A model generated the notes under the pieces. It saw only the letters and a program-made list of their open reading frames with translations, had not been told where the DNA came from and did no database searches. The translations under genes were made by a program, and so were the position numbers. DNA of 64,000 bases. It comes from Amyelois transitella (lineage: Eukaryota > Arthropoda > Insecta > Lepidoptera > Pyralidae). The DNA lies in NCBI RefSeq assembly GCF_032362555.1, contig NC_083513.1, positions 1,364,001-1,428,000 of the forward strand, written 5' to 3'. Below are positions 1 to 64,000 of this stretch, piece after piece (position 1 is the stretch's first letter; each line of letters begins with the position of its first letter).

Positions 1-34
1 CGTCAAATCTCTTCTATTCTATTCTTTGTGCCAG

Positions 35-3000
35 GATCTAGTCGCGCTGTGCCTCAGCTTCATGTCGATGCACGTGGCGCAGGCCGCCAAGCGCGGGCAG
101 CTCATCGCCTGGATGCAGTACACGCAGGCGTGCTCCCACGACGACGTGGCCAGGGTGAGTGGACTATAATATAGTACTATGTAGGCATCCCTTGTGGGGT
201 ACAAAGAGCCAATGTAGGAAGTATAGGTTACAAAGTTAGTTATTCCTACAGAAGATAGAAGGAGAAAAGAGGAGAGAAATATACAGTTTAAAATTATTGA
301 ACGAACATAAAACATAAATATTTTACATACATGCATATGTTCACGTCTATATCTCTTGCGGGGTAGACAGAGCCAATAGTCTTGAAAATACTGAATGGCC
401 ACATTCAGCTATTTGGCTTAATGATAGAATTGAGATTCAAATAGTGACAGGTTGCTAGCCCATCGCCTAAAAAAGAATCCCAAGTTTGTAGGTATAGGGA
501 TAGGCCCTAAGTCGCCTTTTACGACATCCATGAGAAAGAGATGGAGTGGTCCTATTCTTTTTTGTATTGGTGCCGGGAACCACACGGCACTTCACTGATG
601 TCTCAAATATACGTACATAGTTCCACTTAACACAGATACAGTATACTTACACACACACACACACAAACCTACTCATTCACCAGTCACATACATACTAGTA
701 CATGATAATATACATAACTTATTCTTATTTAGTATTATTATTTTATTTTTCTCAAGTTGTTTAATTTATACATGCTCATTTTCTTCTTTGTATTGTACTC
801 ACAATATTTTTGACTAGCGACTAACTAAGTATGTAGGAAGTATAGTTACAAAGTTAGTTATTCCTACAGAAGATAGAAGGAGAAAAGAGGAGAGAAATAT
901 ACAGTTTAAAATTATTGAACGAACATAAAACATAAATATTTTACATACATACATGCATATGGTCACGTCTATATCTCTTGCGGGGTAGACAGAGCCAATA
1001 GTCCTGAAAATACTGAATGACCACGTTCAGCTATTTGGCTCAATGATAGAATTGAGATTCAAATAGTGAGCTAGCAACCTGCTAGCTTAGCCATCGCCTA
1101 AAAAAGAATCGCAAGTTTGTAAGCCTATCCCTCAGTCGCCTTTTACGACATCCATGGGAAAGAGATGGAGGGGTCCTATTCTTTTTTTTTATTGGTGCCG
1201 GGAACCACACGGCATACATACATACATAAAATCAAGTCTTTTTTCGGAGCCTCTGTCTGGCTACATCTTTCAAATTGCCACAATCTCTGCATACCTCTCT
1301 GTTCGGCTCTGTAGCCCATGCGGGGTAGACAGAGCCAACGTTCACGTGAAAGGCCATGTTCAGCTGTATTGAAATATTATTTCCGCCTTTGCTCAACGTA
1401 TTCATAATGTATGTTTCTACTACATTATGTATTTTTTTATGGGCAATAAAGATAATTTGTATTGTATGACCTTATCTGACCTTGCCAACCAGGCCTGCCA
1501 GAACTTCGTGAAATGGAACCTGGAGTGGGTGTGGACGGATTCGGAGCTCTCGCAGTTGGAAGGCGAGACGCTGGTGCACCTTCTGCAGCAGAGCGACCTG
1601 GTGCTCCACAACGAGATGAGTTTGTATGGGTGAGTTGATTGAAACATACACAATTTGACGTCAACCAATGTTGTGAAACCAAAAGATTTGACAATTATTA
1701 AGCGATATGAAGTATCCTATAATAATGAATATTTTTTTTTTTATTTGAACACACATACCCCTCAGGGGTAGGCAGAGACTACATCTTTCCACTCGCCACG
1801 ATCCCTGCATACTTCTTTCACTTCATCTTAAATAATAAATTTCGCTAAGGAGATGTGTCGATAAAAATAGTTCGTTATCACAATGCGTCTAGTAGATTTA
1901 ATTATATATTTACTCCTGACGGCCTTTTTGGAGCAGTTATTGGATTCTTGCATCTGAACGAAAAGTTCCCGGGTTCGAACCCCGGTCAGGACATGATGGA
2001 AAAAATCTTTTTCTGATTGGCCTGGGTCTTGGATGTTTTTTTTATCTATTATAAAATATAGTATGTATTGTTGAGTTAGTATCTCATAACACAAGTCTCG
2101 AACTTACTTCGAGGCTAACTCTTCGTGGTTTATTTGTATTATAAATGGTCAAATTTATAATTTCTTTTTCTTCCTAATTACATTTAATACATACATACAT
2201 AAAATCACGCCTCTTTCCCGGAGGCAGTAGGCAGAGACTACCTCTTTCCACTTGCCACGATCTCTGCATACTTCCTTCGCTTCATCCACATTCATAACTC
2301 TCTTCATGCAAGCTCGGAGGTTTCGGGTACTTTTGACCTTACCCTTCTTCCTAATTATTCCTGTATATACTACTAATGTGTCAGGTTCGTGGTGAGGTGG
2401 CTGGAAATCCAGCGCGGCCGGCTGAACAGCTTGGAGCTGAGTGAGGCTGAGACGAAGGCGCACTGGGAGTCGCTGCTGATTGCTGTGTTTAGTCACGTCA
2501 GGTATGTTAGTACCTGGGCGACCGAGCGGTGTTCGGTGGAAGTTAGTAAATAAAATAAAAAAACATTAAAATAAACAAAAAAAGAAATTAAAGAGAAAAA
2601 ATATACGGCACCAATAGAAAAAGAATATGACGACCCCATCTCTTTCCCATGGATGTCGTAAAAAGCGACTAAGGTATGTATTGGGCCTATAAACTTGGGA
2701 ATCCCTTTTTTAGGTGACGGGCTAGCAACCTGTCACTATTTGAATCTCAACTCTATATTAAGCCAAACAGTTGAATGTGGCCTATTAGTCTTTCTAAGAC
2801 TGTTGCCTCGGTCGACTCCGTAAGGATATATGTATGTACATACATACATACATATGATAACGTCTATATCCCTAGCGGGATAGACAGAGCCATATATAAA
2901 TGTATGTATGTTATATATACAATTTTTGATGCTTGAATTAAATTAAGCTAGTGTTTAATACTAACCCTTTCGGAGCTAGCAAGGCACGCGCGACGCCGTT

Positions 3001-6000
3001 TTTATCGCGCGACAAAACTATCGCTGTCCCGTTTCAAGTCACAATGAAAAAGCGAAACAGCGCTATTATTTCGCGGGGGCTGATCATATCGTCACAAAAT
3101 ACATATGTATGTGTAATTTCAGATTCCCAATGATGTGTCCGAAGCAACTAGCCAAGCTATTGTTACAACCATTGACACAGGAACACAAGGAGTTCTTCAT
3201 GGAGCGGATGGCCATAGCTATGAGCTACCAGTCGGGTAAGTCTTTGTACCACAGACATAGATATGGCTAGACCGTGTGAGCAGACAAATGAAAAACAGAC
3301 GATAACGCTACAATTCATGTTTTGGAATACTTAAATTATTAACCTTTTATTAATTTAGAAAGATATTTATAATTTATTAATGTTATTAGTTATACCGTGT
3401 GGTTTCCAGAACTTTAGAATAGGACTACTCCGTCTCATTCCCACGGATATCTTTAAAGGCGACTAAGGGAATGGCTAATAAACTTGAGTCACTATTTGAA
3501 TTTCAATTCCATTATTAGGTAAGTAACACGGCTGAACGTGATCTTTTAGTCTTCTTAAGACTGTTGGTTTTGTCTACCCCGCAAGGGATATAGACGTGAC
3601 TATATGTATAGGCATAGCCAACAGTATCTTTTTTAATGATGGAATTGGAATTTTTAATGGTGATAGGTTGCTCGTCATCACTTATAAGGAATCCCATGTT
3701 TATAAGCTTATCCCTTAGTCGCCTTTAACGATATCCGTGTGAAAGATATGGAGTGGTTCTATTCTTTTATCTATTATTTCCGGGAACCAGACGGTTAAAG
3801 AAAAGATTTGTATGTTTCCAACGAATAAACTCAAAAACTACTGGACTTTCTTTCACGAAATTCGCATATTTTTTTCTGGAATTTCCCACGGGCATGAAGT
3901 CCCGCGCAAAACCTAATCGTCGCGATAAACATCCCAAGGTCAATACGAACGGCTCTCGGAGATCCAGCAGACGGAGGCCGGGCGGATGCTGTTCACGCCG
4001 CGGCTGTACACGGAGGACACGTGGGGCTCCGTGCTGGCGGTGGAGCACTTCCACTCGCTGGCCAGCTACCACACGCGCACGTTCATGTTCTCGAGCCGGC
4101 GCTGCGCCGCGGAGCACGGCGGCGAGCGCGCCTCCGAGTGGTCGCTGGACCTCTACCCCAAGGGCGTCTGGTTCAGGAAGAGCTTGCTCATCGTGTGGGC
4201 GGGCACTTATGATGTGAGTGTTCTAAAATTTGTTTATTACCTACGTCTTGTTTTTTAATGAGAATTTTTGTTTTTTTTTTTTTGTTTAATTTCAATTTGG
4301 AACAGAGAACTGTTCGAAAATTAATCTGTTCTAAAAGCGAGCTCTTAGAATAGATTTATTTTTGAAATTGGATACATGTGTGTGTATGTGTATGCTGGGT
4401 AGAAGGAGTGCGGAACAAACTACACTGCAGCATTTTCGCCGGTCGTCAATTTACAAATATATGAATGCACATTGTCTACATTTTCATTTTCAATACGAAT
4501 ATTTCGCCACAAAAATATAGATAAAATAGTGATTTTACTTGTAATGCTGGAATGTTGAACAACAAAAACATATTATGACCTAAAGTAGAGCACGCACGCA
4601 TATGTCACAACAGGCAAACACGCGACGCTATCAGCCAATAACAGCAAAGAGTCTAAATCGCGCAAACGACGATTTCACGGATTGGATGCCATCGCGAACA
4701 GAAGTGTCCGCTATTGGGTTGCTATTATGAGCGACAAAGCATGAGACGTTTTGTTTTTGGGTTTAAATGTTAGTTTAGATTCTAGCTCGACCGCGAATCA
4801 TTGAAATCTTCGATATCGAGATTCAGCAGGCGCGCTGCGATAGGCTGGTTACTTGTGACGTTTTGAAATGTCACCATAGACTCTTCGCTGCTATTGGTTG
4901 AGCGCGTCGTTATCTCATTTTGATTGGCCGATGTCATGTGACGTTAGTGTTAGTGGCCACTTCTCGGCAGGTCCCCGAAGTGGTCCTGCGCACCGTTCGC
5001 ATCTCCATCACGTGTCAGAACCCGCCGGAGACTGAGACTGACCAATACGGCGGCGAGTACGAGCCTGATGTCAGGGTCAAGGTGAGAACCTCACTTTTTT
5101 CATGTTTCTTACATCCTATCCTACTACTATTATAAAGGCGAAAGTTTGTATGGATGTTTGTTACTCTTTCACGCAAAAACTACTGAACCGATTACCATGA
5201 AATTTGGTATGTAGGTAGCTGAAGACCCAGAATAACACATAGGCTACTTTTTATCCCAGAGTTCCCGCGGGATTGATAGGGTTTCCATGCGGACGAAGTC
5301 GCGGGCGGCCTCTAGTACATACATATGGTCAAGTCTATATCCCTTGCGGGGTAGACAGAGCCAACAGTCTTGAAAAGACTGAATGGCCACGTTCAGCTAT
5401 TTGGCTTAATGATAGAATTGAGATTCAACTATTGACAGGTTGCTAGCCCGTCGCCCTAAAAAAGAATCCCAAGTTTGGAAGCTTATCCCTTAATCGCCTT
5501 TTACGACATCCATGGGAAAGAGATGGAGTGGTCCTATTCTTTTTTGTGTTGGTGCCGGGAGCCACACGGCACGGTAAATTTTTCGTCCTACTGAAATAAG
5601 TCTATAGGGTATGCCTTTGACCATGGATCCTGGATTGGGTGAGTCAGGTTTTCACACGAAGCAACTCCCGTCTGACCTCCCCAACTTTTACAGGGGAACC
5701 GTACCTGTATTGGATCGTGGTTACACATCTAGACAGGTTTCCTCATGATGTTTTCCTTCACTGAAAGAACATTGGTTAGCACTCAAACTTTTTTAATGTT
5801 TAATGTGTTGTTTTTTTAATCTATATTAAAATTAATTATAAATTGATATAGTATCGACGCAAGAGTTACAGTCTCCGACACAAAAGTTGCAGTCTCCTAC
5901 AGGAAAGTTACGTCTCCCTTATAATGTTAGTTACCTACCCTAAAGTTACAGTATCCGATACAAAAGTTACAGTTTCCATAAAATAACAAGACTCGCTCAT

Positions 6001-9000
6001 TAAAGTGACAGTCTCCGACACAGAAGTTACATTTTCTGACACAAAACTTATCGACGACTACGACGCAAAGTTTAGTCTCCCTGATAAAATTACAGTCTTC
6101 GAGTTAAAGTTACAGCCTTTGATGTGAAATGATGATGAAATGTTTTTACTGTTTTATAATATTTATTTTCGAATCCATTTCCACTTTTCACGACCGTTTT
6201 GCTTTAGGTACATCTTCAGCAAGATTCTACGTACTACTCTGTCAAGAAAGTAGCAGGAAAAGATCAATAATACACAAACTGTTTGTTATTCATCCAAATT
6301 TATTTTATCACCTTCAAAATATGCTCCTTTAGAAACGATACACTTACGCCAACGAATAATCCAATCATCAAAACATTTTTTAAACGCTGTTTCCGGAATT
6401 GAGGTCAGTTCTCGCCGCGAATTCTCTTTTATGTCTTCTACCGATTGAAAACGGGTGCCACGAAGTGGTAATTTGAGTTTAGGAAAAAGAAAAAAGTCGG
6501 CTGGAGCCATATCTGGTGAATATGGTGGTTGCTCGATGGTATTTGTTGAGTGTTTGGTTAAAATTCGTTCACAATGATGGCCTTGTGCGAAGGTGCATTA
6601 TCATGGTGCAAAATCCAAGAATTTTCTTTCCACAAATCTGGCCTTTTTCGTCGGATTTGCTCTCTTAAACGCCGCATAACACTCAAATAATATTCCTTAT
6701 TTACCGTTTGACCTTCCGGCAAGAATTCCGAGTGCACAACACCGCGATAGTCAAAGAAAACAGTCAACATGACTTTGACTTTTGAACGACTTTGGCGTGG
6801 TTTTTTCGGTTTCGGTTCAGTTGGAAGGCGCCACTCCGAAGCTTGTTGACTAGTTTGCATGTCAAACTCGTAAACCCACGTCTCGTCACCAGTAACAATG
6901 CGTTTCATGAATGTTGGGTCGGAATTGACTCGTTCTAGCATGTCCTCAGCGACTCTCATGCGATTGAGTTTTTGAAAAAAATTCAGGTCTTTTGGGACTA
7001 GCCGAGCGGCAACATGTTTCATACCCAAATTATTAGTTAAAATGGTACGGATCGACTCGTGAGATACAGAAAGTTCGGTGGCTATCTCTCTCAAAGTTGA
7101 ATGAGGATTTTCAGTCACTATTTCCTTCACTTTTGCGATGTTAACTTCAGTTGCAGACGTTGATGGCCTACCAGAGCGAGGCAAATCTTCCATCACATCT
7201 CGACCGCTTTTGAACGCTTTGTACCACTCATAAGCACGAGTTTTTGATAAAGTCGATTCACCGTAAGCCTTCTGTAACATTTTCAGTGACTCCGAACACG
7301 ATATTCCATTGGCAATGCAAAATTTAAGACAAACTCTTTGTTCGATGTTTTTATCCATTATGAAATTAGCAATACACACTAGATATGATATAACTAAAAA
7401 TAGCACTGTATTTAATGTAAACAACAGATGCAACTCAAACTCCGCGCCAAAATGGAAAACAGTTGTGCCAATCTAACAACAACAAAAAAAACAAAAATTT
7501 GAATTTGGAACCATAAATAAATAATCCATTCCCGATACTTTTCTGACTGAATGTATGTATATATAGTCAATGTTCTAAAATATTATTAATTGTATATATT
7601 TAATTTTTAGATCGGCATCCTGGTGTGGGGCGTCCAGAAAGGCGTCGAACACGTTTCCAACGTCGTGGAAAGGGTGCACCGGTTTTCGGCTCAAAATAGG
7701 TAGGTATGATTCTCAAATAAAAACTTTTTTCTTAACTTATATATAAATATTTTTTGTAAAAAGAGAACTGGCTCCAATCGATATACTCCTTTTTTGGAGT
7801 GGGTTAAATTTCTAAAGTAAGTAAAAAAAAAAACAGTTTCCTGAATTCGGTACAGCGTAATGCGAAATGATCGTGGACAAAAATACAAACAGGTTTAACT
7901 GAGAATCACAAATTTTTTTGGAGGTAGTTTTAAAATATGGCTTCCTATAAAGGTTTTAAAAATTTTAACCGACTTCAAGGATATCGATTGGAGATGGTTC
8001 TCTCTTAGATTTCTTATTCATATAATGACTATACACGTCATTATATGAATAAGAAATCTTGCGGGGTGGACAGAGTCAACAAAAGTCTTGAAAAGACTGA
8101 ATGGCCACGTTCAGTTAATTTGGTTTTAAGATAGAATTGAGATTCAAATAGTGACAGGTTGCTAGCCCATCGTCTAAAAGAAGAATCCCAAGTATGTATA
8201 TAAGCCTACCCCTTAGTCGCCTTTTACAACATCCATGGGAAAGAGATGGAGCGGTCCTATTCTTTTTTCTATTGGTGCCGGGAACCACACGGTTCTCTGT
8301 TCAGGAAAGTTATTTGTAGAAAAAAAGAATACCAAAATGATATTTGCGTACTTACGTACAGGGTGTTGAACATAGACGGCGCGATCGACTTCGACGAGCT
8401 GAACACGCCGCTGTACTCGCCCGCCGCCGCGCCGCCCGACGCGCCGCCGCGCCCGCACAAGGGCCCCGGGTAAGTATTTATTTATTTATTTAAATACACA
8501 TAACAAATCCTACTACTATTATAAAGGCGAAAGTTTGTATGGATGTTTGTTACTCTTTCACGCAAAAACTACTGAACCGATTACCATGAAATTTGGTATG
8601 TAGGTAGCTGAAGACCCAGAATAACACATAGGCTACTTTTTATCCCAGAGTTCCCGCGGGATTGATAGGGTTTCCATGCGGACGAAGTCGCGGGCGGCCT
8701 CTAGTTGTAGTATAAACCATTTGCGTCATCACATCACAAAAACATTGGCAACCTGGCTTGAAGATGCATCAAATAGCACACAAACCAGGAAGCTAAAGAA
8801 AAATCCATTTTACTCAAAGGAAAAACAAACCCAAAGTGAAACAAATAAAAAAAAAAATTAAAAAAAAAGCAAATTGTAGTAAAAATATACATAGTAGTAA
8901 AATTATAAGGTTACGATCTACACTACAATTCAAAAACACGCACATATTGTACGCACTACCATGTGTTTTTTAAACGCGTTGGCACGCGCGACGCCGTTTT

Positions 9001-9674
9001 TATCGCGCCAACTATCGAATTATCGATTATTCGCTTTTTAAATCATTAATACTTAAACTATTTTTTTTCCCCTTTTTTTTACTTCAGGCGATGTCAAAAA
9101 TGCACGGAACCATGTGATATTCCTGAACCACGACATTTGTTGGGGCCGAACAAAGACCAATTGAAAGTAAGTCATTTGTTGTATTGTGAAGTTACTTGAC
9201 TATTTGAATTTTGTACAAGTTTGACAATTTTCGATTTCGACACAGGGGCAGTGTCAGTGCGCTTGTCTATGGCATAGTAGGTCCCCGGGTTTAAACCCCG
9301 GTTATGTCATGATGAGAAACGAACTATTTCTGACTGGTCTGGGTCTTGGATACATACATAAAACACACGCCTCAATTACATTCAAATAGTGACAGGTTGC
9401 TAGTCCATCACCTAAAAGAAGAATCCAAAGTTATATGGTTCCCAAGATTATAAGGTATCCCTACGCTGCCTTTTACGACATCCATGGGAAACAGATGAAG
9501 TGGCCCTATTCTTTTTTTATTGATGCCGTAAACCACAACGGCACGGCAAGTACCAACAGATATTTTTTTTTTTTTTATAAAATTTTGTATCGCTACAATT
9601 TTCAGATACAAGTGGTCATAGTGCCTCTGACAGAATACTGCCACGTTGGCCCGCCCGACTCGCACCTCGGATGA
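35..9674 (+). CDS. BTB/BACK domain protein, BTBD17-like (3' part, ten exons)
   Basis: Ten joined exons: 35-154, 1493-1629, 2385-2501, 3123-3235, 3939-4213, 4971-5081, 7611-7699, 8362-8469, 9088-9166 and 9606-9674 (TGA). All have AG/GT borders and compatible phases, giving 405 aa; the start and the BTB domain lie upstream of the window. The first ~160 residues are helical and BACK-like (ACQNFVKWNLEWVW, HNEMSLYGFVVRWLEIQRG, MCPKQLAKLLLQPL). A beta-rich, TRAF/MATH-like C-terminal part follows (TPRLYTEDTWGSVLAVEHF, SLDLYPKGVWFRKSLLIVWAG, VKIGILVWGVQKGVEHVSNV). That order matches BTBD17 proteins; this is recognition from memory, not a search. Exon 8 adds a Pro/Ala-rich stretch (YSPAAAPPDAPPRPHKGPG), and exon 9 adds a Cys cluster (RCQKCTEPC). 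BTB-BACK proteins usually oligomerise or act as Cul3 adaptors; nothing here shows which. Exons are GC-rich against AT-rich introns. Confidence 0.78.
334..589 (-). repeat. R1 interspersed repeat
   Basis: Near full-length, from CATATGTTCACGTCTATATC to CCGGGAACCACACGGC. Between exons 1 and 2 of the visible BTBD17-like gene. A second near-identical segment, with the same left flank (AGTATAGTTACAAAGTTAG), occurs at 830-1214, so about 380 bp was duplicated. Confidence 0.8.
830..1214 (-). repeat. R1 copy within a local duplication
   Basis: The R1 part is 950-1214. The left flank 830-945 repeats 210-330 almost exactly, showing that the unit was duplicated together with non-R1 sequence. Confidence 0.75.
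1912..2150 (+). mobile_element. tRNA-derived SINE
   Basis: Head with a B-box-like CGGGTTCGAACCCCGG, then GATTGGCCTGGGTCTTGGAT and GAGTTAGTATCTCATAACAC, CTTCGAGGCTAACTC tail. Same family as 42261-42497. The A-box region is damaged, so it is not a functional tRNA gene. Confidence 0.65.
2155..2345 (-). mobile_element. 5'-truncated LINE 3' end
   Basis: Minus strand encodes RACMKRVMNVDEAKEVCRDR then GKWKEVVSAY, the C-terminal tail of a non-LTR reverse transcriptase, followed by a (TATG)n tail. Same family as the copies near 30.4, 41.9, 45.8 and 54.4 kb. Confidence 0.6.
2605..2850 (+). repeat. R1 interspersed repeat
   Basis: CGGCACCAATAGAAAAAGAA to GTAAGGATATATGTATGTAC; a reversed tail fragment (2857-2895) follows directly. 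Confidence 0.7.
3394..3793. repeat. Inverted pair of R1 copies
   Basis: A plus copy (3394-3610) meets a minus copy (3612-3793) tail to tail at the TATATGTATA junction, forming a ~200-bp-arm foldback with mismatches and deletions. Confidence 0.7.
5119..5315 (+). mobile_element. Short Helitron-like element, copy 1
   Basis: About 197 bp, begins TCCTACTACTATTATAAAGG and ends GCGGGCGGCCTCTAG|T. TC start and CTAG end, with no target duplication visible, fit lepidopteran non-autonomous Helitrons. By eye identical over its length to the copy at 8508. Confidence 0.7.
5322..5571 (-). repeat. R1 interspersed repeat
   Basis: Full-length copy (GGTCAAGTCTATATCCCTTG to GCCGGGAGCCACACGGC) directly adjoining the Helitron-like element at 5119-5315. 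Confidence 0.8.
5596..5790. mobile_element. Second-family SINE 3' fragment
   Basis: TATGCCTTTGACCATGGATC, GGTGAGTCAGGTTTTCACAC, CTGACCTCCCCAACTTTTAC and CCTCATGATGTTTTCCTTCA shared with 27780, 50160 and 60915. Confidence 0.5.
5859..6125. repeat. Degenerate short tandem repeat
   Basis: About ten loose repeats of a ~20-28 bp unit resembling AAGTTACAGTCTCCGACAC, with variants (AAGTTGCAGTCTCCTACAGG, AAGTGACAGTCTCCGACAC). Lies 110 bp from the mariner insertion, in the same intron. Confidence 0.7.
6235..7555 (-). mobile_element. Mariner transposon, nearly intact, in an intron of the BTBD17-like gene
   Basis: TA dinucleotides flank imperfect ~20-bp inverted ends (CTCTGTCAAGAAAGTAGCAGG at 6237 and its counterpart before 7553). 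The transposase runs 7433 to 6286 on the minus strand. The in-family start is probably the internal Met (MDKNIEQRVC) at about 7358; the ~25 codons before it lack mariner character. It has a helix-turn-helix region, RSGRPS linker, VTGDETW (first Asp), HHDNAPSH (second Asp) and YSPDMAPADFFLFPKL (third Asp), the D,D34D signature of mariner. A single 1-nt deletion in a T run near 6559 puts the last ~90 codons in another frame. The insertion lies in the intron 5082-7610, antisense to the host gene. Confidence 0.88.
6286..7358 (-). pseudogene. Mariner transposase with one frameshift
   Basis: Two frames cover one transposase: 7358-6558 (N-terminal DNA-binding region and first two catalytic Asp) and ~6557-6286 (third Asp and C-terminus, ending KGAYFEGDKINLDE). 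The break is a missing base in a T run just before the YSPDMAPADFF region, so the product lacks its third catalytic Asp. No other stop codon or break was seen, which suggests a young inactivation or a sequencing error. Confidence 0.85.
8007..8059. repeat. Perfect hairpin, 23-bp arms, 7-nt loop
   Basis: AGATTTCTTATTCATATAATGAC (8007-8029), loop TATACAC, then its exact reverse complement to 8059. It occupies the place where an R1 tail would be expected. Confidence 0.9.
8060..8292 (-). repeat. R1 interspersed repeat
   Basis: Starts at CTTGCGGGGTGGACAGAGTC, immediately after the perfect hairpin at 8007-8059 that replaces its usual tail; ends 70 bp before the acceptor of the exon at 8362. Confidence 0.75.
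8508..8704 (+). mobile_element. Short Helitron-like element, copy 2
   Basis: Same 197-bp sequence as 5119-5315, two introns downstream in the same gene and same orientation, close to the donor at 8470. Confidence 0.7.
9255..9352 (+). mobile_element. tRNA-derived SINE, truncated
   Basis: GTGCGCTTGTCTATGGCATAG, B-box-like CCGGGTTTAAACCCCGG and GTCTGGGTCTTGGA; the tail is lost. Confidence 0.55.
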
Positions 9675-11515
9675 CATCCACAGCCGCTTGTTTATAATAG
9701 ATACAAGTATGAAATGACCTTGATGGCACAAGACGACTGAAACTATGTAATTTTAAACTTTTTCTGGAAACAAAATTTTTTTCTTAAGAAACTTATTTTG
9801 TTATTTTTGGAACTAGTAATTCAATCGATTTTTTATTTTTTAATGTCAATTTAAAAGGTTAATACGTTTTACAATTAAGTAACGTTGGTAAAAAAGTGAT
9901 AGTACGTCGACTTAACAATTTTTTTAATAATCACTAATATTATATCCAGGTACACAATAAATTATATCCAGGTACTGTCACATTGTAAGTATTCACTCTC
10001 TTTAAAGTATTTATCACTAAGAATTTTCCGCGAAGGCGGTCCTCTGACCTCGATGCATTGTGGCAGAGGGTGCATCATACAAAAATGAGAGGACAGAAGT
10101 ATTTTCTGAAGTACATATTCTAAACTAAATATTTTTTTGAGGTTGTTGTGTGTAATGAAGGTTATTTCATTCGTTCGTATATATTCTAAAATCTTTTTGA
10201 AACATAATCCTACTATCATTATGTGAGAACTAAGTTTTGGTCGACGAATAATGTGTCTTGTTTTTCTTTGAACCGATTTTTCACTTTTAGAATTTTAATC
10301 GAACTGGAAAACAAACTACTTATAAATAAAAAATAACATAATGAAAACATGTCCTCGGAGGATGAAAACAATTCATTTCTATTTCTTTTAAATAAGGTCA
10401 ATTAGAAGAGACAGGTTTTTTTCTATTCGTGTAGAATTGTAGTTGATTTAATTATTGTAATACCTTATTGATGTATTTAGGAAGAGATGATCAATCAAAA
10501 AATCATAACTGCTGTTTCCTAAAAAAGCAGGCAGATATTGTCTTTTGTCAGATCATAAGGCTAAGATAAAATGATAACTGAAAAATCGACCCTTAGAATA
10601 AAGATACGTACAAATAATATGGCAATACTGTTAGAAATATAGCTTGCTTTAAACATTTATTACCAAAATATGTTTTATTTCTTCATTAGAATAAAAATTC
10701 TTTGAAAACTGCCCTTATTTTACTGATAGGATTAAAAGAAGGATTAATATAAATTTTGAATTTGACCTAAAAGTGTTGTATAGGTTTAGAGTTTTTATTA
10801 CCTCCTCATTGTATAAAATCGCTTGACGACTGTGTATAATTATATCCGCTCACTTAAAGTGTTAATTAGAATGTAGTTTTGTTGTGAAATTTGTTATACA
10901 TACAAAATCTGATTGTTTTTGAAGTACATTTTGTTTTTATTTTAGCTCGTCTATTTTCATGAATGTCTCTTCAATCAATGTTTTTTTAAAGTGATTTTTA
11001 GCTTATGCTAGTACATTATACGATGTGATATAAGAGGCGTTCATAGAGTTAGTTTTTTTTGCCCGGCAGATAAATTGACCTATGCGCAGTGCACATTTAC
11101 AGATGTCAATTGATATACTAGTATAAGTATCTCATCTTTGTTATCTTTAACTACTTAATGACAATATAACATAATCGTCAAATCGGAGTGCATATCCTAT
11201 AAAAAATATGGCAATTTGAAAATTTCGTAGTCTTTGTTCTTCTCATAAATTTTCATATGTGTAACAATATTTATGCCAAAAATCCTTATGCGAAATTGTT
11301 TGGTATTCAATTCAGGCCCGTCGGATTTTCCCGCAGTATTTGAATACTGGGAATTCTATTTTGTAGCACGATGTCTACCATCTTCATTCGCTGATAAATT
11401 TGCAATATTTGATATTCTATTGTGCAATATTTATCTTTTGTATTTTGCTGTGTGCTTTATGGTTGAGATGTGTATTCTATGACGTTCCAATAAAGTTGAA
11501 ATTGTCAATGTTACT
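9675..11515 (+). other. Probable 3' UTR of the BTBD17-like gene
   Basis: AT-rich sequence after the TGA at 9672-9674, with no coding signal on either strand. It contains no recognisable R1 or Helitron-like copy, unlike the introns around it, as expected for a transcribed UTR. It ends at an AATAAA followed by a T/GT-rich stretch. The UTR extent is inferred. Confidence 0.5.
11489..11494 (+). terminator. Poly(A) signal AATAAA
   Basis: Canonical hexamer about 1.8 kb after the stop of the BTBD17-like gene. It is followed within ~30 nt by GTCAATGTTACTTGTGC and a T run, a typical downstream element. It is the best-placed signal before the convergent zinc-finger gene. Confidence 0.5.
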
Positions 11516-11782
11516 TGTGCTTTTTTATTTGAGCTAATATACCTTTGGTACAATTATTTGCCGAGAAATACATATAAATCTGGACCTTGAAAATAAAATA
11601 ACAAAACATTGTTTACTTCTGTATATTGAAATAGTCAAAATAAGCTTAAAGCAAGTTACAAATAACTTTTTATATAAAATTTCTTATAAAAATCATCTTA
11701 AAATAGAATATGTCATGATTCTAACTTTAACTATTTTATTCACTTCATTAAAACTTGAGTCTACGAGACGCCATTCTTTAAT

Positions 11783-11788
11783 TTTATT
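11783..11788 (-). terminator. Candidate poly(A) signal of the zinc-finger gene
   Basis: AATAAA on the minus strand about 20 nt after the zinc-finger stop codon. Another minus-strand AATAAA lies ~50 nt further on, near 11735. Either would give a very short 3' UTR, leaving roughly 250-300 bp between the two convergent genes. Confidence 0.35.
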
Positions 11789-11808
11789 CAAAAATGTAGC
11801 TAATAAAA

Positions 11809-14147
11809 TTAATGTTTGTGAAGTTTCAACCAATCGCGTTTCGTGAGTTTCTCACCGTAATGCCTTTTAGCATGTCGCGTCACTTTACTTTTCTCATTAA
11901 ACCTTCTCTGGCAAATATCACATTTATATGGTTTCTCACCGGTATGAATTCTCGCGTGTCGTCTCAAATCGTTCAGCTGTTTAAAGGCGCGTTCACAAAC
12001 GTCGCATTTATAAGGTTTCTCCCCAGTGTGTGTGCGTAGATGATTTTTTAAAACTCCGCTATCTTTGAATCGACTTGAGCAAAATGTGCAGGCGTACGGT
12101 TTCTCACCTGTGTGAGTCCTCATGTGGCGGCCGAAGCTTGCTTTGGAGCATAAACGTTTGTGGCAGATATAGCATTCGGTTGCGAGTTTCTCGCGACCTC
12201 CATAATGTACAAACATGTGCGTTTCCAAGTGGCATTTTCGGCTGAAACGACGCTGACATTCGTTACACTCGAAGTACCTTTTATTGATATCAATTTTCTT
12301 TACTTCTTTTGTTGATGGGAAAGAGATGGAATCTGGAACATATATATCACATACATAATACATCAGCATTAAAATACATGTAAAATGCTAAATTAGCCTC
12401 TACAATAATTGTTACTAATAGTACACAGTTGTTATTTATAATTAACTTAAAGCATCATAACAGGCTAGGATTTCTTTGCTTATTAACTTTGATGACAGAA
12501 AATTAATAGTTTTTTTCAGTTGGGCCAATTATGTGTAGGCTGGATTTATATCAATCACAATTGCATAATACATTAAATTTACCTATCTCTCAATATAGCA
12601 TCATAGGTTTAAATTAAGATTTATATGTTTGTAGCCCAAGGCATTGTAAGTATTTATATGTTTCTCACCAACAGTATCAGAATGTTCCTGAACACTGAGT
12701 TTTCTTGTTTTTTGTCCCAACTTTCTGTCAATGAGCAATAACTCTTCAGTTTCATTATCTGGTAAATTTTCTGAAAATTAAAATAACTACCTATTTTAAT
12801 TTGAGTTCAGTCGATGACATTTATAAAAATTTTAAGTTGATTGATTTGAGAAACTGATTATTACCATGCCAGTTGTGGTCGTCTACTGTCTTCATATTAA
12901 CTTTATAACTCAAACATTCATGTTCTATTTGGATGCTTCTCATTACCTCATCATTTTGTAAATCCAACTTGCATTCGTCAGGTTTGTTTTCTGGCTCAGA
13001 TGTAATGTCTAGAAATTTACGTAAACTACATTTATAGAGAAAACAAGGTCTTTTAGATGGACTGATGATAAGAGTCCTTGGATGAGGCTTTTGCCAGTTT
13101 GTGGTAAATAGACAAAAATATATCCATAACTAAGATAATAGGGGCTATTTATTGGTTTGTTTTTATTGGATGTTATATATATATATAATGATGACCATAA
13201 TACAAAACATAAGAGCCAAGAGTCTCAGAAAAAAGACTGAAAGGCCACATTTATCTTACCATCAAATTTTTCAAACTCTATTTCCTGCTTTACAATGTCT
13301 TCTAACTCCTCAGGCTCACACTTAACCATATTTTCCAGGTTATCAAATTCGGTCTTCACCATAATAGGTGTATTGTATGAGGAGGTATCTACATAGTCAA
13401 TTGGAGTAATGCTCAACAGGTCACAGAGGCCTTTAGTCTTGCGTTTGACTAGCGTGAGTAGTTTCTTTGAACTTTTAGAAGCCTGGAAATATAACCACAG
13501 AAAACTAAATTTATGTGTGTACAAATCAGTTGTGATTTTACAGATTTATGATTGGAATAAGAATAAAGTGGAAAGACATTAAGTTTTATAGTAAATGATC
13601 AGGGTAAGTGAAGGAAAATAATCTTTTTTTGGCAAGGCAAGGGGGATGAGGAACCAAGAAAAAAGCCTCTGTCATTGTGAATTAATGATTTTTAATTTTC
13701 CAATTATCAATTCAATTACAAGACAATTGGGTGATTGAAACTTAATAAAAGTTTGTTAAAATACTTACATTTGGATGTCTCTCCAATATTCGAGCCAGCA
13801 TATTATCGGCTTTTGCAGATGTCAGCATTAATTTGTGACACTTTTTTAGCAGAGCACAGCACATATTGCAAACAAGTACTGGTCTCAAATCAAGAGTGTT
13901 TAACTACAAGCATATAACATAATATCTTAATATATTACACATAAAAAGAACGTGTTATTCTTTTAAAGCATGAAATATTCTTAGTAATTAATAAATATAA
14001 TGAAAAATAAGTAGGTAACTTCCGAACTTTGCTTACTGGAGTGTTAGTGATTTTTTCATAAACATCCTGCAAAGGGGTGTCGGCTATGGTTAACATAGGC
14101 AAGTCCGTAACCAGACATACTCTACACAAAACTGTATTTCGAGGCAT
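11809..14147 (-). CDS. ZAD-type C2H2 zinc-finger protein
   Basis: Complete six-exon gene on the minus strand: 14147-14037, 13903-13769, 13482-13260, 13008-12865, 12770-12669 and 12332-11809. Phases agree at every junction, giving 412 aa. The N-terminus is a ZAD (zinc-finger associated) domain: CRVC at residues 8-11, and the second pair in VLVCNMCCALLKKCHKLM in exon 2. The middle (exons 3-5) is acidic and low in structure (VKCEPEELEDIVKQEIEF). The last exon holds five C2H2 fingers, with TGEKPY linkers between the later ones (THTGEKPYACTFC, THTGEKPYKCDVC, IHTGEKPYKCDIC). ZAD proteins are the large insect family of DNA-binding regulators that dimerise through ZAD; the target is unknown. The start ATG immediately precedes the ZAD cysteines, as is usual. 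Confidence 0.9.
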
Positions 14148-16841
14148 TTAGAAATACGTGAGAAAACAAAGTTTTAATTTTTACGACAAAACAAAATGAT
14201 TCATGTTTATAAAGTTTTGATTTGAGTGACTGTGAGATCAGACAAGTGACAGATAAACTTTAGCTAGCACTGTTGCCAACTATTACTGATGTATAGGCGC
14301 TAACATTAACTTAAAACGCGCCAAAATGCCAAAGCAAGCGCTAAAGATTTTTTACATATTGACATACTATACGTTATTTTAAATTAACCCCATTTATATT
14401 AATTAAAAAAACGGGAGCCTACTGAAAAATTGGACTCTAGGCGGGGATAAACTTCAAATTCTGGCCAAATGTCATAACCAAAAACCCCTATATTTAGCGT
14501 TGAAAGCGCCAAATGGGTAGAACTGTTTAGGAGGGCTAGCAAAGGGGTAATGACTTTCATTTACTTTTTCTTCGTTGATACGCTAAAAAAGTAGGTACAT
14601 ACCGATAAAATAACTGGTCTGATATCTATTTGAAAATGGATGTGATATATCTATTTGAAATAGATATGTAGTAAAAGAAACAAAATACATATATTTTGAA
14701 TTGGTTTATTGGACCATATATGATATATATCTGGTTTACACAATATACAATTTCTAGCATTATTTATCAATGAATTGACAGTATACGATTCCTTGTAAGC
14801 TCAATCGAAAGCAAGCACATGAGCTTCTAAAAATTTCAATGAGAAGTAATACATTGAGCAAGTTATATTAAGTACTCAGCTTATTCTAATCATGACTTAA
14901 CTAATACAGACTGTAATTTTTTTCAGATACAATTTCAAAAAACATGTTAATGTTTCTTAAATACAATTTTAAAAGCTATAAGTTAAGCCATATAAAAATG
15001 TCTTTATTTTCGTTCAAAAAATTGTGTAAGCAACACGTATTCGATAAGCATGAAATCAATTATAATTATGTAAAAATGTATAACTAAGTACTAAAGATTA
15101 GATCACGACTTAGTGGGGTAACTAAGATTACAATATTTTTATCCCAGCACTAACTTTATTTAATCGTCAAATTCTTTGCAAGATAATATTGCCTGAAGCG
15201 ACAAGACCCGACTATGGTTCTTTATACTATCATCAAAACCATGATATTTACCAATAGTTTGACAATATTTATACCCATAAGACTTGGACTTGGTTTTGTT
15301 GGAGTGGCCCCTTTTGTATGCTAGTCAGTAGAATTTAAAAATCGCGATAACGTCATTATGCCATTCAGCCATCAAGTGTTTTAGTCCTTTCTTCCCCGTA
15401 AGGATTATAACGTAATTATTTGTATGTATCAGCAGGTGACAATCAAAGAATGGAACAAAAGATAAGATCTTATGCTCAGGAAATCCCAGGAAAAATATAT
15501 ACTTTTGACTACATAAAACATAAAAGATCCTGAGAGCCATTTAAATTTACTTTTACATAGAATTTTTGATATTATTGTCTTGTTTGCCGTTTGGAGAGAA
15601 GCCCGGAGTCCGAGAACAGGCACATGGCGCCAGTGCAGGATTATCGAACAAGAATTTAACGACTGTAAGTGTATATACGTAGGTATCTTACTCTAAATAT
15701 ACGAAACTAAGTTTCAAGGATACTTTAACTTGGAAGAATTTCCCTTAAACATAAGCATTAGTGAAATTTATTCTTGTAGTGATTCACTTTTTTACATATA
15801 ATTTCATAGACTGTTTGCTCTGCCTACCCCGCAAGGTATATGACGTGATTATTTATATGCATATTTCATAGAATCTCTTCAATTCAGGTATATGGATGGA
15901 ATTAGTTCGTATCGGTAGCAAATCGTTATTACATTTTCAGCGTTTAGTAAAAGCAATTTTTTTAATGTTTTTTGGTACTAACAGTCTTTTTTTCCTTACA
16001 CATATAAAACTGGTTTCCAAAACGTGTTTTTATTGTCCAATCACAATTTATAGATCAATTATTTTGGTCGAATTGACGTCGGGACGATTTATTTACTTCT
16101 TGTCCTATCACAGTAATTTTATAAGACTGTTTGTGGGTCATAACAAGAATCTTTCTTTCTAAAGATTTAATTCTGTTCTTAAAAATGTAAACTTAACAAG
16201 ACAACAAAATAACGAAGACAATGTAAGAACCTCCATTTGTGACATTGGAAATGATAATGAAAATCAAATAATTTTTAAAAGTAACTAACCTGAATCAATA
16301 ATATTATTAATTTTGACATTTTCCGCTTCAGCCAATATAACACCCCTACTAGCTAGTGTACTTACGTTAAAATTATTTTGGCAAATGTGTAGACATCAAA
16401 TTTTTATAAAGATTACAATTTGCTACCAGAGGACTCACGCTTAGCCGGTAAAAATACACCGAAATGACAATAGAAAAATTCGAATCACTTAAAAAATTCG
16501 TTGCAAATAAAACTTAATACCAACTTAAGCTCAAAGTATACAATTTAAGACTAAATTTTATACATAACCATTCATAAGACTGAAGTTTTACTTAAATATC
16601 CTTAAAGGATTTGTATCTATGTTAAAACACATTAAAAAAGAATGAGAATAAGACCTTTTATATAAACATTGGAAAATATAGATACACCAATCTTTAAAAT
16701 AGTTGCACAGTCATATATTTAGCATGGACTTAAATCCACATGGAACTGAAAGTAGATACTGATGACATAATATTATATACTTTTTTCGACACATAGAATA
16801 ATACAAATAATTTGATCGACGGTAATTTTTTACGAACACGG
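14148..16841. other. Intergenic, AT-rich, no gene seen
   Basis: Separates the zinc-finger start (14147) from the SDR stop (16842), both on the minus strand. It should include the zinc-finger promoter and the SDR 3' UTR. I see only scattered short repeat fragments (for example the R1 tail-like GCCTACCCCGCAAGG near 15820) and no convincing exon. Confidence 0.5.
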
Positions 16842-19800
16842 TCATAGGAGCAACTCCTTCGGGAAGAGGTTCATTGACGCATAATCTTCTAGTACCTAGA
16901 ATAAAGAATAAAAAAATAGTGTGAAGGAGGCATTATTATGAAAAATTAGCTTCAGAAATGTAACACAAATTTGAATCTGTCATTAAGAAAACATCTTTGT
17001 TTTTTTTTTTTTTATATTATTATATTATATTGTCGAACTTCCGAAACTTGGGTTTCTTCTTTTAGACGATGAACTAGCAACCTGTCACTATTTGAATCTC
17101 AATTCCATCATTAAGCCATACAGCTAAAGTTTTGAACAGTTTTTTAAAACTATTGGCTTTGTTTGCCCTGTAAGGATAAAAGTCTTAATTTTATGAGCTT
17201 GTCCTTGTCCAGCTGTATTGTTGTAGTTGGTATTTAGAGTTACATTTTAATTAATATCAAAGCACATAAAATGATGTAGAAATTGTGGCAAAAAGTCTGA
17301 CTATATTACTCCATAATGCAAACTGTCAAGTATGTCAGTTATATTAAGACAACTACGTACCTCTAGCAAATTTTCCACGGTAGGTTTACCCACGTCCATG
17401 GTCATGACCTCCCTGACCTTCCCCCCGTCCAGGGAGACGTGTTTGTTGAGCAGCATCTCGTGCCCAGCGCTGGGCTCCAACGGGGAGTGTTCCAATTGAT
17501 ATTTCCTGCAGATGTCCGCCCAAGCGGTTAAGTGTTTGTCATTGGCTTCCTCTGCTACGCCTGATATGTCCGTCTGAAAAATAATTTAGATATATATTTT
17601 GATATTGCTTCTATTTAATTATGTATAACTATAATAAAACAACATCTCATGCTGTGATAGTTCAACAACTACCTTAGTCGCCTTTTACGATATCCATGGG
17701 AAAGAGATGGAGCGGTCCCATTCAAAGGTGCCGGGAACCACACGGCAAATTTCCCTCTCAACTCATGCATGTTTTAAAAATCAATCAAGGTAACCCTAAA
17801 TTTGTACGCCATTTTGGAAAAATACAGAGTGAAAAACATATTACAATGTACTATCATCACACCTGTATTTACAAAAAGAAATACAACTAAACTTACCTTA
17901 GCCAGCGTAGAGATGGCTGTACCATAATAATCATGGTTTATCTTGAAGATCTGGCTTACAAGCTCCGCAAGGCTACCCTAAAAAAAAAACAATAAAAGAA
18001 TGTTAAGAAATAAATGAAGCTTTATATTTTCAGTGACAAATTAATTTATGCATTTGGTGGTGTGAACAGCTCCTTTTAGTAGTAATAGAAATTTGTGACG
18101 TCAGCATCGTCCACCACATTGTGTATCTGGTGGTCGTACCGCGCCGTGAGAGCAGCCTCACTCACACTCGCATACACACAAGTTTCACACGGCGCCGTGT
18201 ATATCTCGAGTTTCCCGTTTCTATAGCCTCATGTCCATATATCATCAAAATATACAAACCTGTGTGCTATCGGCATCGTTCACCATATTATATATATCTC
18301 GTTTAGCGTCACCAAGCAGTGAGAGGAGCTACACACAACTACCACGGCGCCGTGTATACCTTGAGATCGTAACATCAACATATACAAACCTGTGTGCTAT
18401 CAACGTCGTCCACCACATTATATATCTCTCGTTTAGCGTCACCACGCAGTGAGAGCAGGCACACACAACTCCCACGGCGCCGTGTATACCTTGAGATCAA
18501 CATATACAGACCTGTGTGCTGTCAGCGTCGTCCACCACATTGTATATCTGGTGGTTGGCGTCCCCGCGCCGTGAGAGCAGCCACACACAACTACCACGGC
18601 GCCTTGTATACCTTTAGATCAACATACGCAGACCTGTGTGCTATTAGCGTCGTCCACCACATTGTATATCTGGTGGTTGGCGTCCCCGCGCCGTGACAGC
18701 AGCCACACACAACTACCACGGCGCCGTGTATACCTTTAGATCAACATATACAGACCTGTGTGCTGTCAGCGTCGTCCACCACATTGTATATCTGGTGGTT
18801 GGCGTCCCCGCGCCGTGACAGCAGCCACACACAACTACCACGGCGCCGTGTATACCTTTAGATCAACATATACAGACCTGTGTGCTGTTAGCGTCGTCCA
18901 CCACATTGTATATCTGGTGGTTGGCGTCCCCGCGCCGTGACAGCAGCCACACACAACTACCACGGCGCCGTGTATACCTTTAGATCAACATATACAGACC
19001 TGTGTGCTGTCAGCGTCGTCCACCACATTGTATATCTGGTGGTTGGCGTCCCCGCGCCGTGACAGCAGCCACACACAACTACCACGGCGCCGTGTATACC
19101 TTTAGATCAACATATACAGACCTGTGTGCTGTCAGCGTCGTCCACCACATTGTATATCTGGTGGTTGGCGTCCCCGCGCCGTGACAGCAGCCACACGGCG
19201 CGACACACGTCCCTGACGTGCGCCGTGTTCATCTTGAGATCAGCAGTCCACAGTAACTTCATAGTTTCGCCGAGATGCTTATATATACCGCCGTAAAGGA
19301 GGCGGGGGGCTGTTAACAAAAGAGTTGAATCAGCTTGCAATAGTGCCGTGTGGTTCTCAGCATTTTGGTGTGGGACAACTCTATTTCTTTCCAATGGAAT
19401 TTTTTAAAGGTAAGGAGTCGCGGGCTGTTAACAAAAGAGTTATTTATCAGCTTTCAATAGTGCCGTGTGGTTCTCAGCATTTTAGCGTGGGACAACTCTA
19501 TCTCTTTCCAATGGAATTTTTTAAAGGTAAGGAGTCGCGGGCTGTTAACAAAGAGTTATTTATCAGCTTCAATAGTGCCGTGTGGTTCTCAGCATTTTGG
19601 CATGGGACAACTCTATCTCTTTCCAATGGATTTTTTTAAAGGCGACCAAGGAATCAGTCATATGTTAAACATAGTTTGAATGAATAAAAAGATAATAGAA
19701 AAAACCTAGCATGCACGAACTGTTTCTTTTGCCGTGGATATTGTAAAAACATATCATATCAAGGGTAACCTTGGGATTCATTTCTTAAGCGATAGGTTAA

Positions 19801-22800
19801 TGACCTGTCACCACAATAGAATCTCAACTGCTTCATATATATATAATCACGACTATATCCCTTGCGGTGTAGACAGAGCCAACAGTCTTGAAAAAAATCA
19901 ATAGGGCACGTTCAGCTGTTTGGCTTAATGGTAAAATTGAGATTCAAGTTGTGACAGGTTGCTAGCCCATCGCTTAAAAGAAGAATCCCAAGTTTATAAG
20001 CCTATCCCTTAGTCGCCTTTTACGACATCCATGGGAACGAGATGGAGTGGTCCTATTCGTTTTTTTTATTGGTGCCGGGAACCACACGGCACTATAATAT
20101 TAGTATAGATATAAATAAAGCCTCATTTCAGAATTCTGTGAATATATTGACAAATATCGGCCAAGGTCAGATAACGCTGCATCATATCCTAAAATAATGC
20201 ACACTCGACGCGCTGATAAGAATTATTTCCTACATGAGATAATGTCACTTGCATAGGTACTGATATCAACTTAGTTGTTCACTTTGTTAAACCTATTTGA
20301 TCTATTCCTCAAACTTTGCTATTATATACTTTTATGAAACTCACACTGAAATCGATTTAGCCATACTCGAGAAATTCGCGAGTAAACTTCATTCATACAT
20401 ATAATCATGTCTATATTCTTGCGGGATAGACAGACAGGGCCAACAGTTTTGGAAAGACTGATAGGCCAAGTTCAGCTGTTTGGCGTTATAGAATTGAAAT
20501 TCATATAGTGACAGTCACCTAAAATAAAAATTACAAGTTTATAAGCATATCCCTTAGTCGCCTTTTACGACATCTTTACTTATTTGTTGGAAGTAAGTAA
20601 CTTTGTAACGGTTACTCACTGAGACTCCTCCGGTCCCCGACTCCGTACACTATGGCGGGCCTAATTATAGTGTAGTTCAGTTCCGGTTCCAATTTCTTCA
20701 GTTCTTGTTCCACTTTGGCCTTCATGGTGGCTTCTATCGTCCAGGGGTTGACAGGATCACTTTCTCTGTGTGGCTGAAATGAAAATATTTTTAGTCTTAC
20801 AACTCTTATTACTAGGAAAATTCTTATTATTTTTAAAATAGAGAACTCAACAAACTGATGCACTTATATGTCAATTATTATTTTGGGTATTCTTCGGAAT
20901 TTATCACGTCTATATTCTTTGCGGGGTAGACAGAGCCAACAGTCTTAAAAAAGACTGGAAGGCCATTCAGCTGTATAGATTAATGATAATATGTAATTAA
21001 AAAAAAAGATGTATTGAGGAGAAAACTAATAACATATTCCTTAGCTGGTTGCTATCCGCCTTTGACCACGATCCAGAAAAGTGACAAGTCCGGTAAATAC
21101 CCAGTTCAGCTTCTTTCTGACCAGAGAAACCGTAATGGGAACCTAGCTTGGAGCATGTGTTGGTCTTGGGGCATCTTTGCTTGTCTCCAGTCGCACCCTT
21201 CGCCGCTATGCTTATTACTAGGTACACTAGCTGTGCCCGCAACTTCGTCCGCGTGGAATAGTTATTTTGGGCATCATTGAAGCCTTCAAGGATGAATATT
21301 CTTCCCCGATTTTTTCACATTTTCGTTTATTTCTTTGCTCCTTATAGTTTCAGCGTGATGTTATATAGCCTAAAGCCTTCCTCAACAAATGGTCTATTCA
21401 ACGCAAAAATAATTTTTCAAATCGAACCAGTAGTTCTTGAGATTAGCGCGTTCAAACAAACAAACAAATTCTTCAGCTTTATAATATTAGTATAGAAGAT
21501 TTGGTACTTTTTCCTACTTTGTCAATTCTGGAGCGTCTTCAGTTTTGATGCCAATCGCACGCGTACCTTATAGCTTTCACGACGTCAAACCATGATTGGT
21601 ATAAAAGATTATTAACTATGTCAAAATTCAAAAACAAACATCACTTAATAACTGTCATGTCTTTTGGTTTCACAACATTGGTTGACGTCGTATAAATTAC
21701 TTTAAAGAAAGTTTACTATAGAATAGATTTATTTTCAAAATTGGATACAAGGTATCACTTATTGACGTCACATAACTTAAATCTAATTATAACTACTACC
21801 GCTTCCAAAGCGCATGTGTAGAAGAAGCGGCGGAACAAACTACACTGCAGCATTTTCATCGGACGTCAATTTACAAATATAGATCTCTTAAATCCAAAAC
21901 GTGGACGAATTCCCATTGTCTACATTAAAAAACATAATGAATGTAGAACTTATTATGTCAATAACTGCCTTACAAACTCACCTTTTCCTTACTGTTCATA
22001 TATCCGCTTGAGATCTCAACCAATCTGGGCACCTTCAACTTGGCACACTGCTTCGCCACGTTGAAGCTCAGGGTATATATACCCTCAGAGTACACGGCTT
22101 CTGTCTGTCCCACCCGGGTTTCTCCTGCGCAATTGACGACCAGACCCCAAGGCTCGTCAGACCCTGGATCGAGTGCGCTGGCGCATGACGCTGGAAAAAT
22201 ATATTTTAGGCTAATAAACTGACAATAAGTTTATCAATATTTATTAGGGTTGGGCAGCCAATTACTTACATACATACATATGGTCACGTCTATATCCCTT
22301 GCGGGGTAGACAGAGCCAATAGACTTGAAAAGACTGAATGGCCACGTTCAGCTATTTGGCTTAATGATATAATTGAGATTCAAATAGTGACAGGTTACTA
22401 GCCCATCGCCTAAAAAATAATCCAAAGATGTTTGTAAGCCTATCCCTTAGTCGCCTTTTACGACATCCATGGGAAAGAGATGGAGTGGTAGGTACTATTC
22501 TTTTTTGTATTGGTGCCGGGAACCACACGGCACCGGCAGCCAATTAGAGTTAAAAAAATAGGTTAAGGTATAGCGGGTTGACTGGAGACCTAAATATAAA
22601 AGCCCCGTATTTCAGTATTTCAGGACATTCGCTCAAGACTTGCAGTTGAAATATAATATATCAACGACGACGAACGAAAATAAATATTTCCAATGAGTCT
22701 AAAAGATAATTGCTGAAGCGCTAACATGGAATTTCATAGATTTTAAAAGCATAATTCGGTAATAATTAACGTTATTAATACCAAATTACGTGTTGTATTT

Positions 22801-25290
22801 TATAAATCCTACTAATAAGTATTATAAATGCGAAAGTTTGTGAGTATGTCAGTATGGATGTTTGTTACTCTTTCACGCAAAAACTACTGAACCGATTACG
22901 ATAAAATTTGGTATGTAGGTGGCTGAAGACCCAGAATAACATATAGGCTACTATTTATCATGGAGTTCCCGTGGGATTGATAGGGTTACCATGCGGACGA
23001 AGTCACGGGCGGCCTCAAGTGTCAAAATCGTTACGCAGATATGACGATCCAATAATGCCCGCGCCATACCCTAATGCGCTAAGAATGTTAACGGCGAGAT
23101 GCAATTTAAATCGCTGGACCTCCTCTTATAAGTCTTAAAATGATGAACCCCCAACACGTTAGCTTCGCAAACGAGTTATGTGTAAAATATTAACAATTCC
23201 TTTCCACCGAGGTGTCAAGGCTCTCAAATTAGCATGCCGCGCTACACGCGCGGCATGCTAATTTGAGACAACAATGACTGTTGATTACAAAGCATAGGCA
23301 TTGAATATCCATACTATAACTTGATATATTAGTGCCAGCTCTCGGCATCATTAAAAAAAAATGAATAAGACCACCCCATCTCAATCCGATGGATGTCGTA
23401 AAGGGCGACTAAAGTAGAGGCTTATAAACTAGGGATTCGTCTTTTAGGCGATGGATTAGCAAACTATCACAACTTGAATCTCAATTCTATCGTTAAGCCA
23501 AACAGCTGAACGTGGCATATCAGTTTTTCAAAGACTGTTGGCTCTGTCTATCCCACAAAGGATATAGACGTGACTATATGTATGTAGTATTTATATTATT
23601 TGTAACTTCATCATTATATCTTTTCTAGAAATCAAGAAGTTTCTTACACATTTAGTAGTTCTGAATACTGAGAAGCATATAACAGTAGTTTTCATTAAAA
23701 AATAAAACATCTGTTTTCATGAGATTTGCAGTAAAAGGCTATGTGGTGTGAAGTGAAACTATTTTATAATAACAAAGTGTAGAATAAACACCAGTGATTC
23801 ATCCGCCGTGATAAGCTATCACAATTACTGGAGCAAAGGCAGGATACATAATGTTATGTCAATATCACGTTAACCTGAACTTTTAATTTAATACCTTTAA
23901 GTCTCAGAAATAAAGTACAAATTGCATTTTATCAAATTGTTAATTTATTTTGCCCTTCAGTGTAAACTAGTTTTATTTTTAATTTCAACCTGTTACTATT
24001 TGAATCAATTCTACAATTAAGCCAAACAGTCTTTTTAAGACTGTTAGCTCTGTCTACCTCACAAAGGATATATGTAGACATACATATTTTTAATTTTAAA
24101 TGGTTAAATTCAAATTGCAAAATAAGTCGTGGTTTCCAGAAAGTAAGTAGAGAAAAAAACAATAACAGTAGAAGAATTTCATCAAATCGATTGTGACTAT
24201 TTACTATAATCTTCTTTCTTTATGAATACACACTTGACAGAGTGGTTGTAGTTGTCATGTGCTACGTAGAAAATAGACTGAAGAAAAAAATATATAAGAC
24301 ATAACTAGTTATCAATATTTGTTAATCACAAATTCAATACAATCAGTACTCATTGCTCAGACACAAAGTTGAAATGAAATATAATTTTTTGATATTTATT
24401 TCTATATACTATTATAAAATATAGTAATTAAGTTTTATATTTCTTTTTATTATTTAATAAATAACTATTAACTTTTTCTGATGTTTTTCCTGGTTTCAAC
24501 CTCAATTTTCTGGAGATAAAGCTAGAGTATTATGACCATGATAGGATTGGGTGAGTAGAATTCTTCAGGGTTTTTATAAAATCGCCAGGGTCTTATGACC
24601 ATGATAGGATTGGGTGAGTAGAATTATTCAGGGTTTTTTTTTATAAATTTTTCACTGTGTGTAAAATCAGTTAATAGTATTTATATTTATTTTGCAGTCA
24701 CTGAAATTCAAGGCAAACTGAATTTCAGTATAACTGGCAAAAGTGGACCGAAGTATGTAGAATTTTGATTATATTCTCTTCTGAATTGTAAGGCTTCAAT
24801 CAGTAATTTAATTAGGAAACATGTACTCATTGCATTAACCTATTGGATTTCTTATATCATTTTTAGTGAGAGGTATGTATGTACTTACTAGGATTTATTA
24901 GGTTGGCGCTCTTGTATTCCACGCGGGGGTCTTCGAAAACTTTCGAATGATTTGGATTGAGGAATGCCAACTGAGGTGGGGTTTTATCCACAACACGAAC
25001 TCCGCTGACCAAGTCATTGCTTATAAGATACTCCACCAGGTTTCGCCCGATGAAGCCACACCCTGGAAAAATCTAGGTGTCAAAAAGACCCCGAAAAACA
25101 CTAGGTCATACGATGACTAAGATCAAAACCGTTACAAAATATTGAATTTTCACCGACACTTTAATAATATGTATATATGGTTGGATAACTAGGATGTGAG
25201 ATATTTATTGGAAAAATTATGTTTCTAATAGGAATTACCTCCCAGAACAGCAACTCGTGGTTTTGAATTATCGCCGGCACAATCAGACAT
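16842..25290 (-). CDS. Extended SDR / NAD-dependent epimerase-dehydratase-like protein
   Basis: Complete eight-exon gene on the minus strand: 25290-25239, 25062-24889, 22190-21982, 20773-20620, 19309-19122, 17977-17897, 17573-17361 and 16895-16842 (TGA). All borders are GT-AG and in phase; 1125 nt, 374 aa. The N-terminus is a Rossmann fold with the glycine motif split by intron 1 (VAVLGGCGFIGRNL, residues ~13-26) and an NAD-type Asp at the end of beta-2 (VRVVDK). Further extended-SDR landmarks follow: VVNCAGETRVG, VEISSGY, IIRPAIVYGVGDRRS, NTAHVRDVCRAVWLL and IYNVVDDADST. No signal peptide or membrane segment is visible, so it is probably cytosolic. The position expected for the catalytic YxxxK reads TMKAK, so activity is uncertain. 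Substrate unknown. Exon 5 is flanked by tandem arrays described separately. Confidence 0.88.
18092..19121 (-). repeat. Tandem array of partial exon-5 copies with splice donor (122-bp unit)
   Basis: About eight head-to-tail units lie in intron 5 of the SDR gene and abut the real exon 5. The five nearest units have a period of 122 bp (minus-strand donor-like ACAG|GTCTG sites near 18511, 18633, 18755, 18877 and 18999, matching the true donor at 19120-19121). Each unit holds the 3' part of the exon (coding NHQIYNVVDDADSTQ), its donor, ~10 bp of intron, and a shortened, diverged copy of the middle of the exon. Units farther from the exon (18092-18500) are more diverged and some lack the donor. Only the copy at 19122-19309 has the full exon. 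Confidence 0.9.
19310..19660. repeat. Three-unit tandem array carrying the exon-5 acceptor
   Basis: Three units of about 116 bp (GCCGTGTGGTTCTCAGC at 19345, 19462 and 19577) lie immediately upstream, in transcript terms, of SDR exon 5. Successive units are joined by GGGCTGTTAACAAAGAG-type sequence, which on the minus strand is the same TTGTTAACAG acceptor used by exon 5 at 19310-19311. The rest of the unit is a diverged head of the R1 family. Confidence 0.85.
19845..20092 (-). repeat. R1 interspersed repeat
   Basis: TAATCACGACTATATCCCTT to CGGGAACCACACGGC in the SDR gene, upstream (in transcript terms) of exon 5. Confidence 0.75.
20395..20580 (-). repeat. R1 repeat, truncated
   Basis: Tail and middle present (ATAATCATGTCTATATTCTT to CGCCTTTTACGACATC); head missing. 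Ends 40 bp before the donor of SDR exon 4. Confidence 0.65.
21227..21497 (-). mobile_element. Helitron-like element, second family
   Basis: Plus strand begins CTAGCTGTGCCCGCAACTTC and ends CTTTATAATATTAGTATAGA; read on the minus strand it starts TCTATACTAATATTATAAAG and ends CTAG. In an intron of the SDR gene. Confidence 0.6.
21600..21945 (+). repeat. TGACGTCA-carrying interspersed repeat
   Basis: Longest copy of a family with CACAACATTGGTTGACGTCG, TATCACTTATTGACGTCACA, ACTACCGCTTCCAAAGCGC and AAACTACACTGCAGCATTTTC. Other copies: about 1650-1728 (minus), 4350-4510, 48866-49003, 54092-54165 and 58020-58195 (minus). Confidence 0.6.
22266..22532 (-). repeat. R1 interspersed repeat
   Basis: Full-length copy from the (CATA)n tail to GGGAACCACACGGC, 70 bp upstream (in transcript terms) of SDR exon 3. 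Confidence 0.8.
22807..23020 (+). mobile_element. Helitron-like element, diverged copy
   Basis: Same family as at 5119 but with the longer ATAAATGCGAAAGTTTGTGAG head and a damaged end (CTCAAGT in place of CTCTAGT). In intron 3 of the SDR gene. Confidence 0.65.
23222..23268. repeat. Perfect hairpin, 21-bp arms, 5-nt loop
   Basis: The left arm starts TCTCAAATTAGCATGCCG at 23222; loop TACAC at 23243-23247; the right arm ends at 23268 with no mismatch. The inner half of each arm is GC-rich, unlike the AT-rich surroundings. In intron 2 of the SDR gene. Confidence 0.9.
23360..23585 (+). repeat. R1 interspersed repeat
   Basis: AATAAGACCACCCCATCTC to GGATATAGACGTGACTATATG, plus orientation, head shortened. 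Confidence 0.7.
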
Positions 25291-25979
25291 TTCGCTAGCG
25301 GTTTCACAAAAGTAAATGACACATGATGACAAATAAATTGACAATAAAAATAAGACAATTATGACAGTTAAACGTAATGTTGCCACTTTCTAAGTCAGAG
25401 ATATACTAAAAAGTAGTTTTTTGTTACGTAGTTTTATAGTTTTGAATGCGGATATAATGTAAAAACCGTGGAAGTGGCGAGTAAAGTCTCTGCCCATGAC
25501 GTGAATTTATGTATGTCTAGTTATGTTCACTATAAAAAAAGATAACTGCATTAAAAAAAAAATAAGTTTATTTTTGCACAGAATAAATCCTGTTTTGTCT
25601 AATAAAATCTTTAAATTCTTGTGATTGCAGTGTGAAATATTTGCTCAACATAATTTTAACTTGTCTTTTATTGACAGCTACAAGTTTAATGCGATAGGAC
25701 TTACCTAAGAAGAAATGCAAATGTTGCGAAGCTATGGAAGTCCCTTCTTATAAGTACTTGACTAACCCAGTAAAACTACAGGATCGTAGTCACGGGCCAT
25801 GGTTAGAGGCGTACACTTTAGGCTCCTTTCTGGAAAGGTGCAAATGCAACAGGGATACACCAGGAGGCAGAAGTTTAATGAATGCGTTTACCTATCAATA
25901 GTTGGATCGTTGGATAAATGGGATCAAAGACTTGAAATTAAAGATATTTTATTTGTATTAAAAAGTTTTTAATAAATAT

Positions 25980-25985
25980 TTTATT
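25980..25985 (-). terminator. Candidate poly(A) signal of transporter gene A
   Basis: AATAAA on the minus strand about 100 nt after the stop of gene A (26082), in an AT-rich stretch. Position fits a short 3' UTR; no other support. Confidence 0.35.
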
Positions 25986-26081
25986 TTTATATTCTCACTT
26001 ATTTCAACTACTTAAAACCTCACGCATCATAAACTTATTAGTTTCGTAATATTCTGTTATTTGCATCTCAAACGAGCTGAA

Positions 26082-29000
26082 TCAACTGCCGTGAACATTT
26101 CCAGAAGGCAGGATGATCGCCACCACAAGTCCCGCTGTGAAAAAGATATTTTTTTTTAATTTTCCGTCAGTTACAGAAACATCATTCAAACATATGTAAT
26201 ATTATCACGGAATAGTATAATACTTTCCTATTATGACTAGTTTCACGGTAAAGAAGTAAAAAAATGTAACTTACATACAACAAGTACTACGTAGCCCATG
26301 ATCATAGGCGTGCAATGTTCAGCCAGGAGTTTGGCAATCAGCTGGACGCTCATGAAACCGAACCCTCGTGCCACCACCACCGACAGACAAGTAGCCATGC
26401 CCCTAAAATTAAAATATATTTTTTTAAATAGTTTAGTAGTTAGTAAGAAGTTAATTCAATTCCAACCTCAACCAAGTGAGCCAACAATCTTGAAAAGACT
26501 GATAGGCCAAGTTCAGCAGTTTGCCTTTATGATGAATTGACATTCAAATAGTGACAGGTAGCTAGCCCATCGCCCAAAAGGACCCCAAGTTTATAATCTC
26601 ATCCCTTAGTCGCCTTTTACGACATCCATGGGAATGAGACCGTGTGGTCCTATTCTTTTTTTTTATTAGTGCCAGGAACCACACGGCACACCTTCATTTT
26701 GGGTTTATTCATTAAAAAATAATATAAGTAAATAAGTAATTATCTAAATCTTTAGGTATACCTTATACGGATAAAATTACCCACCTCAAATGCGTTGGGT
26801 TCAACTCCACCAGATACGTGTTCACATTGCCCAAAATCAGAGCTACATGGAGGAACAAATAGAAAAACACTATGCTCAAAATAGGCAGCTTTATAAACAG
26901 CAGTAATATCCCTGAAGCCGCAGACACGGTGAAGACTAACAGCGTGGTCCATCTCTTGCCGATAGGACCGACGAGGAAGGACAAAGCTATGGTGAGGAAA
27001 CCAGTGGCGGCGGAGTAACACATGACTGCGTAGAGGGTCAAGGGTTGGATGATGTCGTCACAGTTCGTGTAAGTCTGAAACAAGTGAAGAATGATGAGAA
27101 GACTTTATGAATTATTTTCAAAAGAGTTATCTTAATACCTACCTACGTCTTGTGATTATTTGAATTATATATCTACTTCAGGACATGTATTCATACCCGG
27201 GTCGTTTTACGTGTTTCATGAACACGAACATTCCAATCCCATTTTTCGCGCCAAAAACTTTCGCTTTTTTTTCACTTCATAATACTCGTAAAATGACGTC
27301 GCTCGCCCCATGCTACGGGGACTGAATCAGTGACAAAAAGGACACTGTATTTTGAATATATTAAATATGGAGTTGACATTTTTTTTTTGTAGAAATTGCG
27401 TTCGTTGACATTAAAAATGGCAAATAGCGGATTTTATGTTAAACAGCTGTATAAGGGCTTACAATTTTGACAGAAGCAATAGTTTTATAACAGGTTAGGA
27501 TTTTTTGCAAGTTGTTTACAGTTCATAGAAATCTATTCACCATATTTGTGGAACTGGCAGCTCGGCTGGCCACCTGGCAGAAGGTCTGCTCGTCTTTATC
27601 ACCGCCGTCGAAATACGCATTGGTTATTGTTGGCACCCACATCGTAAATCCGGTGGATCTGATAAGAAAGCCAAATTAATTCATCCATACTTCTTAATAA
27701 AAATGTCTGCGTTTGGTTACGAATAGCACCTTTTAAAAGAAAATGGCACAGAGTTTTCAAAGTTATGTTCATTAGTTTGAATACCTACTAACCGATGCTC
27801 TTACGTTTAGTTAAACATCTCACAACGTAGAACCTGCATATTCAGGCAACTGGATGTGTAACCATAGATCTAAAACGGGTTAGGTTTATCTGCAAAGTTT
27901 GCGGAGTCGTGTAAAAACATGACTCACCCAATACAGGATTCATGGTCAAAGGCATACCTCGTGCTCCTGTCCAGAGAGGTGACAATGCAATCGGGAATAG
28001 GCCAGGGCCAGGAGGAAGAAGAAGCAATTTGGTACATAAATAGATTTTATTGTAAGCTTCATTTTTATTTAGAGCGAAGCCCTGGGTTTAAGCTTGTGGT
28101 AAAATTAATGGACAGCATTAACAATCTGGTTCGACGAATAAAGTTTTTTTGAAAAATAAATGGATAGCACTTAACGGCCCATTAACCTTTATGGTTTAAT
28201 GATGGAATTGAGATTCAAAAGTGATAAGATTGACTACAAGAAAATCCCAAGTTTATTTAAGCCTTTCCCTTTCGCCTTTTACTACATCTATGGGAAAGAT
28301 ATGGAGTGGTCCAATTCTAAAATGCCACGCGAAACGTGATTGTTAATGACATCATATTGTGCAATACAATATTCGTGTGTTTAAACAAACCCTAACTGTT
28401 TGTTGAGCTTATCATCATGGTATTAAATTAATAAGTCCACTTCGTGTAAAGATGGCTTAGCTGTAGTAAAAAAAGACGGTAACTGAGAAGTGGCTAGCTA
28501 AAGATTACTATTACGACATCTTACGTCATGTACGCGCAGAGCAGTAGATAGTAAAGTTTGAGGGAGTTCTTCAGGAGCGGCGGCTTAAAAAGTGGAGCTG
28601 TCTGGTTCCAGATTTTCTGTATGACGGAATTGTGGCTAACATCCGGCCTTGGCGCGTCGTCTAAGTAGACCTTTGTTATCTGGAAATTATGAGAACGAGT
28701 CTTGTATATTTTAGTTGATTTTACTCCTCAGCTTCAGTAGACCAGCATCGTGGTTTTTAACCATTTTTTTTTTCAACGTGACCTTTCAGTCTTTTTTGGA
28801 CTGTTGGCACTGTCTACCGTGTCAAAATGTACGTTTATTTGCTAACTTTCAGGTAATTTCACGGGAAGTTACTTATGATAATGTTATAGAAATGGCAGTC
28901 GCTTGATAAAAAACCTCGTCGAATCATTAAAAAGACTGATAGGCCACGTTCAGCTGTTTAGCTTAATGATAGAATTGAGATTCAAATAGTGTTTATAAGC

Positions 29001-32000
29001 CTATTCAGTAGTCGCCTTTTACGACATCTATGGGAACGAGATGGAGTGATCTTATTATTTTTTATTGACGCTTGGAACTACACGACAGGCTACTAATTAC
29101 AATAAAGGTACTACTTACAGGAAAAGTATTAATCTTGCTTCCTGTATTCAAACTAAACATGGATGCCAAGACTTCAATAGCTTCGTCATCTCTACCCTTG
29201 CTGAGCAGAAATTTAGGGCTCTCATGAAGACAGGCCATTCCCAAGACCCCGATGATTCCAGGCAGACAGATGATCTGCATGAGCAGCCTCCAGGGCCGGT
29301 AATCCAGGGATAAGAAGGAGATGTGAGCGCGGAAGGATAGATGGAAGACTGGTAAAGCAAAAGCTGTGAAAAGAAATGAATTAAGGATCGTTTATTTAGA
29401 AAGTAACGAACCAATGCTCAATGGATAAGATGTTAGGATGTTTTTTTTAGTTTCGCTGAAATATTTAATACATGCTTCTATGTGCGAACTTCGAGTAAGT
29501 GGCATGAAAGTAAGTACTAATGCATGTGGGTCATTACAAGTGGAAAGATGTAGGTACTCTTTGACCATCTTCTGGGTATGAACCGTGATGTATATAGAGA
29601 ACAGCGTCTTGTCCTCAAAGATTTTTCGGCTTTGAAATCTAAATATATTTTAATAGAAAAAAATATGAACTTGCTGTTTAAAATTGGGCTAATAATGGAA
29701 GTTTAATTACCGCATATGATGAGCTGAACGAACATGGTGGTGCTGGCCATGAGGAACATGAACCTGCTCCGAAGCCTCCGTGGGGTACTCTCTCCAATCA
29801 GCACGAAGGCTGCTGCGTTTGCTGATGATGTACTGTAATCCATATACTCATTGATAAGCATTAAAACTAATAACGTGACTCAGACGGAATAGATTAATTG
29901 TTACATGGACCGCTATTAAAACCAGGAAGTTGTACGCTTCTGAGCGAAATACCTTGGCTTCTACAACATCGTCCTAAGAACAAAATCATCATCAGCATTG
30001 TTGGTAGCGTATTGTGATAGCTCGCATGCACCTGGAACTGGACTTATGACCAGAATCTTGGCGAAGCTTGGTCAGGTTTTGAGTTAGTTTTCTAAACAAC
30101 GAAAGCACCGATACTAGTAAGATGAAAATTGTTATCTTCATATCTTTAGGCCCGGTTCCGTGAGGAAGAGTCCGTGATGACCTATGACGAACATGATGGA
30201 TAAGTTTATTAATTTTTATACACGGATTGTCTTCCGTCTGATTTTGGCAACCCTGTAGGAGAACCTTAACCTATGAAAGAGTGTAATTATCGTCGTATAT
30301 AGTATCTGTTCACATTAAAACTTTTTTACATACATGCATACGAGTACACACATAAAATCACGCCTCTTTCCCGGAGGGGTAGGCAGAGACTACCTCTTCC
30401 CACTTGCCACGATCTCTGCATACTTCCTTCGCTTCATTCACATTCATAACTCTCTTCATGCAAGCTCGGCGATTTCGGGTACTTTTGACCTAACCCTTTA
30501 CCAGGATGTCCTTAATTTGATCGAGATACGTTCGTCTAGGTCTTCCCACTCCACACCCACTCTTAAAACTTGTTTAAACGGGTTAAAATATTATGCTACT
30601 TACAAGCTTGCCGAAATGAACTTGAGAATTGCTAAGCTGGTATACCCCGGAGCCATGGTAGCCGCCAAGTTGAAACTGGCCCCGACTGGCATCGCTATTA
30701 GAAGGGTCTTCCGCCTTCCCAGGGTGTCCGCGGCCAGACCCCACACGTATGAAGAGAGCATCACCCCTGGACCATACACACATTAGGATAGGAATTTGCT
30801 GAGTTTCTGGATAAGTTTGTTGCTATTTCTAGTATACTTTTTTCTATTTACAAAATAATACTTTAAATTTCTTAAGAGGCCATTTAGAGACGCTACATAA
30901 CGCTTCTTTCACTCGGATAATTTCAAAAGAGGATGAAGAGAAAAATATATAACGATAGCATAAGTAACGTGACCACTCCATTACTCTCCCATGGATGTCG
31001 TAAAAGGCGACTAAGGGGTAGGCTTATAAACTTGGGATTCTTCTTTTAGGCGATGGGCTAGCAACCCGTCACTATTTGAATCTCAATTCTATCTTAAAGC
31101 CAAATAGCTGAACGTGGCCTACATCAGTCTTCTGGGTCTGTTGGCTCTGTCTTCTCCGCAAGGGATATAGACGTGATTATATGTATGTATATATGCATAA
31201 ATAACGATAGCATTACTATTACAAATATCCGAATAATGGCACCACACTCCTCACAGATATTTATAAATCCGCAGTGAGTGTTAATATTCAGATTCCTGCA
31301 GGCCTACCATCAACAATTACAGAGCGATTCAAATGCAGAGCAATTCAGTTAAGGAACCTAAAATGAATCGCGTTAAATTCATACCACCATTTTACTAAAA
31401 CAAAGTCGAAATTGAATCGTTAGTGAACGAATGAAATCAAATAAACTTAGATCGTGATCGTTGCGTATAACGATCGATGCGTAATTTTGCGTAATTTTTT
31501 AATATGCGTACTTTTTTCTGCGTAAGTTATACATATATCTCAATTCAAATCTCAATTCTATCATTAAGCCAAATAGCTGAACGTGGCCATTCAGTCTTTT
31601 CAAGACTATAGACGTGACCATATGTATGTATGTATACATACATATATTCGCAAGAAAAGTTAGTGAAATTAAATAAAAACTCACCAATTAGAGGTACAGC
31701 AGACAAAACACCCTGTTGTGTAGTGGTTAACTCCATGTCGCAACCCACGACTGGCAGTACCACGGAGAACCCAAAGATGTCCAGGTACATCGCCAGGATG
31801 AGGAGGCAGCAGGTAGTCAGCATCAGCAAGTTGTATTTGCCAAAACCTTTGTTATAATACAGAAAACTCAGCTTATTAGTGATAAACGATGCTCTAAGCT
31901 AGAATTATATATAAACGAAGAGAGCCAGTTGAAATCTAGAATTTCTGCCGCTGGCAACAGGTGAGAAATAATATTTTCATACATATATGATAACGTCTTC

Positions 32001-32357
32001 GAGCCAACAGTCCTGAAAGACTGAAAGACGGCGTTGAGCTGTATAGCTTCAATGGTGGAATTGAGATTCAAATAGTGACAGGTTGCTAGTCCGTCGCCTA
32101 CAAGGTCAATGCAAAGTTGATTACCCATTGCCTTAGTCGCCTTTTAGATTCATCGGAAATATATGGAGTGGCCCTAAAGTGCCGAGAACCACACGGCGCA
32201 ATAACATTTTTGTATGTAAAATTTAAAGATATTAACAATATTTTTTATGTATTATAACAAAAAAGTTAAAGTTATTCTCACCAGTTATATCCACCGCATC
32301 ATCAAATCCACAATTTTTACTTTTACTTTCGGTCACTTTTTCTTTAATAAGAGACAT
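26082..32357 (-). CDS. SV2-like MFS transporter, gene A
   Basis: Complete ten-exon gene on the minus strand: 32357-32282, 31846-31685, 30766-30604, 29832-29711, 29363-29119, 28679-28525, 27658-27541, 27074-26785, 26402-26275 and 26134-26082 (TGA). In phase throughout; 503 aa. Twelve hydrophobic segments can be read. MFS landmarks: loop 2-3 WGLAADTLGRRKTLL, after TM4 IGESTPRRLRSR, after TM6 HESPKFLLSKGRDDEAIEVL, loop 8-9 VGPIGKRWT, and VELNPTHLR after TM10. This set resembles insect synaptic vesicle glycoprotein 2 (SV2)-like and organic-ion transporter-like proteins. The loop after TM7 carries NMT (a possible glycosylation site formed across the exon 7/8 junction) and NCDD. Substrate unknown. 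Probably plasma-membrane or vesicle located. Gene B lies 3.8 kb upstream in the same direction and shares the exon plan. Confidence 0.88.
26475..26687 (-). repeat. R1 repeat
   Basis: GTGAGCCAACAATCTTGAAA to AGGAACCACACGGC in intron 8 of gene A; tail lost. Confidence 0.7.
27780..28030. mobile_element. Second-family SINE 3' fragment in gene A
   Basis: GGCAACTGGATGTGTAACCA, AAACATGACTCACCCAATAC, GTCAAAGGCATACCTCGTGC and CAGGCCAGGAGGAAG-type end, diverged. Confidence 0.5.
30335..30575 (-). mobile_element. 5'-truncated LINE 3' end in intron 3 of gene A
   Basis: Longest copy of this family. The minus strand reads GRPRRTYLDQIKDILVKG, then a stop, then MKRVMNVNEAKEVCRDRGKW with a (TATG)n-type tail. 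Its 5' edge is within 30 bp of the exon 3 donor of gene A. Confidence 0.65.
30965..31190 (+). repeat. R1 repeat
   Basis: AGTAACGTGACCACTCCATT to ATATAGACGTGATTATATG in intron 2 of gene A. Confidence 0.7.
31985..32196 (-). repeat. R1 repeat, diverged
   Basis: TATGATAACGTCTTCGAGCC to GAGAACCACACGGC in intron 1 of gene A. Confidence 0.65.
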
Positions 32358-35300
32358 CGTTTGAAAAAGTTAAAATTTTTCGTCTTTTAAAAGCGCAAAG
32401 GAAAATAATAAATTTGGCACTACAATTTACACGCACACACGAAATCACGTCTATATCCCTGGCAGGGTAGACAGAGCAAACAGAACAGACTAAACTGCCC
32501 CGTTCAACTGTACGGCTTAATAATAGAATTGAGATTTAAATAGTGACACATTATTTTACCAGATATAGGTATATAGGTAATCACGTTTTAGTTAAATGAT
32601 AGATATTATTTGTGTAAATTTGAGACAAGTTACACAACGACACTAAAATACCGATAACGTGTAAATTTTCTTTGCACTTCCATAGTTTTTTATCTACTTA
32701 CAATTGTAATAATAATGTAAAGACGCAGAGAGTAAGCGCTAAACTGTAATCACGAGAGTGCGAGTATTGCTTTTTGTTACGTTGTTTTTTTTTATCTTAT
32801 GGCAAATATATATTCAATATATGGGTTACTTAAAAACAAATAATAACTAACACCAAAGAAAAAAAAAACTATATCAATTTACAAATAAATTTGTCAATTG
32901 TTACAGTACAAGATTTTTATTAAATCGACTTTGAATTCCTAAATTTGAAGTCTTTATTTTTCATCAGATTTTGCGCTTTATTAATATTTTTCTACATTTC
33001 CTAGGATTTAAAAAAAAAGTAACCGCGCTTATGAGTGATTCATAATGCAATTTTTCCAGTATGCCTGATAAATAAATCAGACCCACTTTATTGTAAAAAT
33101 ATTACACTAACAGATTAACAGTATGTATATCAACGATATTTAAAAAAAAACTTAATTTTTTTTACACCAAATAATAATTGTGTCGATTAAATATTAAAAG
33201 AAAAAAATATCTATGTGCCAAATGCTGGTTAGACACTGCTTCGCTTTATGAACACGCACGTGAAATGAAGTGAGAGAACTCTATTGAATTCTCTTGCAAA
33301 TGGAGCTGTATGGAGTTTTTGTATGGAGCTATCCGTATTGTGACCTCATAATTTGTATGCGAGCTCGTGATTCGGTTTCTTTACAATCAGTACTTATTTA
33401 CGTTTAACATCACTGTAAGTACTGACTAATAGTGACTTTGTATAGCGGTACAGTCCCCTGAATTTTTGATTATTCATTTAACAATCTTTCAATTTCACTA
33501 ACGAATGATTCTTAGATTGTAGGTTTTAAATTTAGTTAGTTAAAATTTAATCATCACTATCATATCAGCTTAGGTCCATTTTTTTAGTGATCTCACTTCT
33601 AATCAATAAGTCATCAAAATAAAAATTTACTTCATACTTCTAAAAATTAAAGCCAAAATGAACTAGTTGTAGGTACATGTGATCACTTATAAAAAAAATT
33701 TAAACCACACAACATACCAATTAATACGTTAGGTTATTTTAAAAAATAATTTACTATCGTAATGTGATGAAGAAGGCGTAATGTCATCATCAAACATCAT
33801 ATGAATTTGTATTGTTAAAATCAATTTATTATAATTTTATTAACATTTGTTTGTTTGTAATAAATTGTTTGAATTGTGTTTCTATTTGACTGGTATGCAT
33901 TTAAAACTATTAACAGTAATGGAGCCATAGTAAGTTAGCAGTAGGTAATCTATCTTAATAATTTATACACCTCAAGACTGCATTTATTGTGGTAATCAAA
34001 CTCATTGTCCATACTCATATAATAAAATAATTCTTAAGTATGTATTGTCTGTTACGTTTGCACGCTTAAACCATTCGACAGTTAATATGTAATTTGGAAT
34101 GATGGTAGGTAGTTTGAGACAGTTTCCTCAGAGAAGTCGGTGGTCAAAAACAACATATATGTACATGTGATGTACATAAATTAACAATCTGAAATTCAAA
34201 TAAAATATATACCTATATATATATATATATATTGGTTTTTCGCAAATATCACGGGAACTATAGTTTTCACCGAGATACTGCTCTAGTATCTTTATTGTAT
34301 ATATGTATATGTTATTGTTTATTATATAACTAAATATTGTATATTAGTAGGTATAGTTTACCTAATAAAAATAAAGTGTTACCGCCAACATTTCCGTATG
34401 CACATTCATCATTATTTACCACTTTTATTAATTGTTCCGAATTCTATGCTCACCCCTTCAATTCACCCTCCGTCTGTCTCACTCGCTCTTTGTGAAAATC
34501 GATGACCTCCTGCATGTTCCAGTTATCCTAGTAATTCTTACTAAAATGGCGGATCCGTCAAGCTAACTTCGTATTGGGGTTAGTAGGGTTTGTTTGTGCT
34601 ATCTCTTCTCCCCTTCGCAATGTGTAGGTACTATGTACCTATGGGGCAATATAAAAATAGAAAAATTTGAGACATTTCATTATCACCAGAGAATAAATTA
34701 TTTTATACATTTTTGATACTTATATGCTGTTTGCTAATCACTATTCTTTGATTGTTTTTGTTTACAAAAACAATAGTCATTGGAGAATAAGTATAATTTA
34801 TTTAAAAAAAAAATATATTTTAATCTATTATCAAGAATGTAAATAATCCCTGATTTCCCGCGGAAATTTTCAACTATAGAAAAGTCATTTTTCTACTTGG
34901 AAAATCGTTTGAGATCTTTTTAGACAAGTTTCCACGACATCTGCTGTACCAGGGGAGTATGAAGTGAAAGAGGTCGTTAGAGCTAGGATTTATAACAATG
35001 CGAGTTAAGAAACGCATTCCACATGGATAAGCTATGCAAGAATATTATTGTTTATATTTTGGCTGCAACATTTTTTGAATGTAAAATTTACGTTGTGTAT
35101 AAATGAAAATAACAACAGTTATTTCTATTTACTTCAATTAATAAAAATTTGCGCTATAAAAGTATCAAGTCAATATCTTCTTACATTATTATTTTTATTA
35201 TGACACATCTAATTTATTATATTGGTGCAAGTAATATATTTCATTAGGCATTTTTCATTAATCAAATCATATCCAAAAAATTCTTTAAAAAAAATAAAAC

Positions 35301-36140
35301 AACCTACTCCATCCATTTCTTATCTCATTAAAACAAAATGGAAGCGCGCAGTGGGTCTAAAATCAATGAAATCGCGCATGCGTCCCGTGTACCGCGCGCG
35401 TGACAGCTGGGTCGACCTCCCGCAGTTTCTGCGGCCCTGGTACCGCCGCCCACAGATCTGAAATTTTCTTGCCCTCCTCCAGGTTTCCGCGGAAGTGGAA
35501 ACCTTCGACTTCCGCTCGTCTAGGGCGGCCGGAAACCGGAGACGTGAAAGCCTGTTGCGGGATATTTTCAATTTCACGGGAAAATTTCAGGGAATACAGG
35601 TGTTGCGTGTTCCTGTCATTTTCATCAAATCTACAGTTACGGTCTTTTGTTACTGCGCATCATGACTGCGCAGAAGAAAAAATTGCGTTCAAATCTTTTA
35701 TTCTTTGTGTCTCCCTGTATAAATCCGATTTTTGAGCTATGTTTTTGCATAAATTTGTTGTCAAGAATAAAAGCAACTAACCAAAATATTAAGTTTAAGT
35801 GTAAGTACAGGAATAAATAAAAAATGTAATGAAAAGGAAAATAAAAAAAAATGAACGCTAGAATTCAAGTTTAATAAAAAGAAGAAAGAAGATCGTATAA
35901 AATAGAAAAAGATATAACAAAATCTTAAGTCTCTTTACTTAAATTACACTTAAAATACAACAAATTTTACAACTAAGTAAGTATATTATGGCACTTAAGA
36001 CATCTGGAATACATTCTTCTAGAATGTTTCTGCTTCAAAGCGCTTAGTCTCAAAATTCTCTCTTGATTTTCTTAGGATACTCTTTCTCATACATTTGCAG
36101 CTGCGTGTGAAGCCGAGTTCATGCGTTAGTGTGAACTTCT
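32358..36140. other. Spacer between transporter genes A and B
   Basis: Mostly AT-rich with no coding exon seen. It holds a short R1 fragment (32440-32550, minus), an (AT)n run near 34214-34232 and a GC-rich block at 35330-35570. The promoter of gene A should lie here. The sequence just 5' of the gene A ATG has no obvious splice acceptor, so its 5' UTR may be continuous with exon 1. Confidence 0.45.
35330..35570 (-). promoter_or_regulatory. GC/CpG-rich block, possible promoter or 5' UTR exon of gene A
   Basis: A compact CpG-rich stretch in an otherwise AT-rich spacer, about 3 kb upstream of the gene A start codon. It includes CGCGCATGCGTC, which resembles an NRF-1-type site, and several GC palindromes. 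No clear splice donor toward gene A was identified, so the role is only suggested by base composition and position. Confidence 0.25.
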
Positions 36141-39100
36141 TCATACTGGTTCGTGAGTTTCGTTTTCGGTCGGTTCAGCTGGGATCTCCTTGGCTGGGCT
36201 GTTGTTTTTCTTCTTGTTTGGAAGGGTTATGCAGAAAGCGGCGTTTACTGTAAAATAAAGAGATAGTTCATACAAAGGTTTAGGCGATCGATCTACCTAT
36301 TATCCTACTAGTTAGTATTCTTTTAGTGACGGATACGTCACGTGGGACAAACAGTACTGCCGATAAAATTGGCACATAAAATAATTTATAATCTTTTCCA
36401 TGCTATGTCGAGACTTTTTCAGTTTTTAGTTAGCATCTATCTGAAAATCTTGGTCAAATGTTTTGTATGACACCTATATACTGTTTAGCTTGAGTTGAGC
36501 TTCGAAATTAACAACGAAGGATAGTATCGAATTGATATATTATATTTCGCCAACTACTGGGCCAAAGATATATTTTACGTACCCTATGTTCTTCTTTATA
36601 CTCTGCAATACATGTATGTAAATTACATTGACATTAGCTGAGTAGTTTTGACGTGAAAAACGAACAAAAAATACATTATCACTTATAATACTAGAGGCCG
36701 CCCGCGACTTCGTCCGCATGGAAACCCTATCAATCGCGCGGGAACTCCGGGATATAAAGTAGCCTATATGTTATTCCAGGTCTTCAGCTACCTACAGACC
36801 AAATTTCATTGTAATCGATTCAGAAGTTTTTGCGTGAAAGAGTAACAAACATCCATACTGACATATTGATAAACTTTCGCATTTATAATACTAGAGGCCG
36901 CCCGCGACTTCGTCCGCATGGAAACCCTATCAATCCCGCGGGAACTCTGGGATAAAAAGTAGCCTATGTGTTATTCTGGGTCTTCAGCTACCTACATACC
37001 AAATTTCATGGTAATCGGTTCAGTAGTTTTTGTGTGAAAGAGTAACAAACATCCATACAAACTTTCGCCTTTATAATAGTAGTAGGATTAGTAGGATTAG
37101 TATGCACATAAAAAAAAACAAACCAATTGAAGTGGAAGAAATAGAAAGAACAAGATATCGTACCAATAAGAATTCCCCCGAACAGATAGAAGCTGAGTCC
37201 GCAGTTGGACTGCAGGAACACGCCGATGAGGTTGGAGCCCACCATGGAGCCGGCGCGCCCCATCATCATGCACAGGCAGACCGCCATCGCCCTGGAAACA
37301 ATATGTTATGTTATAGGTTTGGAGAGAGAGAGATTCTCCAGGGTTTGTAGTTTAGAATGATACTCCGTTTCAGAAGGTGAGAATGGAATGCTTTATTTAC
37401 AAAAGTTGGACATATTTATATAAAACTATTTACAAAGGAAAATGCAAGGACGAATCAAAAATACGGAATTATTACCAATGATAAAGAGAAGTTATTTTTA
37501 ACAAATCAGAAATATGGAATTATAACCAATAGTGTGAGCGTATTTACAATAGGAAATCTATCTAAAAGTTTTTGAGGATAATAAAATGGATTTGCATAGA
37601 TTTCTGAGAATTTTGCATTGCTGTCTCTTGAGTCTGGATAGCTCCGTCTCGTTTCCGCTACACGTGTCGAGCTCGAGTTTCTGTGACGCCCGGTGCGGCC
37701 GCAGGCGCGCCGAGGGCGCCACGTGCGGTGTGCACGCGATGTTTGTTGGGTGAAACTTGCTTGCGTATAAAACCGTCTTGCTGCTTGCTCCCCGCCTCAG
37801 TGTGAATTTGAACTTGCGGCGTGAGGTCGCGCTCGTGAAGCTCGCGCGAAGTGCAGTGTGTGCGTCGAACTCTTGAGTTTGTTGTTTCGGACGGAGATCC
37901 GATGGACAATAATGCAGTGTGGAGAATTGGCGTGTGAAGATGCTGATGCTGCCTGGAAGAACTGCTGATGCACGATGTGTGGCATGTCCATGTGCACGCG
38001 CTCACAAACAGTTCTTTTCAGAACTAGCTTCTTCTGGTTTCTGGGCAACGAAGTCGGCATGATATTAAAGTGCTTGATTTGTTTTATTCATCTCTTATAT
38101 ATATATGTATTATATCTATTATATCCTGGTAATGTTTTGGTATTATGATGGTAAGTATTATGAAGGTAATGGTTGTGCTCGGTAATGGGTAAGGTAATCT
38201 TGTTGGTAAGTATGTTGGTAGCCACATAGGTAATAACAATTTCTTGTCTACGAAATAACAAGAGATTTTCAAAATCAAGGAGCACGAGCTGAACACAAAC
38301 GAAATAATTTGAATCATTTATGTTTAGCAAAAACTGAAAACAGGAGCGTTGTCGAGTCGAATGCTCGAAGCGCGTTTGAGGCTCGTAGTTTGGTTTAACC
38401 AACAAGAACTTTGGGTCGGGTCGTTTTTGTAGACCCACCTGATCTTCTTTTGATTAAATGCGCATATTTTACGGTTATAGGGAATAAACTTAGTTCTTTA
38501 CTTAACATTCAAAAGAATCAAAGGCTAAATCATTAAATTTAGATATAGTGACAGGGTGTACAACCTTCACTTAAAATCGATTTAAAACCCAGTGTACCGT
38601 TGCTGTCTAAGATCAGGATGAGCTTCTTCTCGATCAATTTACAATGACCTCAAATATTCGTATAAAAAGTATAAATTCACCTGTATTTCGTAGGGAACAG
38701 TTCCACAGCCACCGCATTCATCAAACCAATGCAAGCTCCTGACATTTGGAAGATGGCGAATAGAATCACAGCTAATTGAGTATTAGCCGCAAAATGAGCT
38801 CCAATCCCACACAATCCAGTGGCACTGAGAACCACGATCAGGATAAGCTTCTTTCCGATGAAGTCGACCAGGAATCCCACGATGATGTACATGGAACTGA
38901 AGACGAGGCCGATGTAGATGGATTGTTCGAATGTCGCTGTGTTCATAGTGTCGTCACAACCAACCTGAAAAATTTTAACATGATGTAAAAGTTAGTAAAT
39001 AAATGGGGAACAGTTTAAACAATAAATAAGTATATAATGGTTGTAATGTTACTAAATAAGTATAAACTCGTTTTGTTCAGTTCGGAATATTTGCGATACT

Positions 39101-42100
39101 AACTCAACGTTGTATATTTTCAAATTTATTAATATCTTATAGATAAAGATATAAGATTTTTTCATTTTCATCATGACCGAGATTTGAACCTAATTATGAT
39201 GAAATAACGACTATGTGACATGCAAAAGTTAAGAGTCACACTACCTACCACTTAGCCACAGAGGTTGATGAAGATCAATTGATATTGTACCCTTGATTTT
39301 GTAATTAAATAAATACCATTACCAGGTCTAAACGACTTGATTATGTACTCATTATGATTAAGACATTATTTACAACACGCTTATGTAAGCTACATCAAAG
39401 TGGTTCAGATAAGAGAACCTGACGTCAAGATGTGCAAGGTTGATGACATAAAATAAATGTTTCTGGAACATTTGCACATAAGTTTTCTAAATTCTTTAAC
39501 CATTGTTCTAATTGTCACAACATTTAAGCACAGTTATTTCGAATTCCATGAAAAATAAGAGTACTATTATTTATGCAATACACAAAATTATATACAGATG
39601 CATTTGAAAATAAAAATGAAAATATATTTATTCAGTAACTTACTAGAGGGTTACAAATTTAACAACTTTCTTTGGAAATGAAATAATGTTCGACTGATAA
39701 TTGAACTGTGTAGCTGAGATTATCAAAATTTCAAAGAAATAATCTTACCTCAGTATCATTTCCGTGTTTGTTGTAAGCCAGCACATCACAAATCCTCATC
39801 GGTCCGCCATCGTGGTTCACCACCGAGTTCAGGATCGTGGGGAACCAGACGTAAAAACCATTAGTTCTGGAAATAAAAATTAAATATTAAAAATCTTTTC
39901 GTCGATAACCAAACGGAAACCAAATCCAACTCATCAATCAATCTAAAATTTATCAATAAAGAATTATCATATCATTGTGGCATGTTTTTTCCTGAAAGGT
40001 CCAGAATGCAGCATAGGTCAAACATTTCTAAAGGTACCTCAAGCATTAATAGATAGATTAATAAATATATCTAATAGATCTATTTATCTATTAAATCCTC
40101 TAGATAAATAGTGCGGTCACCACTTCAGGAAGGGCATAATTTGATTAAATGCACAAGGATGATACAACTCACGACGAAGCAAATAATGAATTGCCAAATC
40201 TTTTTACAGCATTAGTGTATCAGCCAGCTGGGTAAATAATCAGGAAAATGTGATTACAAATAACAGTAATTTTAAGATCTTGAACATACGTAGCAAATAT
40301 TCCGAACTGAACAAAACAAGTGAGCAGCGTCCACGGCAGCAGCGGCGCGCGGAACAGCGGTAACGTTTGCTCCCGCATCGACTTCAACAAGGCGCGGAAT
40401 ACGCCCAACTTCTCGTCAGTGGCCGCTTGCTTGTCTACTATTATTGTTTCCACCTGGAATGGAATAAGATAAATGAGTCGGTTTTCATTTGGTTCATTAT
40501 TCTAAATTTTATACATTTTACTTCAGTATCTAAGGTAAGGTTTAATGAAACAAAGACGTAGCTAATTGGTTTGACGCCTACATGGATGACATGCTCATTA
40601 ATGGACCTAAAGCGAAGTTTGCCCAAGGGAGGCACAGGGGAAAGATAAGAATAATAGCTTGTAGCCAGAGTTTAAATTACACATGAATTATTACTCCCAG
40701 AGGAGTAGGGAGACAGTAGATGTTTTCACTTGCAACCATCTCTGCAAACTTCTTTTGCGTTATCCATATTCATCAATATTTTAAACAATCTCCTCGATTT
40801 AAGATACAAAATTTAACGTCATCAAAATATGTAATTAAAATTGTAAACTCAATAAGCGTATCTGTTAAAACTTACTCCAAAAGTATCCTTAGGCATCCGA
40901 TAGTTGACGGAATAAATGGTCTTCATAACTGCCAAGACTTCCTCTTGCCTTCCAGCTGCGGTCAGGAACTTGGGACTTTCCGGTGCAAAGCACATAATTA
41001 TTGATGAGAGAGCATAAGGGATGCCACAGGCAACCACCAGGAGGCGCCACGGGCGGTAGTAAATGTTCAGGAAGCTGATATAATACGCGAAGTCTAGGGG
41101 CAGGATCAGCCAGGATATTGCTGGAATTATATGAACATAGGAAAAATTTATTATAAGGTTATCAGAAGTGTAACTTTCAAAATTTTCTTTGGAAGGAAAC
41201 AAGATATGTTTTTGAGTTTACGAGTCCATAGTAACCCGTAAATTGAACCAATAAAATTAAAATTACTTCATGAACAACTTTGACTGTAAATCAATTAAGT
41301 CTTTAAAGTTTATCATAATTAAGTACGCAATGCGGAAGGGAGTTTTAAAATATGTGTTATAAAATATCAAAGTTGTAATTTTGATGATATTGTAAGTAGT
41401 AAATCTTACCAGGCAAGACAACGGTTCCAATTCCCACGAAGGCAGATCCGAATGCAACCATCTTGTCTCTATGGCGAAGGTTGTTAAATTCACCCAGGTA
41501 GGTGTATGCTACTGCTGAGGAGCCAGACATGCTGTCAAAAAATAGTTCTAAAGATAAGATCAAATCCAGTTTGTTTAACAATTTGTTTTATTACAGTTGA
41601 TAGTTTGAGCTTGAATTATGCTTGGTAAAAGGTCAAATGCTAATTTTAAATATTGCTCTTTCAGTTTGTTTGTTTGTTATAGGTTTAAAGTAATGTGTTT
41701 GGAACCTGGTTTTTGTTCGATACAGGATAGTTGATTAGCCAAAAGATTTCTTTGGCCCCATAAAGATAATGACTAGTGCATATTTGCAAATTTTGAATCA
41801 AAAGATATGCAGGATCATATTCATTTAAAAATTTTAATTCAACTAATTCTACTTTCCAATAGAGAGGAAAATTAACTGATCAACAACATCACTACGATTT
41901 GACAAGATTTCCTTAAACATAATTATGTGGCAAGTGGAAGGAGGTAGTCTCTGCCTACCCCTCCGGTAAAGAGGCGTGATTTTATGTATGTATAATTATG
42001 TACTTACAATATAGCAGATAAGAATTGGAGTACAGCGAAACTGATCATGTTCGGCGTGAAGCTGACGAGGACGGTGAGCAGGAATGACGTCATCATGGAG

Positions 42101-45100
42101 TAGAGCAGCACTGGCCGGCGACCGCGGGTGTCTGCTAGCCACCCCCAGAAGTAACCCGTCAGGATCATGGCTGGAATAGAACAGGAGATAGGAATGTAGA
42201 ACGGATAAAAGTTGAGAGTCACGGCTGAAATCAGAATAGAGTTGCGGATACAGAATAATATTTTTTTTTTTTAATAAATACACACTGATTGAGTTAGCCT
42301 CGAAGTAAGTTGAGACTTGTGTTACGAGATACTAACTCAACGATACTATATTTTATAATAAATACATATATAGATAAACATCCAAGACCCAGGCCAATCA
42401 GAGAAAGTTCGTTTTTCATCATGCCCTGGCCGGGATTCGAACCCGGGACCCCCGGTGTCACAGACAGGCGTACTACCGCTGCGCCACACAGGCCGCCTAA
42501 TAATCTCTGTATTCTGTGTCTATGGAGATCAGAAACTAATTTGAATCATTGTTGTTACTTTATGCAAAAGTGCTCCCTTCATTTCCCTTCAACATCATCT
42601 TGAAATAGAAAATTATGAACTGTTGTTTTTAGTTGCTATTATCCTAGCGTAATACTCCTCATTAATTACTCGTGTGCCGTGTGGTTCCCGGCACCGATAG
42701 AAAAAAGAATAGGACTACTCCGTCTCTTCCCACGGATGTCGTAAAAGGCGACTAAGGGATAGGCTTACAAACTTGGAATTCTTTTCTAGGCGATGGGCTA
42801 GCAACCTGTCACTATTTGAACCTCAATTCCATCATTAAGCCAAATAGCTGAATGTGGCCATTCAGTCTTTTCAAGACTGTTGGCTCTGTCTACCCCACGA
42901 TTATAGACGTGACCATATGTATGTATGAACTTACCCATAAAAGGGATGGCAGCTATCCACCCCCGTTGCTGAAGAGTGAGGTCCAGGTCGCATTGTGCAG
43001 CCGGCAGTACGTAGCCAAGCGCGAGGCTCTGCATGATGACCCCCATCAGAATGAGGCCACATAGCAGCATGTGCAGGATGTTGTACACTCCCAGACCTGG
43101 GTAGGTAGTAGTCCAATATAATTTATGTAAACAGGGTAAATATTACCTAGGTATACTCTATTGCAACAAGAAAGATACATGAATTACAATGTACAACAGC
43201 TTTAAGGTACAATGGCGGACGAAGAGCCGAATATTTTTTATAAGATTTAGGAATAAAGTAGGTTCGAGATGCATGCAGTTCAAGTATTTCATAATACAAT
43301 TATAAATAATTATTTTTAAAAACCTAATTTATCACTGGAAACTGGGTTTTCCAAAATCGTTATGTATTATAAATTATAACACTACGGTAAACATTAAATT
43401 TTCCCACACTGTATTTTATAACAATTTAATCTCAATTAAAATAAGATGATTGATATAATTACTTCAAGATATTTGGACAACGATAATGATACGAGTATGA
43501 ATGAATTACTTCTAAACTACTAACATATGACATATTTTCTTTTTGTAATCTCAAGTTATACATTTTCATGATTTATATGTGTTCTTCAGTCGAGAATAAA
43601 AAACGAAATTTACAATATTCTTTTTAAAGAGTCTACTTCTTTTAGACAATATTTTAAGAGGCTAATAAGATAACACGAAATTTTCATGAGAGAGATAAAG
43701 TTTCGTGCAAAAGATAGTAACATACAAACATATATAAGGAAGAAAAGACTGAAAGGTCACGTTTAGCCTGCACGTCCCTCTCCCCGAACGTACATTTTTT
43801 CGAATGTCCCTCTCCTCGAATGTACCTTTTCTTGAATGTCCCTTTCTCCGAATGTCCCTTTTCTAGAATGTTCCTTACCCCGAGTGTCTACTTCCCCAAA
43901 TAGAAATTAAAAGTTTAATACTTTAAGGGATTGAATGACTTTTAATGCTGACTTTTAGTACATTGTTGGCTCTGTGGTGTAGCCGTACCTAGTGCGGTTG
44001 TCTGTGACACCGGAGGTCTCGGGTTCGTATCCCGGCCACGGCATGGTGACAACTTCTTCTATTTGGCTTGGGTCTATCTTTATAAGTATTTAATAAAAAT
44101 TATGGTGCCGTTTAGTTAGTATCTCACAAGTCTCGAACTTACTTTGAGGCTTACTCAATCTGTGTTATTTGTTGCGTATATGATTATTAATTTTTTATTC
44201 TTTTATTAATTAGGGAATGGACGTTCGAGGAAATGGACTTTAGACATCGACTAGACAAGATTCAAATAGTGACAAGTTTGCAAAGATAGTACGTAGATAA
44301 AAATATTCAAGTAATTATTATGTAATCATGTCAATGAAATGTCAAGTTCACACTCCATCACACTAGTGGTGGGTGTTATCACCATGTTATCACCATGAGG
44401 GGTCGACATTGACCTCAAGCTGACTCCTTATCATAGGACAGGTATAAAGTTATACCTCTATCCATAAAGAGTATCTCACTATATGATATTTTTTTTATTA
44501 GTTTTTTTTTAACGGCAGCAATAAAGTGCAGTGTGGTTCCCGGTATTACCTAATAGAAAAAAAAATAGGATTGCTTACTCTTTCACAGAGATGTTGTAAA
44601 AGGCGAGTAAGAGATAGGCTTATAGCGTCCTAATAATAAATTATATAACTTTACCTTTTTTATATACTTAATGATTTTGTTTGTTTGTAATATCTTTATT
44701 GCACAAATTTTTGTCTACAACTTTTTATAGCTAGGCATCCAGAACAAAACAAGCAAAAGGGATAACCCTTAAAAAAAGTAAGTACCTAAGTAATTGACTG
44801 GTATTTGAAACACGATCATAACCATTACACTATCAAATTTTACAACTGTTTTTTTTCTCAGTAATCACACAGTATATTTCCATGTATAATAAACAAGTGA
44901 TGATTTCAATGTTTTTGATTGCATTAGGAGCTAATGTTTTATTTACATACCCTATATATCAATTAGTTCATCGTTATGTTATCTCAGATCAAGAACAGTG
45001 GGTCGCTGATACGTTATTTTTTTAAATCCATACTAATACTTAATATAAATTCGAAAGTGTGTTTGTTTGTTATCTCTTCAAAGTTAATCCACTGAAACGA

Positions 45101-47050
45101 TCTGGATGAAATTTTGCACGCATATAAGGAGTACGGAGAGGATATAGGGTACCTTACATCTCAGTAAAAACTATAATTCCCGCTGGATTTGCTAAAAAAA
45201 ACCTGTATCTTTTTGTAGGTGGCGTTAAATTCGCGCGTGCTGAAGGTAAACGCTAGTATACTTTAAGCAGGAAAATTTGAAACTTTTTTTGTAACTTCAC
45301 TACATAGTATAAAACAAAGTCGCTATTTTAGTCTGTTTGTCTGTATGCTTAAATCTTTAAAATTACGCAACGGATTTTGATGCGGTTTTTTTTAACAGGT
45401 AGAGTGATTCAAGAGGAAGGTTTTTATGTATAATTTTTTCCGAATTTTGCACCCGTGCGAAGCCGGGGCGGGTCGCTAGTTGGATATAAAAAGCGATATA
45501 TGTTGTTGTGTATATGTTGTTTTCAGTAAACTTTGAGCTTCAATAAACCCACTACAGATATAGGGTGTCAGGTAAGGGTACGCAATCGGTACTAAATGAC
45601 CTATACCAATCTTATACTTATAGTTTTTGTGTTATTATTTATTCTATGGTATCTTGTATTTTTTATTGGAAAGAGAGCGTTTTACCATAACTTGTAAGAT
45701 TTGATCTTTTATGAAACACGCATGTTCATACAAAATAAAATGATAACTAAGAGTGTTTTCCCAAAACCGGCGAGAGTGTATGAAACGAGTTATGTATGTG
45801 TATGAGGCGAAAGAAGTATTCAGGGTTCGTGGCGAGTGGGAAAATGTATCTGCCTACCCCTCCGGGAAAGAGGCATGACTTTATGTATGTCCAATTGAAT
45901 AATAATGTGGTAGGTATAAAGGGATATTGATGATTACAATAAAAAATATTATATACCTACTCTTAATTTAGATTCAATGACGAATTATTTATGATAAATT
46001 GTTACCATCTGGTGCGATACTTACGTGACCTACTCTAAATATAAATTAAGTTGCTGATAAGATAGCTAATAAATAGGGCTGAAATACTAGGCGCTTTATC
46101 TGTAAGTCAGATTTGAGAATGATCTTTAGAGATGGTGTATATACTGCCCTTTTTGGATTTGTGTATAAGTGTGAAAAACAATTACAAAAAATGCAGTATA
46201 TTGTATGTAATTTAGAACTAGCGACCCGCCCCGGCTTCAAACAGATAGCATTTATACAAATAAACCTTCATCTTTATTAAAAAAAATCGTATCATAATCG
46301 GTGTGTAGTTTTAAAGATCAAAGCATACATATGAGACATAGGGAAATGCGGAAAACGACTTTGCTGTATATTATGTAGTGAAGATTATAGTATTTTTCAT
46401 TTCGTTACATTTGGTAAAGTAACCACTTATTATTTGGTTATCCGCACATAAAGCTTAAGGGAAAGAATAAAATGTTTACTGTCATTATTAAAACCTCAAT
46501 TCCAGGATAAAGTCATACAGCTGAACATGACCTTTCTGTGTTTTCAAGACTGTTGACTCTGTCTACCTCTTATTCCCTTTTGAGCATGTCGAGCCAAGAC
46601 TTAGCTTTTCATGTCCAATTATTTCAGATCGTACGTTGTTAGTGAGTTAGTCAAATATTGGGTAATTGATTGATTGATTTAAAGCTAGTCAAGTAGGAAA
46701 CCAAAGAAGTAAGGTAAGGATTCTCTAATTTTTATTGCAATAATAATATAATAATAAAATAAATAAATAAATGTTGTAAAAACTGAAGTTGTAAAACTGT
46801 TTTGTGTGCCAAAAAAAACTTAAATAAAAATATTATCCAGCTAGAAATTGTACTTGCTAACAACATATGAATAGGTAGTATAAAATATATTCTCCTATGA
46901 CTTTTTTAATACTTACTACAACAAAACAGTAAACGAAACGTTAAAAAGTTAGTCACCTGACATCAACATGGCCTCGTCCAGCGTTGCCGCTTGTACTTTT
47001 TCATTTTTCCCGCCATTCTTCACTGTCCCGTTCGCCACCATTTTGATTAT
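36141..47050 (-). CDS. SV2-like MFS transporter, gene B
   Basis: Complete coding region in ten exons on the minus strand: 47041-46957 (exon begins 47050 with 9 nt of 5' UTR), 43096-42935, 42170-42008, 41531-41410, 41120-40876, 40453-40290, 39866-39749, 38964-38681, 37291-37164 and 36247-36141 (TGA). In phase; 525 aa. Twelve membrane segments. MFS landmarks: WGWLADTRGRRPVLLYS, YLGEFNNLRHRDK, YRPWRLLVVACGIP, APESPKFLTAAGRQEEVL, VDFIGKKLILIVV and VELFPTKYR. The TM7-8 loop has NDT (possible glycosylation) and VGCDD, matching NCDD in gene A. The C-terminal tail is longer and hydrophilic (NKKKNNSPAKEIPAEPTEN). Exons 2, 3, 4, 5, 7 and 9 equal those of gene A in length (162, 163, 122, 245, 118, 128), with the same phases. 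Substrate unknown. Confidence 0.88.
36691..36890 (-). mobile_element. Helitron-like element, older member of a tandem pair
   Basis: Begins ACTAGAGGCCGCCCGCG on the plus strand (minus orientation). Its TC-type end is replaced by the start of the next copy at 36891. Confidence 0.65.
36891..37086 (-). mobile_element. Helitron-like element, younger member of a tandem pair
   Basis: Close to the 5119/8508 sequence (reverse complement) with a few differences; joined head-to-tail to the 36691 copy. Lies 78 bp from exon 9 of gene B. Confidence 0.65.
37370..38110. other. Unexplained intronic block with GC-rich core (intron 8 of gene B)
   Basis: The core at 37640-38060 is markedly GC-rich (GCGGCCGCAGGCGCGCCGAGG-like tracts) inside an AT-rich intron. 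The minus strand carries two overlapping open frames (87 and 115 codons) rich in His, Ser and Arg, with no domain I recognise. It could be a fragment of an old retroelement or a captured UTR; no terminal repeats were identified. Confidence 0.35.
41930..41992 (+). mobile_element. Short LINE 3' end fragment
   Basis: Carries the terminal block GGCAAGTGGAAGGAGGTAG, then CTACCCCTCCGGTAAAGAG and the TATGTATG tail, plus orientation. In intron 3 of gene B. Confidence 0.5.
42261..42497 (-). mobile_element. tRNA-derived SINE with poly(A) tail
   Basis: Minus strand: GGCGGCCTGTGTGGCGCAGC (A-box-like), GGGTTCGAATCCCGG (B box), GCCTGGGTCTTGGATG, then GAGTTAGTATCTCGTAACAC and an A-rich tail at 42261-42275. 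Best-preserved member; between exons 2 and 3 of gene B. Confidence 0.7.
42676..42929 (+). repeat. R1 repeat abutting the exon 2 donor of gene B
   Basis: Full-length copy from GCCGTGTGGTTCCCGGCACC to ATATGTATGTATG. The tail ends 4-5 bp from the exon 2 splice donor (GT at 42934-42933). Confidence 0.8.
43765..43905. repeat. Degenerate short tandem repeat
   Basis: Six or seven loose units of about 17-20 bp resembling CGAATGTCCCTTTCTC (on the minus strand GAGAAAGGGACATTCG). Related sequence resumes at 44212-44255 beyond the SINE. Confidence 0.6.
43972..44195 (+). mobile_element. tRNA-derived SINE inside a degenerate tandem repeat
   Basis: TGTGGTGTAGCCGTACC (A-box-like), GGGTTCGTATCCCGG (B box), TTGGCTTGGGTC, GTTAGTATCTCACAAG tail. 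Sequences like its left neighbour (GGACGTTCGAGGAAATGGAC) resume on its right side at about 44212. Confidence 0.65.
45027..45255 (+). mobile_element. Helitron-like element, related family
   Basis: Starts TCCATACTAATACTTAATAT and ends near GTAAACGCTAGT; internal TAATTCCCGCTGGATTTGC block. In intron 1 of gene B. Confidence 0.5.
45299..45480 (+). mobile_element. Helitron-like element, third family
   Basis: CACTACATAGTATAAAACAA through GGGCGGGTCGCTAG. A reversed partner is at 46217-46383 and a partial copy at 47220. Confidence 0.55.
45800..45890 (+). mobile_element. Short LINE 3' end fragment
   Basis: Same terminal block as at 41930 (GGCGAGTGGGAAAATG, CTACCCCTCCGGGAAAGAG, then TATGTATG) in plus orientation, in intron 1 of gene B. 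Confidence 0.5.
46217..46383 (-). mobile_element. Helitron-like element, third family
   Basis: Plus strand begins ACTAGCGACCCGCCCCGGC and ends near ATATTATGTAGTGA, the reverse of the 45299 copy. Confidence 0.5.
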
Positions 47051-47219
47051 CTGAAAAAAATTAAAAAACAATATTTATTTCTTCGGCCAGACTTTGATTG
47101 CATCTGCATAGATTTAGATTCATTGCATTATATGTTCATAAACAAAAAAAATAGCGATAATACCTTTGACTTGATTCTGTTGCTTTGTGGAAAAAAACAT
47201 GAAAATAATGTAATCATCA

Positions 47220-47480
47220 TCACTACATAGTATAAAACAAAGTCGCCCATTTTGTCTGTAGTCCCTTCGTATGCATAAAACTTTAAAACTACGCAACGGA
47301 TTTTGATGCGGTTTTCACTAATAGAAAGAGTATTTTCTCCGACAGGTTTTTATATATAATTGAAATACATTGAAACTATATTAGCTGAGTTATAGCGATT
47401 TATGTCCAAGAAGTTAGAAAAAAAATCTAATTGAAGATTGCATTTGTGCGTGCGCCGCTTATACCGTTGGATACAAGTAA
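47220..47480 (+). mobile_element. Helitron-like element, third family, diverged
   Basis: Starts TCACTACATAGTATAAAACA and keeps ACTACGCAACGGATTTTGAT, but the CTAG end is not recognisable. Confidence 0.45.
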
Positions 47481-48297
47481 GAACAATGTATAGCAAAAAC
47501 ATTGGTCTTTATTAGTTCTACAAAAAAGTCCGCGATGACATATATCCAGCTTTTTTATTTAAGTCACAAAAACTACTTTTCTGTATTAAAAAAACATTTA
47601 ATTCGTTGGGTGATGTTTAACCAATAATACATATATCCTTATCAAAATAAGTAAGTTCATCATCACGAGCATTTAATTTAGATTATTTTTGCAGTTTACA
47701 GTGTGTTATTTAGACATATAGTTTAGGAGATATCACGATATTAGTAACAAAAGTAGGTAAGTACATAAAAAAAAACAAAAAATATAAAAAAACGGTACAT
47801 AAAAAATAAATAATATTAAAAAGTAGGTACTACGACTTTGATCTATACATATAAGACAAAAAAAAATCTGTACATTACTTAAATATTTTTTCCAAAAACT
47901 GATAGGGGGGGCGATCAAAGAAGAGTCACAGAAACCAAAAAACATTTTAATATTTTAAACGCGGTTAAGGGAAAGAGAAGTTATTGTGAATTGAAAATTA
48001 GTATCCAATATGTGTTGGTGCGTTGACTGTATTTGTCGAAGTAGCGGGATACACGTAAACGAAGTTGCGCGGGTCAGCTATTTTAAAAATAAATCATGAT
48101 ACGGCCAATATCAAAAGTAAGTAATAATTTGAAACCCTTTTTGAAATCATATTCTATTTTGACGATTATTGGGTAATTTATTACTAATTAAGAGCTATTA
48201 ATTGTTATCAAGTGGCTAAGTGATTAGCATAGACTAATGATGATTAATTACAGTGAAATCTGTTCTCTTAGCAAATATTTATTTAAACTCTTACTGC

Positions 48298-48515
48298 CGG
48301 GTTCCCGTCACTGGAATAGAATATCTTTCCCATGGATGTCGTGACAGGCGACTAAGGGAAAGGCCACTAAGCTTGGGAGTCTTCTTGTAAGCGATGTGTT
48401 AGCAACCTGTCACTATTTGAATCTTAATTCCATCATGAATCCATACAGCTTTAACGTGATATTTCATGGCATGACTCCGTTTACTCCGCACGGGATATAG
48501 ACGTAATTATATGTA
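48298..48515 (+). repeat. R1 repeat
   Basis: CGGGTTCCCGTCACTGGAAT to GGGATATAGACGTAATTATA; diverged. Confidence 0.65.
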
Positions 48516-48865
48516 GGTATTTTTATATTGAAACTCTTTGTTTTAAAACCTTTACGGATTTATCCAAACGTAAAAACATTTTAAAAAAGTAACAAATATG
48601 TTTTTTGTATAAAAAAAAATATTTGATAAATACAGAATTTTATGTCAGCGATTTCTTAAAAAAAGTGTTAGGAATGATGAGGCAGGTACTAATTAAAAAA
48701 TTAAGCGGGCTGTAATCTGTAATCACAAAGGATCAAAATTTTATGGGCTTACATAAACAACACGACAGGGGTGATAAGACACTGTTTTACAAGTGTAATC
48801 AATCATAAATATTTTAAATTGATATTAGGAAATCCGTTTAGTGTTGGTTGATTATAAACTATGGA

Positions 48866-49003
48866 AAAGAATAGATTTATTTCCAAAATTGGAAACAAGG
48901 TATCTCTTATTGACGTCACATCACTTAAATCTAATTATATTTCCAGCGTATAGAGCGCGTGTGTAAAAGAAGCGACGGATTAAACTACACTGCAGCATAT
49001 AAA
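48866..49003 (+). repeat. TGACGTCA-carrying repeat copy
   Basis: AATAGATTTATTTCCAAAAT, TATTGACGTCACATCACTTA and AAACTACACTGCAGCATA, matching 21711-21860. Confidence 0.6.
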
Positions 49004-49034
49004 AGTTCCCTGTTTAATACGGAACTATAAAAAC

Positions 49035-49155
49035 TATTCAATTCTATCATTAAGCCAAATAGCTGAACGTGGCCATTCAGTCTTTTTAAGACATCCATGG
49101 GAAAGAGATGGAGTGGTCCTATTCTTTTTTGTATTGGTGCCGGGAACCACACGGG
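49035..49155. repeat. Chimeric R1 fragment
   Basis: The middle of a plus copy (ATTCTATCATTAAGCCAAAT ... CATTCAGTC) switches at about 49090 into the head of a minus copy (ACATCCATGGGAAAGAGATG ... AACCACACGG), with both outer parts missing. Confidence 0.65.
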
Positions 49156-49388
49156 GTATTATAAACCACCACGTATTATAAAATATAATACCGTTCATTC
49201 AGAAATAAACTCTATTCGAGCTCAATCTTTGTAATTATAGTTTCCGATATTGTTATGATTCATAGTGAGAATGGGATACAACGTAATTTTAATGATAATT
49301 TATTGATAACATAATAACCATATTGTGCAACATGCGGGTGATCAAAGTACATGATAATTATTTGTATAACACATACATACATACATGC

Positions 49389-49830
49389 GCCGTGTGGTTC
49401 CCGGCACCAATAGAAAAAAAGAATAGGACCACTCCATCTCTCTCCCATGGATGTCGTAAAAGGCGCCTAAGGGGTAGACTTATAAACTAGGGATTATTTT
49501 AGGCGATGGGCTAGCAACCTGTCACTATTTGAATTTCAATTTTATCTTAAAGCCAAATAGCTGAACGTGGCCTATCTGTCTTTTCAAGACTGTGGGCTCT
49601 GTCTACTCCACAAGGGATATAGACGTGACCATATGTATATATAGTCACGTCTTTATGCCTTACGGGGTATGAAGAGTCAACAGTTTTGAAAAGATTGAAA
49701 TGATTCAGCTGTAAGGCTTTATGATGGAATTGAGATTCAAATAGTGACAGGTTGCTGGCCCATTGCCTACATACAAGAGGTATCTCAAGTTTCCAAGCCT
49801 ATTATGGGAAGGATATGGAGGGAGTGGAGA
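49389..49830. repeat. Inverted pair of R1 copies
   Basis: Plus copy (49389-49640) and minus copy (49648-49830) meet at their TATATGTATA tails, as at 3394-3793. Confidence 0.75.
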
Positions 49831-49966
49831 CTCTTACCATCGGCTGCCTACTTCCTACTAGCTAAAGTCCATTTTGCATCCTCACCACTCTGGAGAGTAG
49901 CCGGGGCATACCTTTGACCATGGATCCTGGATTTAGTGTAGTCAATTTTTATACTATTATTACTAT

Positions 49967-50142
49967 TAGGCTTGCAAACTTGGGATTCTTTTTCAGGCGA
50001 TGGGCTAGCAACCTGTCACTATTTGAATCTCAATTCTATCATTAAGCCAAATAGCTGAACGTGGCCATTCAGTCTTTTCAAGACTGTTGGCTCTGTCTAC
50101 CCCGCAAGGGATATAGACGTGACCATATGTATGTATGTATTT
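49967..50142 (+). repeat. R1 repeat, head missing
   Basis: TAGGCTTGCAAACTTGGGAT to GACCATATGTATGTATG, close to the R1 consensus. Confidence 0.75.
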
Positions 50143-50159
50143 ATGTAATTTTTATACAA

Positions 50160-50425
50160 AGCGACTCCTATCTGACCTCCGCAACTTTTGCAGGAGAACC
50201 TAATCCGTTTGGATCGATCATGGTTACGCATCCAGTCGCCTGAATGTGCATCATGTTTCCTCGCGACGTTTTCCGTCACCGTAAGAGCATCACTTAGTAT
50301 TCAATCTAATGTAAATTACTTCGAAAATGGTCATGGACACAAGTTGGATTTGAACGTATGCCTTAATGCGCATCACGAATTTTAACCGTGCACTTCACCT
50401 ATTCGATCACCGTTCTTACGACTGC
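50160..50425 (-). mobile_element. tRNA-like SINE, second family, long copy
   Basis: On the plus strand GACTCCTATCTGACCTCCGC, GGTTACGCATCCAGTCGCC, CCTCGCGACGTTTTCCGTCA, then GTTGGATTTGAAC and the reversed head near 50410. Related 3' parts occur at 5596-5790, 27780-28030, 54165-54240 and 60915-61200. Confidence 0.55.
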
Positions 50426-50451
50426 CTGTGCCATTATATTTTATGGCCAAT

Positions 50452-50713
50452 ACATACATACATACATATAATCACGTCTATATCCCTTGCGGGGTAGACA
50501 GAGCCAACAGTCTAGTAAAAACTGATAGGCCACGTTCAACTATTTGGCTTTAAGAAAGAATTTCAATTCAAATAGTGACAGATTGCTAGCCCATCGACTA
50601 AAAGAAGAATCCCAAGTGTATAAGCCTACCCCTTAGTCGCCTTTTACGACATCCATGAGAGAGAGATGGAGTGGTCATATTCTTTTTTCTTTTGGTGCCG
50701 GGAACCACACGGC
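50452..50713 (-). repeat. R1 repeat
   Basis: Full-length copy, (CATA)n tail to GGGAACCACACGGCA. Confidence 0.8.
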
Positions 50714-51005
50714 AATTTTATGACCAATTACAGCATTATTAGTATACTTCAGTGTTAATTTACAGCTCATGTCATCTCTACTCGGAAAGTTTATAATCTC
50801 AAACATAAAATTTCCGTGTTGTTTTTATGTTAGTCTTAACACTTTTAAGCTATGCTTATACATCGTTTTATAATCACTTCTTTCGTTATAAATTATTACT
50901 GCTAAGATTTCCACTTCCTAAGTAAGTATAAATAAAGAGTTTATCAGAGAAAACAGTGAGATAATCATACCAACTAATATTATAAACGCGATAGTAAGTT
51001 TCTTG

Positions 51006-51256
51006 CGTGGTTCCCGGCACCAATACAAAAAAGAATAGGACCACTCCATCTCATTCCCATGGATGTCGTAAAAGGTGACTAAGGCATAGGCTTACAAACT
51101 TGGGATTCTTTTTAGGCGATGGGCTAGCAACCTGTCACTATTTGAATCTCAATTCTATCATTAAGCCAAACAGCTGAACGTGGCCATTCAGTCTTCAAGA
51201 CTGTTGGCTCAGTCTACTCCGCAAGGGATTAGACATGACCATATGTATGTATGTGT
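51006..51256 (+). repeat. R1 repeat
   Basis: GTGGTTCCCGGCACCAATAC to GACCATATGTATGTATG, near consensus. Confidence 0.8.
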
Positions 51257-53349
51257 GTATAATTAAGAGTCTGGACAAGGACATAGAGTTCTTTTCATCC
51301 CGGTAAAAACTACACTTAGTTTCGTGGAATTCAGGAAAATCCTGCGCATGTAGGTAGAGGTAATTCGCGTGGGCGAGTAGCGGGTGAAGATAATTTGAAT
51401 AAGTAAATCGACTCAATGCCTTCATGCCCGCAATAGGTATGTAAATTTTAACATGAAATGTATATGAAAAAGTATTGAACCAATTTTGGTAAGTAAAACG
51501 GTACAGTCACGACCGATACCAATAATAAAAATGAATTATTCCGGGTCCAAATAAAATCTGATAACCCTTTTCACCTGTTTGATTTCATCATTCATAAGTT
51601 TCATCATCATTCGTATACATACATACGTATAACGTTTTTATTCTTTACGGGGCAGACAGAGCCAAATTACAAAATTTGTAGGCCACATTTTACTTAATGG
51701 AGAATTGAAAATCCAAAGCCAAATATCTTTTTTTAGATGATTGTGCTTCTAACAACATCGATGATGGTTTTGGTTGATCAAATTCATAATATTTTATTTG
51801 AATTCAAAATTTTTATTCATTAAATTGTCAATAATAATTGTTAATAATAATTAATAATAATGGTCATAGGCAGACCCCGGGCTCTTTACCAGACACTACA
51901 GGACGCACCCAGGGCTACCACCAGGATGATGATCACACACATTAAGAGGATTATGGTTGTTTTTTTGGGTTGGGTACATATAGTGTAAGATTTCATTAAA
52001 GTTTCATAATGATTGTTCACTTCATAATTACATTATCTCAATGTCGATAACCCCTGTTTATTCGTTGCAATGTGAATATTTGATGCCATGCTCGATTTTG
52101 GGTGACGCCATAGGAAATTGAACAATGTAAGATTATTAGCTTTTTACCCGCAACTTCGCTCGCGTGAATTTAGCGCCATGTACATGCGCGTATTTAGCGT
52201 CATTCAAAAAAGAATACAGGTTTTTAGCTAATCCCGCGGGAACTAAAGTATTGTTTACTTTTATTTTTCCATACTTTTATTAAACAGTTATTTGACACAA
52301 TATATAGTATTTTTAGGTTCTGTATAATATCTATCGTCTGCCCGTCTTCCCGACGCTCTCTTTGCCAGCAAAAAGGTGTACACTGTATGCTTCTCCAGAC
52401 TCCTTATTGTATGTTCGCAATTTCGAGAAGATTCGTTCAGTAGGTTAACGCGGATAATAATAAAAGTAGAACAATTGATTTCTTTGAGGAACGTAAATCT
52501 TTTTTCTAAGTATACCTACAATCAATAGATCTTTTTCAGAATTCTATGATGAAAGAGGAGGTTCACATATGATGGCTTCAACCGGTAAACGTTTTTCTTT
52601 TCTCAATATATAAGTTCATTGGCCGTAAATGATAGATGTTTAGTGATATTTTCTGGTAGATCTTTGTGGGATTGGTACTTACGTTCGTGACGAAACATAA
52701 GACTCATAATTGTTATTGCATTTGTAATTATAGTAAATAATTTTAAAATAACAAAATTTATTAACAGCACATCAGTGATAAAAAAAATTAAAGGTTATAT
52801 TTACCGAGCTGTTTCAGGAAATGTTAAACATTACCATTCCCTCTTTTTTCTGTTTTTTAGTTTTTTTTAATTTCTTGTGAATTTCTATAGTCCAATTTCT
52901 TCAAAGTAAATATCTGAAATGTATGTAGTATATCGGTAGTTTATCAAATTTGGAGCCTACGTCTGATAATGTGATCGGGGAAACCTTTTATATTAAAGTT
53001 AGAAAAACATTTAACATTATTATTTAGTTCAGAGAATCATCATTGCCTTTCAAAATGGTCATGCTACCAGCCTTCTGGGCACACTCCCGCAGGTTGTTGC
53101 AATTTGTAAATTTAATATTAGTTTGTAATCATTAGGTTATTTAGATATTGTATCACTTTTTTTTTGTATAAATAAATGTGGAAACAAAATTGTATTGTGG
53201 GAATATTATGTCAGATGAATCCAAAGAGGAGTTCGCTACCTACCATTACCTACCATTTATTTAACGGGAAAAGTTTTTAAAACATAAATAAGTACTTGGG
53301 TCCTAAAACACACGAACCTTAATATAAAATTTTCATATTTTATACTCAC

Positions 53350-53459
53350 ATTATTTTCTCTATTATATCTGCCGTGTCATACACTCTTTTTTCCGTCGAA
53401 CTAGTGTAACGCCGCGGTTTTGCTCGGTCACTGGACGCGCCGGTACCTCGTTCACTACT
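53350..53459 (-). promoter_or_regulatory. Probable 5' UTR exon of gene B with TATA/Inr core promoter
   Basis: On the minus strand a TATATAA (53491-53485) is followed 32 nt later by TCAGT (53461-53457), the arthropod initiator, placing a start at 53459. About 110 nt downstream is a strong donor (AATAAT|GTGAGT; exon end 53350). The segment is CpG-rich and has no long open frame. The coding exon of gene B has an acceptor at 47051-47052, giving a 6.3-kb first intron. The link to gene B is inferred from strand, donor and spacing. Confidence 0.5.
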
Positions 53460-53602
53460 GATCGCGGCGCGAGCGAATTTTTAGTTATATATTTCATACA
53501 TCTAGTATGAAGCTTCGTTATCTTTATTACTGCGATAGTTTATAATTCACTAGTTGTTTCCCGTTACTGCATTATGAAATTACGAACGAATTTTATAGAG
53601 TA

Positions 53603-53868
53603 CTAGCTGTTCCCGCGACTTCGTCCGCGTGGAATAGGTAGTTATTTTGGGCATCATTGAATCAAGGATGAATAGTTTTCCTCGATTTTTTTCGCATTTT
53701 CCTTTATTTCTTCATTCCTTAGTTTCAGCGTGATGTTATATAGCCTAAAGCCTTCCTCGATGAATGGTCTATTTAACACAAAAATAATTTTTCAATTCGA
53801 ACCTGTAGCTCCTGAGATTAGCGCGTTCAATCAAACAAATTCTTCAGCTTTATAATATTAGTATAGAT
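53603..53868 (-). mobile_element. Helitron-like element, second family
   Basis: Same ends as the 21227 copy (CTAGCTGTTCCCGCGAC ... AATATTAGTATAGA). It lies about 110 bp upstream of the TATA box proposed for gene B. Confidence 0.6.
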
Positions 53869-54307
53869 AGAAGGCACCCAAAATCAATTGTAGGGTCAAA
53901 TAAAAAAATATCGAGCAGTTGTTTCTGACATTAGTAAATAAATAGACAAAATATATTTTAAAAAAATCGTTGTGTTGTATTCTGTTGGATGGATTGACCA
54001 TAATTCCAATAGTGGTTAGGTTTACCTGCAAAGGTTGCAGAGCTAAGAGAGCTTGCAATCCTGACTCACCCAATCTCTTATTCATGAACAGAATTATTTT
54101 CAAATACAAGGTATCACTTATTGACGTCACATCGCTTAAATCTAATTATAACTACTACCGCATGGTCAAAGGCATACCCCGGGCTCCTCGAGAGAGGTGA
54201 GGATGCAACCGGGACTAAAGCCAGGAGAAAGAGATTGAGTTGTATTCCAAGGTCATCGCCCTCAATCAAATTGAAATAAATATATTTAAAATATGTATAT
54301 ACATATA

Positions 54308-54470
54308 TAATACATACATACATAAATCACGCCTCTTTCCCGCAGGGGTAGACAGAATCGACATCTTTCCACTTGCTACGATCTCTGCCAACGACTTCCG
54401 CATTCATGACTCTCTTTATGTAAATGCGTCAGCTTTGGCTTCTCTCGACCTGACCAAACCATCTCAGCTA
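54308..54470 (-). mobile_element. Diverged LINE 3' end
   Basis: Matches the 2185 and 30340 copies (CATACATAAATCACGCCTC, then GGGGTAGACAGAATCGAC and the CTTGCTACGATCTCTGC block) with substitutions and small deletions. Confidence 0.5.
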
Positions 54471-55122
54471 TCTATTTTCAATTCCAGTTACTATCTTCTT
54501 TCACATTAGGTACAATATTCCCTAATTACGCTGTTTCTTATACCTGCCATTAAATTTTAAAGCTACCATAATTAAATCTATATATATTTAATTACTATAA
54601 TTTAATCATACTCATAAGTCCTCTTTTCATCCGCGTTTATTATATTATTAAGGATACATACACCCAATCTTTAATGTTATTATATAGATATTTATTTAGA
54701 TAATTAAAAGATTTTGTACTTAACGTCGGATGCAATTTCTTATTTAAATTAAAATTGTTATTTTTCTCTGTTTATATGGAATTGTGATATATTTATATGG
54801 TGATAAAAAGAGTTTACAGTAGGCGCTTTAAATGGCGATGGTAAGTATATTTATATCTTTATCATGTGGTTGAGGATATTTTTTCTTTATCATTATGTTA
54901 AAACTTGTTTTTTCGTTAATTAATAATGCGTGAATTAATTCAGCAACATGCTTCATCAAAGTCATGGTTTAAAACCCGCTTAGTATTGTACTTGAGACAG
55001 AGGCAAATTTTGAGCTTGAAAAATTATTGATATGATTCATACTCGTAGGGAAGCAAAAAAATAGTATTTCGCGAAAATTTTCAAAGTCAATTAAGGGTAA
55101 CTAGGGCTTATCTCCCGTTCAA

Positions 55123-55258
55123 ATGCCGTGTGGTTCCCTGTCACTATTTGAATCTCAATTCTATCATTAAGCTAAATAGCTGAACGTGGCCATTCAGTCT
55201 TTGTTGGCTCTGTATACCCCGCAAGGGATATAGACGTGACCATATGTATGTATGTATG
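55123..55258 (+). repeat. R1 repeat with internal deletion
   Basis: The head GCCGTGTGGTTCCC joins straight to TGTCACTATTTGAATCTC; about 115 bp of the middle is gone. Confidence 0.7.
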
Positions 55259-56273
55259 TAATGAAAGAACTCCAGTAAGTACCTTACCTAACTCTATAAC
55301 TTATTTGGACAAAATCACCACTAACTTTTCGTCTAGTAATTTTCGAGTTTATCGCGAACAGTTTAGACTTAGTTTAATATAACGAGTGATAGCGTTACTT
55401 ATTTATAGGATACGATCACCACACTAGTTATTTTTTATTTGTATATAAGCAAAGTAATTAAACATCCTTATATTCTGTAGTCCATTAGATACAGTTAACG
55501 TGTGTTTAAGGGCCAAGGCGGATGAGTTAATACGCTGCTATTATGGAGATCACGGCAGAAACGAGAGCATGTGCTGGCGACAAGGTAATTCTGCGGGAAA
55601 AAATACTTATTTTAGTATAGAATTTATATTAACAGCCCTAACTAGTACCTAAGTAAATATCGTTCAATAAAGGAGCACATTACAAATATAAAGTGCCTTG
55701 TGGTTCCCAGCCACCAATAGAAAGAAGAATAGGACGACTAGAGTGGTCCTATTCTTTTTTTCCTTCACGGATATCGTAAAAGGCGACCAAGGGATAGGCT
55801 TATAAACTTTCATTTATTTCAAATACATAATTAATACATTTGGTAAATGCCGTCAGACGTCACCTACGACATTTACAGGTAACGATAAAGATGGAGCGCC
55901 AGTCTTAAATCATTATCGGTGTTTATAAGTTATCAATCAATGATTTTTCAACTGTATGAAAATATTATGACTCCATTACATCAGTTGTGCAATAATTTTG
56001 GCCCGCCTGTTATCGTGTTGACAAAACATTCACGTTTTACATACAAAAGTTCTAAGGGGATTAATGTGTTATCCTTTTATCTTCTTTTCAGCTGTTTATC
56101 ATTTTTTAAAGCCGATTGGTCTAGTACACCCTGTTCATTATCACACCCGGGTCAGTAACACCATCCGCCCTGTCCTTAGTTGCATTATTAAGCACTTATT
56201 TAATCAATAATAATTAAAATTAAAATACAAAAAGAATATTTTTCGCCTGCCACTCAAAAGACGCGTGATTTAG

Positions 56274-56493
56274 TAGCTGTGCCCGCGACTTCGTCCGCGT
56301 GGAATAGTTATTTTGGACATCATTGAAGCCCTTAGGGATGAATAATTTACTCCGTTTTTTTTTCACATTTTCCATTATTTCTTCGCTCCTAAAAGTAACA
56401 GCGTGATGTTATATAGCCTAAAGCCTTCCTCGATAAATGGTCTATTTAACACAAAAAGAATTTTTCAATTCGAACCAGTAGTTCCTGAGATAT
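56274..56493 (-). mobile_element. Helitron-like element, second family, truncated
   Basis: TAGCTGTGCCCGCGACTTC through GAACCAGTAGTTCCTGAGAT; the AATATTAGTATAGA end is missing. Confidence 0.55.
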
Positions 56494-57354
56494 TGTATTG
56501 TTAAAAGATTTACGCGTTGGGTAATAAGTAAGTAGGTTTCAAAGTATGTATAAATTATAAGTATTTAAATATATTTACGCCTACAACATTAAGCAACAAA
56601 TGAAATAAATTCTGTTTGTTCTCCTTTTTTTATTTCAAATAACGTGCTAATGATTTTGTTTATTAAGTTTCTTTTTATATAACCTGTCGTAATGACAAAA
56701 TATATGAAAATTGAAAGCTGTGCATATCTGTTAAAGATATTTCTAAACATTAAATCTTCATGAGATAAGTCCGCCATTGCAAGAGATTTGTTTCTTTACT
56801 TGTACTTACTATTTTCTTGTTACTGTGTAAATTTCTTTGCAATAAAGATATTACGTCAATAAAAAAAGGAAAATTGAAAAGATGGCATGTTATATAACAA
56901 CGAAACAACAATACCACTAGTATTTGGTATAATAAGCAATTTTAATTTAATCTGCATGAAATACAAACTGTAAAGGATTTACAGAATTTCGTAGGTGAGC
57001 GAAATCTACTAAAGTACGCAAAGAGCCTGTAGAGGCATCTTTATCGTGGATTAGTGGTAAGCATGACAATAAAATTCAAATGTTTCCTGTTGCCAAACAA
57101 AAATTGATAAATAATCATTATGAAATTCATCAATGAAGAACCATGTTGCCTTTGGGTAAGATAAGATAATGAATTAAGTAGCTGTTGTCGAGGAACTGTG
57201 CATCTTTTGCCAAGCGTGGCGCCCGCGTTGACAGGATTTTATTCAATAAGTCCACAGAGCAAAGGTAAAAAGACGACACCCATGGGAACAATATAGACTA
57301 GTCCCATTCTTTTTATTTATTAGCGCCGGGAACCACACGGCACAAGTGAAATTA

Positions 57355-57619
57355 TATACATACATACATACATATCGTCACGTCTATATCCCTTGCGGGG
57401 TAGACAGAGCCAACATTCTTGAAAAGACTGAATGGCCACGTTCAGCTATTTGGCTTAATGATAGAATTGAGATTCAAATAGTGATAGGTTACTAGCCCAT
57501 CGCCTAAAAAAGAATCCCAAGTTTGTAAGCCTATCCCTTAGTCGCCTTTTACGACATCCATGGGAAAGAGATGGAGCGGTCCTATTCTTTTTTGTATTGG
57601 TGCCGGGAACCACACGGCA
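57355..57619 (-). repeat. R1 repeat
   Basis: Full-length copy close to consensus. Another R1 head fragment (minus) lies just before it at about 57268-57345. Confidence 0.8.
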
Positions 57620-58019
57620 TACACCGGTTCCCGGTGTGGAATTCCCACATGGAATTACACTATAAATAAAACAAGTGACATCTAGATTAAAAGCTTATAA
57701 TATATTTAATAGAGATCATCTGTCTTTACATGTTCAAGAACTACTAGCTACCACCGTCCGTGTCCAGGTACCCATCAGGAGTGGTCCCAGAAGGTCGCGG
57801 CAGGCAGAAGGTCAATGCAGCACAGGCTGGGAACAAAACTATGTGTTAATAAAAGGCCGCCTGCGACTCAGCCCGCGTTGAATCAATTCAGCGGGTATTT
57901 CGGGATAATAAGTAGCCTATATGTTATTCTGGGTCTGGTCTGGGTAAAATTTACTGCTGGCGAAAATGTATTAGATTTTGATCCAGCACATAGTTTATAT
58001 TCTATTCTAAGTTTAATTA

Positions 58020-58195
58020 ATATTGTGAAGTTGACGTTGTTGAAGAAAATGCTGCAGTGCAGTTTGTAACCGCTTCTTCTGCACTGACGCCTTGGAAGCG
58101 GCAGTAAACTTAGTTTTTAAGTAATTTATTTGACGTCAACCAATGTTGTTAAACCATACGTTTTGACAATTATTAAGCGATATATAGTATCCTAT
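58020..58195 (-). repeat. TGACGTCA-carrying repeat copy
   Basis: Reverse orientation: AATGCTGCAGTGCAGTTTG, GCCTTGGAAGCGGCAGTAAA, TTGACGTCAACCAATGTTGT. Confidence 0.55.
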
Positions 58196-58418
58196 ATATA
58201 TAGTAGAATAGTAATTAATAAAAATTTTGAATTTGAATTTTGAGTTGCGTATCTTGTAATATGACGTTATTTTTTTTTTAAGAATAATAAAAGCAGTATA
58301 AGCCATAGAATCTCTATGTACACACACATCAGAGTAACAGTCAAACTAAAACTTTTTTTTTTAATAATAAATGCATTAGGCTCCATGGAATTTCTATGGT
58401 AGGCATTGTAACAGTTTA

Positions 58419-58633
58419 ATCCCACTAATATTATAAATGCGAAAGTTTGTGAATATGTCAGGATAAGTATGGATGTTTGTTACTCTTTCACGCAAAAATT
58501 ACTGAACCGATTATGAGGAATTTGGTATGTAGGCAGCTGCAGACCCACAATAACTTATAGGCTACTTTTTATGCCGGAGTTCCCGCGGGATTAACAGGGT
58601 TTCCATGCGGACGAAGTCGCGGGCGGCCTCTAG
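58419..58633 (+). mobile_element. Helitron-like element
   Basis: Same family with the ATAAATGCGAAAG head; ends GGGCGGCCTCTAG. Substitutions throughout mark it as older than the 5119 and 8508 copies. Confidence 0.6.
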
Positions 58634-59139
58634 TGATTCAATGAATTTATTCGTAAAACACCATAACAAAAAAAAAACAAAAAAGAATATGTACAAAAAT
58701 AGACATGAAATATGGTGGTGCTCCCAAAAGGGTACCCCCTCAGCATAATGCTGGCTGTAAACAATATGCTTCACAGCCAACGCTGATCTTCCGTGGGTGG
58801 AACAGTTGAACTGCGCTGAAATATCCTGCTTTGCCAAAAAAACACATTTAAATTTTATAACCAAGATACAAGAAGCGTAAATAACCACGTTGCGATACGA
58901 CACATATCAATGTAATAAAATACAGATTTCTTTTTATAATGCATTGTAATATAAACTTATTTAAATTAGAATTAAACGTGAAAGATAACTGAAAACAATA
59001 TGATATCGCCCGGCGGGGTATCTGTTGGGAAACCCTAAAGTTATTATGATTGACAAGTTGGTTATTTGAATTAGATATAAATATCAGGTTACTACAATCT
59101 ATTTCAATAGTGAGCATCAGTTTTGCGTCTAGGTTGAAG

Positions 59140-59300
59140 AGCGTCCGTGGTCGAATCGGTAAGGTGCCCGGTTAAAATACGTGATGCGCATAAAGGCACA
59201 GGTTCAAATCCCACCTCGGTCAGAAACTAATGACTATTTTCGAAGTTATGTACGATCGCGTTCATATCTGCAGTCATAGTTTTAAAATTCTTACGGGTTA
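59140..59300 (+). mobile_element. tRNA-like SINE, second family
   Basis: GTCCGTGGTCGAATCGGTAA head, then CACAGGTTCAAATCCCACC (B box) and GACTATTTTCGAAGTTATGT. The reverse copy at 50160-50425 is longer. Confidence 0.55.
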
Positions 59301-60129
59301 AAATAGCGTGCACTGTGGTTCCACTAGATACACACACACATGCATATTTAAAAAGAATAAATATTCCTTCAAATGAATACGGTCTTTAATACCAATGATT
59401 ACTAAGTAAAACAGTTTATTATTCTATGACATATAACATAACAAAACAGAAAGAGACGGTTATCAACGATGTCCGAACTGGGCCCGATAATTGTCGATCG
59501 AGATATCGTCGTCTCTCATTATTTGCATAAGATTTGCCTATAGAGGGAAGCCTGCGACTGCCAGACTTATGTCATTTCAATAAAGTTGAAAGTTTGTCTG
59601 CACACGACCCTAACATAGGTAGTGGTTCCTTAGAAAGTTATTGGGTAGCAATTTTATTACTTCGTTTGTGCAAGTGAGATCTAAGATATACTAGATAATC
59701 TCGCTTGCTCACACTCGCTTGTTCTAGTTACTAGCGGATTCCGAAGTTATTCAAGGAATTTCTGTCTATTAAAAAAAATATATATTGTTACTGACAATTT
59801 TTAATGTTTCAAGGTGCCATTTGAACTAAGTAACTGACTGACTAACTAACTGACTGATATCTAAGAATTACGATACCCGTGTCTTCAAACACGGAAATCA
59901 GTAAGAAATATTAAACAAGAGGGAGCAAAATAAAACACTCAATAATTAAAATTAGTAAATTTTATTGAAACAGTTTACCTATAGTTTTGTTTACATATTG
60001 ATGATTATATAAAGGTATACATACAGCATATTACACTAATTTACCTATCTCCTGTTATTAAGGTTACAGCTTAATTATTCGTTTTCATAAAGAAAAGATA
60101 TTGAAGCTGTCCTTAAAATACTATCTAAG

Positions 60130-60830
60130 TAGTAGTTTTAATATAAACTGGCAGAACCTTTCACGCACTATATGGACTCGATACACAGGGTAGTTTTCTT
60201 GCACAAATGATATTGCATATCATCAATCGGATAAATACACCGCACAGTTGGTAACATGGTTTCTTGCAGCACTTGCACATAATGAGCAGCTGTAGCGCAT
60301 CCTGCTATCTACACCTGTTCCCCAGGTCCAGCAGCACTCATCCAGCCCCACATATTTACAGATATGCGTCCAGACTCCATATTTGGCACAATATTTTTTT
60401 CTTCATACCGAGTTGCATTTCTTCGCCATAAATGAAGCCTACCGTGTTGCGATGACGTAAACGAACTTTTTGTCCGTAAATATCGCCGTGTTCCAGTCAA
60501 AATCCAAATACTGCCGAGCAAATTCTAAATGTTTTTGCTTATTTATTTCGGATAAATACGGCTTTCTTGCTGGCTGTCTGTGGAATAGTCCCTCACGGTG
60601 CAAACTCGACGAACAGTAACCACTGATGTGTCGAACTGTTCCGCAAATGTTCTGGTCGGTATGAAGCCATTATTTTCGTACTGTTCCACCATGGATCTTC
60701 GCTGTGTGGCGTGTCGCTGTGTTGATTAGCGGACGACGGTCGCTGAGCGGTCGACTTTTTACACTACCCTCTTCTTGATGGCGCGTTACCCAACGCTTAA
60801 CCGCTTGTTGTTTATTGTGTTATTTGTGTG
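60130..60830 (-). mobile_element. Tc1-like transposase relic
   Basis: Minus-strand fragments in several frames match the Tc1 transposase order: an N-terminal PLINTATR-like remnant near 60730, FDWNTAIFTDKKFVYV (first catalytic region) near 60480, LHLWRRNATRYEEKNIVP and ISVNMWGWMSAAGPGEQV (typical Tc1 WGxxS..G block) at 60309-60440. Several frameshifts and no visible inverted repeats; dead and old. Confidence 0.65.
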
Positions 60831-60914
60831 AATGTGTGAGTGACAGCGGTGACTGCAAGCTATAAAGTTTTGCGAACTATGACTGCAATTATGAACGCGA
60901 CCGTACATTAGATT

Positions 60915-61200
60915 AAATACTAACCGATGCTTTTACGGTGGGCGAAAACATCGTGAGGAAACCTACACATTCAAGCAACTGGATGTGGTAACCATGATCT
61001 ATCTATCCAATTCGGGTTAAGGTTTACCTGCAAAAGGTAGCGGAGGTCAGATGGGGGGGAGTATCTTCGTGTAAAAACCTGACTCTGGGTGAGTCAGGTT
61101 TTTACCCAGTTTTTATCCAGGATCTATGGTCAAAGACTTACCCCGGGTTCTTCTCCAAAGTGATGAGGATGCAACCGTCCAAAAAGTTAGGCGTCTACAT
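60915..61200. mobile_element. Second-family SINE 3' fragment with internal inverted duplication
   Basis: Same landmarks as 27780 (CAAGCAACTGGATGTGGTAA, GGTTTACCTGCAAAAGGTAG). It includes the perfect hairpin at 61071-61105, where GTGAGTCAGG is duplicated in reverse. Confidence 0.5.
61071..61105. repeat. Perfect hairpin, 15-bp arms, 5-nt loop
   Basis: GTAAAAACCTGACTC, loop TGGGT, then its exact reverse complement, inside a SINE fragment. Confidence 0.85.
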
Positions 61201-61275
61201 AGATTCTGGTTGAGCAGGAAAACTTTACTTAATAAATAAATAAGATTTTCATGACTTTTCCAGGGACAATGCATA

Positions 61276-61314
61276 CATTTACTTATAAAAACGCGTGAGT
61301 TTTATAAGTAAATG
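61276..61314. repeat. Perfect hairpin, 15-bp arms, 9-nt loop
   Basis: CATTTACTTATAAAA, loop ACGCGTGAG, then its exact reverse complement. Confidence 0.85.
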
Positions 61315-62900
61315 TTAGGTAGGCGAAGACAATATCAACAATATAATTACGTAAAATTATTTGTATATTATTCTAATTACATTATAAAAACGGAGAAAAT
61401 TGTTATTTTTCCGTAGACATAATTTTTATTGCAAACCGTTTGTTGTGGCATGCTACAGATTCTCTACGTTGCCGGCAGAAGACCAGTGTTGGGAAACGAA
61501 CTTTATAATCACTCTATAATATTCCGAACAAAAGCATTACTTACAATATAATCTAGGGAATCACGGCGGACGACCCTTAACAATAAAATAAAAAAGTGTG
61601 CCACATTAGTAATTCTATGGAATTAAATGACCTTTCTGGGCAACGGATTTAGTAGAATTTTTAAACTATTTAAATTAGAAAATGCGTGGCATTTTTTGCA
61701 TTTATATTGACTTAGTATATTGCCCTGACAATTTTATAGTGATGCAAGAGTTATCAGTTTCGTTGAACAAAACGTGACATGACCACGTGTTGATAGCACT
61801 TACCTCTAATTTTTTACACTTTGTAAATAAGTTAAAGCAATTAATCTTTGTAATAAAAGTAATAAATAACAATTCTGGCTGTAAGTGAGAATTAAAAACG
61901 TTACAGAATAAATAATTCATAGATAGAAACATACTTGTTTATAGATAAATAACTAATATGTACCTAATATAGTAATCTAAAGTAATATTATTTATAATTA
62001 TCTGTGTAATAAATAAATAAACATAGCATTAAATTCCAAAATACCGTTTTACTAACTGATTAAGTACGTATAACTTCTAATTTATTTTATTTTAGACAAA
62101 TTATGTACCTTATGGAAAAAAAACCCACTTATAAGCCGCGAGTATTCATTTTTAAAATAATTTATCAGTTTACATGTATATCTTAGCTGCTGAACGTGAT
62201 AAAGCCATGCACACATTATATGCAGCTGACGACGGGAGAGAGAGCACACATTATGATAGAATAATCACTATTTATTGCGATCAAAATATTGATACAATGA
62301 CGCATTGGGTTCTACATAATAATATAAATATTTGCAAGTGTTGTTTTGATCGTTTGTAAGAGGTTATCGCGCAATACTGGGAGGTTGAAGACAAAGATTT
62401 TTGGTAAGTAATTATACCTAATTAATTAGTCTTAGCAACAAGATCCAATGATCTTTTATAATATGTAGTTATTTTGCTTTTGGATTTAAAACGCCATTAT
62501 TATTTCGCTTCCACTTGAGATGCAATTTTAAACTGTACATAATTAATTGATCTTTTGAATAAAATGCATGTAAGTAAATTTTAAACTGACACCGGATTAT
62601 TTATCAGATTGCTTTTTTCTAAAAGTTGACTGGTAGAAAATGCTACTATAGCATTGTACCTTTGAGGCTCAATAGAGAATCAATGAAGATTTACATAACG
62701 GTCCTGACCACATTAAAGTCATGTAGTTTTTCGGAATGTAACACGCATTGAGTGGATCTCAGGCCCGGTTTATCAAATTCAAACCTGTTTTGTTCTGAGT
62801 TCAAATAAACTATTTTTCTTTTTTTTCTAGACTGGTATGGTGGAAGGTGAAACAGAGAGAGAGAGTTTTTAGGATTACAAGTCAGAAAATATGAACCTAC

Positions 62901-63857
62901 CAAACAGTAATACGCTGAAACCATAGAAGGTTGATGTGCAGGCCACAGCTAGGAGGTACCCGGCCGCGTTGGCTCCCACCACAGAGCCCAGTCGGCCGAA
63001 CATTAGCACTGCACCCACGGCTGTGCCCCTGTTGGCAAAAGAATTCACGTTATAAAATATTTGAATTATTTTGAAATAATTTCAATTCAATTTCAAATTG
63101 GGAGATGCGCGGGCGCTCAAGTCATTATTCTTTTTTGTTAACATATTTTAAAAACAGAGTAAGCTTACTCACTTAGGGAATCGGAATAATATACATATAT
63201 TATGTCAAGTCTTCCCTTACGGGGTATACAGAGCCAAAAATATGGATACCTAAGTCTCTAAAGGTCATGCTTAGCCTAATACTAGAATTGAGTTTAAGAT
63301 AATGACAGGTCGTAAACATAAAGCATTAGATAACTTTAAGATAATATTAATTACTAGCTGTGCCCGCGACTTCGTCCGCGTGGAATAGTTGTTTTGGGCA
63401 TCATTGAAGCCCTCAAGGGTGAATAATTTTCCTCGTTTTTTCACATTTTTCATTATTTCTTCGCTCCTAATAGTTGCAGCGTGATGTTATATAGCCTTCT
63501 TCGATAAAATACAACACAAAAATAATTTTTCATTTCGAACCAGTAGGTAGTACTGAGATAATAAATAAGCGCGTTCAAACAAACAAACTCTTCAGCTTTA
63601 TAACATTAGTATAGATGTATGATCTAATAATATGGTAATTCATAGTTGGGCACTAACAAAGAGATTAAGAAGAAAATCAGGAGAGACACTGCAAGTTTAT
63701 AAGTAATTTTGTGTAACATAGTTATTCATTCAGTGATAAGAACACTGAAGATACTAACCTCAATCTTGTCGGGAACAAATGTATCGTGTACGCAGTGAGC
63801 GGGCCGATCCCCAGGGATGTTAATTGCAGACCAGACATCGCCACTCCTGCCACCATC
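62901..63857 (-). CDS. SV2-like MFS transporter, gene C (two late exons only)
   Basis: Two exons on the minus strand: 63857-63759 (ends in phase 2: IHLFPTRLR) and 63028-62901 (begins RGTAVGAVLMFGRLGSVVG, ends in phase 1). The second is 128 bp, the same length and phases as exon 9 of genes A and B. The first corresponds to the end of their exon 8 but starts at an extra intron, so exon 8 is split in this gene. It contains TM10 and the FPTRLR motif; the second contains TM11 and half of TM12. The rest of the gene lies beyond the window. Its last exon, expected below 62.9 kb, was not found with confidence. Confidence 0.75.
63354..63615 (-). mobile_element. Helitron-like element, second family
   Basis: CTAGCTGTGCCCGCGACTTC through CTTTATAACATTAGTATAGA, in the intron between the two visible exons of gene C. 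Confidence 0.6.
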
Positions 63858-63919
63858 CTAAACAAAGGCCACGTTTTTTAGAATATAAACAGATAACAAC
63901 CTTATTGCTTTACTTTAGT

Positions 63920-64000
63920 GCCGTGTGGTTCCCGGCACCTATACAAAAAAAGAATAGGACCACTCCATCTCTTTCCCATGGGTGTCGTAAAAGGCGACTA
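63920..64000 (+). repeat. R1 repeat, cut by the window end
   Basis: GCCGTGTGGTTCCCGGCACC onward, near consensus, truncated by the end of the window. Confidence 0.75.

Follow-up and report, generated by a model that had tools for sequence, protein, structure and literature searches.

A coding exon on the minus strand of the 64-kb window (the whole stretch of DNA analysed) lies between two tandem arrays made of copies of its own edges, splice sites included. The question raised by this locus is how these copies originated, and what so many additional donors and acceptors may do to the transcript. Only 2 of the 32 TRF rows in the window combine a period above 100 with more than two copies, and both of them abut or overlap this exon (19122-19309). 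A third long-period row is found at 36683-37058, with a 200-bp unit, 1.9 copies and 93% matches.

The gene and its array-flanked exon

Six consecutive exons were modelled on the minus strand, each of them preceded by AG and followed by GT:

25062-24889, minus strand, modelled exon 1 of 6
22190-21982, minus strand, modelled exon 2 of 6
20773-20620, minus strand, modelled exon 3 of 6
19309-19122, minus strand, array-flanked coding exon, fourth of the six modelled, 188 nt
17977-17897, minus strand, modelled exon 5 of 6
17573-17361, minus strand, modelled exon 6 of 6

The joined frame of these exons encodes 339 residues with no stop codon and represents a partial product, as the ends of the gene lie outside the traced model. 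An earlier note on this DNA had presented the array-flanked exon as exon 5; the exon is real and has clean AG/GT borders, but its position is the fourth in the model used here. The 339-residue product matches Pfam Epimerase (PF01370) with an E-value of 8.3e-16 and 58.6 bits (cut-off 20.9), and the sole solved relative retrieved by sequence at E <=0.001 is 1vl0_A, an RmlD-type reductase (E 0.00012). Judged by its sequence, the gene looks like an SDR or NAD-dependent epimerase-like gene, and it seems to resemble a moth or butterfly dehydrogenase. No relatives of 160 residues of the protein were found in viral and prokaryote contig collections, a negative that carries little weight because of the organisms these collections cover.

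The other five exons showed no overlapping close direct repeats in a plus-strand self-comparison that covered repeats less than 3 kb apart, with the low-complexity filter on and pairs within 18050-19700 excluded. Two smaller repeats were observed in the same gene. One is a 21-bp unit in 2.0 copies (TRF, 85% matches) at 20676-20716, within the coding exon 20773-20620. The other consists of two 55-bp direct copies at 24521-24638, 93% alike and with starts 63 bp apart, which are located in the intron downstream of exon 25062-24889 and do not touch that exon.

Elsewhere in the window, a direct repeat of ~390 bp (212-589 and 831-1214, 90% alike, starts ~620 bp apart) and, clustered at 49037-51260, several direct repeats that overlap one another and are 73-98% alike, were recorded. 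The minus strand also holds a 192-residue open frame with several C2H2 zinc-finger motifs at 11812-12387, and open frames resembling exons of a sugar-transporter type membrane protein at 26755-29391, both recognised by eye.

Anatomy and probable growth of the two arrays

The downstream array (TRF row 18244-19196, period 122, 7.7 copies) joins the exon directly, with no break, and comprises eight units at 19121-18087 arranged head to tail, as in a minisatellite or VNTR. In the direction of transcription, units 1-6 measure 122 nt each, unit 7 measures 130 nt and unit 8 ~173 nt. Every unit starts with GT and units 1-7 finish with CACACAG, and the motif CACACAG/GT (the slash marks the junction) is present at the exon border and at the ends of units 1-7, eight junctions in all, and absent at the end of unit 8. 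The array thereby holds seven decoy donors, in units ending at 19000, 18878, 18756, 18634, 18512, 18390 and 18260. According to the gene model, all units are included in a single intron, 19121-17978, whose acceptor lies outside the array.

19000-19121, minus strand, unit 1: GT and 120 nt of exon-derived sequence; the decoy donor that follows is CAG/GTCTGTAT; final 75 nt the same as those of the exon
18878-18999, minus strand, unit 2: decoy donor; one difference from the last 75 nt of the exon
18756-18877, minus strand, unit 3: decoy donor; same sequence as unit 1
18634-18755, minus strand, unit 4: weaker decoy donor CAG/GTCTGCGT; one change in common with unit 2
18512-18633, minus strand, unit 5: decoy donor; at site 12 of its final 75 nt it has C, unlike the exon
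18390-18511, minus strand, unit 6: decoy donor CAG/GTTTGTAT; 13 of 75 sites differ from the exon
18260-18389, minus strand, unit 7: 8-nt insertion; decoy donor CAG/GTTTGTAT; 19 of 75 sites differ from the exon
18087-18259, minus strand, unit 8: most distal; first half the most altered; no terminal donor; low edge set by eye

Much of this agrees with the earlier note, which had described ~122-bp units abutting the 3' side of the exon, the presence of the exon's 3' coding part in the near units, near-identity of the five nearest ones, and at least seven decoy donors. Its low edge of 18092 is better placed near 18087, and its view of the units as copies of the 3' part of the exon can be extended to their first halves. 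By alignment, a downstream unit is exon material nearly throughout, made up of GT and of exon positions 57-188 with 12 nt missing. The first half is collinear with exon positions 57-107, and for each of units 1-7 the score was reached in 0 of 2000 dinucleotide shuffles, tests of which fewer than seven are independent, the first halves of units 1-4 being identical. In unit 8, 10 of 2000 shuffles reached the score, and its first half is not clearly exon-like. An origin of the first half as original intron or as a foreign insert is ruled out by the collinearity with the exon. The 12 missing nucleotides had also been considered as a single deletion of an exon hairpin loop, a candidate that was dropped, as a full-length alignment with several small gaps explains the unit equally well.

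When compared with the last 75 nt of the exon, units 1-7 show 0, 1, 0, 2, 1, 13 and 19 differences. The growth of divergence with distance proposed earlier therefore stands as far as units 6 and 7 and does not extend to unit 8. In the 3' half of this unit, mismatches to the exon number 9 or 11 in 71 aligned sites (depending on gap cost, and with four further exon sites unpaired), which makes it closer to the exon than either unit 6 or unit 7. Divergence is thus no simple clock.

The possibility that the number of units was inflated or misjoined during assembly was also considered. Units 1 and 3 are identical, which is the usual spot for a misassembly, but units 4-8 differ from one another and from unit 1, the edges of the array are unique and the array spans ~1 kb, which leaves an artefact very improbable.

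The distribution of differences along the units is uneven. Unit 1 differs from unit 6 at 2 of the first 47 nt and at 13 of the last 75 nt (Fisher p 0.045), and from unit 7 at 2 of 47 and 19 of 75 (Fisher p 0.0026), two tests that are not independent because units 6 and 7 are related (they group together with a support of 0.986). On alignment evidence, units 1-5 are chimeric, combining the present last 75 nt of the exon with a first half like that of the older units 6 and 7, so that the breakpoint falls inside the coding exon. The sequence GTGTG is found at the site of the join in both the exon and unit 6. In the first half, 3 of 47 sites separate unit 5 from unit 1, more than the 2 of 47 that separate unit 6 from it. 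The most exon-like units, 1-5, adjoin the exon, as expected from the growth at the exon border that the earlier note had suggested. The identity of units 1 and 3, together with the change common to units 2 and 4, suggests a later duplication of two units together, a pattern from which instability of the array is plausible.

Some exon changes may also have been recorded in the array. At site 12 of the last 75 nt, a silent third position, units 5-8 have C while the exon and units 1-4 have G, as if unit 5 retained an earlier state of the exon; the C of unit 8 was obtained in every alignment, including four extra ones. At site 60, also silent, T appears in units 7 and 8 only and C elsewhere, which conflicts with the grouping of units 6 and 7, and several changes are common to these two units and absent from unit 8. 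At site 24, units 6 and 7 have T, and unit 8 has T in the MAFFT alignment (which took this unit minus its last 13 nt), and G in three and no paired site in one of the four later alignments that included those nucleotides. An ordered ladder of three silent exon changes at sites 12, 24 and 60 was for this reason retained only in part, site 12 being firm.

Third codon positions account for 9 of the 13 differences between unit 6 and the exon (p 0.009), an excess that decay after leaving the exon explains only partly. Since the last 75 nt of unit 6 are also free of stops in the exon frame, units 6-8 could be regarded as relics of alternative or mutually exclusive exons that once were coding. This is barely credible: the AGs at unit borders are not preceded by a pyrimidine tract (AGs inside the units were judged by eye), the first 56 nt of the exon are missing from the units, unit 7 has a stop inside its last 75 nt, and reading through from the exon to any decoy donor meets a stop. 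On the same data, the units were also rejected as alternative exons.

The upstream array (TRF row 19307-19642, period 117, 2.9 copies) contains three acceptors ending in TTGTTAACAG, 115-117 bp apart, one real and two decoy. The G of the acceptor AG is at 19310 in the real site and at 19425 and 19542 in the others, whose exon sides are at 19424 and 19541. Both the ~116-bp array of three units abutting the exon and the count of about two decoy acceptors had been anticipated correctly.

19310-19408, minus strand, repeat fragment and real acceptor TTGTTAACAG ahead of the exon
19409-19523, minus strand, upstream array, nearer decoy unit: acceptor AG at 19426-19425, and ~16 nt resembling the first bases of the exon
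19524-19640, minus strand, upstream array, outermost decoy unit: acceptor AG at 19543-19542, continuing into further interspersed repeat at 19641

Each upstream unit opens with a diverged piece of an interspersed repeat, continues with 32-34 nt that contain the acceptor (and a branch-like CTGAT motif, identified by eye) and closes with ~16 nt like the exon start. The repeat origin of the first part is supported by six comparisons, in each of which 0 of 2000 shuffles reached the score. The outermost copy extends into further repeat sequence (CCTTGGTCGCC), and the inner copies begin with TAAAA or TTTAAAA. The exon-like start of the decoy acceptor units reads CCCGCGACTCCTTAC, which, apart from the absence of a C and a T, fits a past exon start that would have differed from the present one by two silent changes. 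Other copies of an interspersed repeat were observed on both sides of the exon, at 17672-17747, 20007-20091, 19837-20092 and 22274-22533; the longer pair is 87% alike, and most of the upstream unit derives from this family.

Splice sites within the copies

Donor strength was expressed as the pairing energy with the 5' end of U1. The real donor, CAG/GTCTGTAT, pairs at -8.8 kcal/mol. Four of the seven decoy donors equal this value, two are better (-9.4 kcal/mol) and one is worse (-5.8 kcal/mol), so the "working-looking" donors of the earlier description do, in six of seven cases, show U1 pairing at least equal to that of the real donor. Among the five other modelled donors of the gene, two are stronger than the real donor of this exon and three weaker. 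Ranking of the 474 GT sites of this strand within 17300-25100 places the real donor in the top ten, where six of the ten are decoys. Moreover, two of the decoys, at 19000 and 18756, share every base with the real donor from 75 nt upstream to 110 nt downstream. The decoy acceptors match the sequence of the real acceptor upstream of the exon over 17 nt (the nearer) and 11 nt (the farther), and 12 and 11 pyrimidines are found in the 20 nt preceding their AGs, compared with 13 in the real one.

Normal joining of the exons gives no stop, while a stop appears at index 245 of the partial protein with any of the seven decoy donors and at index 192 with either decoy acceptor. As all nine decoys lead to stops, they would, by this model, be useless to the protein and could only reduce its output.

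It might be proposed that such a reduction is the role of the array. The decoys would then compete with the real sites as a brake on expression, diverting to nonsense-mediated decay a fraction of transcripts set by the number of units. The U1 pairing of six of the seven decoy donors, the long identity of those at 19000 and 18756 with the real one, and the early stops in all nine decoy products are consistent with this proposal. Against it, no conservation of the donor junction above the rest of the unit was found: across units 1-7, 5 of 27 junction columns vary versus 28 of 122 overall (p 0.37), and the longest invariant run is 11 (p 0.89). An expression brake is regarded as unlikely.

Because units 1-7 each start with GT and end with AG, the junctions could also form a ladder of dual-specific or recursive sites, by which the intron would be removed stepwise and stray units spliced out as small introns, with the same final mRNA by any stepwise path. 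The CACACAG/GT junctions, eight of eight, have the format given for the UBC repeats in PMC10809524. However, the junction AGs look poor as acceptors, with 8 pyrimidines in the 20 nt upstream at all eight junctions versus 12-18 of 20 at six real acceptors, and a second AG occurs within the same 20 nt at all eight (although this is also the case for two of the six real acceptors). In addition, the unit length of 122 nt cannot be divided by 3, and the intron has its true acceptor beyond the array. Stepwise removal has, according to these data, only a small chance of being the explanation.

Probable origin of the copies and comparison with known systems

The explanation that we consider probable is that the edges of the exon were copied outward by repeated tandem duplications across the exon-intron boundaries, and that the copies are neutral or slightly harmful. 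In an early step, a segment covering the final ~132 nt of the exon plus its GT would have been duplicated downstream and then decayed. The array would later have been renewed when a 122-bp block, formed by the terminal 75 nt of the exon together with the first half of an older unit, was duplicated again beside the exon. On the upstream side, a block running from interspersed repeat through the acceptor to ~16 nt inside the exon may have been duplicated twice. By the gene model the copies lie in introns, and most of them hold splice sites of the same quality as the real ones.

With identical donors, cells favour the donor closest to the acceptor of the exon. The spliceosome would accordingly be expected to take the pair of splice sites that bounds the shortest exon, that is, the exon-proximal ones, while stray use of a decoy would introduce an early stop and the transcript would probably be lost. 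The array is then most likely an accident that enlarged the introns.

Random placement of two arrays of the same lengths within the window put one at each end of a single one of the six modelled exons in 0.0097% of 2,000,000 trials, a figure that is post hoc, as the finding was chosen for this very feature. By random placement, independent duplications at each end of the same exon would be improbable, and the account given here may therefore miss a shared cause; no common cause of the two arrays was found. A quite improbable variant is that the locus is a self-renewing repeat, with sequence exchanged between the coding end and the decoys and with the number of units setting the amount of productive mRNA, through competition among identical sites plus decay or through stepwise AG/GT splicing. 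If this copy-number dial existed, the level of productive mRNA would follow the number of units.

The gene offers a natural competition assay for the roles of position and exon length in the choice among identical splice sites, given that two decoy donors equal the real one over 185 nt, four more pair with U1 at least as well, and a working protein needs the first. On the favoured account, the array also captures the staged growth of an intron out of exon sequence, and indicates that a coding exon can belong to an expanding repeat with its frame kept.

Several known systems share part of these features. Tandem alternative splice sites (TASS) sit a few nucleotides apart. They have in common with this locus several donors or acceptors of similar strength by one exon border, whereas the moth copies are spaced at 115-130 nt and take in the sequence around the sites. 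Intronic minisatellites or VNTRs are a known class of head-to-tail repeats, and the ~120-bp units, the near-identity of those near the exon and the two-unit pattern are all reminiscent of them; in contrast, the moth array takes in the coding end of the exon and its donor. Mutually exclusive exons have an acceptor of their own and an open frame in each unit, a combination not seen in the units of this array, whose internal AGs were judged by eye. Among the matches listed in one open-licence library, going by title and the start of the abstract, none deals with an exon that has arrays of its own splice sites on either side.

Human UBC repeats carry AGGT at the borders of their units and are spliced as dual-specific sites (PMC10809524). 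Both arrays are tandem, of coding origin and with AGGT at the unit boundaries (eight of eight here). The UBC units are coding, 228 nt long and in frame, whereas those of the moth are intronic, 122 nt long, with stops and with AGs that look poor as acceptors (PMC10809524). Moreover, the length of a UBC-type intron is a multiple of the unit, while the moth intron 19121-17978 is 1144 nt long and has its acceptor outside the array.

The closest parallels may be found in introns born by duplication. New introns can arise via duplication of exonic AGGT segments (PMC3443670), and in a potato RdRp gene a tandem duplication crossing an intron-exon boundary creates splice sites, the exon copies turning intronic (PMC4974935). 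The duplicated exonic AGGT sequence, the extra splice sites and the conversion of exon copies into intron are common to those cases and to the locus described here (PMC3443670, PMC4974935). The difference is that no separate new intron is seen in the gene model of the moth, where it is the existing intron that would have grown repeatedly, and at both edges of one exon.
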